Positions 1 through 64,000 of a stretch of DNA of 64,000 bases are shown here, piece after piece. Source of the stretch: Muricea muricata (Eukaryota > Cnidaria > Anthozoa > Malacalcyonacea > Plexauridae). Numbering within the stretch: the first letter of the stretch is position 1; every line of letters starts with the position of its first letter. The position numbers were made by a program, and so were the translations under genes. Location: NCBI GenBank assembly GCA_963855995.1, contig OY979718.1, positions 38,253,059-38,317,058 on the forward strand, given 5' to 3'. Under the pieces are notes generated by a model, which worked only from the letters and a program-made list of their open reading frames with translations, made no database searches and was not told where the DNA came from.

Positions 1-229
1 AGCGTTTTTGTCGGTCTATGGGGATCACACACACTATCGTTGTGTGATTGTGGAGGCAATTGCTTTAGTACAAGGTCGCAATTTTACCATAGACCTCACG
101 TTTTCTTTACGGAGTTGGGCAACCTGGCATACAGCCAATTCCCATTTACAAAAATCACTCTATTTCTGCATATGAGTATATGTGCTGAGCCAGATCAGTG
201 TTCTAAGAAATATTTCCCTGATCATTTTT

Positions 230-500
230 TGCCAGGGCCCAGCTCAGAGTATATGTCTTGCAAGGCAGGCTAGGACCCAGCTCTAAATGGAGTATATGTT
301 CTAGCCGACTCAGGACCCAGCTGAAAATCCATAAAAGTATATGTCTTGGGCAGATTAGGACCCAGCTGCAAATCAGTATATGTCCTAATCGACTTTCCCC
401 AAGATCCAGCTTTTAATACGAGTATATGCCCTGGGAACCGCTCAGCACCCAGCTCTTCACAGATAAAAAATACAGTATATGGAGCAGTTGTCCCACACTT
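230..500. repeat. Degenerate tandem repeat, period about 42 bp
   Basis: Six to seven imperfect units follow one another. Each has a CCCAGCT core, then a variable spacer, then AGTATATG and a short C/T-rich tail. Unit length drifts between about 40 and 47 bp. A related AGTATATG sits further left near 174. Open frames across the block on both strands are by-products of the repeat. No gene is seen here. Confidence 0.6.
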
Positions 501-593
501 CCATAGCCCCACAAACCGTGTGTTCTTATGCGTGTCGTTATATAAAATATCTCAATATAAATATATATTTATTAAACGGTGAGGATATTAAAT

Positions 594-985
594 GAGCGAA
601 AATAGGCCGCGGCTTAAATAAGTCGAGAACACGGCCTTTTATACGCCAGTTTTACTAAATTTATTAAAATAGCCCAAAACACTCGTATAAATAGACCATA
701 ACGAGGTCACCGAAGTTTACATTACCATGACAACAAAAGGAAAATGGCTCGCGTTAGAAAAAAAGCTGCACGAAAGGCCTTACTTGACTTTCCTTGGTCG
801 CGAACGAAGCGTTTTTACGAGGTTTTCCCGCCTAAAATTGGCCGCGGCCAATTTAAGACGAGGCCCGAACCCTGGGTTAAAATTAGCCGCGACTTATTTT
901 AGTCGCAAAGAAATTCTACGTTTATACAGACGTTCTCGACTTATTTAAGCCGCGACCTATTTAAGCTGCGGCTTATTTTCAATCG
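594..985. repeat. Imperfect inverted repeat rich in GCCGCGGC motifs
   Basis: The left end (GGCCGCGGCTTAAATAAGTC near 606) returns in reverse complement near 930-975. Between them are further GGCCGCGGCC and TTAGCCGCGAC motifs. The layout suggests a palindromic non-autonomous DNA element, but I see no convincing target duplication. The short frames across it show no protein similarity I recognise. Confidence 0.4.
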
Positions 986-1017
986 TATAAATGGCCCTAA
1001 TGTTAACGATATTAAGT

Positions 1018-1071
1018 CGATTTCAATTTTTTGGTGAATGAAGTATCCTTCATTCGCCAAAAAACTGAAAT
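1018..1071. repeat. Hairpin-forming inverted repeat
   Basis: Two arms of about 22 nt (GGTGAATGAA and TTCATTCGCC at the core) flank a GTATCC loop. No gene, T-tract or RNA feature is attached to it. Confidence 0.5.
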
Positions 1072-1384
1072 AAACATCGTAAAACCTTAGATAATAAATA
1101 TAGGTGGGCGCGGAATGGAGGTTGCAAATAATTGTATACGTAGATTTGTTGGGCAAAAAAATATTCTTAGCAAGTTGCCTTATATGTTAGGGTTTGTAAT
1201 AAAGTATTAGTATATCACTAACCGGAAACTCTAAACGTTGACATTTTCTAATAATTAACCACACACTTCAAATTAACCTGTTGCATATAAATTTAGAAGA
1301 ATGAATAAATATGTCGAAAACATCGAGTGTTTACTACATGGCGCTTAAACGTGTTGTACTTTTCGATTCTTGAAACGATATAAT

Positions 1385-2000
1385 ATGGCCCAGGCAAAGA
1401 AATTTAAACGATTAAAAGCGATTCGAATTAGTCACAGAGGCGTTGTAAAAGAGAAGCGAACGAACTCACTTGTGTGGACAGTTTAAACGAAATTCAAAGC
1501 GGACGAATCAAAGTTATGAATACTTTACTGGAAAACAAACTTAGGAGGAGATCATGGCCCGAATTATCGATTGTCAACCTAAATTTGAGGAAGCAAAGCG
1601 AAAACAAGAAATTCATCAATCGCCTATACATTAAATGTAAACAATGAAGTCGAAGTGAAGGCCCAAGAAACACAAAGCACGTCTCGAAGTCAAGGATATG
1701 CGAAAGATCGATTACCACAACTGACGATGCCACGATTTAAAGGTGACCTAGCGAAATGGAATAGTGTTGGGGACAGTTTGAACGTTTCAATTCACGAAAA
1801 CAACAAAATATCTGCAATTGACTTCCTTACTGGAAAGAAACGCAGCGCGAGCAATACAGGGACTGCCTTTGACTAAGTCAAATTATCATGCGGCAATAGA
1901 GATTTTAAAGGACCGATTTTCTAAACCACAAGCTAATAATATCTGCACATATGGACGAACTTTTAAAATTACAAGTATGCAATGATCGAGTCGCGATCGA
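1385..2000 (+). pseudogene. BEL/Pao retrotransposon gag relic
   Basis: An ATG at 1385 opens a short BEL-type gag N-terminus (KRLKAIRISHRG) that soon meets a stop. About 1680-1860 carries the characteristic capsid stretch LPQLTMPRFKGDLAKW, and a further frame continues with IEILKDRFSKPQANN near 1890-1930. Intact BEL gags have this order: a charged N-terminus, then LPxLxLPxFxGDxxKWxxF, then the helical capsid region. Several frameshifts and stops make it dead. It ends near 2000, where minus-strand BEL pol sequence begins, so part of the parent element has been inverted. Confidence 0.7.
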
Positions 2001-3160
2001 ATTGGAAGGATTAATAGATTCATCGACTCTCTCAACGATTCCCTTGATTTCTTGATTATTTCGTTATAATCGCTAAATAGATTGGATTCATTCTTCAACT
2101 TGTAGTGGAATGTTTTCAAGCGAGTCTCACCCAATCGATAATTGCTTGAAGGTGGTAAATAGGCCAGGGTAGGTTGACTTCATAACGATTGTCCTCATCA
2201 TTAAATACGGGCTTCAGAATTTCGCTTTCCATCGGTTTCCCTTGATGAACATGATGATCTTTCTTGATTTCAATACTATCTGTTTCCCAAAGTCTTCCTA
2301 AAACGCTTACGATTTCGTTAATGCTTTCGATTGACTGCGTTGCTCCAGAAGTGCATAAATGAAACGCTACGTTGTTCCCATGCACTAGACGACGAATCAC
2401 TTGTTAAACCGGAAATAACCTAGCCAAATTTACTGTTGACTGCAACTGGACCAGAATCCGCAGCTCGAATTGATTCATTCATAATAATGGCCCAATTGTG
2501 GTCGGATCCAATGAGCACGTCGATTGTATCATGTCCGCCATCAAAGTCTTGTAGATGAGGATGATCTTGGACGTTTACTCTCGAAGGCAAGGCTGAACAA
2601 TTCACGGGGTATTTCAGTGCTGAGATCTTTACAGTCTTAGAATTACCAGGGGCCGGTTGTTCGAAGCCCATTTAGCTTAAACACAGGACAAGTAAAAAAT
2701 ATCAACCAAGTTTGTGTATTAATGGAAGTTATGGAACGACCTAATCCAATTTTTTCTATAGGAAAAGAACTTATGTATGTATGCGACTATATATTTAATG
2801 TTCAATATTTGCGTTCAGTGATTCTTAAAATGAACGGGTGCGTCATCTAAATTTGACTTAAACGGGCTTCGAACAACCGGCCCCAAGATGCAATTTCACA
2901 CGATCACACCTTGGCTTCTTGTACCGATTCTAAATGTATTGAGCGTGAGTGTTTAGCGCTTTACTGCAATCAACTTTTTTAGTTTGTTGCACAAATTTTC
3001 AGTCACGTACGATCGTTGACTACCTGTGTCTAACCGGATTCGAACTGGAACGGAACATTCCTGTTTTTCATCAAGTTTTGTCGAGTGGTTTGCAAAAGAA
3101 CACAGCTTCGTTTGCTTTCACCCACATAGCTCGTTGCTGTTGTAATCTTTGATGGGTCGT
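2000..3160 (-). pseudogene. BEL/Pao protease and reverse-transcriptase N-terminal relic
   Basis: Read on minus from about 3160. Aspartic protease with LDTGSQRSYVTENLC lies at about 3060-3000. After an inserted MITE (2649-2884) come DVLIGSDHNW and GPVAVNSKFG (about 2530-2425), typical of the region after BEL protease. Then LGRLWETDSIEIKK and NRYEVNLPWP (about 2310-2170) and RLKTFHYKLK (about 2120) match the start of BEL reverse transcriptase. Frames are broken by stops. The catalytic reverse-transcriptase core is absent. With the plus-strand gag at 1385-2000 it probably derives from one rearranged element. Confidence 0.75.
2649..2884. mobile_element. MITE with GGGGCCGGTTGTTCGAA ends
   Basis: Terminal inverted repeats of about 30 bp (GGGGCCGGTTGTTCGAAGCC inward from both ends) bound a 236-bp AT-rich non-coding core. 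It interrupts the BEL protease relic, so the boundaries are supported by the broken homology. A related end type (GGGGCCRGTTGT) occurs at 56177-56328. No clear target duplication is visible. Confidence 0.65.
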
Positions 3161-4560
3161 CGACGTCAGGCTCCGCTTTGGTTGGTTTTCTGCGTTTTCT
3201 TCATTCTTCGTCTCTTAATGTATCACATATTGACTGATGATGGCGTTTTGGATAACTTGCTCGACTATGCTTGAAACCAAATACAGTATCCTAAGGGAAC
3301 GAAACAAAAATCTTGTGTCGTATTGTAAGGTCGATTTAATATATTTTATTAAAAATATCTTGATAACCTTATTATGCGTCATAACTCATGAATGTTGTGA
3401 ATACGAACGTGATCTGGAAATGCCTGTTTGCATATATGGAATATTAGTTCCCGCCAGCGAGTCTTTTTTGTCTGAGAATAATTATGATGCAATATAATTA
3501 TAAGTGGAATTCTATACAGCACACACACACACCCAAACTGGGCTCAGACACGGACGTCTCTGAGTCGGAACCCGGGCGAAACCAAACTCGAATGGCTCCG
3601 CGGACACGAGTTTTGAACAAATCGAGCTCGAAATGGCCCCAGTAAGAAGTTGTATGGAATAAAATATACTGAATTCCAAATTCACTAATTAGTGAAGTCG
3701 CTTAACCAAACGATCTGTACTGGCGTGTACAAACTTGAGCACCCCCCCCCTACAATTGATTAACTATGCCTCCTAATCAATTTAAGAACGGGTGCCTAAA
3801 ATTTTCAAGTTAGGGGGGTGTTACCACAGTGAGGTGGTACGTTAACGGTTGGCAATGTTTCTCTGCCAGTCAATGATATTTAATGTGAGAACATCAAACA
3901 GGAAATTTTATATGCCCATTTATCTGTTGTCAAGTCCATGTCTTTGAACAATATCCCAACACCTTATTATTAAATACAATGATTGAGTAAAACATGAACA
4001 AACATCCCGAACCGTTATTTCAAAAACGGAACTTCCCCCCCCCCCCCCCCCCCCGGGATGATAAATTTTGTGAATATCTTCATTACACCCCCAAAAACAT
4101 TTCAATTTGACTTAGGAGTCGCGGGGAAAGAAATACTGACTTTGTCCGCTTTGTACAGATCTTGCCAATTTTTCCTGCTAAGCGACCGGACTAAATTTCG
4201 AGTGAGATCAGTGACATATGATAACACACGTTTCAGACGTGTGGCCTAAATGGGAATTCAGAAAACAGCCACTGTGGGATCATCTTACGACTGTCATTGT
4301 CACCGCGGGTTAAATTCCTAAACATTTTGTTCTTATTGTGGTCAGTAAATTGTCTTTTGCCCTGTGTTATTTCTTCAGAGATAAAAACTAAAGATCTAAC
4401 GTATATGTGGCAAATTATATATTATATGTAAAAATTACGTGAGAAGATATACACTAAATATAAATTACATATTCGGATTATTTCAGTTATGGGCGAATGT
4501 ATCTCAATGTATCCAGATAGCATGGTACGATGATATGCAGGGTACCTGTTAGTTTTGAGC
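3160..4560. other. Intergenic, no gene recognised; C-rich tracts
   Basis: No open frame here resembles a known protein. A CACCCCCCCCCTA motif near 3742 is mirrored by TTAGGGGGGTG near 3815-3828, an end structure like a small MITE. A run of 20 C residues lies at 4035-4054. A short CA microsatellite is at about 3520-3532. Confidence 0.5.
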
Positions 4561-4565
4561 AATAT

Positions 4566-4620
4566 TACCGCTGAACTAAAGTAGAATGCTAGCCCAATGC
4601 TCTGTCAACGAAGCTAAAGT
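4566..4620 (-). repeat. tRNA-derived SINE head (degenerate)
   Basis: On minus the sequence carries an A-box-like TAGCTTCGTTGACAGAGC followed by ATTGGGCTAGCATTC, resembling the D arm and anticodon region of a tRNA. The TΨC half is not convincing, so this is a SINE head or tRNA pseudogene and not a functional tRNA gene. Two relatives lie within 1.4 kb. Confidence 0.45.
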
Positions 4621-5410
4621 TAGATATAATCTCAGAGAAACACCACCATGCAGGGATGGAAAATGTATCGGACCATAGGACCATTACTCACAGAAAATTT
4701 TGAGGTCCCTAGAAGTTATTTTAAGCTCTCATTTGGAAAATATTTTAAGTTAATTTGCACATGGGTTTCTTGTGCTTCACTAGTCTCTGCAGCAGTTGAA
4801 AGCAGAAATTAGTTTCTGGCAAACCACAAACATCACATTCACCCTAAGTACATAACACAAGATACATACATTGATATCGAAGGAACTATACACCCCCGAA
4901 CAGAGATGGGAAACTTTAACATTGTCTAAATTATCCAGTGTTCCAGTTATGCCCGTGACATAACCATATAACTGCACTAAAGCCGCAAAATCAAACGCCA
5001 TTAAAACAAGAATATTCTACATTCTCACGAGAGGAAGCAAGGATGAAAACAACGATTTAAATCTTTCGTTTCAGCGTTAAAGGACTTGGGTAGGGCAAAT
5101 TTTGACACCCCTTCCCTCTTGCCCTACTTATTAATGTAACTTATATTAGTCGAGTCGGAAGTCGAGTCGGAAGAAGTTTCCAGCCCACATCAAATTTTGA
5201 CACGTGAGTTAAGATCGGTATGGCAATCCATGACATTTAGGTCACAAGCTAGGTGACTGAATCTGATTAGATAATCATATTCATCGTGATTTTTAATGCG
5301 TCTTAGTGTTACGTATTCAGGTGAATATGATGTTTGTTGTGTAACTCTGAGTTTATAACCACACCGGGCAAGCTGAAAAATATGCTTGACTGGCGCGGTT
5401 GGAATCGGCG

Positions 5411-5566
5411 ATAGAACGTTATTAAAGGGGGGCGCATATTCATATATTCAGACTCTTCCTGACTACTTTCTTTCGAAATCAGCTGTTATTAGAGTTGATT
5501 TCAAAACAAATCAAGAACACGAATATATGAATAACCCCCCCCCCCCCCCCCCTATTAACGTTCACG
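5411..5566. mobile_element. MITE with GAACGTTA ends and an expanded poly(C) tract
   Basis: GAACGTTATTAAAGGGGGG near 5413 and its counterpart near 5535-5566 form terminal inverted repeats that include a mirrored ATATTCATATATTC. At the right end the C-run of the inverted repeat has grown to 18 residues (5535-5552), against six on the left. The element appears to have inserted in a tRNA-like SINE head on minus. Confidence 0.55.
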
Positions 5567-5621
5567 ACCTTTATAATTCTACTCTAACTCAACGCTCTGC
5601 CAACTGAGCTGCACGTCGGCC
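5563..5621 (-). repeat. tRNA-derived SINE head interrupted by a MITE
   Basis: Minus strand shows GTGCAGCTCAGTTGGCAGAG, a good tRNA A box, then an anticodon-like stretch and AAGGTCGTGAACG where a B box should start. The B-box region is replaced by the poly(C) MITE at 5411-5566. Not a functional tRNA. Confidence 0.5.
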
Positions 5622-5888
5622 CAAGTATATGATATTTTTAGTCTAGTTCCTTTGGTATCGACGTAATCGAATTGATATCGAACGAACTAGACTCAAAACA
5701 TCACAAAATCTATACACAGAGTTGGTCATATATAATATTCATGTATAATTAGGACAAATCATCAATAGTTCGCTTAAGAAAAAAAAGAAAAAAGTCCAAA
5801 ACAAAAGACCCATATAGAGAATTGTAAAAATGTGCCCTAATTGTTCATGAATTCTACCAACCCTGTCCATATGCCTGACGTTCCAACC

Positions 5889-5940
5889 TGTCCGCGTAGC
5901 TCAGTTGACAAAGCATTAGGCTCGCATTCCAAAGGTCGTT
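5889..5940 (+). repeat. tRNA-derived SINE head (degenerate)
   Basis: GCGTAGCTCAGTTGACAAAG matches a tRNA A box. GGCTCGCATTCCAAAGGTCG follows as in an anticodon arm, but the B box is lost (GGTCGTTTTTAACC). It is the same family as the minus-strand copies near 4590 and 5600. Confidence 0.5.
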
Positions 5941-6373
5941 TTTAACCATCTAAATATTAACAACACGGAAAAATAAGTTATTGTCAAAGTTAGTTTTAGT
6001 TTAAAATAAGATCTATTTACATCGTGGACGAGTTTGAACGATCGATTGTTAATGAATGCTGCTTTAAACTTTTTAAATCATGCTTTATGTCTATTTCTCA
6101 TCGCGGATTTTACAAATACGACAGTAAAATAGGTATTGATAATGATCAATAGTTAGAATCTTGTACACATTAGGTTTCTGTTGAATTTCCAAAATAGTGA
6201 TTCGATTGCTGTTCAGCCAGGTGTTTTTGGCGTCCGTGACATTGGCCTCCGGTCAAGTGAGTCATCAATCTTTCATTATTTTGTCGAGGATTATTTCGAA
6301 AATTTTTGTCTAAAAAAAGTTTATATGAATGTTTATACTGGATAGCTCCATTAGTTCTAAACAGTTCTTCCTA

Positions 6374-6537
6374 GAGGTCCAGTAAGGATCATCCCTTATT
6401 GATCCAGTGTTACTATACTGAAGAAAACCTAAGCTAAACCTAAATTATTGATACTCGACAGCTAATTATCATTTCTAAATTGGTCGTGCTCAATGTCCAG
6501 CAAGAGTGATCACATATTATTGATCCAGCCTTACTAA
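6374..6537. repeat. Two direct copies of a 40-bp unit
   Basis: A unit containing GTCCAG, then AT-rich sequence with TTGATCCAG and TTACTA, occurs at about 6378-6417 and again at about 6494-6537. The spacing is roughly 116 bp. This is non-coding and lies just downstream of the last exon of the membrane-protein gene at 6564. Confidence 0.4.
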
Positions 6538-6563
6538 ATTAAACTGCACTGACTTTATTTATT

Positions 6564-8556
6564 CTAGATACCTTTTTTTTTGACAAACACGGATCTGATA
6601 AACAAGATAGCCAGCAAAGTTATTACAACTCCAACTGCTACACCAATTGCCATGCCCACAAAGAAGGCCCACGTCTTAAAGTTGTCGACGTTGTCCGGAG
6701 CTCGGGGGCTCTGTTCTAATTACGATTAAAGTAGATGAACATTATATTTACGCCTGCTAGAAGCACGTCTGCCAATACGAATGTCAAGTAGCACTGTTCT
6801 AAATAGAATCAAGACAGAAGATTGGAGCCAATAATAAGAAATTTTATACCGACTGGTGCTGGTGTTGTTCTTTTGGTAACGTTTTTCCTTGGTCCTTGCA
6901 TTCCTAAATCAATTCCTGAAATGAGGATTGGCCTGGTTACTACTATATTAGCTTGCAGCAGTGTAACGGAGAACAACAGTTACTACGCATTCAAAAGTAT
7001 GCACATAAGTGAATAACTCGCATTCATCATTCGTACTCCTAGTTAGCTAATTAAAACTATGGTTAAATAATTGGAACTATTTATTAGGGAAATATGTATA
7101 AAATATAACTTAACCATTTTTTATTTTTCCAGAAGAATTTCCACGACAACCACAATGTGTCTTTTCAATGTCTGAATAACTGGAAGCTGTGGAAAAGGTG
7201 AGTGTTTTTTACAATTCTTTGCGTTTTCAAACGTTGTGACAAGAGCTGTATTATCACCATTAAACTAAATAGAACAGAAATACTACGTCCGAGCAGAAAT
7301 GTGAAGCCAAACTTGACGGCTAGTCCCTGTCTTCTCACGTACGCAACAAGCGCGGAAAATCGCGATAAACAACATACGGATTTTATTTTTTTTTTTAAAG
7401 TTTTATTTAAAATTTTATTCGAGTAAAAGTCTTTTTTTGCATTTCTCCTTATAAAAAGTAGTTAATTTAAAAGACTTTTTTCCAATAAAATTGTGTCGAC
7501 GAGAGAAGGCTGTTTTGTGACTTTTGTCGGCTCAGAAATTGCTGTATTTTTGATTTTTTTACTGAAATAAAGCGACTTAAATTCACAGAACAAATACAGT
7601 TATTGCGTTTATATTTGTTAATTCCTTATATGGTCTACATATAAACAGGGACAAATTTGCATGATCAAATGTCGGGCTAGCCTCGCCAGTGATTTCCAGT
7701 TCTATGACTATTACAGGCAATTGTTCCTACCAGTCTTTGGTTGGAAGCATTTTCCATAAGACATATCATATGCCTTGTCACTCGACTGGGTAACATTTAA
7801 CACCAAAACCATAATACATTGCTTCTTCAAGCTGTTCACCTCGCTTTTTACTCCATTTTCGGTATTGCCTGCGATAATAACAAGTAATATAATTAGTATA
7901 AGACCGTTGGACTATTGCCATGCATAATTATAAAGATTAACGATGAATATTGTGCACTGAAACTTACTAAATATAACAGTTATGTCCCCCACGTGAAGAT
8001 TTTCGTCGCTATGAATCCTCAATTTGTAATGGCCATTAGGATCATTTTGCACGCAGGTGTAGAGCTCCTCTGAAATTCGAGATGCCGTAGTGAGATTATC
8101 TCTTATATGATGACGATGATGATAAAAAATGATTATGATGGTGATAATGATAATGATTATTATTATGATGGTGATAGTAATAGTGATGATATTGGTGATG
8201 ATATCGATTATGATATTGGTGATGATATCGGTGATGATGTTGGTGATGGTATTGGTGATGAAATTGGTGATAGTATTGGTGATGATGATCATGATTAGGA
8301 TGTTATAAACAATGCCTTACCCGTTTCAGCGTGTTCTGGATCGCAAAATGAACCATTGTTGAGTGACTCTCGCAATTCTTTCATTGTATGGGTGGAAGTA
8401 TTTAATTTTCTCATGAATATTTTATAATACATTGATGCTTTCGAGATATCACGTGACCTGTATGCAGAGACGATGTAAGGTTTGGGACAAATTAACTCAA
8501 CACGATTATAGGTATCCAGTTTTGGAATGTTCATCCAGTTGCATTTCCATGTTAAC
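6564..8556 (-). CDS. Ephrin-like single-pass membrane protein (four exons, 5' end missing)
   Basis: Four minus-strand exons join in frame: 8556-8321, 8099-7968, 7868-7731 and 6715-6564 (stop). Introns have GT donors (GTAAGG, GTAAGT, GTAGGA) and AG acceptors, and each exon starts with two bases of a codon and ends with one. The product has an extracellular part opening with TWKCNW, then NRVELICPK, YYKIFMRK, ELYTCVQND, HVGDITVIFSN and QCIMVLVLNVT. After that come a short linker, a transmembrane helix (WAFFVGMAIGVAVGVVITLL) and a tiny basic tail ending KKKGI. The order of motifs parallels the cupredoxin-fold ephrin domain (N-terminal W, LDIxCP, YYKLYM, GxxYYFIS, GGxC...MxLxV). That comparison is from memory and is an inference. 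Another cupredoxin-like or Ig-like receptor is possible. No signal-peptide exon was found upstream. An extra small exon between 6716 and 7730 cannot be excluded. Confidence 0.5.
8107..8296. repeat. GAT-rich minisatellite in an intron
   Basis: Degenerate repeats built from GATGAT and ATTGGTGATGAT units lie between two exons of the membrane-protein gene. Both strands have open frames, giving poly-Asp/Gly on plus and poly-Ile/Thr/Asn on minus, but these are repeat artefacts. A second short GATGAT cluster is near 8605-8625. Confidence 0.8.
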
Positions 8557-10140
8557 CTTCAATGATAGATATCTGTGAGTTTTACTGGGTTATACTGTTA
8601 GACGATGATGATGATAGTGATAATGATAATCAACCCCACTCATGTCATCAACCCCTTATTTTTAATGGATTGTTTTTATACTAGTTTGGAATAATCTCAA
8701 ACCAATCTTCTCATGCCAGCTGCACTGTGCCAATATGTGAAGTACCTCTTTATTCTTGTTCTGCTCTAGTTTACAATTGAATATACCTAGTGTACACTCC
8801 CACGCATTTATATTACATTTTGTGTTTACGTTGTGCCAACAATGTTGGATCGACCTTGTTTGATATAAAAACGAAACGGCCAATATTGTGTTCAAACGAC
8901 ACGAACATGTTTGGTTCAAGAGTGTTGGTTGATAACATAAATTTTAACCAATATGCTAAGCTTAACAAGCATAACTTCGCGAGTGCACGACTGGACAATA
9001 TCAAGCTCATATTTCGGACACATAGCAATCAAGCTAAAATTCGATTAGGAACATCACTGTGAGCTCTTTCTTATGCAAACCGCCAAACCTATAAAAATCA
9101 TGAAAATTTGTCTTTATCTTACGAAAGGCAATCTCTACATGCTTTTGTGAAACGTTTGTAAAAAGCAATAACGATCGACTATTTGAATAAGATTTGAGCG
9201 AGCAGTGTAAACATTGCTTAATGTTTATTTTGCGAGCAATCTCGTTGAAAATTACCTATAATTGTTCTGCTATATATATTTTAAAAATTGACTAAATTAT
9301 ATAGATTATAGCTTGTAAAATAAAATGATCTAGCATGCTACAAATCGTATGCGACTCGTATTCCATCTTTTGTGTACTTCAATAAATGTGTGTCAAGATG
9401 CCACATTTCACTGAAATTTTGCCTTCAGATGATAAAATAATGAAATAATGGCGTTATTGAGTCATTTTTATATTCAGAAACGACAATTGCATGCAACAAG
9501 TTGCATCTCGTAAACTAGACTTAATAGCTCATTGTCATACTAATTCGAGGCTAAATTCCGCCTTGTATAATATTTCCGTGAATGGCACTGGCAGAATTTC
9601 AAAACATTCTGTAATTTTATGTTTTCTTTCTAATAACTTATCATTGAATCATCAGTTTTCCGGCATTTTTAGAAACGTTTTGGAAATAGTTTGCCATACT
9701 GTCAAATAGGTAAAACATCTCAAAACTTTGCATGCTTTATGGCATTGCGCTATACTGTAGCAAATGAAAAATCAAAATGTCCTATTGTGAGGGCAGTTCT
9801 TAAAAATTGGCTTGCCTTAACCCTATGTATTTCTACAAGTTCGCTTAATACAAATTTCTGAAACTAGAACTGTCTTCGAAATCTAGACAAGATTTCTAAA
9901 GAAACATTTCAACGCTTCTAAACAAGCTGCTGGAAAATGTCCTTAAATTTTACGTTAACCAAGGGTTACACTGACGAGCGTTTAACAATGACTCCTGGAC
10001 AGTATCGTCCCAGCACTAATTCCTGTCTATCAATCAGTGTACATTTACTTACAATGGGTTAAGTCTGTCCCAAATTATCGATGGTTGCCAACGCGTAGCT
10101 GCCAGTATGTAGTCACGTCTTAAAATGATGATAACGAAAA
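8557..10140. other. Intergenic, no gene recognised
   Basis: This should hold the 5' exon and promoter of the minus-strand membrane-protein gene, but I cannot identify a signal-peptide exon. The open frames present have no recognisable motifs and no good splice context. Confidence 0.4.
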
Positions 10141-10145
10141 TAAAA

Positions 10146-10530
10146 TCAAAGATGACACGCTTTAACGAACAACAATTCATCACAAAATGTATTTAGTTCT
10201 CGTATAGAATCGTTATTGTAAAGTACAATAGTGCCCAGATCAAGAATATCAACCGTTGAATTATTAAGTTGTCCCTGATCAGTCAACCGTTCTCTGTCAT
10301 AATATTTAACAAATACAAAACATTTTCCATGTTGATATACAGTTACGCCCAAAGGGCGGAGTGAATCCTGAACGCTGATTGGTTAAGAGCCGTGTTTGCA
10401 TAACTCAATGTAAACACGGAAAATTTCCCGCCACTTGTAAACACGGAAATTTCTCGTATTCTTCGGGCTTTTGACATTGCTATATTATAAAACAAATATA
10501 AAACATTTTTTCCGTGCTGGTACAAAGTTA
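10146..10530. repeat. Two related direct-repeat units
   Basis: Two stretches, ending near 10340 and 10525, share on minus a GTACCAGCACGGAAAA-like start followed by ATGTTTTATATTTG. The spacing is about 185 bp. They produce two similar short frames starting with YQHGK. GTAAACACGGAAA is also repeated near 10411 and 10437. This is probably a decayed tandem or dispersed repeat, not a gene. Confidence 0.4.
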
Positions 10531-10986
10531 TATCAACACTCGTGGAAGTCGGGAAAATTCGAAATTGTATGAAAACACTGTGTTTTTGTCAAACACTGTC
10601 CCATGGTACTTCCCCCCAAAAAAAACCAAAAGGAAAATTTAGAACTGATTTTTAGAACTGAACGCCCATAAAATTAAACAAATTTCAAAATTCATTTGAA
10701 TTCAAAATTAGGACTTTGCATCAAAGACTGTTGCCACCAGCTAAGGCAACTCCTTTTGCAGGTGGACATTGTTAAGCATACTAGTCGATCATTTTCGACT
10801 AATTTTGTTCCAGCACACTGATGGGATCAAATCTCAAATCGAGCAGGGTGAATGAATGAGCGATTCAGTTTCTTCCCATGAGGACCTTCGAAAAATCGTT
10901 GAATTGGAGAAACTCGTTTTATCAAACCAAAATTTGAAGTAAATTTACCGTTTTTCTGTAAACCCATGACTGTTGCTAATGATAGC

Positions 10987-11190
10987 TGGACACGCGTTGC
11001 GTGTTACACCAAGTATCGGACTTAGATAATTTATTTTAACTATTTCAAGCACGCGCATTATGACTCCCTCTCTTGTTCAACGTTTTGTAAAAAAAATACG
11101 TAAAATTTTACCTCGTGGTTACTCGTTGTTTTTGGTAAAATCCAAGAAATTGTCAACAGACAATTTAAAAGCAGTTTGCAATCGCGTCTA
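10987..11190 (+). repeat. 5' LTR of the BEL/Pao element
   Basis: It begins TGGACACGCGTTG and ends CGCGTCTA, 204 bp. It is preceded by ATAGC. Downstream, TGGTCCTTTGAAAACGG at about 11197 could serve as primer-binding site. Confidence 0.88.
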
Positions 11191-11279
11191 TTATTATGGT
11201 CCTTTGAAAACGGACGTAAATCAGTGAAAGAATGGCGTTGTTTGACTCATTTTGAAACAAGAAATCGTACAACGTAGAC

Positions 11280-13071
11280 ATGTCGAAAGAATCTCGTGAA
11301 GTATTAGCACAGAAACGAAGCGTTATAAAGCGAAAAATCACTAACCTTGTAAAGAAAGTCGTGCCACTGGTGCAAAAGATTGAAAGCTCACAATTCGATA
11401 TTGTATGTGCGGAACAATACTGAAAGGAACTTCGTGATTTAGATAATCAGTTTGAAGAAATGTATTTATTGGCCATTGCTCAAATCGACCCTAAAGATGA
11501 AGAACTGATCGCAAAAGACTACGAAGAACTGGATGCTCATGACGATCGAATCAGAGAAACTGTAAGTAAACTTATATTTTTTATGAACACACAAGCTGCC
11601 AAGGTTTCACATAAAACAAAATCTTCTGGTAGCAAAGACAAGAAAGCCATAGAACGGAAATGGAATAGTATTACAAGTAACATAAACAAAATAGTTACAA
11701 ATATTGAAGAAGCAGCTAATAAGCCTGAGGAATGTGATATTGAAGATCTTATCGATATTAGAAATCAAATTTCTGAATGTGAAAAATCCCTTGATTGTTT
11801 TACTCAAGTGAAATTGACTCATCTATGCCAGAATTAGATGAAGATGGCAAGAACTGGAACGACCTTCTGTCTAGTTATTTTGATAAGATTAAGTCAAATC
11901 AAGAAAAATTATCTTTACTAATAAAGCAACATCGCCGGGAGCAAATGAAGCAAGCGAAAGAGCTTGAAATTGAAAGAGAAAACCGAAATAAGCAACTTGA
12001 GGTTCAAAATACTCAACAACAGCATGAGCTTAGCTTGTTGTTGAATAAAGTCAAAACATTAGAAAGTTCTGAAGAAAATGAACAAAAAACTGTGAAACTC
12101 CCTCCATTAAGTGCCCCTACATTTAATGGGGAACCCACTAAATGGAAATCTTATTGGCAACAATTTGAAGCAACAATACATAACTCAAAGAAATTACATA
12201 ATCAGCTTCCCATGCAATATCTCCTGAAATTTCTTGTCACTAAAAGGGCTAGAGATGCAATAGAAGGAATTGATGCAGCAGCAGAAGCGTACCCTGAAGC
12301 CATTGCAGCACTTATGGCTCGTTTTGATCGACCCCAAATTATCCATCGTGCCCATGCTAGAGCCTTACTAAATGCCAAACCAGTTAAAGATGGCACGAGC
12401 TCAGAACTGAGACAGCTACACGACACCTTCCATCATCATTTAAGATCATTGAAAGCACAAGACAAGCTTGACTTTGATAGATTTATGACAGTTTTGAGCG
12501 AGTCCAAACTTGATTCCCAAACAATGATTGAATGGCAAAAATTGGCACAAGCAGAAAAGGATGTCCCTTCCTATACCAAATTCCTTGAATTTCTTGACCT
12601 CAGAGCAACAACTACTGAACTAACTCCCTATGAATGTAATCAAAGGAAATCACAGCCCTTTAACAAGAAACCAAAGTCGTACAGTCCTGGGAATTTCAAC
12701 AAATCTGAATTAATCCATGCCACTACTGCACAAGTCAAGTGCTTAGCTTTCAATGGACAGAAACACAGCATTGCCTATTGCCAAACCTTCAAAGAGAAAT
12801 ACCTTTCCGAGAAGCGTGCCTTTGTATATCAAAAGGTCTTTGCCTCAACTGCCTGAAAGGAAAGCATACGGTAAAGCAATGTCCTTCACCACATTCATGC
12901 CTCAAATGTGGCAAGAGACATCACACTCTGTTACATGTTGATGACTCTAAACCACCTGAAAACAATCCTGAAGTCCCTAAGCAAGACATACCAAACACCA
13001 ATTTGCCCCCCTCTGCAAACCCCCTCCAGCACGCAATCTACCCAACAACAATGGAACTAATGCATCACTAA
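11280..13071 (+). pseudogene. BEL gag, broken
   Basis: The ATG at 11280 (MSKESREVLAQKR) starts a charged coiled-coil N-terminus. An in-frame TGA at 11421-11423 follows, and the same frame continues to a stop at 11835. A shift then moves reading to the frame beginning near 11795, which holds the capsid signature [20 protein letters not shown] and the helical domain to about 12830. A second shift leads to a zinc knuckle ([14 protein letters not shown], then CLKCGKRHH) at about 12850-12935. These knuckles package element RNA in intact copies. At least two frameshifts and one stop make it a pseudogene. Confidence 0.85.
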
Positions 13072-13074
13072 CGT

Positions 13075-13745
13075 ACGTAGCTACACCCCAAACAAGCAGC
13101 TTGCGTACTGTTCTGATGATGACAGCCGAAGTTGTTGTAAGCTCCTCATCTGGTCAACAAACGACAGTGCGAGCCCTACTTGACCCAGCATCAACAGCGT
13201 CCTTTGTCACTGAGAAACTTGCCCAGCACCTTAAGTTAAGGAAATCGCTATAAATGGAATAGGAGGATCCCAATACCCAAACTTAAGTAACAGTATTGTG
13301 AACATTAACTTAAAATCTACTCGCCTACCACGACATCCTAAAAACAGGACTCATCCTTGGACCTAAGGGAACACCGGCAGCTCAAGAAACCCTATTTGGT
13401 TGGGTCTTGCTCGGCAATGCTAATGATCATTACTCAACAAGAGAATCAGTCACAACTCTCCATGCCTCAACCATCTACCCTAGCTGCGAAGAAACGTTAC
13501 AGAAGTTCTGGGCGCTAGAAAAACCGCCCAACCTAAAGTTCCTGTGTCCCCGGCTGACAAATTAGCATAGATCATTACAACCAACACCTCAAGCACGAAG
13601 AGAATGGTCGCTTTTTTGTTAAACTTCCTTTCAAACCACAGAAATCTACCCTCGGGGAGTCGCGAGCTCTCGCCTTACGTCGCTTTTTATCTCTTGAGCA
13701 TCGTCTTCGTCGTTCCGACCAGTTTAAAAATTATGCAAATGTATT
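13075..13745 (+). pseudogene. BEL protease and linker, broken
   Basis: The aspartic-protease motif ALLDPASTASFVTEKLAQ is at about 13172-13225. In BEL elements the canonical D(T/S)G is often DPAS or DSGS, so the first catalytic Asp is kept. After stops comes LGPKGTPAAQETLFGWVL (about 13355-13410), typical of the region behind BEL protease. The reverse-transcriptase N-terminus (GRFFVKLPFK, then LRRFLSLEHRLRR) runs to about 13745, where a frame break separates it from the long pol frame. Confidence 0.8.
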
Positions 13746-13747
13746 AA

Positions 13748-16700
13748 ATGAGTATATCTCCTCTGGTTCCTGATAATGATCTTAACAAACCCCCTTCGAA
13801 TGCCTTTTACTTGGCCCACCATGTCGTCTATAAGGATTCCGCAACTACTCCTTTAGGTGTTGTCTTCGATGGTTCAATGAAAACCACCTCTGGTGTCTCT
13901 CTTAATGATCAGCTACTCATTGGACCAACCGAATACTCCCCACTCAACGACGTCCTCATTCGTTTCCGCAGATATCCATATGTCCTTACCACTGATGTTT
14001 CCAAAATGTATCGGGCAGTCGGCTTAGCTGGAGAGGACAGAGATTACCATCGGTTCTTATGGAGAGAGAATCCCACCGATCCAGTTATTGATTATCGAAT
14101 GACACGAGTCACTTTCGGAATTGCAAGTGCTGCATTTCTTGTAACTAATTCTGTTTCTCATCTTGCCAAAGAAAACGAAGCAAAGTTTCCTCTCGCTGCT
14201 AAAGCTGTAAGGGAATCGTTTTACGTGGATGATGGTTTACCTTCAGTACAAACGAAGCAAGAAGCAATCTTGATACAACGACAACTCCAAGATCTTTTTG
14301 CAGCAGGCGGATTCAAGCTTCATAAATGGGACTCTAACTCAACTGAAGTATTGAACTGGATCCCACAAGAAATTCGAAGCAGCCAAGCCATATCTAAGTT
14401 GGGAGATTCGGACAACTTTGTTAAGACACTTGGCATGGAATACAACTCAAGTAAAGATTACTTCCAATTTTCCTCTGCAGATCTTTCCATTGATCTATTC
14501 CACCTCACCAAGCGCAGCGTATTATCTGATTTATCAAAGATCTTCGACCCACTTGGCCTCATCTCATGCATCACGATTGTTGTGAAAATCATTTTCCAAC
14601 AGCTATGGAAACAAAGCAGGGATGAGCCATTGCCACCGGACATTCAAAGACATTTCATGAACTGGAGAGAAAGCTTAGTTAAACTCTCCAACTTAAGAAT
14701 CCCTAGCTGCTACACACCAAACCATTGTCAGATCGTCGATCAACAACTTATTGGTTTCTCCGACGCCTGTGAGAAGGCTTACTGTGGGGTTGTGTATTTG
14801 AGGAGCACCGATACTACAGGAGAAGTTCACGTATCTATTGTGATGGTTAAAACACGCGTTGCACCGATCAAGAAGGTTTCTCTACCTCGTCTCGAACTTT
14901 GCGGAGCTCTCTTACTCGCCCAGATGATGCGACATTTTCAAGAAATCCTTTCCATCCCACTGCTGAATTTACATGCCTTCACCGATAGTTCTATCGTCCT
15001 TTACTGGATTTATGGCACCAGCCAACGGTTTAAGACATTCGAAGCCAATCGAATTGCAAAGGTACAAGATTTGGTACCACCTCAAAGATGGAAACACGTT
15101 GATTGTGTACAAAATCCAGCTGCAGTTGGATCTCGTGGCATACTAGCAAATGAAATTGAAGAACACCAACTCTGGTGGTCTGGTCCTGATTGGATAAAGG
15201 AAAATCATTCAAGTTGGCCATCGAAATTTACTGCACCTCCTTCACTGGAAGCTCTCCAGTCACTAGGTGTCGCAAGAGACAGCTTACAACTAGAAGAACA
15301 GAAAGAAGTTTCCATGCAAGCAACGACGGATGTAGCCCCAAAGGCACAGACTCCTGTAATTGACATTAACCCATATTCAAGTTACACTCAACTTGTAAGA
15401 GTCATTGCGTGGGTATTTCGCGTGGTCACTCGCTCAAATCTATTCAGTTCGACACCACTCTCAGTACTGGAGCTATCCCAAGCCAAGACTTGGTCAATCA
15501 AACAAGCTCAAGCACAGATGTTTCCAAACACTATTAAGACGTTAAGAAAGAAAAACCCATTGCCATTGTCTGACCCGTTGCAATCGTTAAACGTCTTCTT
15601 GGACAAAGACGGATTACTAACAGTTGGTGGTCGTCTTTCGCAGTCGAAAGATTACGAGTCTCGTCATCCACTGATACTTCATGGAAAGCATCATCTGTCA
15701 ACATTGATAATACAAAGTGAACATAAACGATTGTGTCATGCTAGTCCAAAGCTTACTTTGGGATCTCTTCAGGACATTTATCACATTATTAGTGCGCGTA
15801 GAGTCGTTCGTAAGTGGATACGTGAGTGCATGGTATGTAGGCGAGCATCTCCAAAGATAACAACTCAATTGATGGGTCAGCTACCCTCTGCACGTGTTTT
15901 GCCTACCTTTGCCAATGACAGAGTATCAGTAAACTATGCTGGACCGTTTACACTAAAGGTTGGGTCGACTCGAAAGCCAACGTACCGCAAAGCATACATA
16001 GCGATTTTCGTTTGCCTTGTTACCGAAGCCTGTCACATCGAGTTAGTTTCAGTCCTTTCTGCAGAAGCACTCCTTGCTGCACTTCGTCGTTTTGTTTCTC
16101 GAAAAGGAAAACCCACACAGATCTGGAGCAATAATGCAACTTTTTTCCGGCGTACCGATAAAGATTTAAAGGAACTTTATCGACTCCTGCAAAGATCAGA
16201 TGTCAAGGAATCCGTTATGAACTTTTGTACATCCATCCAAGGTATCCAATGGAAATTTAGCCCACCCACTGGTCCTCACCATGGCTCGGTTTGGGAGAAC
16301 GGAGTAAAATCCTGTAAACGGCACTTAAAGCTAGTAGTGGGTGAAACCAAGCTAACCTTTGAAGAAATGACAACAACACTGCGTCAGATTGAAGCCTGTC
16401 TCAACTCCAGACCCCTGATATCATCGCTCGATGCAAATGATGATGATGGAATCTCGCCCCTCACCCCGGGTCATTTTCTTATTGGACGTCCTTTAGAAGC
16501 ACTGCCTAGTCACAGATACACCGAGTCCATCCAAGGCTTAAAGAGATGGAAACTATGTCAAGCGTTGGCACAACACTTTTGGAAGCGATGGTCCACCGAA
16601 TACCTCAATGGTTTACAACCATTTAACAAGTGGAAACGTCCGAAACGAAATCTTCAAGTAAACGATATAGTCCACATCAAAGACAATCGTACCGCTCCTT

Positions 16701-16867
16701 GCAAATGGCCCCTTGGTCGAGTCACAAAGATCCATCCGGGTCCAGATAACCTGGTTCGAGTCGTTACTGTACAAACAAAGACTGGAACCTTCATCCGACC
16801 AATTGTCAAGCTGTGCCTACTTCTACCAGCTAAAGAACAACCGAGGCAAGACAATCAAAGCAAGTAA
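13748..16867 (+). pseudogene. BEL pol: reverse transcriptase, RNase H, integrase (catalytically altered)
   Basis: An uninterrupted 1,039-codon frame. Reverse transcriptase has TDVSKMYRA (about residue 80) and the polymerase box FYVDDGL (about 158). An RNase H-like part follows with FSDACEKAYCGVVY and HAFTDSSIVLYW. Then the integrase: a zinc-binding region (WIRECMVCRR, about 695) and the DDE core. Two of the three catalytic acids are replaced: VSVNYAGPF has Asn at codon 729 (15932-15934), and IWSNNATFF has Asn at codon 795 (16130-16132). In the family these are Asp (VDYxGPF, SDNxT). Glu850 (VWENGVKS) is kept. Both changes fit single G-to-A substitutions. The upstream part is in another frame, so the start at 13748 is only the first ATG after the break. 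Confidence 0.88.
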
Positions 16868-16937
16868 AGAGACATTGAACATTGAACAAACATAAGTTTA
16901 AGCAGATAAGTTACAATAGATTTGTATTTACATTTTA

Positions 16938-17895
16938 CAGGGGGAGGACCGAAAAAAGTGGCCCCCTATGAAGATAGGGTTTTTAGACTATAATTGTGTA
17001 AAGCGTGCGGAAAACGTAGAGAAATTCATAAACAGGACTGTACAATTACCAAACATGACCGAAGGACTAACACTTTTGAACCTCAAGTGTAATTTTCATC
17101 ACACAAACAGATAAATAATAGTATGTTTTGTGATTAAATTGAATAGTTCAAATGGCTTCCCATCAACCGTTGCTGCAGTTGTTTGGCGGTATTAAAAACG
17201 TTTTCACGTAATGAACACGTTAACAACTCAACATTACGTCACATTTGTACAATTTACAATGCCATTGTCACATTAACTTAATTTCTCGTTATCGTGTTGT
17301 GTCTTATTTTCAGTACTTTGTTGGCATTCCCTTCGATTTAATAACAGCTTTGCATCTACTACCCATGCACTCCACAAGTTTTTTCAAGTATTCGTCATTT
17401 ATTTCGTTCCATGCAGTTTTAAGAATTTGGAAAAGTTCAACGATCGCAACGATCCCAAACACACAAGTGGGTAGTAGATGCAAAGCTGTTATTAAATCGA
17501 AGGGAATGCCAACAAAGTACTGAAAATAAGACACAACACGATAACGAGAAATTAAGTTAATGTGACAATGGCATTGTAAATTGTACAAATGTGACGTAAT
17601 GTTGAGTTGTTAACGTGTTCATTACGTGAAAACGTTTTTAATACCGCCAAACAACTGCAGCAACGGTTGATGGGAAGCCATTTGAACTATTCAATTTAAT
17701 CAAAAAACATACTATTATTTATCTGTTTGTGTGATGAAAATTACACTTGAGGTTCAAAAGTGTTAGTCCTTCGGTCATGTTTGGTAATTGTACAGTCCTG
17801 TTTATGAATTTCTCTACGTTTTCCGCACGCTTTACAAAATTATAGTCTAAAAACCCTATCTTCATAGGGGGCCACTTTTTTCAGTCCTCCCCCTG
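16938..17895. mobile_element. Fold-back Tc1/mariner derivative inside the BEL element
   Basis: Two nearly identical inverted arms of 429 bp including the flanking A/T (16937-17365 and 17468-17896) are separated by a 102-bp spacer. The ends start CAGGGGGAGGACC and sit between TA dinucleotides (16936-16937 and 17896-17897), the Tc1/mariner target site. One orientation of the spacer plus left arm encodes a transposase C-terminus. The structure suggests that one end of an autonomous element was duplicated in inverted orientation, giving a hairpin-like non-autonomous copy. It lies between pol and the 3' LTR. Confidence 0.88.
17310..17455 (-). pseudogene. Tc1/mariner transposase C-terminal fragment
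   Basis: Minus-strand residues ELFQILKTAWNEINDEYLKK, then LVECMGSRCKAVIKSKG and a final PTKY, match the usual end of Tc1-family transposases (W..I...Y..KL..SM..R..AVI..KGG.TKY). The DDE catalytic core is absent. The same arm sequence at the other side gives a mirrored frame without the spacer-encoded part. Confidence 0.75.
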
Positions 17896-17938
17896 TATGT
17901 GGACATTTTTTAAGTTGGTATTATCAAGGCCGGCGGAA

Positions 17939-18149
17939 TGGACACGCGTTGTGTGTTACACCAAGTTCTTCGACTTAGATAATTTATTTTAATTATTTCA
18001 AGCATGCGCATTAGGACTCTCTCTCTCTCTCTTGTTCAACGTTTTGCAAAAAAAGTACGTAAAATTTTACCTCGTGGTTACTCGTTGTTTTTGGTGAAAT
18101 CCAAGAAATTGTCAACAGACAATTTAAAAGCAGCTTGCAATCGCGTCTA
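17939..18149 (+). repeat. 3' LTR of the BEL/Pao element
   Basis: 211 bp, TGGACACGCG...CGCGTCTA, followed by the target duplication ATAGC. The purine-rich AAGGCCGGCGGAA just before it can act as polypurine tract. It differs from the 5' LTR by a CT microsatellite expansion and scattered substitutions. Confidence 0.88.
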
Positions 18150-18154
18150 ATAGC

Positions 18155-18469
18155 TATAATCAGGTATTATTTCTAAATACTTTCCGACGGATTCTCGTGT
18201 ATCAGAAAGATATGCGTCATCTGTTGCCGGCAGATTTGGGAGATCAGTTGTATTTTTTCTAAATCAGTTGAAGTCGCGAAATGTTATTTGAAAAAATTGT
18301 GTAACTCCGTATATATTTTCTAAAAAGTATACGATAATATGCAAATGAATATTTTCGGTGAGTATTTTCATGGAAATTTCCCAATTTAATCTAAATTTTT
18401 AACAACAATGAAGGAATCAAGCGTCAAAGAATTATTTAACAGGAATAATTTTTTTTACCTGTTCTCGTT
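18155..18469. other. Spacer between two BEL elements, no gene
   Basis: AT-rich unique-looking sequence. No protein, RNA or repeat structure was recognised. Confidence 0.5.
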
Positions 18470-18663
18470 TGACAAAGAAAATTGACTATTCACTCATGCG
18501 ATAAATACGACAAATACACGATATATACTTTTATATATTTTTGCTTCAAAAAAATATAAAATAGAAACATCAACAACACCTTTAAAAGTCCCCGCCGCCT
18601 ATTTCATTAATACCAATGTTTTGATTCTTCCGTATTTAGACTGTAAAAATTATGTATAATGTG
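18470..18663 (-). repeat. 3' LTR of the second BEL element
   Basis: It shares with 30514-30724 the blocks ATTTAGACTRTAAAARTTATG, AAGTCCCCGCC and GACTATTCACT (plus-strand reading). The outer boundary is approximate and no clean target duplication was found. Confidence 0.65.
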
Positions 18664-19395
18664 ACCTTCGATAATTTCGTTCCACTGCTGTCAGGCACGC
18701 AACATCGGCAAATATTCGTTCATCCACTTTCGCCAAACTCGAGATATCAGACTCTCTCCAGTACTTTCTCCAGTACTTTTTTGGGCTACACAGCATCATT
18801 TCCGTTTCAGGAGCAAAATCACCACCCATCAGGCCTTGTAGAAAATAGTTGGGGATAAGATGAGTATCATCTCGTGTGTCAGCTGTCTGATCGGTTAATG
18901 GTCGCGAATTCATAAGACTCTCCACTCCTGAAAACGAGGTTTCATCTGTAGCTTTACTGTCTCCTAGAACTCCATATATAGCTCGCTTGGCTAACTTCAC
19001 CATAACTTCATGGACGTCACCAAAATGTGGTGCTGCCGGTGGATTGAAGGTCCACTTCACCCCTTTATACGCTGTAACGCGTTGTATTTTCTCCTTGTCT
19101 AGCTTATTGCGAGGCCGCTCTTTTAATTCATTTACTGCTCGGACGAACTCAGTTCCACAATCACTCGCGGCTTTTTTGGTATTCGTCTTCGACTTGTAAG
19201 TCGTGTAAAAACATTTAAGAACGTGTCCGTGTCAAGCCTCCAGGCCAGGTAAAGAGACACAACCACCTTTTCAACCGTTTTTGGTCTCGTCCTTGTATTG
19301 TCGTAATGGCCCAACGAAATTGACGGCTGTCTGATCGAAATGACGCGGAATGTAAAACGGAGTCGAACAGCGATCTGATTCGACGCGATAGATAC
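18650..19395 (-). pseudogene. BEL integrase fragment
   Basis: On minus, AVNFVGPL (about 19325) opens the integrase core; the usual Asp is Asn here. AWRLDTDTFLNVFTRLTSRR follows, then SDCGTEF (second Asp kept) and FNPPAAPHFGDVHEVMVKLA with an altered WE motif. C-terminal motifs are NSRPLTDQTADTRDDT and FAPETEMMLCSPKKYWR. This differs clearly from the integrase of the BEL element at 10987-18149, so it is another lineage. Frame changes near 19060-19200 confirm decay. Confidence 0.8.
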
Positions 19396-19408
19396 TTAAT
19401 CGGAGGAG

Positions 19409-20505
19409 GTGTTTGTGCTTTTATTAAATCGAGTTTCTCATTTAGTGTCCTTTACGATTTTTCTGATGATTCAATCGAGTCTTTGTGGTTATATTTAAGA
19501 CCCCACAAACTACCTCGAGGAGTATCTTCTATAATTGTGTGCATTATTTCTCACCCTCCATTAAATGACCCAAACGCGTTAATTGACCATATATCAGCGG
19601 TATTGGATTTGTTTTTTATAGAACACCCACATGCTGGAGTGCTTTTGGTAGGCGATTTTAACCGATGTCTTATTTCAAGACTGTGTTGGTGCTTTAATTT
19701 GAAACAAAGTGTTAAAAACCATACCAGAGGAAAGGCGATACTCGATTATGTTTTAACAAATTTTTCGGCTTACTATGACGTCCTACCGTTGGGATCAAGT
19801 GACCATAATGTAATTATATGCAAACCAACGAATTCTAAACCTGCAAACGATATCAAATGATAAGGAACAGGAATAAGTAAAGAACGCGTTTGGAAGGTGG
19901 CCATCAAATGTTGATTGTAATTCCTTGTACCATTCTACCTCTTGTGAAGACAAACTTAATATTCTTCATAACATTGTTATATTCTAGAAATGGAATTATT
20001 TTTTCCCACAAAACCCGTATAAATTCACAGTCGAGATAAGCCTTAAATATAACTGGTAAATTTAAGAAATTAATCGAAGATAGGCAAATGATTCCCTGTA
20101 TAAACAGTTACGTAATGCGGCGAATAGGGAAGCGTCCAAACTTAAATCTTCCTATTTTGAAAGAAAACTCAACCATCTTGAGTCGAATCCAAACCCAAAA
20201 AAGTGGTGGAAATCGGTCAAAGAATTAGCTAGCTATCGTAAAAAGAGCCAAATCCCTATAAACTTTTGATGCTGATAACTTGGTGTTACTGGTGTAACAC
20301 TAGCCAATAAAATAAACGAGGAATTCTCTGCGGTTTTACAAGAATATACCCCTCTTCGTCCACTTCTTCGAACCAACGAAGATCTCAATTGTCCAGTAGA
20401 ATATATATTAAGCGAGGATGACGTCTATGGTACATTAACATTTTTAAGTCTCCTGGACCGGATGATATCCCGAATAATTGGGTACTGAAATCTGAAACAT
20501 AAAAA
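19409..20505 (+). pseudogene. LINE endonuclease and start of reverse transcriptase (outer LINE)
   Basis: GGGVCAFIKSSFSFSVLY opens the frame, followed by HAGVLLVGDFNRC, ILDYVLTNFS and LGSSDHNVI, the motifs of the endonuclease/exonuclease/phosphatase fold that nicks target DNA. After stops and shifts come a linker (KKWWKSVKELASYRKKSQIP) and SPGPDDIPNNWVL, the first reverse-transcriptase motif. The 5' end of the domain is missing, as usual for truncated LINE copies. Confidence 0.8.
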
Positions 20506-20589
20506 GAATGTATGTATGTCAGTTACAACCACTCGTGGTATTTTTCTGCTATAACATTGCGGATTGCTGATAGTAATGCAATAACATCC

Positions 20590-21640
20590 ATGGCGAAAAA
20601 GTGGAAAGCAAACTTAAGTTTTGCGTGGACTGGTGACTTTGAATCGCTCAAGGAATTCGTCGGAGAAAATCTGAAATTGGTCGGCTCCTGGTCTCAACCT
20701 AATGGAGACAAAAAGATTTTCAGCTCGGTCTCGAATGTGTCTATAATTTGGCGAAAGAATAAGAACTCTTTGAATGTAAATGGGGAAGGTGCAAACAATA
20801 TATTGAAGGAACTTTTTCCATATATATGCGACTATGATGATAAACAATGTCTGCATAATTTTGATCGGCCGTCAAGCGATGTTTCTGATGTGAAAGAAGC
20901 GATTGAAAACGTACGAATTGGTCAACTAGTTAACGCTGAAGCCGTGCAAGCATTGGCAGATTCAATTTCCCATATTTCGTCGGAAATTTCTACCTTGAAA
21001 CACTTTAAAGCGAATCTTTACCGAGACGACTCTGAAATAGGTGAGTCAATTATTGAGGAAACCATGTATTCAAAACAACAATGTCACATAAAAGCTTGTG
21101 TTTCAGATAATGCTAATTTTAACGGCCTTTCAATTTCTGAAACGATAAATGCCCCTAAGAACAATTGGGGTGTTGATAACTCATTGTTGGAGGAAACACT
21201 CAGTGGAAAAAATGAGGGAAAACAGGGAGCATTGTGTTCTCATGATAATCCTCCCAAACAAATAGAGGAAAAGACTAGTCTACCAACTAATGGTCTTGGA
21301 CCCACAAGGGAGTTAGATTACCGATCTGATCAATGTGAAATCGGGAACGATATGCCTAGCTACGCCGACGTAGTCGCACTTGCGGCTTCTGTGTCTGATA
21401 AAACGAACACGAAATGCCGTTCGAAAATTAGCAGTAAATCGCCCAGAAGACAAGCTGAAACAAAAGAGGATTTTGATGGCGATGGTTTCATCGGAGTCCA
21501 ACGTAAACGGAATAAAATAAAAAAATTTTGTTTCCGGAATTTCGGCCTCAGTAAACGAGAAGCAAATTACGCATTACCTTCAGAAAAGAAACATTACATC
21601 AACGTATATTTCAACTTTTCAGAGTAAGCGTAAAGGCACA
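20590..21640 (+). pseudogene. LINE ORF1 protein (inner LINE)
   Basis: MAKKWKANLSFAWTGDFESL begins the likely protein. The middle is acidic and low complexity, then comes DMPSYADVVALAASVS, a motif common in front of LINE ORF1 RNA-binding parts, and a basic C-terminus (FIGVQRKRNKIKKF). A frameshift near 21525 moves a further conserved part (VSGISASVNEKQITHYLQKR) to another frame. ORF1 proteins bind LINE RNA; no zinc knuckle is visible here. Confidence 0.65.
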
Positions 21641-21774
21641 ATATCATAAAAAATACATATTCCAGCAGCTACGAGCTCGTTAGTATTTAAAGACGTTTTT
21701 GGCCGCAGTACGTTACTTGTAAACCATGGCGTTCAAGCAAAAATGGTAATAAATCCAACCCCGGATAGTCACCC

Positions 21775-22165
21775 ATGGTGATGGAAACTTCTCAACGTAC
21801 GTATAATGGCTTAAGTAATACCCACAAGAATCTCCTATCGCAAAAAGAGATAGCCTGCATGCCCCGTGGGTGGAGTAAGAACAAGTTTTCTACTACAAAT
21901 TTAATTCAAATCCCATTAAACCATCAAATTCCACAAAACGATTGTACTCCAGCGACCTTGAACTCGCCAGCTATAGGGATAATTTCCGAGCTCAGATTTC
22001 CGACACAAGTTTCCACAGATTATGGATCAATTTACAATATAAGAAAACTAAGTCATTATTGGTCTGTGTCTCTTACCGTCCTCCTGATTGTTCTTTTGAT
22101 TGCTTTGAAAATTTTTTCACACCTCAGCATATCCAAGCTCTTGGTATGCGAAAACCGATTGTTAT
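21775..22165 (+). pseudogene. LINE endonuclease, first part, cut by gypsy insertion
   Basis: One frame carries YSSDLELASYRDNF and SLLVCVSYRPPDCSFDCFEN (about 22055-22115), typical of APE-type LINE endonuclease. It ends at GMRKPIVI, where the Ty3/gypsy element begins. The next residues of the domain (LGDLTC, equivalent to the GDFN motif) are found directly after that element at 25086. Confidence 0.78.
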
Positions 22166-22383
22166 TGTGAAATTTAAGAACGTATTGACCGGAGATATTA
22201 TCCCCGGTGAAACGAGACAGCGTGTCATGTGACACCGGATATGAGATGAAAGAAAAACACGTTTTTTGTACGTTTTGTGTAGTTGAAAATATTGTACGTG
22301 AACAAAATTAAACGAGTCAAAAGAATAATAGAAATATTATTTTGCGTTGTTGTATACTTATTAAAGTTACAAAAGAAGGAACA
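22166..22383 (+). repeat. 5' LTR of the gypsy element
   Basis: 218 bp. It contains CCGGTGAAACGAGACAGC and TGACACCGGATATGAGATG, matching the 3' LTR almost base for base. An AT-rich 3' part probably holds the transcription end signals. Confidence 0.9.
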
Positions 22384-22610
22384 TTTTGGCGACCCTGCCA
22401 GGACCCAAACGGGGTTAAATACAGACAAAGAAATACTTACAGAGGAAAAAATATGGCGTAAGTACGAGCCGTGTTTTGGGTTTAAAATATGGTGTTCAAA
22501 TGGATTTTAAGTCTGAACGAGTGCATATAGTGTCTATGGATGTTGTGGGTACGAGATAATTGACTATTTGATCGGTAAACTATCTTAATCTTGTGGAATT
22601 CGTGGACAAT

Positions 22611-23763
22611 ATGGCTCAAAATATAGACCAACTTGAGAACTTACAACTACGGCTCGAGTCGGAAAGTTGTGGATTGTCGGTGGAAGCACTTAGTAAATTT
22701 GCCCAACATGTAGAGGTGAATGTGGAGGGGCTCGGAAAAATTCAAATCTCAAAAAAGGTCAGAGAGAAAATTGAATCTAAGCTCGAAGTGTCAGAGGACA
22801 AAAAGGCTTTACTCGAGGGCTATTTTGACCTGGTGAACCCCGAACCACCGCCACTTGAGGTAGAGGAGAATGAAGTTGCTACGAGTAGTGAGACCAATAA
22901 TGAAGCACAGGTAAAAAAGTCGGACACTGAACCAGCATCGAAAGATCCTGCAAGTAAGATAAATGTTGACTTAGCTAGAGCATTAAAACGGGACTTTGAA
23001 ATCTTTGGGGTTGTTGGTGGAGACAGACAGACAGAAGGATTGTTTCTCTTTTGTCAGTCTTTCCCGACAAATAGATGCTGGTGTTAAGGCAGGCTACCGT
23101 GAGTCTGAAATTGTTGAAGCCGTTATCCGAGCTGTCACTCCAAGTCAAAAACTTCGGTCATATCTCGAAATGGTTCGATTAAAGCAAGTTCTGAGAGCCC
23201 ATTTTAAAGAAAAGACTGGAACTGAGTTATACCAAGAGCTAACCAGTCTATGTCACAGCCCAAAAGAGTCAGCTCAAGATTTTCTGATGAGGGCGATGAA
23301 TCTTCGTGAACAGGTTATATTTGCCTCACAGAAAGAGGACAGTGTTGTCAAATATGACAAGTATCAGGTGCAGTCATTATTTGTACATGTTGCGGAGACA
23401 GGAATTCAACAGGAATCTGTCCGACCCAAGCTGCGACCTTATTTGGAAAAGCCTGGTATCACTGATGAGGAATTGATGGAACGAGTTAATGTTGCAGTGT
23501 CTGCCGAAATGGAACGACATAACAAGTTGGCAAGTGGAGCTAAGAAAAGTGCTCAAGTTACCCAAATTGGTAGTCATATAGACGTTAGTGAGCAAGATTG
23601 TAGTGGGGATACACCACTGGGAAAGAAAAAGGACTCTAAGTCAAAGAAAAACTTGAATGAAACCTTGAAATCTGTACAGGCTGACTTGGCATCTCTGAAA
23701 GAAGCATTCCAAAAGTCCCAGAGTAATCAAAGTGATACAGCTAAGAATCATTGGCAGAACTAA
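22611..23763 (+). pseudogene. Gypsy gag with one frameshift
   Basis: The first frame (likely start MAQNIDQLENL at 22611; an in-frame ATG lies at 22593) is acidic and runs to 23087. A shift near 23045-23060 passes to a second frame ending at 23763. That frame has the helical capsid core (VEAVIRAVTPSQKLRSYLEM, HFKEKTGTELYQELTSLCHS, QDFLMRAMNLREQV) and a lysine-rich tail. No zinc knuckle is seen before the deletion junction at the stop. Typical animal gypsy gag without the shift would be a single frame. Confidence 0.75.
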
Positions 23764-24468
23764 ATACACGAAGTCGTCGAGTGTAAAGGTGAAATGCCAG
23801 TATACGAGGTAAGACCTGAAGTCCAAGGCACAACGAAGTCGAAAGTCCGGCATAGAAATCAGCTTCTACCCTGTGACTTCCTCTCACCAGAATTAAAAAC
23901 TCAACCGATGTCGAGTAAACAAGCGAGTGAAAGACAACGGTCACAAGACAAGTCCGACGTTCGGAGTAAGGTGGAAACATCGGGTGATGAGAATGCTCAT
24001 TACGTGGAAAGTGACGAGGGCGAAACATACGGATTAACGCCGGAAGAATTGTCCGTCACCATTCCCAAAGCGAATGTACCTAATCAAGGTGAACACATCG
24101 AAGCGGCAACATTAGTCAATTTCCATCCAGCAACTGAAGAAGTGTTTGAAGCTGGACATGATGAAGCGGGTAATGTCAACAATCAAGTTACGGATGACGT
24201 GGCAGTTGACGCACCTGAAAGTGGAGCATTTGAGACAAATGTTGAAGAAGTTGATGGACATGAAGGGAGTGATGGTGCTAACAATCAAGTTACGGATGAC
24301 TCGGTAGTCGAAGTATCTGAAACTGGAGTATACGAGAACGAGACAAACGCGGAAAATAACGAAGCGGCCGAGGGATACGTACGGCAGCGCCCAGTTCGGA
24401 ACAGACGACCACCAAATATGTTGCATTATGATTCAATGGCAATCCTACGGAATTTCCACCGTACGTGA
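23764..24468 (+). pseudogene. Gypsy integrase C-terminal tail
   Basis: Directly behind the gag stop the sequence reads IHEVVECKGEMPVYEVRPE, then KVRHRNQLLPCDF, the end of gypsy integrases. A long acidic tail has two copies of NNQVTDD and the final RRPPNMLHYDS. The jump from gag to this tail marks a deletion of about the whole pol core. The first ATG of this frame is at 23794. Whether the tail is translated is unknown. Confidence 0.75.
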
Positions 24469-24860
24469 CAAGTGTACTGGCGACTAATTCAACATTTCCC
24501 CCTCAAGAAACATTCTGGCCTCTAATCCCTCCAACTCCAGTTTTCCTACCAAACCTTTTCCCTTTCTATCCCTTTTCCTTTCCTCCAGCGTTCCCTCTGT
24601 TTTTCCATCCAGCGCATGGATATTACTGGTAGATGCTTGATGCAACACATTTGTTTTATATTTAGTTAAAAGAAGAAAAAAAATTATGACTCGTTAAAAA
24701 TGGCATGCTTAAATTGTAAACAGTGCCAGAAGTACTAGGTCTCTAATGGACGGCGCTAGGAACAGAACTTGCGAATCGTAAGACCTGATCACCCTGAAGA
24801 TACATGCAAGTTTCGGTATCATGCTAGTGAATAGGAGAAAACAGTTAAAGTTGAGGAGAG

Positions 24861-25081
24861 TGTGAAATGTAAGAACGTATTGACCGGGATATTATCCCCG
24901 GTGAAACGAGACAGCGTGTCATGTGACACCGGATATGAGATGAAAGAAGAACACGTTTTTCGTACGTTTTATGTAGCAGAAAATATTGTACGTATTTGAA
25001 CAAAATTAAACGAGTCAAAAGAATAATAGAACTATTATTTTGCGTTGTTGTATACTTATTAAAATTACAAGGGACGTAACA
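24861..25081 (+). repeat. 3' LTR of the gypsy element
   Basis: 221 bp, nearly identical to 22166-22383 apart from a few substitutions and short indels. It is followed by TTAT and the resumed LINE endonuclease frame. Confidence 0.9.
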
Positions 25082-25085
25082 TTAT

Positions 25086-27170
25086 CTTGGGAGACCTAAC
25101 CTGCACAATACAACAAGTCGTGAATGTAAACTATTAACTGATATGATGCGCGAACTAAATCTTAAACAAATCATCGCATCTCCAACTCGCATCACGGACA
25201 CTACTCAATCTTTGATTGACGTGATCTTGGTCAATTCTCTTAAAACCGTGCGTGAATGTAGCGATCTAAACTGCACTATTATGTAGTGATCATTTACCAG
25301 TGTATGTTAAGCTTAAGTTAAAACCCACCAAGCCACCACCTACCTATATTACAGTTCGTAGTTATAAGAACTATGATTCCGAGGTTTTTGCTGCTGACCT
25401 CGCGTCTAAATCAGAACGCCTTCTTTCCATCTTTTCCGTTAATTAGTGATGTAAACGAAAAACTCAGAATTTTTGATGAAGTACTTCAAACCACCCTTGA
25501 CCTTGATGCTCCTATAAAGACGAAAAAAGTTCATCGCAAACCGTCCCCCTTCGTAACACCTGAAATGAAAGAACTTATGGGAAAGAGAGATCGATTCCAT
25601 TCCATTTTCATGAAGACACGTAAACACGATGATTGGCACAATTTTAAAGTAGCTCGTAATGAAGTGAAGTCTGAAAATACTAGAGCGTATAAAGATTATG
25701 TCCACAATGAAGTTACGAAGCACAAAAACAATACTGGCTCCTTATGGAAGATTATTAAAGATACTTTCGCTTATAAGGAAAGTTAGTCGGTTGTTTATTG
25801 TAAAGATCCAAAGATAGTTGCATAAGAGTTCAACCACTTCTTTTTTTCTGTTGGGAAAAATGCTGCTATAGCAGCATCACAAATAATACCAGATAGCAAT
25901 ATTCTTAATATTCCACCCATTACAGTGCCAAATCCCAACAAACGAATCTGAGATGTTCAAATTTAGTCCCATCTCCTGTTATGAAGTCAAAAACACGATA
26001 ACGTCTATGCCCATTAAAAAGGACCCAGGCAAAGATAGAGTAAGCATGCGCATCATAAAGGATTGCCTACCAGTCATCCTGGGACCACTAACAAATATTG
26101 TTAATGCCTTAATGATGTCTACTGATTTCCCACAATCTTGGAAAGAGGCGGAAGTTATCCCGCTGATAAAAGAAGGCGACCATGAAATACCATCCAACAT
26201 CCGTCTCCTTTCCCTTCTTATAGTAACATCAAAGATTTGCGAAAAAATTGTTTTACCGCGAATTTACATCATTCTTGCCCTCAAGAAATCGTTTGACATC
26301 ACATCAAAGTGGAAATAGAGAGTTCCATTCTACGGAGACCTTGAATATACTGGTTAGTGATAATTTACTGGACGCTATGGACCAGAGATCTGCAACGGCA
26401 CTTATTTATCGGAAGCATTTGACAGTGTACATCACCCAACACCGATCAGTAAGCTATATCAAATTGGTGCATCTTCTGAAATAGTGAAGTGGATCAAAAG
26501 CTATTTGACAGGTAGAACACAATTTGTCCGAATTGGCACGGCTGTCTCGTCACCTCTCGACATCATTTACGGAGTTCCACAAAGCGTTATATTATCTCCA
26601 CTCCTGTTTAGCATCTACGTAAACGAGTTGCCACAGGTACCACGTCACAGTTGTCTAAAATCATATGTCGATGATTGCAAGATGTTCTTGTCTTTCTGTG
26701 TTGCAAAATGTTGTTCCCAACTTACTAATCCAAAGAAAACCAAGTATCTGCTTATTGGCATGCGGCAACTGTTACAAAGTCTTCCCTCAGACATAAGCCT
26801 AAATGTTTTAGGTGAAATCATTACACCGGTTCCTGCGGCTAAAGATTTAGGATTAACAATGGATTCTCATTTAACATGTGACTAACTGAAGTGGTCTCCT
26901 CTTGCATGTCGAAGCTGTCACAGATCAACAGGACCCACAAATTTTTTAGCAGTGAAACTTTATCCCTTTTAATATCAGTATTGGTAATGAACAAACTGCT
27001 ATATTGCTCCTCTATTTGGTCGAATACTTCAGCCAAAAATATCAAGAAGTTACAGTCGGTACAAAATTATGTTAAGCAAACTTTATACTTAATAATAGAG
27101 TATTATAATAGATATTTATACACTGCTTCTAATTTTAACCTTTATATTTCTAACTTGTAATAATTTAATT
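25086..27170 (+). pseudogene. Inner LINE: endonuclease remainder, linker and reverse transcriptase
   Basis: LGDLTC resumes the endonuclease, followed by LKQIIASPTRITDTTQSLID (about 25160-25225). A helical linker (FVTPEMKELMGKRDRF, VHNEVTKHKNNTGSLWKIIK) lies at 25550-25760. Reverse transcriptase begins near 25955 with KKDPGKDRVSMRIIK, then SWKEAEVIPLIKEGD, GVPQSVILSPLLFSIYVNEL and the catalytic box SYVDDCKMF (about 26660-26690). The C-terminal region ends near 27160. At least four frame changes make it inactive. Confidence 0.82.
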
Positions 27171-27262
27171 CTTGTATTAACTTCTATTAATCCATGTCAA
27201 TTTGTGTCGAAAAGCCTCTTTGAGGAACACAAAAAAAATTTGTATGATATTGTATTGTATTG

Positions 27263-28520
27263 TACTTACTCGCCCTGTAACATCTGTTTTCAGCGCATCA
27301 ATCCAATGCGCGTATGTTCCAAGTCGTTGGAAACGCGCTGACGTCATTCCTATACCCAAATTAAAGAATGTCAGCGACCTTAAGGAAGACTTACGACCGA
27401 TACCTTTGACTCAATCGTTGTCCAAGTGCTGTGAACGTTTCGTTTCTAAATGGATTTTTTCATCCATAAAAGATAAAATGACAACCGACAGTTTGGATCC
27501 TTGACTAATTCATCTTCTACCCATGCTTTGGTCACCTCAGTTCATCACCCTTTGCAAGAAACCGATGGCAACTCGGTGAGAGTTTTCGTCCTTGACTTCT
27601 CCAAAGCATTTGATCGAATTGATTACAACATCTTACTTGGCAAATTGGCTACCATGGACGTCCCTCAGATATTAGTAAATTGGGTCAGAAGTTTTTTAAC
27701 CAATAAAAAGCAACATGTTAAATTAAATGGTTTTGTCTCTCATTGGCGAGCTGTTAATGTTGGGGCCTCCCAAGGCACTGTCCTTGGCCCTATCCTGGTG
27801 ATGGTTAACGATCTTTTGAATTATTCGAAAGATAGGTGGAAATATGTGGATGACACCTCTGCCAGTGAGACTGTAACGCCTCAAACTAACAGTACGTTGC
27901 AACTTCTCGTGGACGAAGTCGTTAGTTGGACGACTCCAAATAAAATGAAACTTAACGTTTCCAAGTGCAAGGAACTAATAGTTCAATTTTCAAAGGATAA
28001 ACTACCCTTTGCACCGCTAGTCATAGAAGGGACCCCTGTCGAAGTTGTTGACTCGGTAAACATTTTGGGCCTTACAATACAAAATGATATAAACATATGC
28101 ATAATATTATTACAAAAGCAGGCAAAAGATTTTACATGTTGCGCTTCCTGAAACGTGCAAAAGCTCACCAGAATACAATGAAAATAGTGTTCATCACAAA
28201 AATTCGACCAGTGTTAGAATACGCCGTACAAGTCTGGCATTATAACATCCCTAACTATATTAGTGACGAGATCGAAAGTCTTCAAAAGCTGCCTTAAGGA
28301 TCATCTTGCCTAACCGCAGGCTACAGCTACGCTGAAGCATTGACTCAATTAGATCTTGAAACTTTACAAAACCGTCGGGAGAATCTCTCAACCAAGTTTT
28401 CCAGAACAATCTCGGTAATGCCTATTTTCAAGCTGTACCTCTCGAAGAGAGATGCGATTAATGCGAAGAAGTAACAGACATTTTAGAGATTATCGTTGTC
28501 ACACTGAACGATGTAAGAAT
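27263..28520 (+). pseudogene. Outer LINE: reverse transcriptase remainder
   Basis: It resumes with RPVTSVFSASIQ, then RWKRADVIPIPK (27330-27370), VFVLDFSKAFDRIDYNILL (about 27585-27640), GASQGTVLGPILVMVNDL and the catalytic WKYVDDTS (about 27838-27861). The C-terminal part (RFLKRAKAHQNTMK, IRPVLEYAVQVWHYNIP, YSYAEALTQLDLETL) runs on to about 28400. The 3' untranslated region continues to about 28706, where BEL sequence returns. Several frameshifts are present. Confidence 0.82.
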
Positions 28521-28707
28521 TCTTTCTTTCCTTAAAGAATTTCAAGACAATAATTTTTTACTCTTTTTAACATGTATAGTTACAAACATAATTTCTTGTC
28601 TTCTGTAATATAGTGCTCTATTTTATCGATAAACTTTATGTAAATCTTTACGCAATTTAACCTTCGGGTTACAATGTTTAGATTTTTTATAATAAATTCA
28701 TTCAAAG

Positions 28708-29180
28708 TACAGTCACAGGCATTGATTCAAAGGTTTCAACGGAGTCATTCTGATCGTGACTTTTGACTTTTTCGTACGGCTTTTGTAACCCTAATGCTTC
28801 CGCGACATCTTCATCGAGAAACGTTTCGTTTGAGGCATCATCAAGAATAGTGTTGATTTTAACTTTGTTTCCGTTGTCTCATCACTGTAAGTTGCAATGG
28901 TAAGTTGTCATGGTTCGGGTCACCATCTGCTGCCCCCTCTCGTGGCGTTTCATGAGGGCTGGCTGTCGTCATTCTTTTTTTCTACCCCTGCTTCGACATA
29001 TCTTCCCCTCGTTTAGGGTTGTATAGCAAGCTATGATGACTAAGATAGTAATCCTACATTCCTGCGACCTTTTACAATGTTTACCTCGATGATCGTTACC
29101 AAGGCAACGAAAGCACAATCGCTCTTCTTACGCGATTCGCGAACGCTCATCAACATCTGCACTGCGATACACTTAACATC
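28708..29180 (-). pseudogene. BEL protease and zinc knuckle of the second BEL element
   Basis: On minus, the zinc knuckle CFRCLGNDHRGKHC (about 29120-29075) precedes a linker with stops. Then comes protease INTILDDASNETFLDEDVAE (about 28860-28800), continuing LGLQKPYEKV and SVETFESMPVTV. DDAS takes the place of the D(T/S)G motif, as in other BEL proteins. The relic stops where the outer LINE begins. Confidence 0.75.
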
Positions 29181-29199
29181 TCCAAACTTTATGGTAGCT

Positions 29200-30458
<1,259 letters not shown>

Positions 30459-30513
30459 GTAACGATCACATCACCTATACACCGATTAAATAAGTCCAGG
30501 CAGGATCGCCAAA

Positions 30514-30724
30514 TGTAGATTAGACTATTCACTTTTTTCGATAAATACATGATATACTTTTTTGATAAATATATGAAATACTTTGATATACTTTATACTT
30601 TAACAAACGGTCAAAACATCAATGGCGCACCTTTAAAGTCCCCGCCCCCTATTTTATCAATGTCAATTTTTCAATCAGATCGTATTTAGACTATAAAAGT
30701 TATGATTAATATGAAATATTAACA
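30514..30724 (-). repeat. 5' LTR and primer-binding site of the second BEL element
   Basis: 211 bp, with a TG start on minus (TGTTAATATTTC) and an ACA end. It is followed immediately by TTTGGCGATCCTGCCTGGAC, whose TGGCGATCC part matches a tRNA 3' end. Its counterpart is 18470-18663. Confidence 0.7.
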
Positions 30725-30849
30725 TGCTTCTCAACAATAATGTCCAAACAAATTTTGCCAAAAATTAATACAATAACGTCAAAACCAACACTGTGGGAAA
30801 AAGACTTAAAATAAAGGACTATTCCATTTATTGGCTCAATTACCACACA

Positions 30850-31789
30850 AACCTTAAAATAATGTATACAACATCTAAATACATCAGAGATTTGCAAGGC
30901 GGAAAACGGATTCTTATGATGAATATTAGAGCCCAACATATAACGTTTAGTAACGCCATCAATTTAAGCATATACTATTAAACACGTAACAGCATCGACA
31001 TTTAAATAAGTATATAACAGCAGATCTCATAAACTTGGAGACTTTATCCTTATTTGGAAAAAAAGAGTTGTTGCGTGTAAAGACGCCAAAGACAAATCGA
31101 ATGTTGAGATGTGGATAAGCAGCATCGCAAAGTAGGGTGATTTGATTGCGAATTTGAAGTGAGTGTGAGCAGTGAAGGGAAGGCAGAAATGGACAATTTT
31201 CTTAGGAACTGTGTAAACAGTGGTTTGGGCTCGAAGATATTGTTGAGGAAGCGACGAACAAGACGATCGAACACGTGGGAAATTTTTTATAGCTGGAGCA
31301 GAGGTTAAAATTTGATGTAATAAACATGATACTAAAGAGCACTTGTACGTAAGAGGAAGGAAGCTGTGGAAATTAGTGAAAAGACTAGTGAAAAATTTAC
31401 CGTTTGAGCGAGATACTTCAACATCGAGAAAAAGGAAGTTTACCGTCTTTTTCATGTTCAGATGTAAAAGAGATGTTAGGATGTTGGCGGTTAAGATGGT
31501 TAAGAAAAAGAGGTACATGGTTCAAGGATTTGAAAAGAAGAAAGCAGTCATCAACGTAACGTCGATGCAGGAAAGGTTTAAAGACAGATGGACAGTTGTT
31601 AAGCCTTCTACCCATAGCCACGCTATCAATTTGTTGATAAATACGATCATTGAAAGTAAAGTGGCAGTTTTTGACAGACAGAGATAGAAGTTTGATGAAC
31701 TGTGAGCGATCAAAGCCTTCGAAGTAATTGGCAAAGATTTGATGTGAGATGATCTCAATAGTCTCATCAACGGGAATGCCACTAAACAA
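30850..31789 (-). pseudogene. Penelope-like element copy, minus strand
   Basis: From 31789 on minus: IPVDETIEIISHQ, then FIKLLSLSVKNCHFTF, YQQIDSVAMG and RRYVDDCFLLFKSLNHVP, with HPNISFT later. This is the palm end of a Penelope-type reverse transcriptase with catalytic YVDD. The normal SPLGP after VAMG is changed. A shifted frame gives FDRLVRRFLNNIFEPKPLF and the linker DKVSKFMRSAVIY. The GIY-YIG nuclease domain is missing; the copy jumps to a 3' part (GATGGCGTTACTAAACG, near 30960-30890) shared with the plus copy. Confidence 0.78.
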
Positions 31790-33260
31790 TTTCCCGTTGA
31801 TGAAACTATTGAGATCATTTTTTTACATCTGAACTTGAGAAAGACGGTAAACCTTCTTTTCTTGATGTTGAAATATCTGGCTAAAACGGTAAATTTTCTA
31901 CCTCGTATCTTTTATCGTAAACCCACTTTCACTGGTCTTTTCACTAAATTTTAACTTCTGTTCCAGCTATAAAAAATTTCACGTTCAACTTGAAGTTATT
32001 CGGAAACAGTTCAACTAGAATGGTTTCCCTTCTCACATGTTCGATCCTCTTTTTCGTCGCTCCCTTGACAATATCTTCGAACCCAAACCCACTTTAAATG
32101 TTCACACAGCTTTAAAAAAATTGTTTATTTCTGCCTTCCCTTCACTGGCTCTTAAAATTCGCAATAAAACCACCCGACTTTGCAGTGCTGCTTATCCACA
32201 TGTCAACATTCGACTTGGCTTTTGCTCGTCTACACGCATCTCTTCTTTCTTTTCTTTTAAGGATAAAGTTCCCACGTTTTTGAGATCTGGTATACTTATT
32301 TAAGTGTCGATGCTGTTCCGCGTCGTATGTGGGTCAAACCACGCGCCATTTACACACCAGAGTTCAGCACTCTTAGGAATCTCTCCTATAACAGGAAGAC
32401 CATCATACAATCCAGTCATGTCTAGTATATTCTCTCATTTAAATTCTACCGGTTAGTCTGTCAAGTTTGACAATTTCGATATTCTCTTTTCTTGGTCCGA
32501 CACATGTGAATTAATGATTCACGAAAGCCTCCTTATATCCAAGCTCAAACCCTTTCTTAAAGTGGAACTAACACCTTATATGATTTTTTGTATGTGATAT
32601 GTTTGGATCATTCTAAGAAGAAATGGAATATGTCTTTATAGTCAAAATCCTCATCTTCATCAACTTCTCACTAATAAAGATTGTGGATATGATGTCACAA
32701 GGTGAATTTTTGGAGCAAAAAAACAAAGGTAAACTTATTTGCAATTCACCTAATGACATCATATCCAGAAACTTTATCAGTAAAAAGTTGATGACGATGA
32801 AGATTTTGACTATAAAGATATATTACATTTTTTCTTAGAATGATCTAAACATATCACATACAAAAAATCATATAAGGTGTTAGTTGCACTTTAACGTGTA
32901 GGACTGCTCAATTCCGCTCAACCTTCAATAATTCGCTGTTTTGTGTCTGTTTTGTCCCCCTGTTTGTATCGTCCTGTTGTGTCATATTCTTTGCTCTCTT
33001 ATCCTTCATTATTTTTAACACTTTGTGATATGACACCATGTATATGTGAATAGATAATAACGTACTACTAACTATAGTAGCTTACTGTATATATATTCAT
33101 TAATCTGAAGATGTCTCGAGTTAAAGATGAAACGTTAGCTACAAATAAAATTTTTAAAATCTTAATAGCTAGTATACGCTTTGATGGCTTTACTAAAAAT
33201 TGTATGTTGCGCTCTAATATTTATAATAATAAATACATCAAATCTTATATTTCAGCCTAT
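31786..33260 (+). pseudogene. Penelope-like element copy, plus strand, with GIY-YIG domain
   Basis: It starts PVDETIEII head-to-head with the minus copy, lacks the central palm, and resumes at the LEKDGK region. FDPLFRRSLDNIFEPKP and SFFSFKDKVPTFLRSG follow. The GIY-YIG endonuclease part has LGISPITGRPSYNP and MIHESLLISKLKPFL (about 32370-32556). A MITE (32561-32890) then splits the last residues, which continue DCSIPLNL. The 3' region up to 33260 contains TGATGGC-TTACTAAA-like sequence found also at 30890-30962 and 44599-44670. GIY-YIG downstream of reverse transcriptase is diagnostic of Penelope-like elements. Confidence 0.8.
32561..32890. mobile_element. TTAA-flanked palindromic MITE in the Penelope-like element
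   Basis: Arms of about 150 bp begin AGTGGAACTAACACC on the left and mirror on the right. TTAA lies at 32557-32560 and 32891-32894. The interrupted protein frame reads through cleanly if one TTAA and the insert are removed. TTAA targeting is typical of piggyBac and Kolobok elements; the ends do not let me choose between them. Confidence 0.8.
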
Positions 33261-33433
33261 ATTTTCGCTCTCACTAAAATAAAAGCAATGCCAACATACA
33301 GGATCAGAGGAGGTTGGACAGATATCGCATGCCAATTTTCTACTTATCAGATTACGTTATTTTCTCAGCGCCACAATCTTGCACAAAATATTGTTGAAAA
33401 ACTGAGAAATTATATGTTATATTCCTAGGGTTT

Positions 33434-33695
33434 GTAGATACCATAGATATTAGAAAGGGGAATGGATTGGCAACGCTATTCGATACTATACACGATCTTC
33501 GGTTCAGTAATAAACCGGAAACAAACATTGCACAACTCGCTATGGTAATTATGCGCATGAACGAAATTGAGTTCATGAGCATAATTACCGTACAAGTTGG
33601 GCAATGTTTCCTTCCAGTGTGCTCAACTGAAGATAAAATATAGATAACAAAAGAGTTGCCAATCCATCCCTTTTTCTAATATCTATGGTAGATAC
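33434..33695. mobile_element. Palindromic MITE, 262 bp
   Basis: Ends GTAGATACCATAGATATTAG and its near-mirror bound nested inverted repeats. The centre (TGGTAATTATGCGCATGAAC against GTTCATGAGCATAATTACC) forms a strong hairpin. Non-coding. Confidence 0.65.
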
Positions 33696-34019
33696 CTTTG
33701 CTTCGGACATTCGGCTTTTGAGTTGTGTCAACATTTGACCTGGAGGGGGGAATGAAAATTGTGAACATTTAAATGATTTGAGCATAGCACACGTAGCTTG
33801 ACTTTAACATTTCAATGAGTGTCTCAACAAGTTTTACCAAGGTTGTAGCTAGAGGAAAATATAGTCGAATCGAAAAATAGGCATCGGGCTAAAACATGTT
33901 ATTTACTGATTTAAACCATGTGATTATTCAATTCCGTTTCTGGTGTCAATTTTCAAAAAGAAATATTTCGAATTTCCATGGTTTGTTTGATTTTACACAT
34001 TTTGGGCACACGCAAGATC

Positions 34020-34135
34020 AAACTCTTATCGGAACCCATTAAAACCTTAAAACCTTAATACTTAAGCTATTAAAACCTTTTCAAGCTATTAAAACCTTTA
34101 AACTTAAGCTATCGGAACCCATTAAAACCCCTCAC
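34020..34135. repeat. Short tandem repeats of CATTAAAACCT / CTTAAGCTATTAAAACC
   Basis: Several imperfect units (ATTAAAACCTT, TTAAGCTAT, CGGAACCCATTAAAACC) repeat over about 115 bp just left of the large transposon. Confidence 0.55.
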
Positions 34136-34342
34136 TGTTATTCGAGATATACGTCTTGGAAATTTGCCTATCATTTTTTGTGCGGAAATTTGGTATGTCT
34201 TCATATTGGGCGGATTTACCAAATTTTTTTCTATTTTAGCAATGAATTTTTTTGCTCTTTTGACCCATTCATTCGCGATTCATCGACGGCTTGGCGTACA
34301 GAGTCGGATTGACACGATATTTAATTTGAAGATATTTGAGGC

Positions 34343-34348
34343 CATTCT
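34343..34348. repeat. Target-site duplication, left copy (CATTCT)
   Basis: Identical to 47122-47127. The inverted repeat fails exactly one base outside each end, so the duplication length is six. Confidence 0.88.
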
Positions 34349-35523
34349 TACGGTGGCCCAGAGATGACATGCTATCAACACACTTAAATTTTTATTTTCG
34401 CGACTTTTTTCGCTACTTTTTTCGCGAGTCGCGACTTTTTTCGCGATTTTATTCGCGACTTTTTTCGCGATTTTATTCGCGACTTTACTCGCGACTTTTT
34501 TCCATTGAACTATAATAGATCTGGAACGATAAGTCAGGGGGGGAAATTGAAGCCGACTTTGTGTTCACTTTGCAGGTAGACCCAGTCCTTTTTAAGAATT
34601 TCGTGTAAAAAATATCATTTTTGTATCCGTAAAATTCTTTATTTAAATCTACTAACAGATCTCTAAGATTCAGAAATATTTAAACAATGACAGTTGAATT
34701 TATATAATATGTTATAAAATTTGACAAAAATCGTACTACCACGGAAAAATGTTGAAGCAAAGGCGAAAATTACGAAAAATCCGCCAGATTTTGGCTACTT
34801 TTTCTGAGTTTTTGAAAGTTCAAGTAAGAACCAAGACGTGAAACCACAGGAAATATTTAACTCCATGCAAAATACATCCGTGTGTGAAGTTTTAGGAAGA
34901 TGGGACGTTTTAGGTTCGAAAAAAATGCATTTAAAAAACATTGTTTACGAAAAACGCATGAAAAACGTCAATTTCTTCATGTTTTAAAAGGGTTAAAGCA
35001 AGGATTAAAAGTTCAGAATAAAGAGGAGTACCTGGCGTTCACTGCAAAATAAGTTTGGGACTGTCTAAAGGTTTCATTATATATATTTTTTTGAGCTCAA
35101 GAGCAAAGTTTTCTTTGACACGTACAAACATTTGTAATTTTTTAAAAATATTAAAGTCAAAATGCTCACTTTTTGCTGCAGATAGGTGTAAGACAGTTGG
35201 AACTAAACAGGAAACCTGGTCTGAATCCAAAATAATGATGTCTTTCGACAAAAACAGTGTATTTCTTGCCAATTTTTGCTCGAAAACAAAAATTCTCACT
35301 CCTCGAAAACCAAATCCGACCTCTCCCCAGTCTTTTTGAATGTTGATTTTCCTGCGCGCCGGCTTCAGCCAATCATAGGTTTAAAACACTGAAGTTATCG
35401 TTCCAGATCTATTATAGTTCAATGCTTTTTTCGCGATTTTATTCGCGACTTTTTTCGCGACTTTTTTCGCGACTTTTTTCGCTACTTTATTCGCGACTTT
35501 TTTCGCGACTTTATTCGCGACTT
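34349..35523. repeat. Left terminal inverted repeat with CGCGACTTTTTT array, split by a hAT-like element
   Basis: The tip TACGGTGGCC... is followed by ACACTTAAATTTTTATTTT and then about 15 imperfect copies of a 12-bp unit TCGCGACTTTTT (variants TCGCTACTTTTT and TCGCGATTTTAT). The array is interrupted at 34503-35424 and resumes to about 35523. Without that insert it is about 245 bp. Repeated subterminal motifs of this kind often bind transposase; here that is inference. Confidence 0.85.
34503..35424. mobile_element. Nested hAT-like non-autonomous element, 922 bp
   Basis: A 30-bp perfect terminal inverted repeat starts CATTGAACTATAATAGATC at 34503 and mirrors at 35395-35424. The flanking octamers CTTTTTTC (34495-34502 and 35425-35432) are identical, as expected for hAT, although the host array is itself repetitive. 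The inside has no recognisable protein. Confidence 0.75.
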
Positions 35524-35572
35524 GGACTTTGAGTTTTGTGATTGCATTGCAATCGTGTGATTGTCTGGACTC

Positions 35573-38500
35573 ATGGACGTCGACATGGCAACAAGCAAAG
35601 CATCAAACGAAACAGAGTCAATAGAAAAGGTACTAAATATGTTTAATTCACTGAGGTTTTTTTCGAATGCTATAATTAATATTGCCTTTTATACCACTAC
35701 TAATATATGAATGGGATATATTAATCATCAATTCATCATATGGGTTTAGGTGCGCAGATTTCTAACAGATAGAAATGTCGAAAAAAATGTTGTAGAGGTC
35801 TTCAGAGAAGAGAAGGTACAGTGCAATATTAAATAATTTACAAATAATTGTATTAAATTGCACTGCGCACTTGTAGTACTATTCCGGGTTTAAAATCAAA
35901 CGGCGATTACAAACTAGCACCGGCGCGAAGCTGGAGTGCGATTTATAGTCACACAAGCTTGATTATAGACCAAAATAGAACGACACGAAATGCAATTACC
36001 AATGTTCTACTCTATCATATTTATTTTGAAATCTTTTAAAATTATTCTTGTTCAGTAATACAAACGACTCCCCCCATAGGCAGCCCAAAACTTGGTGTAG
36101 AACGTTCTAAATGTCGATTTGTTGTTAAAACTGTCCCCATTCCTCTGAACTTGTCGCGCGCCATATTGAAAATCAATTCATATATTATAAACAACATGTT
36201 GTTGATTTTCAATATGGCGCGCGACAAGTTCAGAGGAATGGGGAGAGTTTTAACAACAAATCGACATTTAGAACGTTCTACACCAAGTTTTGGGCTGCCT
36301 ATGCCCCTGGATTTCGTGAAGTTCTGGCTTAGCAATGAAATTTTATCATAGAAATAATAGATATAGTCCATATAGTATGCATACTTCTATTTTTTCAACG
36401 TGAAAATTTTGTCGCCTCAAAATGGTGGATTTTTAAAGGCATTTTGACTAGTTTCAGACTCCTGCAAGAGAAAATTACGCGCGGCGAAAGGAGTGCGACT
36501 TTCGTTTTTCAAGCAATCTCGTTCCCCGAGCACGCGATCTTCTACGGGAAGGAACGAGTGGCTCTGGGATAATCCATAACCGGAAGCCCAGAATCTGGGC
36601 ATTGCTTGTAATGTAATATATACTGCGCATGTACGAAAGGCAACCGCGAAGTGTGAACCTTTTATCATCTTTGTTTATGTTTCAAAACTACATTTGTGCC
36701 TTTAAACGTGGTAATTAAAACCTGTCAATCAAACAGTTGGAACTGTGAAACAAAAAATGTGTAATTGACAAGTTTTAATTAGCACGTTTTAAAGGCACAC
36801 CTCTACGTTTGAAACGTAATTACGTGAACAAGTATGATAGGAGGATGTGTCGCGGCTTTTCATACATGCGCAGTACAAGTAATGCCCAGATTCTGCGCTT
36901 CCGGTTATGGATTATCCCAGAGAGATTGGGCTCTCGCGAGAAAAATTGGAGACATGATTCGTGAACCAGTACACATTCTATCGATATAGTATTTATTATA
37001 GATATCGATATAGTTATTACTAGTATTTTATACACATATAACAGGAATCATTTAAAAAAAATTATGAACCGGTGATAATCGAAACACAAGAGGGTGTATA
37101 CATGTTATAAACGTTTATCAGTTAGTTATGTGATAGAGTTTTCAATTGGTGCTGTTATCTCAATTATTTGTCTTACTTAAAGTTAAACGTCGGGTCGTCG
37201 AATTTTCTGTATAATATTCCTTTACAACTGTCAGAAACTCGCCTTATTGTTATTTTCAATATTTTGTCACGTGATAGTCGGTCAGTCTCACACGCTGTTT
37301 GTGGCGTCTTAATAGTTTTCAACTCAACTTCGGATCAAACAAAATCTAGGTTATTTTTATGTTACGAGTCACAAATGTATTGCCTATGACCTCATCATGA
37401 ATTCGAGACTGGGATCAAAGAACGGAACACTTGTGATGAACATGAAGGAATAACCAAAATATAAATATATTGTAAGCACTATAAATACATTGTAAGCACA
37501 AATATCTTGGAAACTGATAGCAACAGGGACCGCGGAGCGTATTTAAAAGTGGGATGCTTACCTTCCGTCCCTGCTTTGGGCGGCACTTCGTCATATTACG
37601 GCTCCGTGCCGTCGCTCGCAAAAAAAATTCATCCGCATCAAAAAGCGGGGGACCATGCCCCCCCCCCCCGGCTCCGCGGTCTCTCAGCAATAGTAAAACA
37701 AAAATACAGCATATTTCACACGAATAATTGTGCTTTATGAAGCGTGGACAAAAAGTGAGCGTTTCAAAGGTTTTTTTGAGCGATGGGAATTTGTTTTTCA
37801 AAACTGTGTATGCGGGTGGCACCCATGCAGACAATTCATCGGCATCTTTTTGAACTTTTTTCTTCATCTATTGGCTGGAATTTGAGAAAAACAATATCAC
37901 CTATTAATAGGTGAAGACAAGAAAGTTCAAAAATGATTATGTCAACACTGCAAAATGATTTTATTTTATTTTTTAAAATCTAGATGGATTTTGTTGCTAT
38001 TCAGAAGGCAACTGATAAAGACCTAGAAGTGCTTGGTTTGACAAAAAAAGGTGACTTGTTTGCTTTAAGGTCTTTTGTTGATTGCAATACAGCAAGTGAA
38101 AAAGTGTGTGAGGAACGCGTACAGAAGAAAAAGAAGTTGTTGCAACTTGCTAAGGAGATTAAGACTTCAAGGCAGAAAGAGAGACCTGGAAATTCTGAAC
38201 CTAATATGGCGCTGGCATCTGAGCTTGGTGTTGCTGAAAAACCGAAGTGTAGTACAAGAAAAATACAAGTTGGTTGGTTGCATTATGATTCTTCCAAGAA
38301 AAAGTACATATCAGTACGTTACTCTAAAGGTGGTGGTTCGCGTGAATTATCTGTGAATTTGAATGCAGGCCTCAGAGAAATCATTCAATCCACAAAGAAA
38401 CTTTTTTTTCCAGATGGAAAAAGTTTTCATGGCAATGCCATAGATATGACCTTCGCCCTTGGACGATTTGATTGCAAAGTTATAGAAGCGGAGAACCTTT

Positions 38501-41500
38501 CCATTGGAAAGTACATAAGTGATAACAAGTTGACAAGGGTTCGGCTGTACCTAATGTCAAAGCATGACGAGGAATGCAGTAGAGATGAATTGCCTGAAGC
38601 CCAATTTGCCACTGGAGGATCAACTAACAAAGATCATGTGAATGAATATACTACTTATGGTAGTATATATAGCAATAGGGATTCTCTTGTTGGCACATCT
38701 ACTGAAAGAGCACTGTTGAGAGAGCAACAAAATGAAGATTTACAAAGATCACTTGAAGAAGACCAAGCTAAAAATAGGCACGAAAGTGAAGAAACAGCTA
38801 AGGTAGAAACATTAAGGCGCCAACAGTGTTTGCAAAGTGCTCGAGAGTCAAGAGTTCCAGCTGCTCCTTCTCCTGGTATACCGTATGTTCGAGTTTCTGT
38901 CCGTCATCCATCTGTCGGTGTGCAGACCCGATCATTTTGTGAGTTTGAGAACATGGCAGCAGTGTACGATTGGGCAGGGAGTCTTGCACTTACTCCCGAA
39001 TTTTTCATCTTATCAAAGTGTGATGCTCCTGGTATATTATTTCCAGACACATCGGTTACACATGTAGACAAACATTTGTTAAGTATGACAGAAAGTGATT
39101 CCATGCCCTCGTATCCTGGAAATCACATAGACTTCATTGGATTTGGTTCAACTAAGCATGATAATCTGGAGTCACTGGGGACACCATTTTGCGAAACACT
39201 ACCAGCACTTTGCGTGGAGGTTGAAAATAAAAAAAGGGAAGGCTTGGGGATTATAGTTGTCAAATCTTTAGGCACTGTGTCTTTTTCATATGGGTGGTTG
39301 TCATAATATAGTAACTTTTAATTGGTTAACTTGTCAAAAATATGTTTAAATATTTACCCTCATCCAGTGAAATGTTCATGGTAATATCTAATTTTACCTG
39401 CTGCTAAACTGCAGTCATCTACCGCATGCGTAATATAGAATGATAAAGCAGCAGTATGTTCATGTTGCCACTATATACACAGCCAAAAACGCCACAGACT
39501 TGCTGCAACCTGCACGTTTTTGGCTGTGAACTGCGCATGTAAAAATTATGTGCGAATTAACTGTTTTGTTGATCCTGTTGCACGTACTGATCTGAAACTA
39601 CAACTGGATAAAGCTTCTGCCATACATAAATGAAGCCAATGGCGGCCATGTTGGACTATCCACTATAAATTGGTACTATTGACGTAGTAGAAGAGAGTTG
39701 TACAGTTTTAGGTTATCGGTGGGAGTGGATAAACATCGTGTGAATAAAAATTTTTTACAAATAATGTCTTTTTCGTTTTAAATTTGCCGCTGAATAACTA
39801 ACGAGGATAGTCCAAGATGACCGCCATGAGTTTATTATCACGTGTTTTAAAGCTTCTTAGAGCCATTAGAAAAGTCGTGGCAAGCTATGTCTTCGCAGTT
39901 AATATGGAAAAGTCATTTGCTTGATAATTTGACCAGTTTTTACATGTCGCGATTTGATTTGCAGAAATTTTGATCGATTATAGTATATCATCTCATTATA
40001 AATATTCTGGCTTCAAAATTGAGTCACTGAATTCAAAAAAATGCGCTATCCAGTTATTTTCCAGATCAGTAGTTGCAACTAAAAATTTATAAATATACAT
40101 CCTACGTAATTAAACCTCTTCCCCTGCAGGTTGCAGTTTCTCGAAGACAAAGACGTTCTGACAATTGAGGACAAACCACCTCAACAAATGCTTACTGATG
40201 ATGTCCAATTGTAAGTTAAAAATAAAATATTCAGCTTATTTGGAAAATTATCTGAAGCGCAATGTATATTAATGCGTACTGTTGTCACTGTCACAGCTTT
40301 TTAACATTTCAATATTGTCAGATAATTAATAATAGTCTCCTTAACATACCAGTCTCATTTGGTATCTCTTCTAAACTCAGAGACCACATCTATGCAGTAT
40401 GCCGCAGGTCTATATTTTGCATTATGTATTATCAATAAGATTTTTCATGTAATATAATGCTAATAAATTTGACGTAACTTTTGTCTTTGAAGGGAAAACT
40501 TTAGCGATGACCAGGACCTAATGTCACACGTAAGTTGTTTAAGTTCAAATTTCAAATCTAAGAGCAATATTTTAATTCACGAGGTAATAAACCAACCATC
40601 CACCTATTTTTACACGATAATACTGGACACTTGATGAAGTACGTTGATCGACTAGTAGATTCAGGTATAGGTGATACATGCATATATGATTTAGTAATCC
40701 CAGCGTCTAAGATGTCGTTTGGAATATTCAACTCGCAATTGAAATACCGTCTTTTGCACATCATTAATTTTAAAATATTGTACCTCAACTATTAAGTTTT
40801 TTTAAGGCAACCAGGTATAATTATAATTGTCACGTTTCGCTAGCTACTCTGTACGTGTTCGACAAATTAACGTACTCGCTGAATGTTGCAAATCGGTAGA
40901 GAATATTGGATGGACTAATCTTGCAAAAATTTATATCTCTTTGAACATAACTCAAACCCTATCCTAATAGCAACCCTGCCACTTTGTCATAGGAATGGAT
41001 GAATGGAGCTTTACAAATTTAAATCTCCATCAGTGGAGCTTGATCCTATGCATGACCAGGGCTCAAAATAACGGACGAAATGACTCAGGTGAAAATGACA
41101 ACTTCATTCAACGATCAAAATCTATTTTTACCAGTCAAAAATACCGACTTTGCATTTTTTGCTTTTTTTGTTTGCTCTCGTGTATAATTCTTGGAGAGCG
41201 CGCGAATATGTGGCCTTTCAAAATGACCGGTAAGGTAAAAATTAACCATTCAACATGTATTTTTTGGCCGGTCATTGTCCGTTGATCGGCTGTTATTTTG
41301 GGTCATGTGCATGGTCAAATTTCTAGATAAATGATAAACAAGTATATAATCTATTTCTATCAATCATTACTTATTTTACTCAGGACACAACAATAACATG
41401 TGCGCATCCCCAAGAGTCGTCTGGCCAAGTCCATGATTCATCCGATGTAAGTGGTGATTCGTATGGTGAATACACTGGATCACTTGCAGCTATTGAGAAT

Positions 41501-43183
41501 CACCAGGGATCAGTGAATGATCGAGGAAATGAGAATAACCATTCGAAACCTATTAGGTAATGTCTTATCTTCTTCCCTACACATGTCAAGTGTCCCAAAA
41601 AACATTAACATATTTCATATTTCCTATTCTATTAAAAATGACAAAGAATTTCTAAAGAATACAATTTTTAATGGCCCGCTTTGAGACACCCTGCACAACC
41701 ATGTGAGAACAAGTGCACTCCGTTGTCTGTGTATATGTATATGTATATGTATATGTATGCATGGTGTCCGCCGTGCTTATTTGACTACATACCCAAGAAT
41801 AAGGATCGTATTCAACTGATCTTATCATTTGCACAGATCTTGGCATGTATTAAGCCATATTCAAGCGACCGGTATGCAACATTATTGAAATCGTTTGAAC
41901 ACTGCGTTGAGCAATTTTCAACGATGTTGGATCAATTTTGACTATTTCCCTTCCAACACTGTCAACCCACGTTTAAACCGGGTTTTACACTTTTGAGTAA
42001 TTATGTATTCCATTTCGATAATTTCATGAATACTGTATGACATGTCGTTCCTTATTTTCTTCACAACTTTGCTAACAGGAAGGACATCGGGGTAAGATAG
42101 CTTCCAATTATTCCTGTTTCTTCCTTTTGTTAGGGTCTTGAGACTGAGACGATCCCGTGTTATGGAAGATCTTCTTAAAGAGTTCCGTACTGTAGATATA
42201 ATGACTTGTCAAATAAAAGTTATCATGATTGATTATCATGGAAACGCGGAAAAAGGTGTTGACTCTGGTGGCATCTTTCGTGACGCCCTTGCAATTTTTT
42301 GGCAAGAATTTTATATTTCTTGCTGCCTTGGAGAGAGAGGAAGAGTTCCGTTTTTGAGGCACGATTTCCAAACCGAAGAGTGGACAGCGGTAGCCCGCAT
42401 AATCGTCAGGGGATATTTGGATCTAGGATACTTTCCAGTGACACTAAGCCATGCATTTGTCATCTCTGCGATGTTTGGGGAGAAGGCAGTGTGTGAAGAT
42501 ATCCTTTTACGATCGTTTAAACAGTACCTTGCTCCGATCGATGAACAGTTATTATGCAGAGCGCTGGCTATTTACGTTAAGGATGGCGAAGAAGATAATG
42601 ACGACGGCAAAGATGATGATAGCGTAGACGATGATGGCGACAATGATGACCTCATTGATCTGTTAGATCGGTTTGGGTGTAGAACATTACCAACCAAAGA
42701 TAACATCCAAGGCTTGATAATGGAAATTGCCCATAAAGAAATTATACAGAAGGCACAATACGTTGCTGATTGTTGGAGATGTATTTTCAAGTCAGAACTG
42801 GGAATCTTGTCATCGGTAAAGAAAAAATTGGTGATATGTACGCGTCTTTGGAACCTACAACAAAGAAAGTGCTAGCCATGTTGGATGCTGTGTCGGATAC
42901 AAATGCAGAGCGATCGGCATTGGGTCATCTAAAACGCTTTATACGGGGACTGGACATTACTCAGCTCAAATCGTTTGTTATGTTTGTGACCGGTGGTGAT
43001 GTTCTATGTGTTCCAACAATTCATGTCGATTTCACAAAGCTGGAGGGATTTGAAAGGCGTCCAATCGCCCACACATGTGGCTGTGTTTTGCAACTTCCAT
43101 GTTCATACAACAGTTACACAGAATTACGCACCGAGTTTACAAATGTTTTGGCAAAAGGAAAGTGGCAGAATGACATATTGTGA
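35573..43183 (+). CDS. Transposon-borne HECT E3 ubiquitin ligase (SAM-like, Ub/UBX-like, HECT)
   Basis: Proposed exons: 35573-35629, 35750-35815, 37984 to at most 39303, 40130-40210, 40493-40529, 41384-41556 and 42134-43183. Phases agree at every junction except the donor of exon 3, which I could not fix. Start is MDVDMATSKASNET. A SAM-like domain spans exons 2-3 (VRRFLTDRNVEKNVVEVF, DLEVLGLTKKGDLFALRSF). A beta-rich module follows (VGWLHYDSSKKKYISVRYSK, FFPDGKSFHG, RVRLYLMS). Then a helix like the one before UBX domains (EQQNEDLQRSLEEDQAK) and a UBX-like fold (YVRVSVRHPSVGVQTRSF). The last exon is HECT: VDSGGIFRDALAIFW, KEIIQKAQYVADCW, and AHTCGC with the thioester Cys at 43076-43078. One base seems lost in an A-run near 42819-42828, shifting the HECT frame. 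The protein would transfer ubiquitin to substrates; its role for the element is unknown. Confidence 0.78.
36071..36308. mobile_element. Palindromic MITE in intron 2 of the ligase gene
   Basis: Arms of about 110 bp begin ATAGGCAGCCCAAAACTTGG and meet around AACAACATGTTGTT near 36190. Frames on both strands across it are mirror artefacts. Confidence 0.7.
36562..36922. mobile_element. Fold-back MITE in intron 2 of the ligase gene
   Basis: Outer arms CTCTGGGATAATCCATAACC (36562) and mirror (to 36922) enclose further inverted blocks: AATCTGGGCATTGCTTGTAA, and inner GTGCCTTTAAACGTGGTAAT against its counterpart near 36780-36800. Non-coding. Confidence 0.65.
37209..37320 (+). repeat. Dispersed repeat shared with 49560-49672
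   Basis: Both places carry AATATTCCTTT, CTGTCAGAAACTCGC and GATAGTCGGTCAGTCTC in the same order and orientation. One copy lies in the transposon intron, the other outside it. Family unknown. Confidence 0.55.
37526..37683. mobile_element. MITE with GGGACCGCGGAGC ends and a poly(C) run
   Basis: GGGACCGCGGAGC at 37526 mirrors GCTCCGCGGTCTC ending at 37683. Flanking octamers TAGCAACA and CAGCAATA agree at six of eight bases, suggesting a hAT-type 8-bp duplication. A run of 12 C residues (37658-37669) lies next to the right end. It is in intron 2 of the ligase gene. Confidence 0.55.
39639..39827. repeat. Inverted repeat, MITE-like, in a ligase intron
   Basis: TGGCGGCCATGTTGGACTATCC and its near mirror GGATAGTCCAAGATGACCGCCA bound about 190 bp of AT-rich DNA. 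A separate hairpin (GCCAAAAACG against CGTTTTTGGC) lies at about 39482-39526. Confidence 0.5.
41050..41315. repeat. Inverted repeat, MITE-like, in a ligase intron
   Basis: GCATGACCAGGGCTCAAAAT on the left and GTTATTTTGGGTCATGTGC on the right are imperfect mirrors, with further paired AATGACCGG segments. Non-coding. Confidence 0.4.
41728..41760. repeat. (TATATG)n microsatellite
   Basis: About five units of TATATG, inside the last intron of the ligase gene. Confidence 0.8.
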
Positions 43184-43291
43184 CTTTGGGAAACTTTGCG
43201 CATGCTCAGTTTGATATTGCTCAATATAGACCTGCGACTTTACATCCTGAAGGAACTGTTATGACGTTGCCCATTAATTTTATAGTATAAT

Positions 43292-43387
43292 TTCGTCATT
43301 TGAGACAGGCTGCGTACCTAAGCAGTAGCAACAGAATATGAATTCTGTTGCTACTGCTTAGGTACGCGGCCTGTCTAAAATGACGAA
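43292..43387. repeat. Near-perfect 96-bp palindrome downstream of the ligase gene
   Basis: Arms of 46 nt with two mismatches (core GCGTACCTAAGCAGTAGCAA) surround a 4-nt loop at 43338-43341. It starts 109 bp after the ligase stop codon. It could be a tiny MITE or a structured 3' end of the mRNA. Confidence 0.8.
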
Positions 43388-44138
43388 CCTTTTATCTGCC
43401 TCTAAATTAATATAAATGAGCTCAAACATACTCGCTGATTAATATTTGGTTCAGCAAATGAAGAGTTAGTCCAAAAGTCTACGATAAGATGCACAATTGC
43501 TGTTATTGTTGTTTTTTGTTATAGTATTATTATAAATGGCGTACTTGTAATGTGCGTGTAATGTTGTGTTATCATGTATACGCGGGTATTACTGAATTTC
43601 TAAATGTTACTGAAATTTTAACAAACTATAGCTGCTAGACGAGCTGCCTTTGACATACATATAGACAAGTTTACATAATTAAGTAAATGGCAATATTTGA
43701 AACAAAAAAGGCTGCATACGTAAAAAACTATAAGCCATGTGAAAAGCATCTCACATTCACAGCAGAAAAATGGAGGATGTCGATTTTACCAGAATGCACT
43801 GCGGACTGAAATCATTTAGAAAGGCAAATTAAAGACTTTTGAAAAAAGACTAAAGACAGAAGACAATAGGTTATTTTCTCCCTTCTGTTAAATTTTCAAT
43901 CATTGGCTCTGCATCTTGTCATCTTTTCCCAGCTAGTCTTATTTGATACCCGTAATTCTGATAAAATCGACATACCGTCATCCTTTTTGCCATGAAAGTC
44001 CGTTAAGAAACGGATTTTCGATTTAAAATATCAATATCTCAGCTGAACTTGTCTCAAAATCTTACTACAATATATCAAAATTTAAGTTAGCCATTTGCGG
44101 ATAACATGTAACTTATTTAGTTTTGATAAAGGCACTAG

Positions 44139-44282
44139 CACACTGCAATTTTTCTTGCCACTTGCAATGAGAGATGTAAAATTGTCAAGAGATGTAAAAC
44201 ATACCAAGCATTCTTCACTAATTAACATCTCTTAAGAGTAGAATTGCGTTGAAAGTTGCAAGAAATTTGCATTATGTGACAC
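44139..44282. repeat. Inverted repeat, MITE-like
   Basis: CACACTGCAATTTTTCTTGC and GCAAGAAATTTGCATTATGTG are imperfect mirrors, with a second AGAGATGT / ACATCTCT pair inside. Confidence 0.45.
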
Positions 44283-44355
44283 TACTTTAACTGCCCCAGT
44301 TTTTCCTGCTAGATTAAAAAAAAGAGGAGAAAATTTCGAAAGAAATACCGTTCGC

Positions 44356-44403
44356 CAATTATTTTCATGTGCAATTATTTTCATGTGCAATTATTTTCAT
44401 GTG
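44356..44403. repeat. Three perfect copies of a 16-bp unit
   Basis: CAATTATTTTCATGTG is repeated three times head to tail. Confidence 0.9.
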
Positions 44404-44598
44404 CAAATTTTATGTATAATCAAGTGAACATGAGCAGCACCAAAACAACTTACAGTAGGCTGTGCTGTGACGTGATCATGACCATGACACAAAGGTTAAT
44501 ATGATCCTTTAAGTAAAGTAAAGTAAAGGTAAGGTTCCATACTCTATGTAAATAACAAAACAAAGCAAAGCAAATTAAATTCCTATTCTCATGACCAG

Positions 44599-44670
44599 AG
44601 ATTTGCCAGGCTGAAACGGATTCTTGTAATGAATATGAGAACCTATATAACTTTTGATGATGCCATCAAA
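44599..44670 (-). repeat. Penelope-like element 3' fragment
   Basis: It matches 30890-30962 (AGAGATTTGC, CGGATTCTT, ATGAATAT, GCCATCAA in order), which is the 3' end region of the minus-strand Penelope-like copy. It sits in the spacer between the two transposon genes. Confidence 0.55.
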
Positions 44671-45044
44671 AAAATAGCATTTAAAAGAATTTTTATCAGT
44701 TAGGCTTCATGTTTCCTACGAAATTTAACTAACAAAAAATATTCTGAATGATTACTAGTTTTACATATTTGTTTAGAAATATGATATACTAATCATACCA
44801 AACGTTTTAGTGATAGTTGTCTGCCATATTGTGTAAAGAAATGGGATGCTTTTTAACTTGTACTTTTTAACTTATTATACTCTAAGTAATTATTTCAGTA
44901 TTTTTATATCTTAACTCTTGATTGTTGTAATATAGTTAATATTTAATCCTAATTGTATCTTGAGTTTTTCAGTCTTCCTTGCGTTGACTGCCATTCAAGA
45001 ATTTTATAATAAAATTTGAAAATTTGAAATACTTTTCATTCTTA

Positions 45045-45411
45045 GGGACCGTTCATTATTTATACCTTAGGGGGGCACCGAAGAGAAATTAAAAAAAGTA
45101 TATATAAAAAAATTACCCAACCGCTTTGGGTGTTCAAATTCTTTTTACCCAAGCTCCAATAGAAATCCAAGATTTTAAAGCTGCCTTGTAAACTTAACTT
45201 GAAATGACTGTTTTATTTGTTTTTGTCATTGCGTTTTTCATGTATATGTTATTAACTGCGTTCGTTTATTAGCTATTATTATTCATTGTAGTATGTTCTC
45301 GTATTCTCATTGGTCTTTTTTCTTCACCCAACCTTTTAGAGGTTTGAAAAATCAGCTACCCACCCAATTTCTCTTCGGTGCCCCCCTGAGGTATAAATAA
45401 TGAACGGTCTC
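45045..45411. mobile_element. MITE with GGGACCGTTCATTATTTATA ends
   Basis: Inverted ends of about 50 bp run on to CACCGAAGAGAAATT. Flanking octamers TCATTCTT and TCATACTT differ by one base, as for a hAT-type duplication. It lies between the ligase and transposase genes of the large transposon. Confidence 0.65.
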
Positions 45412-45469
45412 TCATACTTTGCAATTGCAAACCAGTATTTATCTGACAACACCTATGTGTGTTTGTGAG

Positions 45470-46800
45470 TCATGATAAGTCATCAATCAGACTAAGAAGT
45501 GTTATGTACAAACGTTCAGCTTCCACTGCTGTTTCAGGCATTTGTAGTCTTTCATCGTGCATAATCATTTCGGCAAGTTCGTTAAAGTGTGGACTGCATC
45601 CTCTTTGAGGGGCATTTTCGCCAAATTCTTTCTCGGCGATTTCGATCTCTTCTAGATCGGCTGGTGTAGTATAGTCTTGCGTGTTGTTCAGTTGGGGAAG
45701 AAAATACAAGATGTCTGGACGACCTGAGGGTGATTCTAGATTAGCTGAAGGTCTTATTCTGTGCGTGTTCCAGTGTTGCGCTACCTTGTGAAGTTCGTTC
45801 TGGAGCACGTCCATGAAACAAAACTTCAAACATTCTCTGTGAATGTTGTCTTCATCAGAGAACAGACCTCTATCCCTCAAATCCTTAAAATATTTGATCC
45901 ACCAATCCGTACATTGCTTCAGCAAAATGGACCACCATGCCTCGATGCGTTGGTTAGCAACCGATCTTCCATACATGAAACTTTTTTGTCCTCTAAAATC
46001 ATCTTCCGCAGACCTTCTAAAAATCGCTGAATGACTTCAACATGTATATTTTCTATACCACGGTCTGCTCTTACGATACGTGGAGTACCTTTTATTTGCC
46101 GGACGTAATCGAGGTAGTACTTCGCAACAATTTTGGGGTTATTGTTTGAGCTTGCCACTTCCAGCCAAAGAACCTTTCGACTGTACCCGTCTATTGCCCC
46201 GTGCACACAAAATCCAAATGGTTTTAACTTATCATAACCATCTATGTGCCATAGATAGTTTGGCCCTTTCGTGTGATACTTTCTTTTGCGTAGCTTGTGT
46301 CTTGATCTAGCCTCCACCCCTTCTGGATCGAGTATTTTCAAGACTCGTCGGACAATGTCTCTCGTAAAAACCAAATTACGCTCGTTCGTTAGCCTCTGGT
46401 GCATGGCCCTGTAACCAAGAATTCTTCCACTTTCTCGTAGTTTCTCTTCAATGGCTTGCACAACGTCGTCCATATCGGTCGGATTTTCTCTTCTTCGGCA
46501 ACCGTGGCTTCGTAGTATTCTTCTGAGCTGGCGTAAGCTTAGCCGAACACCGTGAAGGGTCACAAGGAAAGCCATAATTTCTGGGGCAGTATAACCAAGT
46601 CTAAAGTAGTTTACAATGGCTTCGTTACGTCCCAATTCTTGTTCTTGGTTAGCAGGACAATATTGGGGCAAAATACCCTGACAACCAGCTATTAACAACA
46701 TAAAGATAAATATAAATTTCAACATTTCTGCAGCCTCTTGCCTTTTACAACGTATAATAACACATTCGAACTTGTGCAGCGCACGTGCGCACCCAAGCAA
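45470..46800 (-). CDS. IS3EU-type DDE integrase (transposase) with one frameshift
   Basis: Read on minus from 46800 (MLGCARALHK; MLKFIFIF lower down is another possible start). A helix-turn-helix region has NYFRLGYTAPEIMAFLVTLH and LSLRQLRRILRSHGCRRR. Next comes ILGYRAMHQRLTNERNLVFT, as in IS3-type integrases, then the catalytic core: YLWHIDGYDKLKPFG (first Asp), VRADRGIENIHV (second Asp) and NQRIEAWWSILLK (Glu). The first part ends in a stop near 45919. The Glu-containing part is in another frame to 45470. A lost base in an A-run near 45985 (GACAAAAAAGTTTC on minus) explains the break. The product would cut and join the inverted repeats. Multi-copy integrase-core proteins of this type are common in fish and cnidarian gene sets. 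Confidence 0.82.
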
Positions 46801-46837
46801 GTAATCAGAAATCAGAAATGCTGAAGTACCGAAAACT

Positions 46838-47121
46838 TAAAAGTCGCGAAAAAAGTCGCAAAAAAAGTTGCGAAAAAAAGTCGCGAATAAAGTAGCGAAA
46901 AAAGTCGCGATTAAAAAAGTCGCAAAAAAAGTCGCGAAAAAAGTCGCGAATAAAGTAGCGAAAAAAGTCGCGATTAAAAAGTAGCGAAAAAAGTCGCGTT
47001 TAAAAAAATAGCGATTAAAAAAGTCGCGAAAAAAGTCGCGAATTGCGAAAAAAGTAGCGAAAAAAGTCGCGAAAATAAAAATTTAAGTGTGTCGATGGCA
47101 TGTCATCTCTGGGCCACCGTA
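46838..47121. repeat. Right terminal inverted repeat with CGCGACTTTTTT array
   Basis: On minus it reads TACGGTGGCCCAGAG, then TTAAATTTTTATTTT and about 20 units of TCGCGACTTTTT and variants. It mirrors 34349-35523. The array ends about 40 bp upstream of the transposase ATG, so it could also contain its promoter. Confidence 0.88.
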
Positions 47122-47127
47122 CATTCT
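47122..47127. repeat. Target-site duplication, right copy (CATTCT)
   Basis: Pairs with 34343-34348. Confidence 0.88.
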
Positions 47128-49550
47128 GCCTTCGTTTCACGGTTTTATTTTCTATCAGCAGTTGCGAAAGAGTATCTATAGATCTCCAATATAGACAATT
47201 TTTTTGGACAATTAGATTGAATTTCTACCCGACTAAACTAAACCAACGGTGACAGGCAACTAAAGGCATACTTTTAAATGTCAATCTAGCCCACTAGTCA
47301 GTCGAGGATCAAATGGCTCCGTCCCCTCCCGCCCCATGTATGTAGTCTCCCTCACAGAAGCTCTTACAGCCCCGACCCTTCGTTTCGTTTCAGAATACAG
47401 TAATAAATACTGAATACTAAGTATGAATTTGACGTTCGTGACGAACCAAAAGCAGCTGAAAACCTTTACGCGCACACACAAAGCACGATTTCCTGCCACT
47501 ATCCCCTTCTTGCCTGCCAATGCCATTGCCGACACAGTTTTCCCAAATTATAATTTATGCGCGGTTGGCGTAGCGACGACGAAGCTTGCATAAATTTTTG
47601 TTTACACTTGCGAGTTAACTCAACATGGCTGTATTATTGCTACGAAACAGTTTAAAGTTTACATAGTAGTTTGGTAATTTAGAAAAATGAACACAGTATT
47701 TTGTTAAACGTATTCAGGCAAGGGTGTTTGATTATGGAATGGCAACATTCAGCCGATCGCCACACGCGGTTTGAGGTTGGTGTTTCAATTAAATTTAGTA
47801 GCAACATGCTTCGAACGTGGAAACTATGTTTGCCGAAGGCTTTAGGCTTTTGGGATTATAGCACTTTATATATTAAGATGATTATTCATTGCGTGTTCGC
47901 AATTTTTGTTAAGTATTTTTCTCTCGCGTGCAGTTAAGTTGCTTTAAATGGCGTTATTGCATCGAGTACCTTTTGTATATGTGTTAATACATGTGGGATG
48001 TTTAACTGTACATATTATAATTATAGTATTTTGACGTACCGAACTGGCTTTGCATCGCTTTAGATACCGTTGGTTTTAGTTTGCAGTGTGCCAAAGTGTT
48101 TCAAATCTTCTAACCTGATTCTCTCCCATTTTCCAGCTTATAATTGCTTTTAATAACGTTTCTAAATAAACCATTAGTCTATCACAGAATATAATTTTGA
48201 AATATTAGCACTGACAGTCGCTGTCATATAAACTACCAGAATCTTTAAATAAAAAACTATGCAACGCATAATATACATATATAATAGTTATGGAGACACT
48301 TTAGTTTAGTATAACTATACTTTGTTATTATAGCTATCACTAATATGCATAGACTATTGCAGCTGTCTCTTGAATCTTGATCCTGATAAAGTCATAAGTC
48401 ACTCAGATAAATTTATGTCACGTCCAAACTGCATATACTTGCAATACGTTCCCAGGTTGACAATTGATAAAAATGGTATTAAAGTCGGAGCTTCTCAGAG
48501 AATGGGTACAGTTCTAGTAAATGGATATATTGACTGCAGTTGATTAAGGCATTAACTGCCGAATTCCAAAAAAACTGTGGGCCCCCATTGTTATATTGTA
48601 TTCTAGGTTTTGATATGGGAATCCCAAGCAATGCATGCAATATTTAAATGCCAGTCATGCATTCATCAAGGTTTCCACAATTGCAGGAATTTTTCTTGGG
48701 GGGGGGGGGGAGAGATATCAATATTGATTGCACATATTATAGAATGTTCTCAGAAACTGCAGAAAAAATACACTATAAATTGTTCCTAGAATAACAACAA
48801 TACAGAAGAGTTTGATGTCCATGGCCGCCCAGAGAAATTTGAGCATCTTCCCCCACTGAGTTATCCACAGGTGAGAACAGTGTCATGCCCTTGCTAACAC
48901 AGTTGTGTATAATAATAGAAAGGAAATAATGGATAATTATAATTGAATATTAAATCAATAATTATAAATTGTAATAATTTGTCCTGGAATTTGTACAGCA
49001 AGACCATTATTAAAGTGTATATGACACAAAATATTATATTCTCTAGTTGGACTTTCGAGGCATATAACTTCAAAAGATCCATCGACTACTAGAGAATGAA
49101 AAAAATCGTGTCATATTCTACTTTAAATTACAGTTATATTTAAATTATAATTACAAATATAAAAAGTTAGAATATCATGATTGAATCAATTTATACCTAC
49201 AATAAAAAACATTTTATTAGTTGATATCTCCATGACTTGCTAACTAACTTTTAGTTTTTGTTTAAAAAGGCAGGAAAACACCCCCCCCCCCCCCCCCAAG
49301 GAAACGCATGTGTCAAATAATAATTTTTTTTTCACATTTGCCATTGTGAACCCAACAGACGTACAATTAGGTTTTCTAAAGCAGATGTTTGCGCTAATTA
49401 AAAACAATTTTACCGTAATATTTGGAAATCGTACTCGTAACCTACTTTGATATCCATACAGAAATGCGTTGGACCCACGGAAGCCTAGACATGCGATATT
49501 TAACTAGCAGCATAGGTAGCCTAGAAATCGGTGGTTTTTAACATTAAATA
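47128..49550. other. Intergenic, no gene recognised
   Basis: AT-rich DNA. A run of 13 G (48698-48710) and a run of 17 C (49281-49297) are the only distinct tracts. Open frames here show no domain motifs. Confidence 0.5.
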
Positions 49551-49559
49551 AATGAATCT

Positions 49560-49672
49560 TGTACATAATATTCCTTTTACAGCTGTCAGAAACTCGCGGA
49601 ATTTTTTTTTTCTCGTGGGATAGTCGGTCAGTCTCGCGCGACGTTCGTGTAGTATTATCGGTTTATTATTGT
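49560..49672 (+). repeat. Dispersed repeat shared with 37209-37320
   Basis: Same order of blocks AATATTCCTTT, CTGTCAGAAACTCGC and GATAGTCGGTCAGTCTC. Confidence 0.55.
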
Positions 49673-49699
49673 ATAGACTCCCATCGAATATTTAATAAT

Positions 49700-50595
49700 T
49701 ATTGGATGAGGTTGAGCGGAATATCAAGGAATATAACGCCCAACCGATGCCTCAATAATTCTTGATATTCCGCGAAAACCGAATTCAATAATTATTTTAT
49801 TATTCACATAAAAAGTACACCAGAATATTTTGCAATCCAACAAAACCGACGTCGCCATAGAAATTCAATACCTCTTACGCCATTTTTCGCTCAAAAACGT
49901 TTCCGTTTGCTGGCGTCAGCACATTACTTGAAAATGTGACATCATGATTACAAAACATCAAAAATGGACCATTCCCCAATTAGACAAAGTTTTAAATTGG
50001 AAAACAATTTTAGCACAGTTGGAAAGAGCTTCCTAAATTTAGTGAAATTGTGAAGTTTGGTTGCAAAATATTGTAAAATGTGGAAAATATAGTCCTGTAA
50101 ATTTTGTATACTTTTGTATTACGCACGGAAAAGCGTTACCACTATGTGGAAATGTGGTAACGCTTTTTCCCGCGTAATACAAAAGTATACAAAATTCGCA
50201 ATCTTTATATTACTATATTTTCGACATTTAAAAATATTTTACAACTTATTTTCACAATTTCACTAAATTTAGGAAGCTCTTTCCAACTGTGCTAAAATCG
50301 TTTTCCAATTTGAAAGTTTGTCTAATTGGGGAATGGTCCATTGTTCGTAAAAGTGACGTCAGAATTACGAACAGTGGGAATTCTCTGTAGGTCATTAGAC
50401 AATCAACATGCGACTTGCATACATAGTGAATAATAATGAACAATTATTGATGAGGTCGAGCAGGATATGAGGAATTATTAAGACAGAGGTTTGTGTTACC
50501 TGTCGAAGCCGAAGGCTGAGGCAGATAACACAAACCGAGGCCTTAATAATACCTCGTATCCTGCGAGAACCGAATTTAGTAATTGTTTTATTATT
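49700..50595. repeat. Nested palindromes: two related short ones flanking a long inverted repeat
   Basis: Two short palindromic units (about 49703-49797 and 50449-50590) share GATGAGG, a GGATAT / ATATCC pair and CGAATT-ARTAATT, in the same orientation. Between them a 371-bp inverted repeat (49972-50342) has arms starting ATGGACCATTCCCCAATTAG. At its centre is a hairpin built from GTATACTTTTGTATTACGC and its mirror. Probably two MITE families. No coding content. Confidence 0.6.
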
Positions 50596-50752
50596 TTTTG
50601 AAAATATTTTAAACTCAGTTTAAACGCTTGCTTTGTAAGTAAGAAGACACAAGCTGCTAATAATGGAACATCATGATTCATGAAATTGTTCTGAAACTTT
50701 AATAAGCCAGTCAGACCACGAAAAGTATTCTTAAAACAATTTTCAGATTACA

Positions 50753-50847
50753 AGATCAGTTAATATACGACGAAATGAGTCATAATGTCGTATATTTGTT
50801 TTCAATATACGACAAAATGACTCATAATGTCGTATATTTATTTTCAA
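50753..50847. repeat. Two copies of a palindrome centred on TGASTCA
   Basis: Two units of about 40 bp, AATATACGAC...GTCGTATATT, each have ATGAGTCAT or ATGACTCAT at the centre. The central heptamer matches the AP-1 (bZIP) consensus. No promoter is recognised nearby. Confidence 0.6.
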
Positions 50848-51029
50848 CCCCAAATTTGGGCAACTATTAAGCGGATATGACGATTTCACCTCTAGCTCTT
50901 AACCAATCAAAACTTCTAAAATATTTTCAATAAATAATATAATAAGTTTTCTGTACTCGGATTAGCTCGCTACTAGTAGGATATTAGCACACATAAACTT
51001 AGATAAAGTTTTTGAAGGTTAGTACTTGA

Positions 51030-52690
51030 TTTAAATGTCGCCTACCCTAAAATTAACAGTGAATGGTTATCATTTGGGAGTGCTGAATATTTGCCTGAAA
51101 TATCTGTTCAAAGTGTGGCAAGGAAGCTCTTTCATATTGATGTGAACAAAGCCCCTGGACCCTTTGACCCTAATTTAAAACTTTTAAAGATGTTCCCTGA
51201 ATATATTGCAATACCACTTACTGATGTATACAATCACCGGAAGTGTGGAAAATCTCTAATATAGCTAGTGTCCTGAAGTTACAACCATGCTCCACGGTCG
51301 AGGACTTAAGACCAATTGCTTTGACAAGTGTTCTATCAAAAATCCAAGAGTCATATGTAATGGACTGGGTTTTTAGAGGATACTAGGCATCGAATAAGTG
51401 ATTCACAGTTTGGTGGTCTTGCTGGGATGTCTGCTGTTACGGCGCTTCTTTTTATGTTGCATAAATGGTATCAAGCAATGGAAACTTCGAAGAGAATTAT
51501 TAGAGTCACTTTCCTTCATTTTAGATAGGCTTTTGACCTTATTGACCACAACCAGCTACTGAAGAATTTTGATGATATTGGAGTGCGCTCTGGTGTGATT
51601 GGTTGGTACGCATCATATCTAAACAAACGATCCCAAATAGCTTTGTACCGTGGGGCCAAATCGGAAAGAATGATAACTCATGGCGGTATACCTCAAGGAA
51701 GTAAACTGGGACCCATAGCTTTTATAATAAAAATTAACGATCTTCCCTCAGCTACAAATTGGGACCCAAATGATGAACAGAATTTAAGTAATAGCTGTGA
51801 CGGGGAGACTGTACTGTTTATGGATGATACCACTTTGTCCGAAGTGTGTGATGTATCAAATCATATCTCGGGCACATGTCTTGGTAATTCCCAAACAAAC
51901 GTTGAAAGAGTAGCCTGTTTTGCACGTCAAGAGAGAATGGAGCTTAATGCCAAAAAATGCAAAGAAATGATCATTGATTTTAGGAAAAATAAGATAATTG
52001 TCCCAGAAACAATAATTGGAAATCAACCAATCCCCCGGGTAAAGTCATACAAACTGCTGGGTATCTGGTTAGATGATGATATGAAATGGTCGACAAATAC
52101 GGATTATATTACTAAAAAAGCAGCTAAGCGGCTTTATTTGTTAAGAAAGTTGAAAATTGCGGTGCTTCCAAAGACGACCTAAAATCTTTCTATTGTGCTA
52201 CAATAAGATCTATTGTTGAATATGGAGCCCAAATATGGCACGGAAATCTTACCAATGATTACCATAGGCAGCATGATGCAATCGAAAGAATCCAAAAAAG
52301 AGCGCTCCGTATTATTTATCCTGGTTTGAAATATGACGAAGCTCTCGAGAAAGGAAAATTGAAATCATTGAAGCTACGAAGAAATGATTTTCTTGTGGGA
52401 CTCATTAAGAGTCTTCGCATATCCTTCATCGTTTGTTACCGGAACAAAATTCAGACATTAAATGTATGGCAACTAGATCAAGTGGAAAGGAAATTTACAA
52501 TTTTTATTGTAGAACAGAACGTTTTAAGGCTAGCCCAATTGCATTTGCGAAAACCAAATATAATGAGCGCATTGACTAACACTTCGCTATGTATTTCGAT
52601 ATTTCTATTAGCTTTAAAATATCTACTTAATTCTATTTTTAACTAGTTTTTTTTTTAATTAATGTAAAAAACAATTTGACAATGTAAATA
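51030..52690 (+). pseudogene. 5'-truncated LINE reverse transcriptase
   Basis: It opens inside the reverse transcriptase with FHIDVNKAPGPFDPNLKLLK (about 51140), then KLQPCSTVEDLRPIALTS. One longer frame (51583-52182) has GVIGWYASYLNKRSQIALYR, GGIPQGSKLGPIAFIIKIND and the catalytic VLFMDDTTLS. The C-terminal part has IVEYGAQIWHGNLTNDYHR and IQKRALRIIYPG. There are several frame breaks, and no endonuclease is present. The family differs from the two LINEs at 19-28 kb. Confidence 0.82.
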
Positions 52691-52739
52691 TATATTTAAA
52701 TTCAGAACGGTAGTTATTGTTCTAATATTACTTGTAAAC

Positions 52740-53450
52740 ATATGATAATTTATTTTACAAGCTGTGTCACAACACTAAAAAAACATTACACATTTTGACA
52801 GGGAATCACAACAGCTTTTGGCCAATCACTGTGATCCCAAAATAACAAACATACAATTTACAAACTTTAAATAAGAGCTGGATGTTGCAGAAACAACATC
52901 CATTACACACATACAAACACGCATACATTACATTACACACATACATACAAACACACTACAATTAATTTAAAAACAGCACGTAATAGGTTTGGTTAGGTCC
53001 CGGGCCTGGTTACATTTAAGACAAATTGTTTTCCAAGATCGAAGATCATCAACGTTATAGTTCAATTCTAATGCAGTATGGTAATATTGAAGTAAGAGCT
53101 TTTTAAAGATAGTTAGAGAGTTAAATTTATTGGTTATTGGTCTTGGTAATATATTCCAGATCCTTGTGGTCCTTATTGTATAGGTCTGTTGGTAGGTGGA
53201 AGTCTTGGAACTTTTGAGAGTTCGCATCCAATGATCTTGTAATTCGAGAGATTTTAGGTTTTGGAAGGACTGAAGATCAATAAGCCTTTGCTTGTAGCTG
53301 GTTTCACAAATGAAGGGTAGATCCAGGATGTATTTAGAAGCAGGTCTCTGTACGCGCTCTAAGCGAGAGATGAGGTCAATTGTTTGCGGAGACCAAAGTT
53401 GTGCACCATAACCCATTTGCGACCGAACAAGTGTAAAGTACAGCGTCCGA
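52740..53450 (-). pseudogene. 5'-truncated LINE, C-terminal reverse-transcriptase part
   Basis: On minus from about 53420: MGYGAQLWSPQTIDLISRLE, RVQRPASKYILDLPF and a final KCNQARDLTKPITCCF, an arrangement typical of LINE C-termini. The 3' untranslated part (52966-52740) is CA/TACA-rich. The 5' truncation and a good remaining frame suggest a young fragment. It is tail-to-tail with the LINE at 51030-52690. Confidence 0.75.
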
Positions 53451-53495
53451 CGTGCTATATTTAGCTATATATAGCTATTGTAATATATTATTAAA

Positions 53496-53518
53496 ACCAT
53501 TACCATTACCATTACCAT
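53496..53518. repeat. (CATTAC)n short microsatellite
   Basis: About four units. Such arrays often mark a LINE or SINE 3' end on plus, but no body was recognised before it. Confidence 0.6.
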
Positions 53519-53519
53519 A

Positions 53520-56500
53520 CACAAGTATAAAATACAGTTTTTTATGAATTAATACTGAACAAGACGCCTGCTAAGGCGTTCACTCCGCCTGCCAAAACGA
53601 AAATGGGCTCAAGGCTGTAACTAAAGCGTTCATTGGAGGTGGGGTATATTCACTTATTTCTGTTCTGCCCAACGAACTCCTTTAAATCAGTTATTATTAG
53701 GGTACCTTCCAAGGCATTTTAAGACATTGCTAGCCCATCTTATGTAATCACTAAGGTCACCAAAAATCAATTGCATTTTTTAGAATTTAATTTAAATTAA
53801 AGACTTTATAGTACATGTATTAAACAAATTCTTTTGTCATAATACCACCAACATATGGCTATTTTATTTTTGGGTAGTTGCAAGTAAAGAAAATTTTACC
53901 AAAAGTGTATACAACCTGAAAGCCTGTAACCTGATAGCATCATTTAAATCGATTCTGTAGCACACTGCCTGAAGTCTCCACGATATAATTTGTTGGGAAC
54001 TTTAGACTAGCATATGTATTTTTGGAATTGGAATGTTAAATGTCTCTTACCATTTATAAATGTATGAGATCCAACGAGCAAATAAATCATTTTGCACGAA
54101 ATATCAGCATCTCAACATAGGTATAGAAAACCAAGGAAAGAAATCATAATGAATACTTCGTGATTAGAACTAGAAACACATTTTCTAGACTCACTCCTTG
54201 ATCATGGATTGATGAAGTCCATCAAAATTTGCCGTTTTAAAGCATTTCTGGAGCAATGTTTTGATAAAGAACCCTCCTTTCCCTTTTTGTTCACTATTAC
54301 ATGTTAAAAATTGTGTTTTGTATATTAATATTGATTCTTGTGTAGAAATTAGAATTAGAATTTTTTTAAAAGTGGAAACACAACAGAAAATGACGGAAAC
54401 ACGCTCTCAATACTTCACCGCGATACATCGCTCTTCGGTAAAGTTTCGCGGTGGAATTTGTCGTTTTAAAACATTTTGCATGAGAATCTTTGCACGTAAA
54501 ACCTTCTTGCGGTTTAGATGTTCTAGCATACATGTTAAAATGCGTGTTTTGTTGACATATTCGCTAGAAATTGAGTCTAAACGCCTTGTTTAGGTCGGCT
54601 CACGCGGCTTGTGCCCAGCGGTATCACCTATGAGCGCTGCACCGACTTCTGACTCCGAAAAAAAATAAAAATAAAAAAAAAAACAGAAACGGGGCAAATT
54701 TAAAACTCCGCCTTGCCTACGGCAGGCGGAGTAATAAGTCTCCCGAAAGCTGGAAAAAGTTATAATTGTTTTGAATTGCTGTAATAACAAAAACTGTGCT
54801 CAATTTTGAGGTCAACAAGCGTTTGTTTCGCCCAAAACATTTATATTTTTTAAGAATTTGAAACCTTCAGCAAAATTTGTTTGAAACATTTTTTATAACG
54901 ATTTTTTATAATTTTAAATAACGATAATTAGTAGTGTTTTATGCGGTATTAGCTGAAGTTGTTTACATTGCTAAACTGACTAATAAGTATATTTTATTAA
55001 AATATAACTGCATTGGGATGTTTTTTTTTGGTAGCAGTTGTTGTCTATATAATAAAACAGTTGTTCTACCCACTCTCATCATATATGTGCGATAGCCGAC
55101 TCGGTGCTACGCACCTAGTTAGCTATCAGCTCATATATGAGTGGAGCCGCCGAAGCGAGTGGGCCACAAGTGTTCCTATGACGTCTACACTGCATCTATA
55201 GTTGAACAGACAACGGCAACATGTCAAAGGTTGAAAGATTAAAAATTTTGCGAAGCTAAGTCTTGTACTTGTAGTTTCGGTGTTTAAAAAAAAATCGCAG
55301 TGTTTAAACAAAATCGCAGGCCATTGGACGTGTTCGTGATCTAGACAAAACAAAGAATGCCATTGGCCGCTGTAAATTCTAAAGTGGATGGGATTGGCTT
55401 GTTTTTGTCACTGAAATGCCGATATATTTACATATGATATACGTAACTCTACGCTCCAGCTCATATAGTAAACTGACATTTTTTATTGAATAACTTGCCT
55501 TTTTTTATTTCACAATTTGCCTTTGTTGTGCCCTTCATTAAAAATTATTTATTTATGTCTTGCAAAAGGTAAAAAATTGCATTTTAGAGCAGAATAAATT
55601 TTCCTCTTTGTTCCATATTTGGTGAAAAATTACGAATTTGTTCGCGATGAGAATATTATTTGTGAAGCAAAAAAGGCATATTTGCATCTCTCGCATAGTT
55701 ACACTAAGCAAATGGTTAAAAATGTCCTTCAGAATTATTATAAATCAGCTAGTGCAAAATTGCAAATATAATTTTTCATCTGTTAGTGAAACCAGTGTCC
55801 GTGAATGCGCAATCCCCATCCCCGCCCTCCTCCCCACAAGGCATGGTATCTGTTAAGCGGCTTGCGACATCCATTCTGTCTGCAGAATTTCGGTCATACA
55901 GTAAAGGAGAATTTTATAGAGCGGTACCAATTAAGAAACGTTAAAATCCTTGCAATTCAACCTTTTTGAGACTCAGACGAGGACAAGAAACAGACCAAGT
56001 AGTTTTGTGTCAATCGACGGATGACCCTCACCACTAGCAATACTCAAATGTCCTCCTCTTCGATACACACCAACGTACGTACACGTCAACAGCTGTGACC
56101 ACTACGGCAGTGAAACTCTAAACCCTTCGTACCGATAGAAACGCCGCAAATTGAGTGTTATCATAACGACAAAGATCAGGGGCCAGTTGTATAAAACTCT
56201 TAATCACTTTTTTTAATCACTGTTTTGTAATTAAATAGTGATTAAGTACAAAATACGTTGTTCTGATTGGTTGACGTATCCACTAATCATAGTTAACTTT
56301 AACCACTTTTTTATACAACCGGCCCCTGGTCTGATTGTTTCCCTTGCTTTCCATAAGCGAGCTATTCCTAGTAGCAATGTCATCAGAGCCCTACCAAGAC
56401 TAAAGAATTCCTCCATGAAAAGATTTAATTCCTAAAAGTTGATGATATGGCAAAAATAAGACTTATAGTTTGTTTTGGAGGTGTATAAATACTAAAGATA

Positions 56501-57180
56501 TTTGCTTTTCGGTTTACGCGATGATTCTGTGAATTGTGACGACGAATACGACAAGAAATGCTCATTTACTGTACAATGATGAATTCTCAACAAGCGGATT
56601 GAGGCGAAACCTTCCCTAAAGAATGCTACTTTCACAAAAAACCACAAATTTATGAGAGATTATTCAGCAGACGGGTTGTTAATACCTCAAGACGTTAATA
56701 ACAGAATTCTGGCCTGATAATGCATAGATATGTCGTAAGCAAGGAGTGTGACCGCCATAGTAGTAAGAACAATTGAGAACATTGTCCTGAAGAAAATTAT
56801 TGAATGACCGATTTCTCTCCCTAAGCTTCAGGATGCTAAAAACGACTGATCAAAGTGACACGTACAAGCAGGCATGGACATAGAAAAAGAAATTCAATTT
56901 ACCTAAAGCTAGTTACATAAATGGAGTGGTACAATAGCTGATAAAGTCAGTTCGAAGGGCATTATAAAGGTGAAATTCTGTTTCGATGTAGTCTCGATAA
57001 CACCACAAACGTCAAGTTTTCTGTATGTTCCGAGACTTGTCCTTGTGCTCCCTTAATATTTCAGTGAAAACTTTAGTGCTGATCAGAAATGTTTAATTAT
57101 TGTAGGATTATTTAAGTTTTAGAGTCAATCATGATTAATAAACCACAATATTGAAATATACTACATAAGTGTTAAAGTTT
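53520..57180. other. Intergenic with small palindromes, no gene recognised
   Basis: It contains a 28-bp hairpin ACTCCGCC...GGCGGAGT at 54705-54732 and an inverted repeat at 55071-55144 (CACTCTCATCATATATG and mirror). An A-rich tract at about 54657-54685 resembles a SINE tail. A MITE at 56177-56328 is listed separately. Other open frames show no motifs. Confidence 0.5.
56177..56328. mobile_element. MITE with CAGGGGCCRGTTGTATAAAA ends
   Basis: CAGGGGCCAGTTGTATAAAA on the left mirrors TTTTTTATACAACCGGCCCCTG on the right. Inside are TTAATCACTT and AACCACTTTT repeats. Its ends resemble those of 2649-2884. Confidence 0.7.
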
Positions 57181-57336
57181 CATTGATGTTGGTTTTTCTT
57201 TTACATTTAAAAGGTTAAAACGTGAGGTGCATCTGTATGTTGACAATTATAGAGTTTTTTCTTCTAATCACTGATGATTCATTTGTGGCCTTTTACACCT
57301 TTGGTAGCCTTCAGTAAGTTTACACTGAGTGAAACG

Positions 57337-60300
57337 TCAAGATTTGTTCTTCCAGTACAAAACTAGAAATGTTTTTCTGTACTTTTGTAAGCGTAGAAAA
57401 TATAAAAATGGGTTTATTGCATTGTTTAGCAAGTGGAATATATCTAAAGTAACAAAAAGAAATTCCATTCCAATTGAATGTTCAAGTGTTAGCATTATGT
57501 ACATGGCAAAATTGGCTGTCATGATTGGGATAAGGCCAAGTACCATAAAAAAGATTACAATCAAAATTGTATTCAAGAAGTTGTTTTGATTTTTTAAACG
57601 GACTTTACTAGTGTACCGACCAACTTCAGAGGTTATGTTATCAATGTTCTGTCGTAGTCGTCGTATTGACTGAATTGCAAGAAAATAAATTGTACACTCT
57701 AAAAAAAGGTGTGTTAATTTAACACACCTTTTTGTCCAAATTTTAACACACCTTAAGGTGGGTTTTAAAACACGCCTTAAGGTGTGTTTAACACACCCTA
57801 AGTTGGGTTTTACAACACACCTTAAGGTGTGTTTAACACACGTTAAGGAGTGTTAAACACACCTTTAGGTGTGTTACAAAACGCGCCTTAAGGTGTGTTT
57901 TCTGCCTGTCCAAATTTTAACACACCTTAAGGTGGGTTTTGTATAAAGGTGTGTTTTCTAGCACACCTTGGTGCGTTTTCTAACACACCTCGGTGTGTTT
58001 TCTAGCACACCATGGTGCGTTTTCAAACACACCTTGGTGGGTTTTGTTACACACCTAGAAAGTGCTTTATATCACACCTTCACAGAAGGTGTGTAATATA
58101 ACACACCAATAGACATGCTTTTTTACACACCTTTTGAAAAGCACATGATTCAGTTTTACCTGAAGCAAACACACTATATATAGTTATATGAGTACAGATA
58201 CATGAACTTGTTGAGAATGTATTATCTTTTAACTGATAAATTCATAAATGACACTTTTAATTTCCATTGTATCAGACTAATAACACAAGTTACAGAATAT
58301 ACACAGCACATGCAGTTAGGGAATATATAATAATCACTCAGTCATCAACCTCACTGCAGTTCAAAACAATTTTATTAAAAATAAACAGCACCACAATCAT
58401 GCTGTGAGGGTAGGACTTGGCAAAGACATATAATACTGAGATCATATCTATCAGAGTACTGACAAGGCCAGTTTTCATACAGTTAGATGCATCTGAGTTT
58501 AAGTTTATTTTCTAACAAAAAAGTAATTGGTTAAAACAGCCAAGGAATAAATGGTCCACAAAGTAAATTTTTTTGTTGCTGTTGCTCTAAATAGTTGTTT
58601 TTGGCTGTTTTAACCAACAAATTTATGAATAATTCAACCAATTAGTTTTCTGGTTGTGTCACAGACATGTACATCAACCATTCAATGGTCTTGGGTACAG
58701 TTAGTATGTTTATTACATATGTCAATAGGTAATCACTACATAATTACTAATTAGTGCAGAGTTCAAAATTTTCATTGCCACACATTTTCAAATAACATGT
58801 TCGAATGCTCTTAAACTGCTTACTGGAGTTACTGGTCTGGAATCCCATATTTTCCAAGGCTGAACCATCAATCAAAATATCTTGCATCTAATTGTTGAAG
58901 CCTTGCAGCACTTGATTCAACTCTTTTAAACCAAGCCTTGTATCATTTGCTTTGACTTCGCATGCAAGTTTACCCAAAGCTGTTTCCAGGCAGTTATATG
59001 CATGCAATTCAAATTTTGTAGGTCTATAATAAGATAAGTCATAGATTAGGATAAGTATTATATCTTACATAACAAGGTATAACTTAGGCATTCAATTCAA
59101 TAATACTGTACATGAGGTTATCATAAATCACCCTTCCATGCAAAATATTCTATTATTTGATTTGACAAAAAAACAATGCATTAAAGAAGTATCAGCACTC
59201 TTGCTAGTACATTTATCAGAAATGAATAATAAAATAGCAAAGTTTATAATTTTACATTTAATTCAACAGATTTACTAGTAGCACTTTTTCATTGATGAAT
59301 GGAATTGTTTGGTGTCAAGCAAATTGACATTATAAAATCAAGTACTGTGTAATGTAAGACACTAAGTGTGGAAAAAACATTATGACATAAAGGTTTACTG
59401 TTCAACACAAGATGCTCTGCCTCTGAAAGAGCAGTGAGGCTAATTCATGGTAAATTAGGGCAAATTGATATGTAATTTTAGACATTTGCACCTTCCCCCC
59501 TAAAACTGATTTAATTTCCTTTACCAACATTTCAATGTCACACAATATTCTATCATTATCATGAATTAAACACTATTTCTTTCCTCCCAGTTATACAGCA
59601 AGTTTGATCAGAGGGGCAGGAAGTCTTTATTTGAACAACACAAATCTAAGCAGTATGGTGTCAAACATGTTCAGTGTTAAGGGTTCTTCAGTACCGGTAA
59701 TAGGATGTTGACAGTAGGCCAATTAGTATCTTTGACTTTACACATCACAGTGCTTACAAGCATTTATGCTCGTAATAATAGGTGATATAAGGTTAAGGAT
59801 GTAATTCTAATATTTTGTTGAGAAGCATTCCAATAGTTGGCCACATTAAAGCCAAGTCATCATTGCAACCAAAATATTTTACTGCCATTCAAAACTATAA
59901 ACCCAGAGTAGACTTTTACATGACTATTAATGTAGTTTCAACTGGATAGCCAAAAACTTTTTTACTGAAGCATATTAATGCAGCATAACAAATCTTACAA
60001 TGATGAATGAAACAGTTTGAGCACTAACGAAATTGTTTGAACTATGAAAGCTTTAAGTACTTAAGTAAATAAATGTTAAAAACTCAACAATGTAGAAAGT
60101 GGTTAAAGGCCATTAAATTTCCCTGCTTAGATGATCAGTCACCATTAAGTCAGGCTTCAAGCCTTTATATATGACCACATCATATGATCATAACATGACC
60201 CCATCAGGCAATCAAGGCAAGAGACACTATTAAAACCTTGCCAGTCCAAAAAAACAGGTTAACAGAATTGAGCTAAATGCTATGCATCCAGGAAAATAAA

Positions 60301-61912
60301 GAAAATGAATTTAAATCTATTTATTTCCAAATACTATCGCGCGAAATTCAAATTTTAAATGCAACACGATTCTATTAAAATTATAAACGATGGGAGGAAG
60401 TAAACATTACACGTTAAATTTGCTTTATCCATACAAAAATCAAAACAATGTGCTTACCTGACTTTTACACCTTCCTTTGTGATGTATTGGGAGTTATTTC
60501 TTTGACAATATTGGTTAAAATACTGTTTCTTTTGCTATAAACATCACCATTTATAATACAACGTGCAAAAATATGGAGTCAAGTGTGAAGATTCCCGGTG
60601 AGCTTTGCGCGCGTAGTACTACCACTGATCTCTAAAAACAACTGGATAAAATCCTACTTGCCCGCGGAACGAAAAATGAAATAGTTTACATTTTTATCGA
60701 GTACGGAAAAAATAAATGCATAACATTCTTATCTAACTGCTACTGGAAAACCGGGCGGCATAGATTTGATGTGTTGTGAGAGATTTAATCATATTTTGGC
60801 TAATATTTTTAACACATCCAGATTTGAATATCTAAGAATAAGCTCGATATTCTGAGTCGCCATGATAGGACGATAAACTGAAGTTAACACCATGTTAATA
60901 TGATGATGACAAATTATATATCATTTATATTTACCATATGAAATTCTTCATACTTTTGCTTCGTAACATACCAAAAACAAGGTGTGCTTTCTAACACACC
61001 TAGCTGTGTTTCTCAAACTTGTGCATGGTGTGTTCCAAAACACACCATGGTGTGTTTTCATCAAAAAGGTGTGTTTCCTAACACAGCTTGTATTTTTCAA
61101 AGGTGTGTAATAAAAGGTGTGTAAAAATAGGGTGTGTTTTTGTACACATCTTGGTGCGTTTTCTTACACATACTGATGTGTTTTCCAGCACACTTTGGTG
61201 TGTTTTCCAACACACCATGGTGTGTTTTCTGATTATAAGTAAAAGGTGTGTTAAAATTACACACCTTTGTGTGCTTTTGTGCACACCTTGGTGTGTGCTA
61301 AAACACACCTTGGTGTGTTATTAAACACACCTGTTTTTAGAGTGTAATAGTTCCGCAAAAGAGCAATGTAGTAAGGCACGATTGAACAATATAATAAGTC
61401 ATTCCGACGTTGAAAGTTCCCAAAACGATGATTGTTCCAGTATAACCGAAAATCACAAGCCATATAACGACGACCCAATAATAACATAAGCGACGAGTTA
61501 GATAAACATTGTGCCACAAAGGTCGACAGACAGCCAGGTATCTCTCCACAGCTATAACAAACACAGATGGAAAGGGGGCGAAAAACACACACTCGTAGAC
61601 ATAGAATAATATCTTGCCCATTGGGTTTGGAATACCAAGCAACCCTCTAAAATTTGTCAGTGATAGAAGTAATTCACAGGCGTTTATACAGTTAGTAAGC
61701 AGATCGGAAACTGCTAAGTTGAAAATGAAGATGGTCGTTGGAGTACGAAAGCATCGCAGTGGATCCCTGTGTATCACAAACAAAACAAGACCGTTCATTA
61801 CCATGCCACACAATATTATAACGGAAAACACAACATAATTCCATGTTGTGAGTTTACTGAAAAAATATGTTATATTTTCTACTTCATGCGTTCCTGACCA
61901 GGATCCATTCAT
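57337..61912 (-). CDS. Class A (rhodopsin-family) GPCR gene interrupted by a transposon
   Basis: The first part (61912-61345) encodes MNGSWSGTHEVENIT with a glycosylation site. TM1 has GMVMNGLVLF and TM2 has FNLAVSDLLTN. TM3 ends VIAVERYLAVCRPL (ERY in place of DRY). TM4 has WVVVIWLVIFGYTG, and TM5 stops at LLFCGTIT. After the 3,650-bp insert, the second part (57692-57337) gives an intracellular loop, TM6 (ILIVIFFMVLGLIPIM) and TM7 with NNAINPFLYF (NPxxY), then a short tail. Removing the insert and one TA gives 924 nt, 307 codons plus stop, all in one frame, so this is a one-exon receptor gene. With the insert the frame stops about three codons later. The ligand cannot be told. Intronless orphan receptors of this sort are abundant in cnidarians. 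Confidence 0.85.
57695..58135. repeat. Left subterminal GGTGTGTT / AACACACC array
   Basis: Dozens of alternating direct and inverted octamers in units of about 22-35 bp with varied spacers. Confidence 0.85.
60978..61344. repeat. Right subterminal GGTGTGTT / AACACACC array
   Basis: Same motifs as the left array, including CACACCATGGTGTGTTTT and CACACCTTGGTGTGTT palindromes. Confidence 0.85.
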
Positions 61913-62055
61913 CTTTAACTTGCCTATAACCTTTCTACACTAGGATGTAATCAGTATAGAGTTATGATTTTGTCATTAAATTTTGGTTTATGTTCCGAAG
62001 ATTAATTCTAAATTCATCAATATTTATTACATGCAAGAAAAACAACGACACGATA

Positions 62056-62170
<115 letters not shown>

Positions 62171-62179
62171 TCCTATTAT

Positions 62180-63500
62180 AACCGCTCTTGATTTTAGTTA
62201 ATATATATAGGATTTAACGACACTGGCTACGCCTCCGCTAAGTTAAAAAACGCTACACTTGATATTAAAAGTAGTTCATGACAGTTCAATATCAATATAT
62301 TAGTAAATATAAAAAATGCATGTATGATTAGGCCTTTGATAAAAATAATAAACAAGCGTGCAATGTAAGTAACGTCATTTTCAATATCGTCAAAAAGCTC
62401 ATGCATTAGTAACTTGTTCATATTACCATGGTCCGTATATTGCAGTAATTAAAAACTGAAAACAGTGGGCAGTAAATGTAAACATTAGGTGGAAAATTTA
62501 TCAAATGAATATTAGATAATAGTGAAAGACCAGTATAGACCATGTATAGAGTGTGGAGTATTGAAATTCGAGTTCTGTTGATGACATCAAACCTTAGATT
62601 CTTATCATTCTTAGATTGTCATTTCTTAGATTGAAGTATTCTTCAAGTGATTTATTCTTTCGTTTCATTTCGATAAGATGCGGTTTTCTTTGATCTTTCT
62701 ATTTTCAGTAATATCCTTTGCAAGGTAAAATGTTAGGGTGATCAATTATTAGAATTTTTTAATTAAGGAATTTTGGAAAGAAATTGTGCATTCTATGAGG
62801 ATATGATCGGTAACACGAGGATATAATTTGTAAATGAATATAGTTGCAATGGAAACAAAGTGTTGTACTTTTTTCTTTCAAAGAGGAAATCGATCGTAAT
62901 TCCATGTTCGCAATGTTTGAGAGAAGAATGAATGAAGCATACATGTTCATATACACATCTAGCAGCTTCTAGTATATAAGTGCTAACGCAAATGCCCGAT
63001 TATATTAAAATACAAAATATACGAAAAAAATATTCCTGTCGATTTTAACAACAATGCCCAATCTCTTTTATTGACCAGTAGACTTTGTCAGCTGCAAATT
63101 AACCCATTTCAGATCGTGTGATCTAAAATTCTTTACTTTTATAAGCCATTCAAGAATCGTGCGATCTGATGTACATAGAAAGGTGACAGTTTTCACTAGG
63201 TTCCTGCTTGGCAATAAGACCATAGTCCCAATTGCGTTTTAAACAAGAAACCAGTAAATAGAATTCTTTTGTTCCGCGACATCAATGCGGCTGCCGTGAC
63301 GTCACATCAAAGCAAACACTGATGTCAATATTTCTTCAATTTCTGTTCATTTCATACCGTACAGATTTACGACGGAAAGTCGTGATGGAAAAACCTTCCT
63401 GCTCTATTTGTCTCCCTGCTCTCACGCAATATATTACTTTCCTAATTTACATGAAACGCAATTAACATTAGTTTTTTGCTAACACCCTGGATTATTTATA
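62180..63500. other. Intergenic, no gene recognised
   Basis: AT-rich DNA upstream of the minus-strand GPCR gene. Promoter elements could be here, but none can be pointed to. Confidence 0.45.
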
Positions 63501-63517
63501 ATCTTCCTGTTTTGCAG

Positions 63518-63609
63518 CGTACATTTAGTGATAAGCCACGTATTGTTGAGGCAGGCGCATATACAAAAGCATCTCCAAGCAAGGAGAAGAAGTACCATCG
63601 TCGTGTAAG
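63518..63609 (+). CDS. Possible internal exon of an unidentified gene
   Basis: A 92-nt open stretch is preceded by TTCCTGTTTTGCAG and followed by GTACGT after AG, both good splice signals. It reads RTFSDKPRIVEAGAYTKASP, then a basic SKEKKYHRRVR. Coding-like composition contrasts with the AT-rich surroundings. I do not recognise the protein, and neighbouring exons in the window were not found. Confidence 0.4.
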
Positions 63610-63611
63610 GT

Positions 63612-64000
63612 ACGTCGCTCTTTTTTGTTTCAATAGTGGAAAATTGTATGGATTTTGTTGGAAGAAGATTTTTATTGATATAATATTTGGATTTCAATGG
63701 AAATTGCTTGGCAAATCAATGGATTCTGGCTAAATCCATTCCATTATAAATAGCTCAAATCCATATTTTTGAAGACATTTCCATTCCATGAGTTTTCGCT
63801 TTTTTCCAGTGATAAGGTTGCATGTACGTTAAACAGGGTTTGTGCGTGTAAATAAGAGTAAAATTCAGGGACGTTTCAAGGCCAATGTATCAGGAAATTC
63901 AAGGACGAAATTGAGTTGTTCAACAGTGCTCTACGTAAATGATTTTCAAACTGATTTAGAAGTCATGAGCCACCGTAATCTTTATTGTCAAAATATGTCC
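63612..64000. other. No further feature seen to the window end
   Basis: Possible intron sequence after the candidate exon at 63518-63609. It includes two related GGATTTCAATGGAAAT / GGATTCTGGCTAAATCCA hairpin-like blocks. Confidence 0.35.

Follow-up and report, generated by a model that had tools for sequence, protein, structure and literature searches.

Results

An IS3EU-type transposon with two convergent genes

The window that we analysed, a 64,000-nucleotide stretch of Muricea muricata contig OY979718.1, contains an IS3EU-type DNA transposon of 12.8 kb at positions 34349-47121 with TAC...GTA ends (Table 1). Its left tip, TACGGTGGCCCAGAG, begins at 34349, and the reverse complement of this tip terminates at 47121. 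An earlier note, made from the sequence alone, had described mirrored ends with a 6-bp CATTCT duplication and two convergent genes inside. Both descriptions were borne out: the ends are 105-bp inverted repeats, and a transposase gene on the minus strand faces a HECT gene on the plus strand. The features of the IS3EU superfamily, namely TA..TA termini, a 6-bp duplication and an integrase-like DDD/E transposase, are all present, and the ~12-bp repeats near the left end are putative transposase binding sites. The note had also called the element complete, which holds for its structure but not for its intactness: with a frameshift in both genes and three later insertions, the window copy looks dead from its sequence.

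Table 1. Features of the transposon in the window (positions count from the first letter of the window)
Feature	Position	Strand	Basis or remark
Left target site duplication, CATTCT	34343..34348	.	6 bp, read in the sequence
Left terminal inverted repeat, first letters TACGGTGGCC	34349..34453	+	105 nt, 94% complementary to 47017-47121
Left subterminal ~12-bp repeat array (TTTTTTCGCGAC)	34405..34502	+	Repeat comparison
Later insertion splitting the left array	34483..35424, boundaries approximate	.	Absent from 4/4 sister copies
Left ~12-bp repeat array, continued	35425..35528	+	Repeat comparison
HECT gene exon 1, modelled: SAM-like start (by eye), beta-grasp-like domain, UBX-like region	37984..39293	+	GT/AG model
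HECT gene exon 2	40130..40210	+	GT/AG model and sister copies
HECT gene exon 3	40493..40529	+	GT/AG model and sister copies
HECT gene exon 4	41384..41556	+	GT/AG model and sister copies
HECT gene exon 5: entire HECT domain, Cys of RRPIAHTC	42134..43183	+	2-bp difference from sisters breaks the frame
Later insertion, this copy only	44840..44986, boundaries approximate	.	Absent from 4/4 sister copies
Later insertion with 47-nt inverted ends, this copy only	45044..45413, boundaries approximate	.	Absent from 4/4 sister copies
IS3EU-type DDE transposase (rva_4), signal-peptide-like N-terminus (by eye)	45470..46725	-	1-bp length difference breaks the window copy
Right subterminal ~12-bp repeat array	46834..47080	-	Repeat comparison
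Right terminal inverted repeat, last letters CCACCGTA	47017..47121	-	105 nt, pairs with the left repeat
Right target site duplication, CATTCT	47122..47127	.	6 bp, read in the sequence

The two open pieces of the transposase match rva_4 (PF24764) in Pfam with E-values of 9.3e-20 and 2.3e-16, one piece also matches rve at 2e-4, under the cut-off of that family, and the D, D and E motifs were recognised by eye. Compared with the sister copies, the frame is shifted by a 1-bp length difference. We considered a programmed frameshift and rejected it, because the shift is private to the window copy among the aligned copies and copy C has an open frame of 429 codons.

The five modelled HECT exons splice in phase at GT/AG sites, and a further exon upstream of exon 1 is possible, since an AG lies directly before the first ATG. 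In exon 5, a 2-bp length difference from the sister copies shifts the frame; the catalytic cysteine is present in the open reading frame at 42770-43183. Pfam HECT is matched by the C-lobe piece alone, whose score of 22.1 bits (E 1.4e-4) falls slightly short of the cut-off of 23.9. Without its C-lobe, the spliced model matches no Pfam family, UBX included. The HECT assignment of the window gene is based on its relatives, its fold and the catalytic cysteine. The label "UBX-like" for exon 1 was taken from some relatives, not from the window sequence. Of the SAM/UBX-like/HECT make-up proposed earlier, the HECT part stands, the SAM-like part is recognised by eye, and the scan of the window protein gave no UBX match.

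Sister copies of the element

The tip recurs at no fewer than ten places in the genome, making at least five inverted pairs 11.0-22.0 kb apart, so the window tips are not a chance match; these counts are lower bounds. All tips found in this search were paired, and each of the five copies (A, the window copy, and B to E) encloses both genes. Tips without a HECT gene, which the earlier note had named as the refuting case, were absent among the copies of the window family in this search. TAC...GTA ends are seen in A, B, C and E, while D has lost its right tip and retains one tip, TAT. The 6-bp duplication is exact in A, B and C, and copy E has a CGTTCC duplication with 4 extra bases at the left end. 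Nested insertions are common in these copies. The HECT gene carries a lesion in all five; single-base differences may be assembly errors, and the other lesions in the aligned copies are 2, 4, 5, 10 and 22 bp long.

Genome-wide pairing of HECT and transposase genes

Genome-wide, we found 105 HECT loci, and a convergent transposase lies within 10 kb at 48 of them, whereas random placement yields a mean of 0.4 such pairs and a maximum of 3. A solely non-convergent transposase was seen at 1 HECT locus, and the gaps between paired genes are ~1-3 kb in 44 of the 48. Four of the other 57 HECT loci were inspected, and each of them lies opposite a transposase that is more diverged; the remaining 53 are unpaired in this count. 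Among 149 transposase loci, 102 have no nearby HECT match of the searched type, partly because diverged HECT genes, such as that of L037, were missed; at L025, no HECT gene was found within 8.1 kb of the transposase. Exact 6-bp duplications also occur at L019, L020, L024, L031 and L037, and 4 of 6 letters agree at L021. At the other 14 of 20 loci paired tips were not found, and there the far end may fall outside the stretch examined.

These counts bear on two rival explanations. The pairing could be an artefact of assembly or clustering, for example of transposons nested in HECT-rich regions, and nested insertions are indeed common in the window family. The orientation bias (48 convergent against 1 solely non-convergent), the narrow range of gaps, and the complete elements that enclose both genes within exact duplications led us to reject this explanation, to which we give practically no weight. 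Alternatively, one family might have captured a host gene once and copied it a few times, which would make HECT a chance passenger with no role for the transposon. DNA transposons commonly capture host genes, and the damage to HECT in all five window-family copies would suit a passenger. However, the convergent pair occurs at 48 HECT loci in total, including loci with transposases that share no more than 49-64% identity with that of the window, and the purifying selection between three families and the correlated distances described below also speak against it. Since the pairing spans several families, we rejected the passenger explanation as very improbable. The earlier suggestion that the HECT and integrase families are amplified together holds in this genome far beyond the window family. 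Dozens of related elements share the pair and its arrangement, so the ligase appears to be a regular component of these transposons.

Correlated distances and selection

Transposase and HECT distances are correlated (Mantel 0.91; 0/9999 permutations), also when one locus per family is used (Mantel 0.71; 0/9999 permutations). Between the three families tested, HECT dN is 0.20-0.34 while synonymous change is saturated, which indicates at the level of sequence that HECT is under purifying selection between them; within families, dN/dS ranges from 0 to 3.5. Congruence of the HECT and integrase trees in this genome, which the earlier note had raised, proved partial: distances correlate and the trees are partly shared, but L018 joins L020 by transposase (85) and L019 by HECT (79), and at L042 an L037-like transposase faces a HECT gene found with the P0129 query. 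The L018/L019/L020 conflict and L042 point to a possible exchange of HECT genes among transposase lineages.

Fold and domains of the ligase and its relatives

P0129, 86-90% identical to the window HECT pieces, served as a modelled stand-in; its predicted structure (pLDDT 90.6) matches HECT domains by Foldseek and VIA, in support of a HECT fold, and the catalytic cysteine is likewise supported. This cysteine is invariant in 16/16 rows of alignment A2 and at least 90% conserved across the 47 rows of the wider alignment A3; by eye, it is missing in P0165. UBX scored above the Pfam cut-off in 3 of 10 scanned relatives (P0158, P0221 and P0222) and in L026, and below it in L019 and L030; Pfam did not find it in P0121, P0122, P0123, P0126, P0165, P0179 and P0189, nor in L024 and L028. 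A Foldseek search with an N-terminal model (pTM 0.33) returned mostly PI3K and USP7/ubiquitin-like structures, with UBX at rank 34 (E 2.5e-3), and was not relied on. In L036 and L037 a zinc-ribbon-like motif starts both proteins, every Pfam match being below the cut-off. A HECT alignment scan of viral contigs found no relative.

A signal-peptide-like start is present in 40 of the 54 relatives with a judgeable transposase start, and in many transposases a conserved (V/I)LPxYxP-like start comes after this hydrophobic stretch. UBX is the kind of domain that recruits p97 in ER-associated degradation. Conceivably, the transposase of these elements enters the secretory pathway, and the ligase would extract the ER-held protein and release or destroy it when needed; we regard this as improbable. 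Across lineages, the signal-like start and UBX do not go together cleanly: L028 has no signal-like start though its HECT protein aligns through the UBX region; this region is alignable there without a Pfam UBX match.

Discussion

Based on these findings, we think it likely that the element is a decayed IS3EU-type copy and that its HECT E3 ubiquitin ligase is core to the lineage and works for the transposon. The convergent pairs, the correlated distances and the purifying selection together indicate that a large IS3EU clade probably has the ligase among its core genes, with an occasional swap. The element would move as DNA, with the transposase acting on its ends. The N-terminal part of the ligase would bind a partner, the HECT cysteine would add ubiquitin to the bound partner, and the UBX region may recruit the p97/Cdc48 unfoldase, which would remove or destroy one particular protein. 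The likeliest target would be either a host protein by which transposition is silenced or blocked, or, once strand transfer is over, the element's own transposase; the data favour neither. Repair or transposase turnover, as suggested earlier, may be the ligase's job.

If the target is the transposase, the ligase would ubiquitinate the transposase-DNA complex for disassembly by p97 after joining, or limit the amount of transposase. ClpX acts on bacteriophage Mu transposase after strand transfer. The correlated distances, UBX in some relatives and the similar zinc-ribbon-like starts of both proteins in L036 and L037 are consistent with this scheme, but co-inheritance by itself yields correlated distances, and the HECT exchange suggested by L042 and L018/L019/L020 argues against it; we consider it rather unlikely.

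Alternatively, the ligase could act on a host factor of silencing, chromatin or repair, by analogy with the role proposed for TET/JBP dioxygenases in fungal transposons. Fungal IS3EU elements carry alpha-kinase and TET/JBP genes, and TET/JBP in these and other elements is proposed to allow escape from methylation-based silencing (PMC12730594). According to the same paper, TET/JBP genes pass between transposon lineages, and HECT likewise appears exchanged between lineages. With this precedent, we regard a host target as a serious possibility, short of probable.

If the ligase is indeed a core transposon gene, many "uncharacterized" HECT-domain proteins of corals, molluscs and fish may be transposon genes, and apparent HECT gene-family expansions would be transposition. 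The elements would also offer a eukaryotic transposon in which removal of one gene directly tests ubiquitin control over transposition or host defence.

Comparison with known systems

No description of a HECT-carrying IS3EU element was found in the open-licence papers searched, Repbase entries lying outside the search. The window element shares with the IS3EU superfamily, as described in the main text of its paper, the TA..TA termini, the usually 6-bp duplications and a DDD/E integrase-like transposase; neither "hect" nor "ubiquitin" appears in that main text (0 occurrences each). The fungal IS3EU elements resemble it in their TAYGG..CCRTA ends, terminal inverted repeats of >30 bp and 6-bp duplications, and in a further gene opposite in orientation to the transposase, with a cargo enzyme proposed to be anti-silencing. 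Their cargo is an alpha-kinase and TET/JBP rather than HECT, and "hect" and "ubiquitin" have 0 occurrences in the main text (PMC12730594). In Cottus fish, a repeat has a blastx match to the ubiquitin ligase G2E3; it is unclassified, and the passage on it gives no transposase, ends or mechanism (PMC5638112). At the protein level, relatives were also seen in notothenioid fish. The cellular HECT ligases UBR5, HUWE1, E6AP and UBE3C share the same HECT fold of ~300 residues and a C-lobe sequence match, but are only ~11-18% identical to the transposon type across the whole domain. Unlike these cellular ligases, the full-length transposon-type ligases are short (P0126, 765 aa; P0158, 751 aa), and their N-terminal parts are SAM-like, beta-grasp-like and, in some, UBX.

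Organization and decay of the window element

At the level of sequence, our comparisons show a mobile unit carrying both a transposase and a HECT ubiquitin ligase gene, which have been co-amplified and mostly co-inherited. The window element is a DNA transposon of 12,773 bp that starts with TACGGTGGCC and ends with its reverse complement, and the duplication CATTCT directly abuts both ends. Its terminal inverted repeats (105 nt, 94% complementary) pass at both ends into arrays of a ~12-bp repeat, possibly representing multiple transposase binding sites. The transposase, of Pfam rva_4, lies close to the right end and is faced by the ligase gene, whose model has five exons joined in phase at GT/AG sites, the final one being the HECT domain; an AG directly ahead of the model's first ATG leaves room for an additional upstream exon. 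The near-perfect inverted repeats inside the element are probably small nested elements or hairpins.

Features of the window and exact duplications of the window family
Feature	Window position	Detail
Transposon	34349-47121	copy A
Mirrored ~12-bp repeat arrays inside both ends	34405-34502, 35425-35528, 46834-47080	
Near-perfect inverted repeats inside the element	36075-36303, 36562-36922, 43292-43387, 45044-45412	
Stretches absent from all four sister copies	near 34483-35424, 44840-44986, 45044-45413	
Transposase	45470-46725	minus strand
Exact duplication, copy A		CATTCT
Exact duplication, copy B		CGAAAC
Exact duplication, copy C		CAAAAA (gene orientation TTTTTG)
Pao/BEL-type retrotransposon reading frames	11795-16867	DUF1759, Peptidase_A17, DUF5641

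When aligned with the sister copies (B-E), the window copy (A) shows one frame-shifting length difference each in HECT exon 5 and in the transposase. It also contains three stretches that are probably later insertions, because they are missing from all four sisters. The earlier note had called this transposon complete; the ends, the duplication and both genes are indeed present, but with both genes frameshifted and three insertions the copy looks dead. The sister copies also carry lesions, while the transposase frame of copy C is open over 429 codons.

Copies of the family and pairing across the genome

In the 453-Mb, 74-contig assembly, the left tip gave at least 27 matches: ten are tips, and 17 lie in the 12-bp arrays of the same five elements and match only in part; these counts are lower bounds. 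The ten tips form five inverted pairs, spaced 11.0, 11.4, 12.8, 13.6 and 22.0 kb apart, and every pair encloses both genes, in line with the proposal of the earlier note that the two travel in one transposon. All five HECT exons were matched in all five copies (92.7-100% identity over the matched part; exon 4 in copy C and exon 5 in copy B only partially), as was the transposase (97-99%). The expected 6-bp duplications were exact in A, B and C, but that of copy E, CGTTCC, has four extra bases on the left, and copy D has lost its right tip. In copy E, moreover, a 2-kb insertion interrupts the transposase, and a larger insertion lies close to the left end. Divergence among the copies is 1.6-2.3%, excluding copy B, whose own insertions disturb its alignment. 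Since this divergence is low and almost all differences are private, the copies point to a recent burst from a single source that already had both genes.

The pairing extends to more distant relatives. A genome search with the transposase gave at least 154 matches, of which 150 were listed (150 of 1182 candidates scored). We read 20 of the more distant loci, sharing 41-66% identity with the query, each with 8.1 kb downstream. A clear HECT homologue faces the transposase in 16, none of which has one on the other strand; L034 has HECT fragments only, L037 a diverged HECT (Pfam 1.2e-12) and L036 a HECT recognised by motif only, and no HECT was found within the 8.1 kb of L025. TAC ends with exact duplications enclose both genes in L019, L020, L024 and L031, and likewise the transposase and diverged HECT of L037. 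L021 has the ends, with duplication letters agreeing at only 4 of 6 positions; no tip pair was found in the other 14 loci, where the far end may fall beyond the stretch read. Separately, eight same-strand transposase matches lie at C1:96509566-96570472, the last six spaced ~8.2-8.3 kb apart, apparently a tandem array including a transposase of the element's kind.

From the HECT side, 125 matches merged into 105 loci. A convergent transposase lies within 10 kb of 48 of these (gap about 1-3 kb in 44), and one locus has only a non-convergent transposase nearby; random placement gave a mean of 0.41 and a maximum of 3 in 1000 trials. Among the 57 loci outside the 48, the downstream side was read at C2:41827376, C3:21403819, C1:77360770 and C2:4774893; in all four, a more diverged transposase faces the HECT (rva_4 by Pfam in L039, by tblastn in the other three). 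By eye, L040 holds another transposase fragment, on the opposite strand, that faces the adjacent HECT locus C3:21408093; we kept this locus with the remaining 53 rather than among those checked.

Co-inheritance, probable exchange and selection

Transposase and HECT distances are correlated over 17 loci (r 0.913) and with one locus per family (n = 11, r 0.709), values reached by 0 of 9999 permutations in each case. The trees of 11 loci have 4 of 8 splits in common, equalled by 1 of 2000 label shuffles. The congruence looked for is partial: the sole conflict supported on both sides joins L018 with L020 by transposase (85) but with L019 by HECT (79). Two more HECT splits with support 100 are missing from the transposase tree, where the competing splits have support 25-45. 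At L042 (C2:4771400-4774900), an L037-like transposase (54%) faces a HECT matched at 42% by the query P0129, a close relative of the window ligase; here the ligase has likely passed from one transposase lineage to another. Taken together, the agreement of distances and trees, the L018-L020 conflict and L042 indicate that the HECT gene usually descends together with its transposase and on occasion is exchanged.

Among L018, L019 and L020, HECT dN is 0.195-0.343 with dS saturated, and the transposase pattern is alike; these coding comparisons show selection on the ligase across the families compared. Inside single families, where changes are few, HECT dN/dS values spread from 0 to 3.5, as expected from decaying copies.

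Transposase N-termini and a possible role of the ligase

A P-x-Y-P motif occurs near the start of 54 of 120 listed transposase relatives, preceded in 40 by a hydrophobic, signal-peptide-like stretch. This call comes from a simple hydropathy test rather than a trained predictor; in a control with looser settings, 28 of 103 proteins from the HECT side were also called positive. By eye, the window transposase, L018-L022, L024-L027, L029-L035, L039 and L041 have such a start, and L028, L038 and L040 do not; L023 lacks its transposase start. L036, L037 and L042 instead have a zinc-ribbon-like start, and the HECT proteins of L036 and L037 likewise begin with a similar motif, all Pfam matches being below cut-off. 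A signal-peptide-like start would be unexpected for a nuclear enzyme.

We propose that the ligase would mark some protein, and that UBX, found in some of its relatives, would bring in p97 to remove the marked protein. The two leading candidate targets would be host silencing or repair proteins, and the transposase complex, both compatible with our data.

Comparison with known elements

Named protein relatives come from corals (Acropora, Montipora, Desmophyllum, Orbicella, Stylophora, Pocillopora) and, outside corals, from the mussel Sinanodonta and notothenioid fish. In two cases, transposase and HECT relatives may share one contig (71,396,920 and 627,155 bases), a lead from matching by equal size only. 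In the excerpts of the literature searched, we found no description of a HECT ligase as IS3EU cargo; the excerpt of PMC11645255, which contains both "IS3EU" and "ubiquitin", is unrelated to a HECT-carrying element, and that of PMC5638112 reports a Cottus fish repeat matching G2E3, unclassified by its authors. As excerpted, PMC10045372 gives IS3EU TA..TA ends and usually 6-bp duplications, and PMC12730594 describes fungal IS3EU elements with TET/JBP, ends TAYGG..CCRTA, and alpha-kinase genes carried too. Therefore, IS3EU elements with additional enzyme genes are already known: the fungal ones carry TET/JBP and alpha-kinase, whereas the window element carries a HECT ligase.
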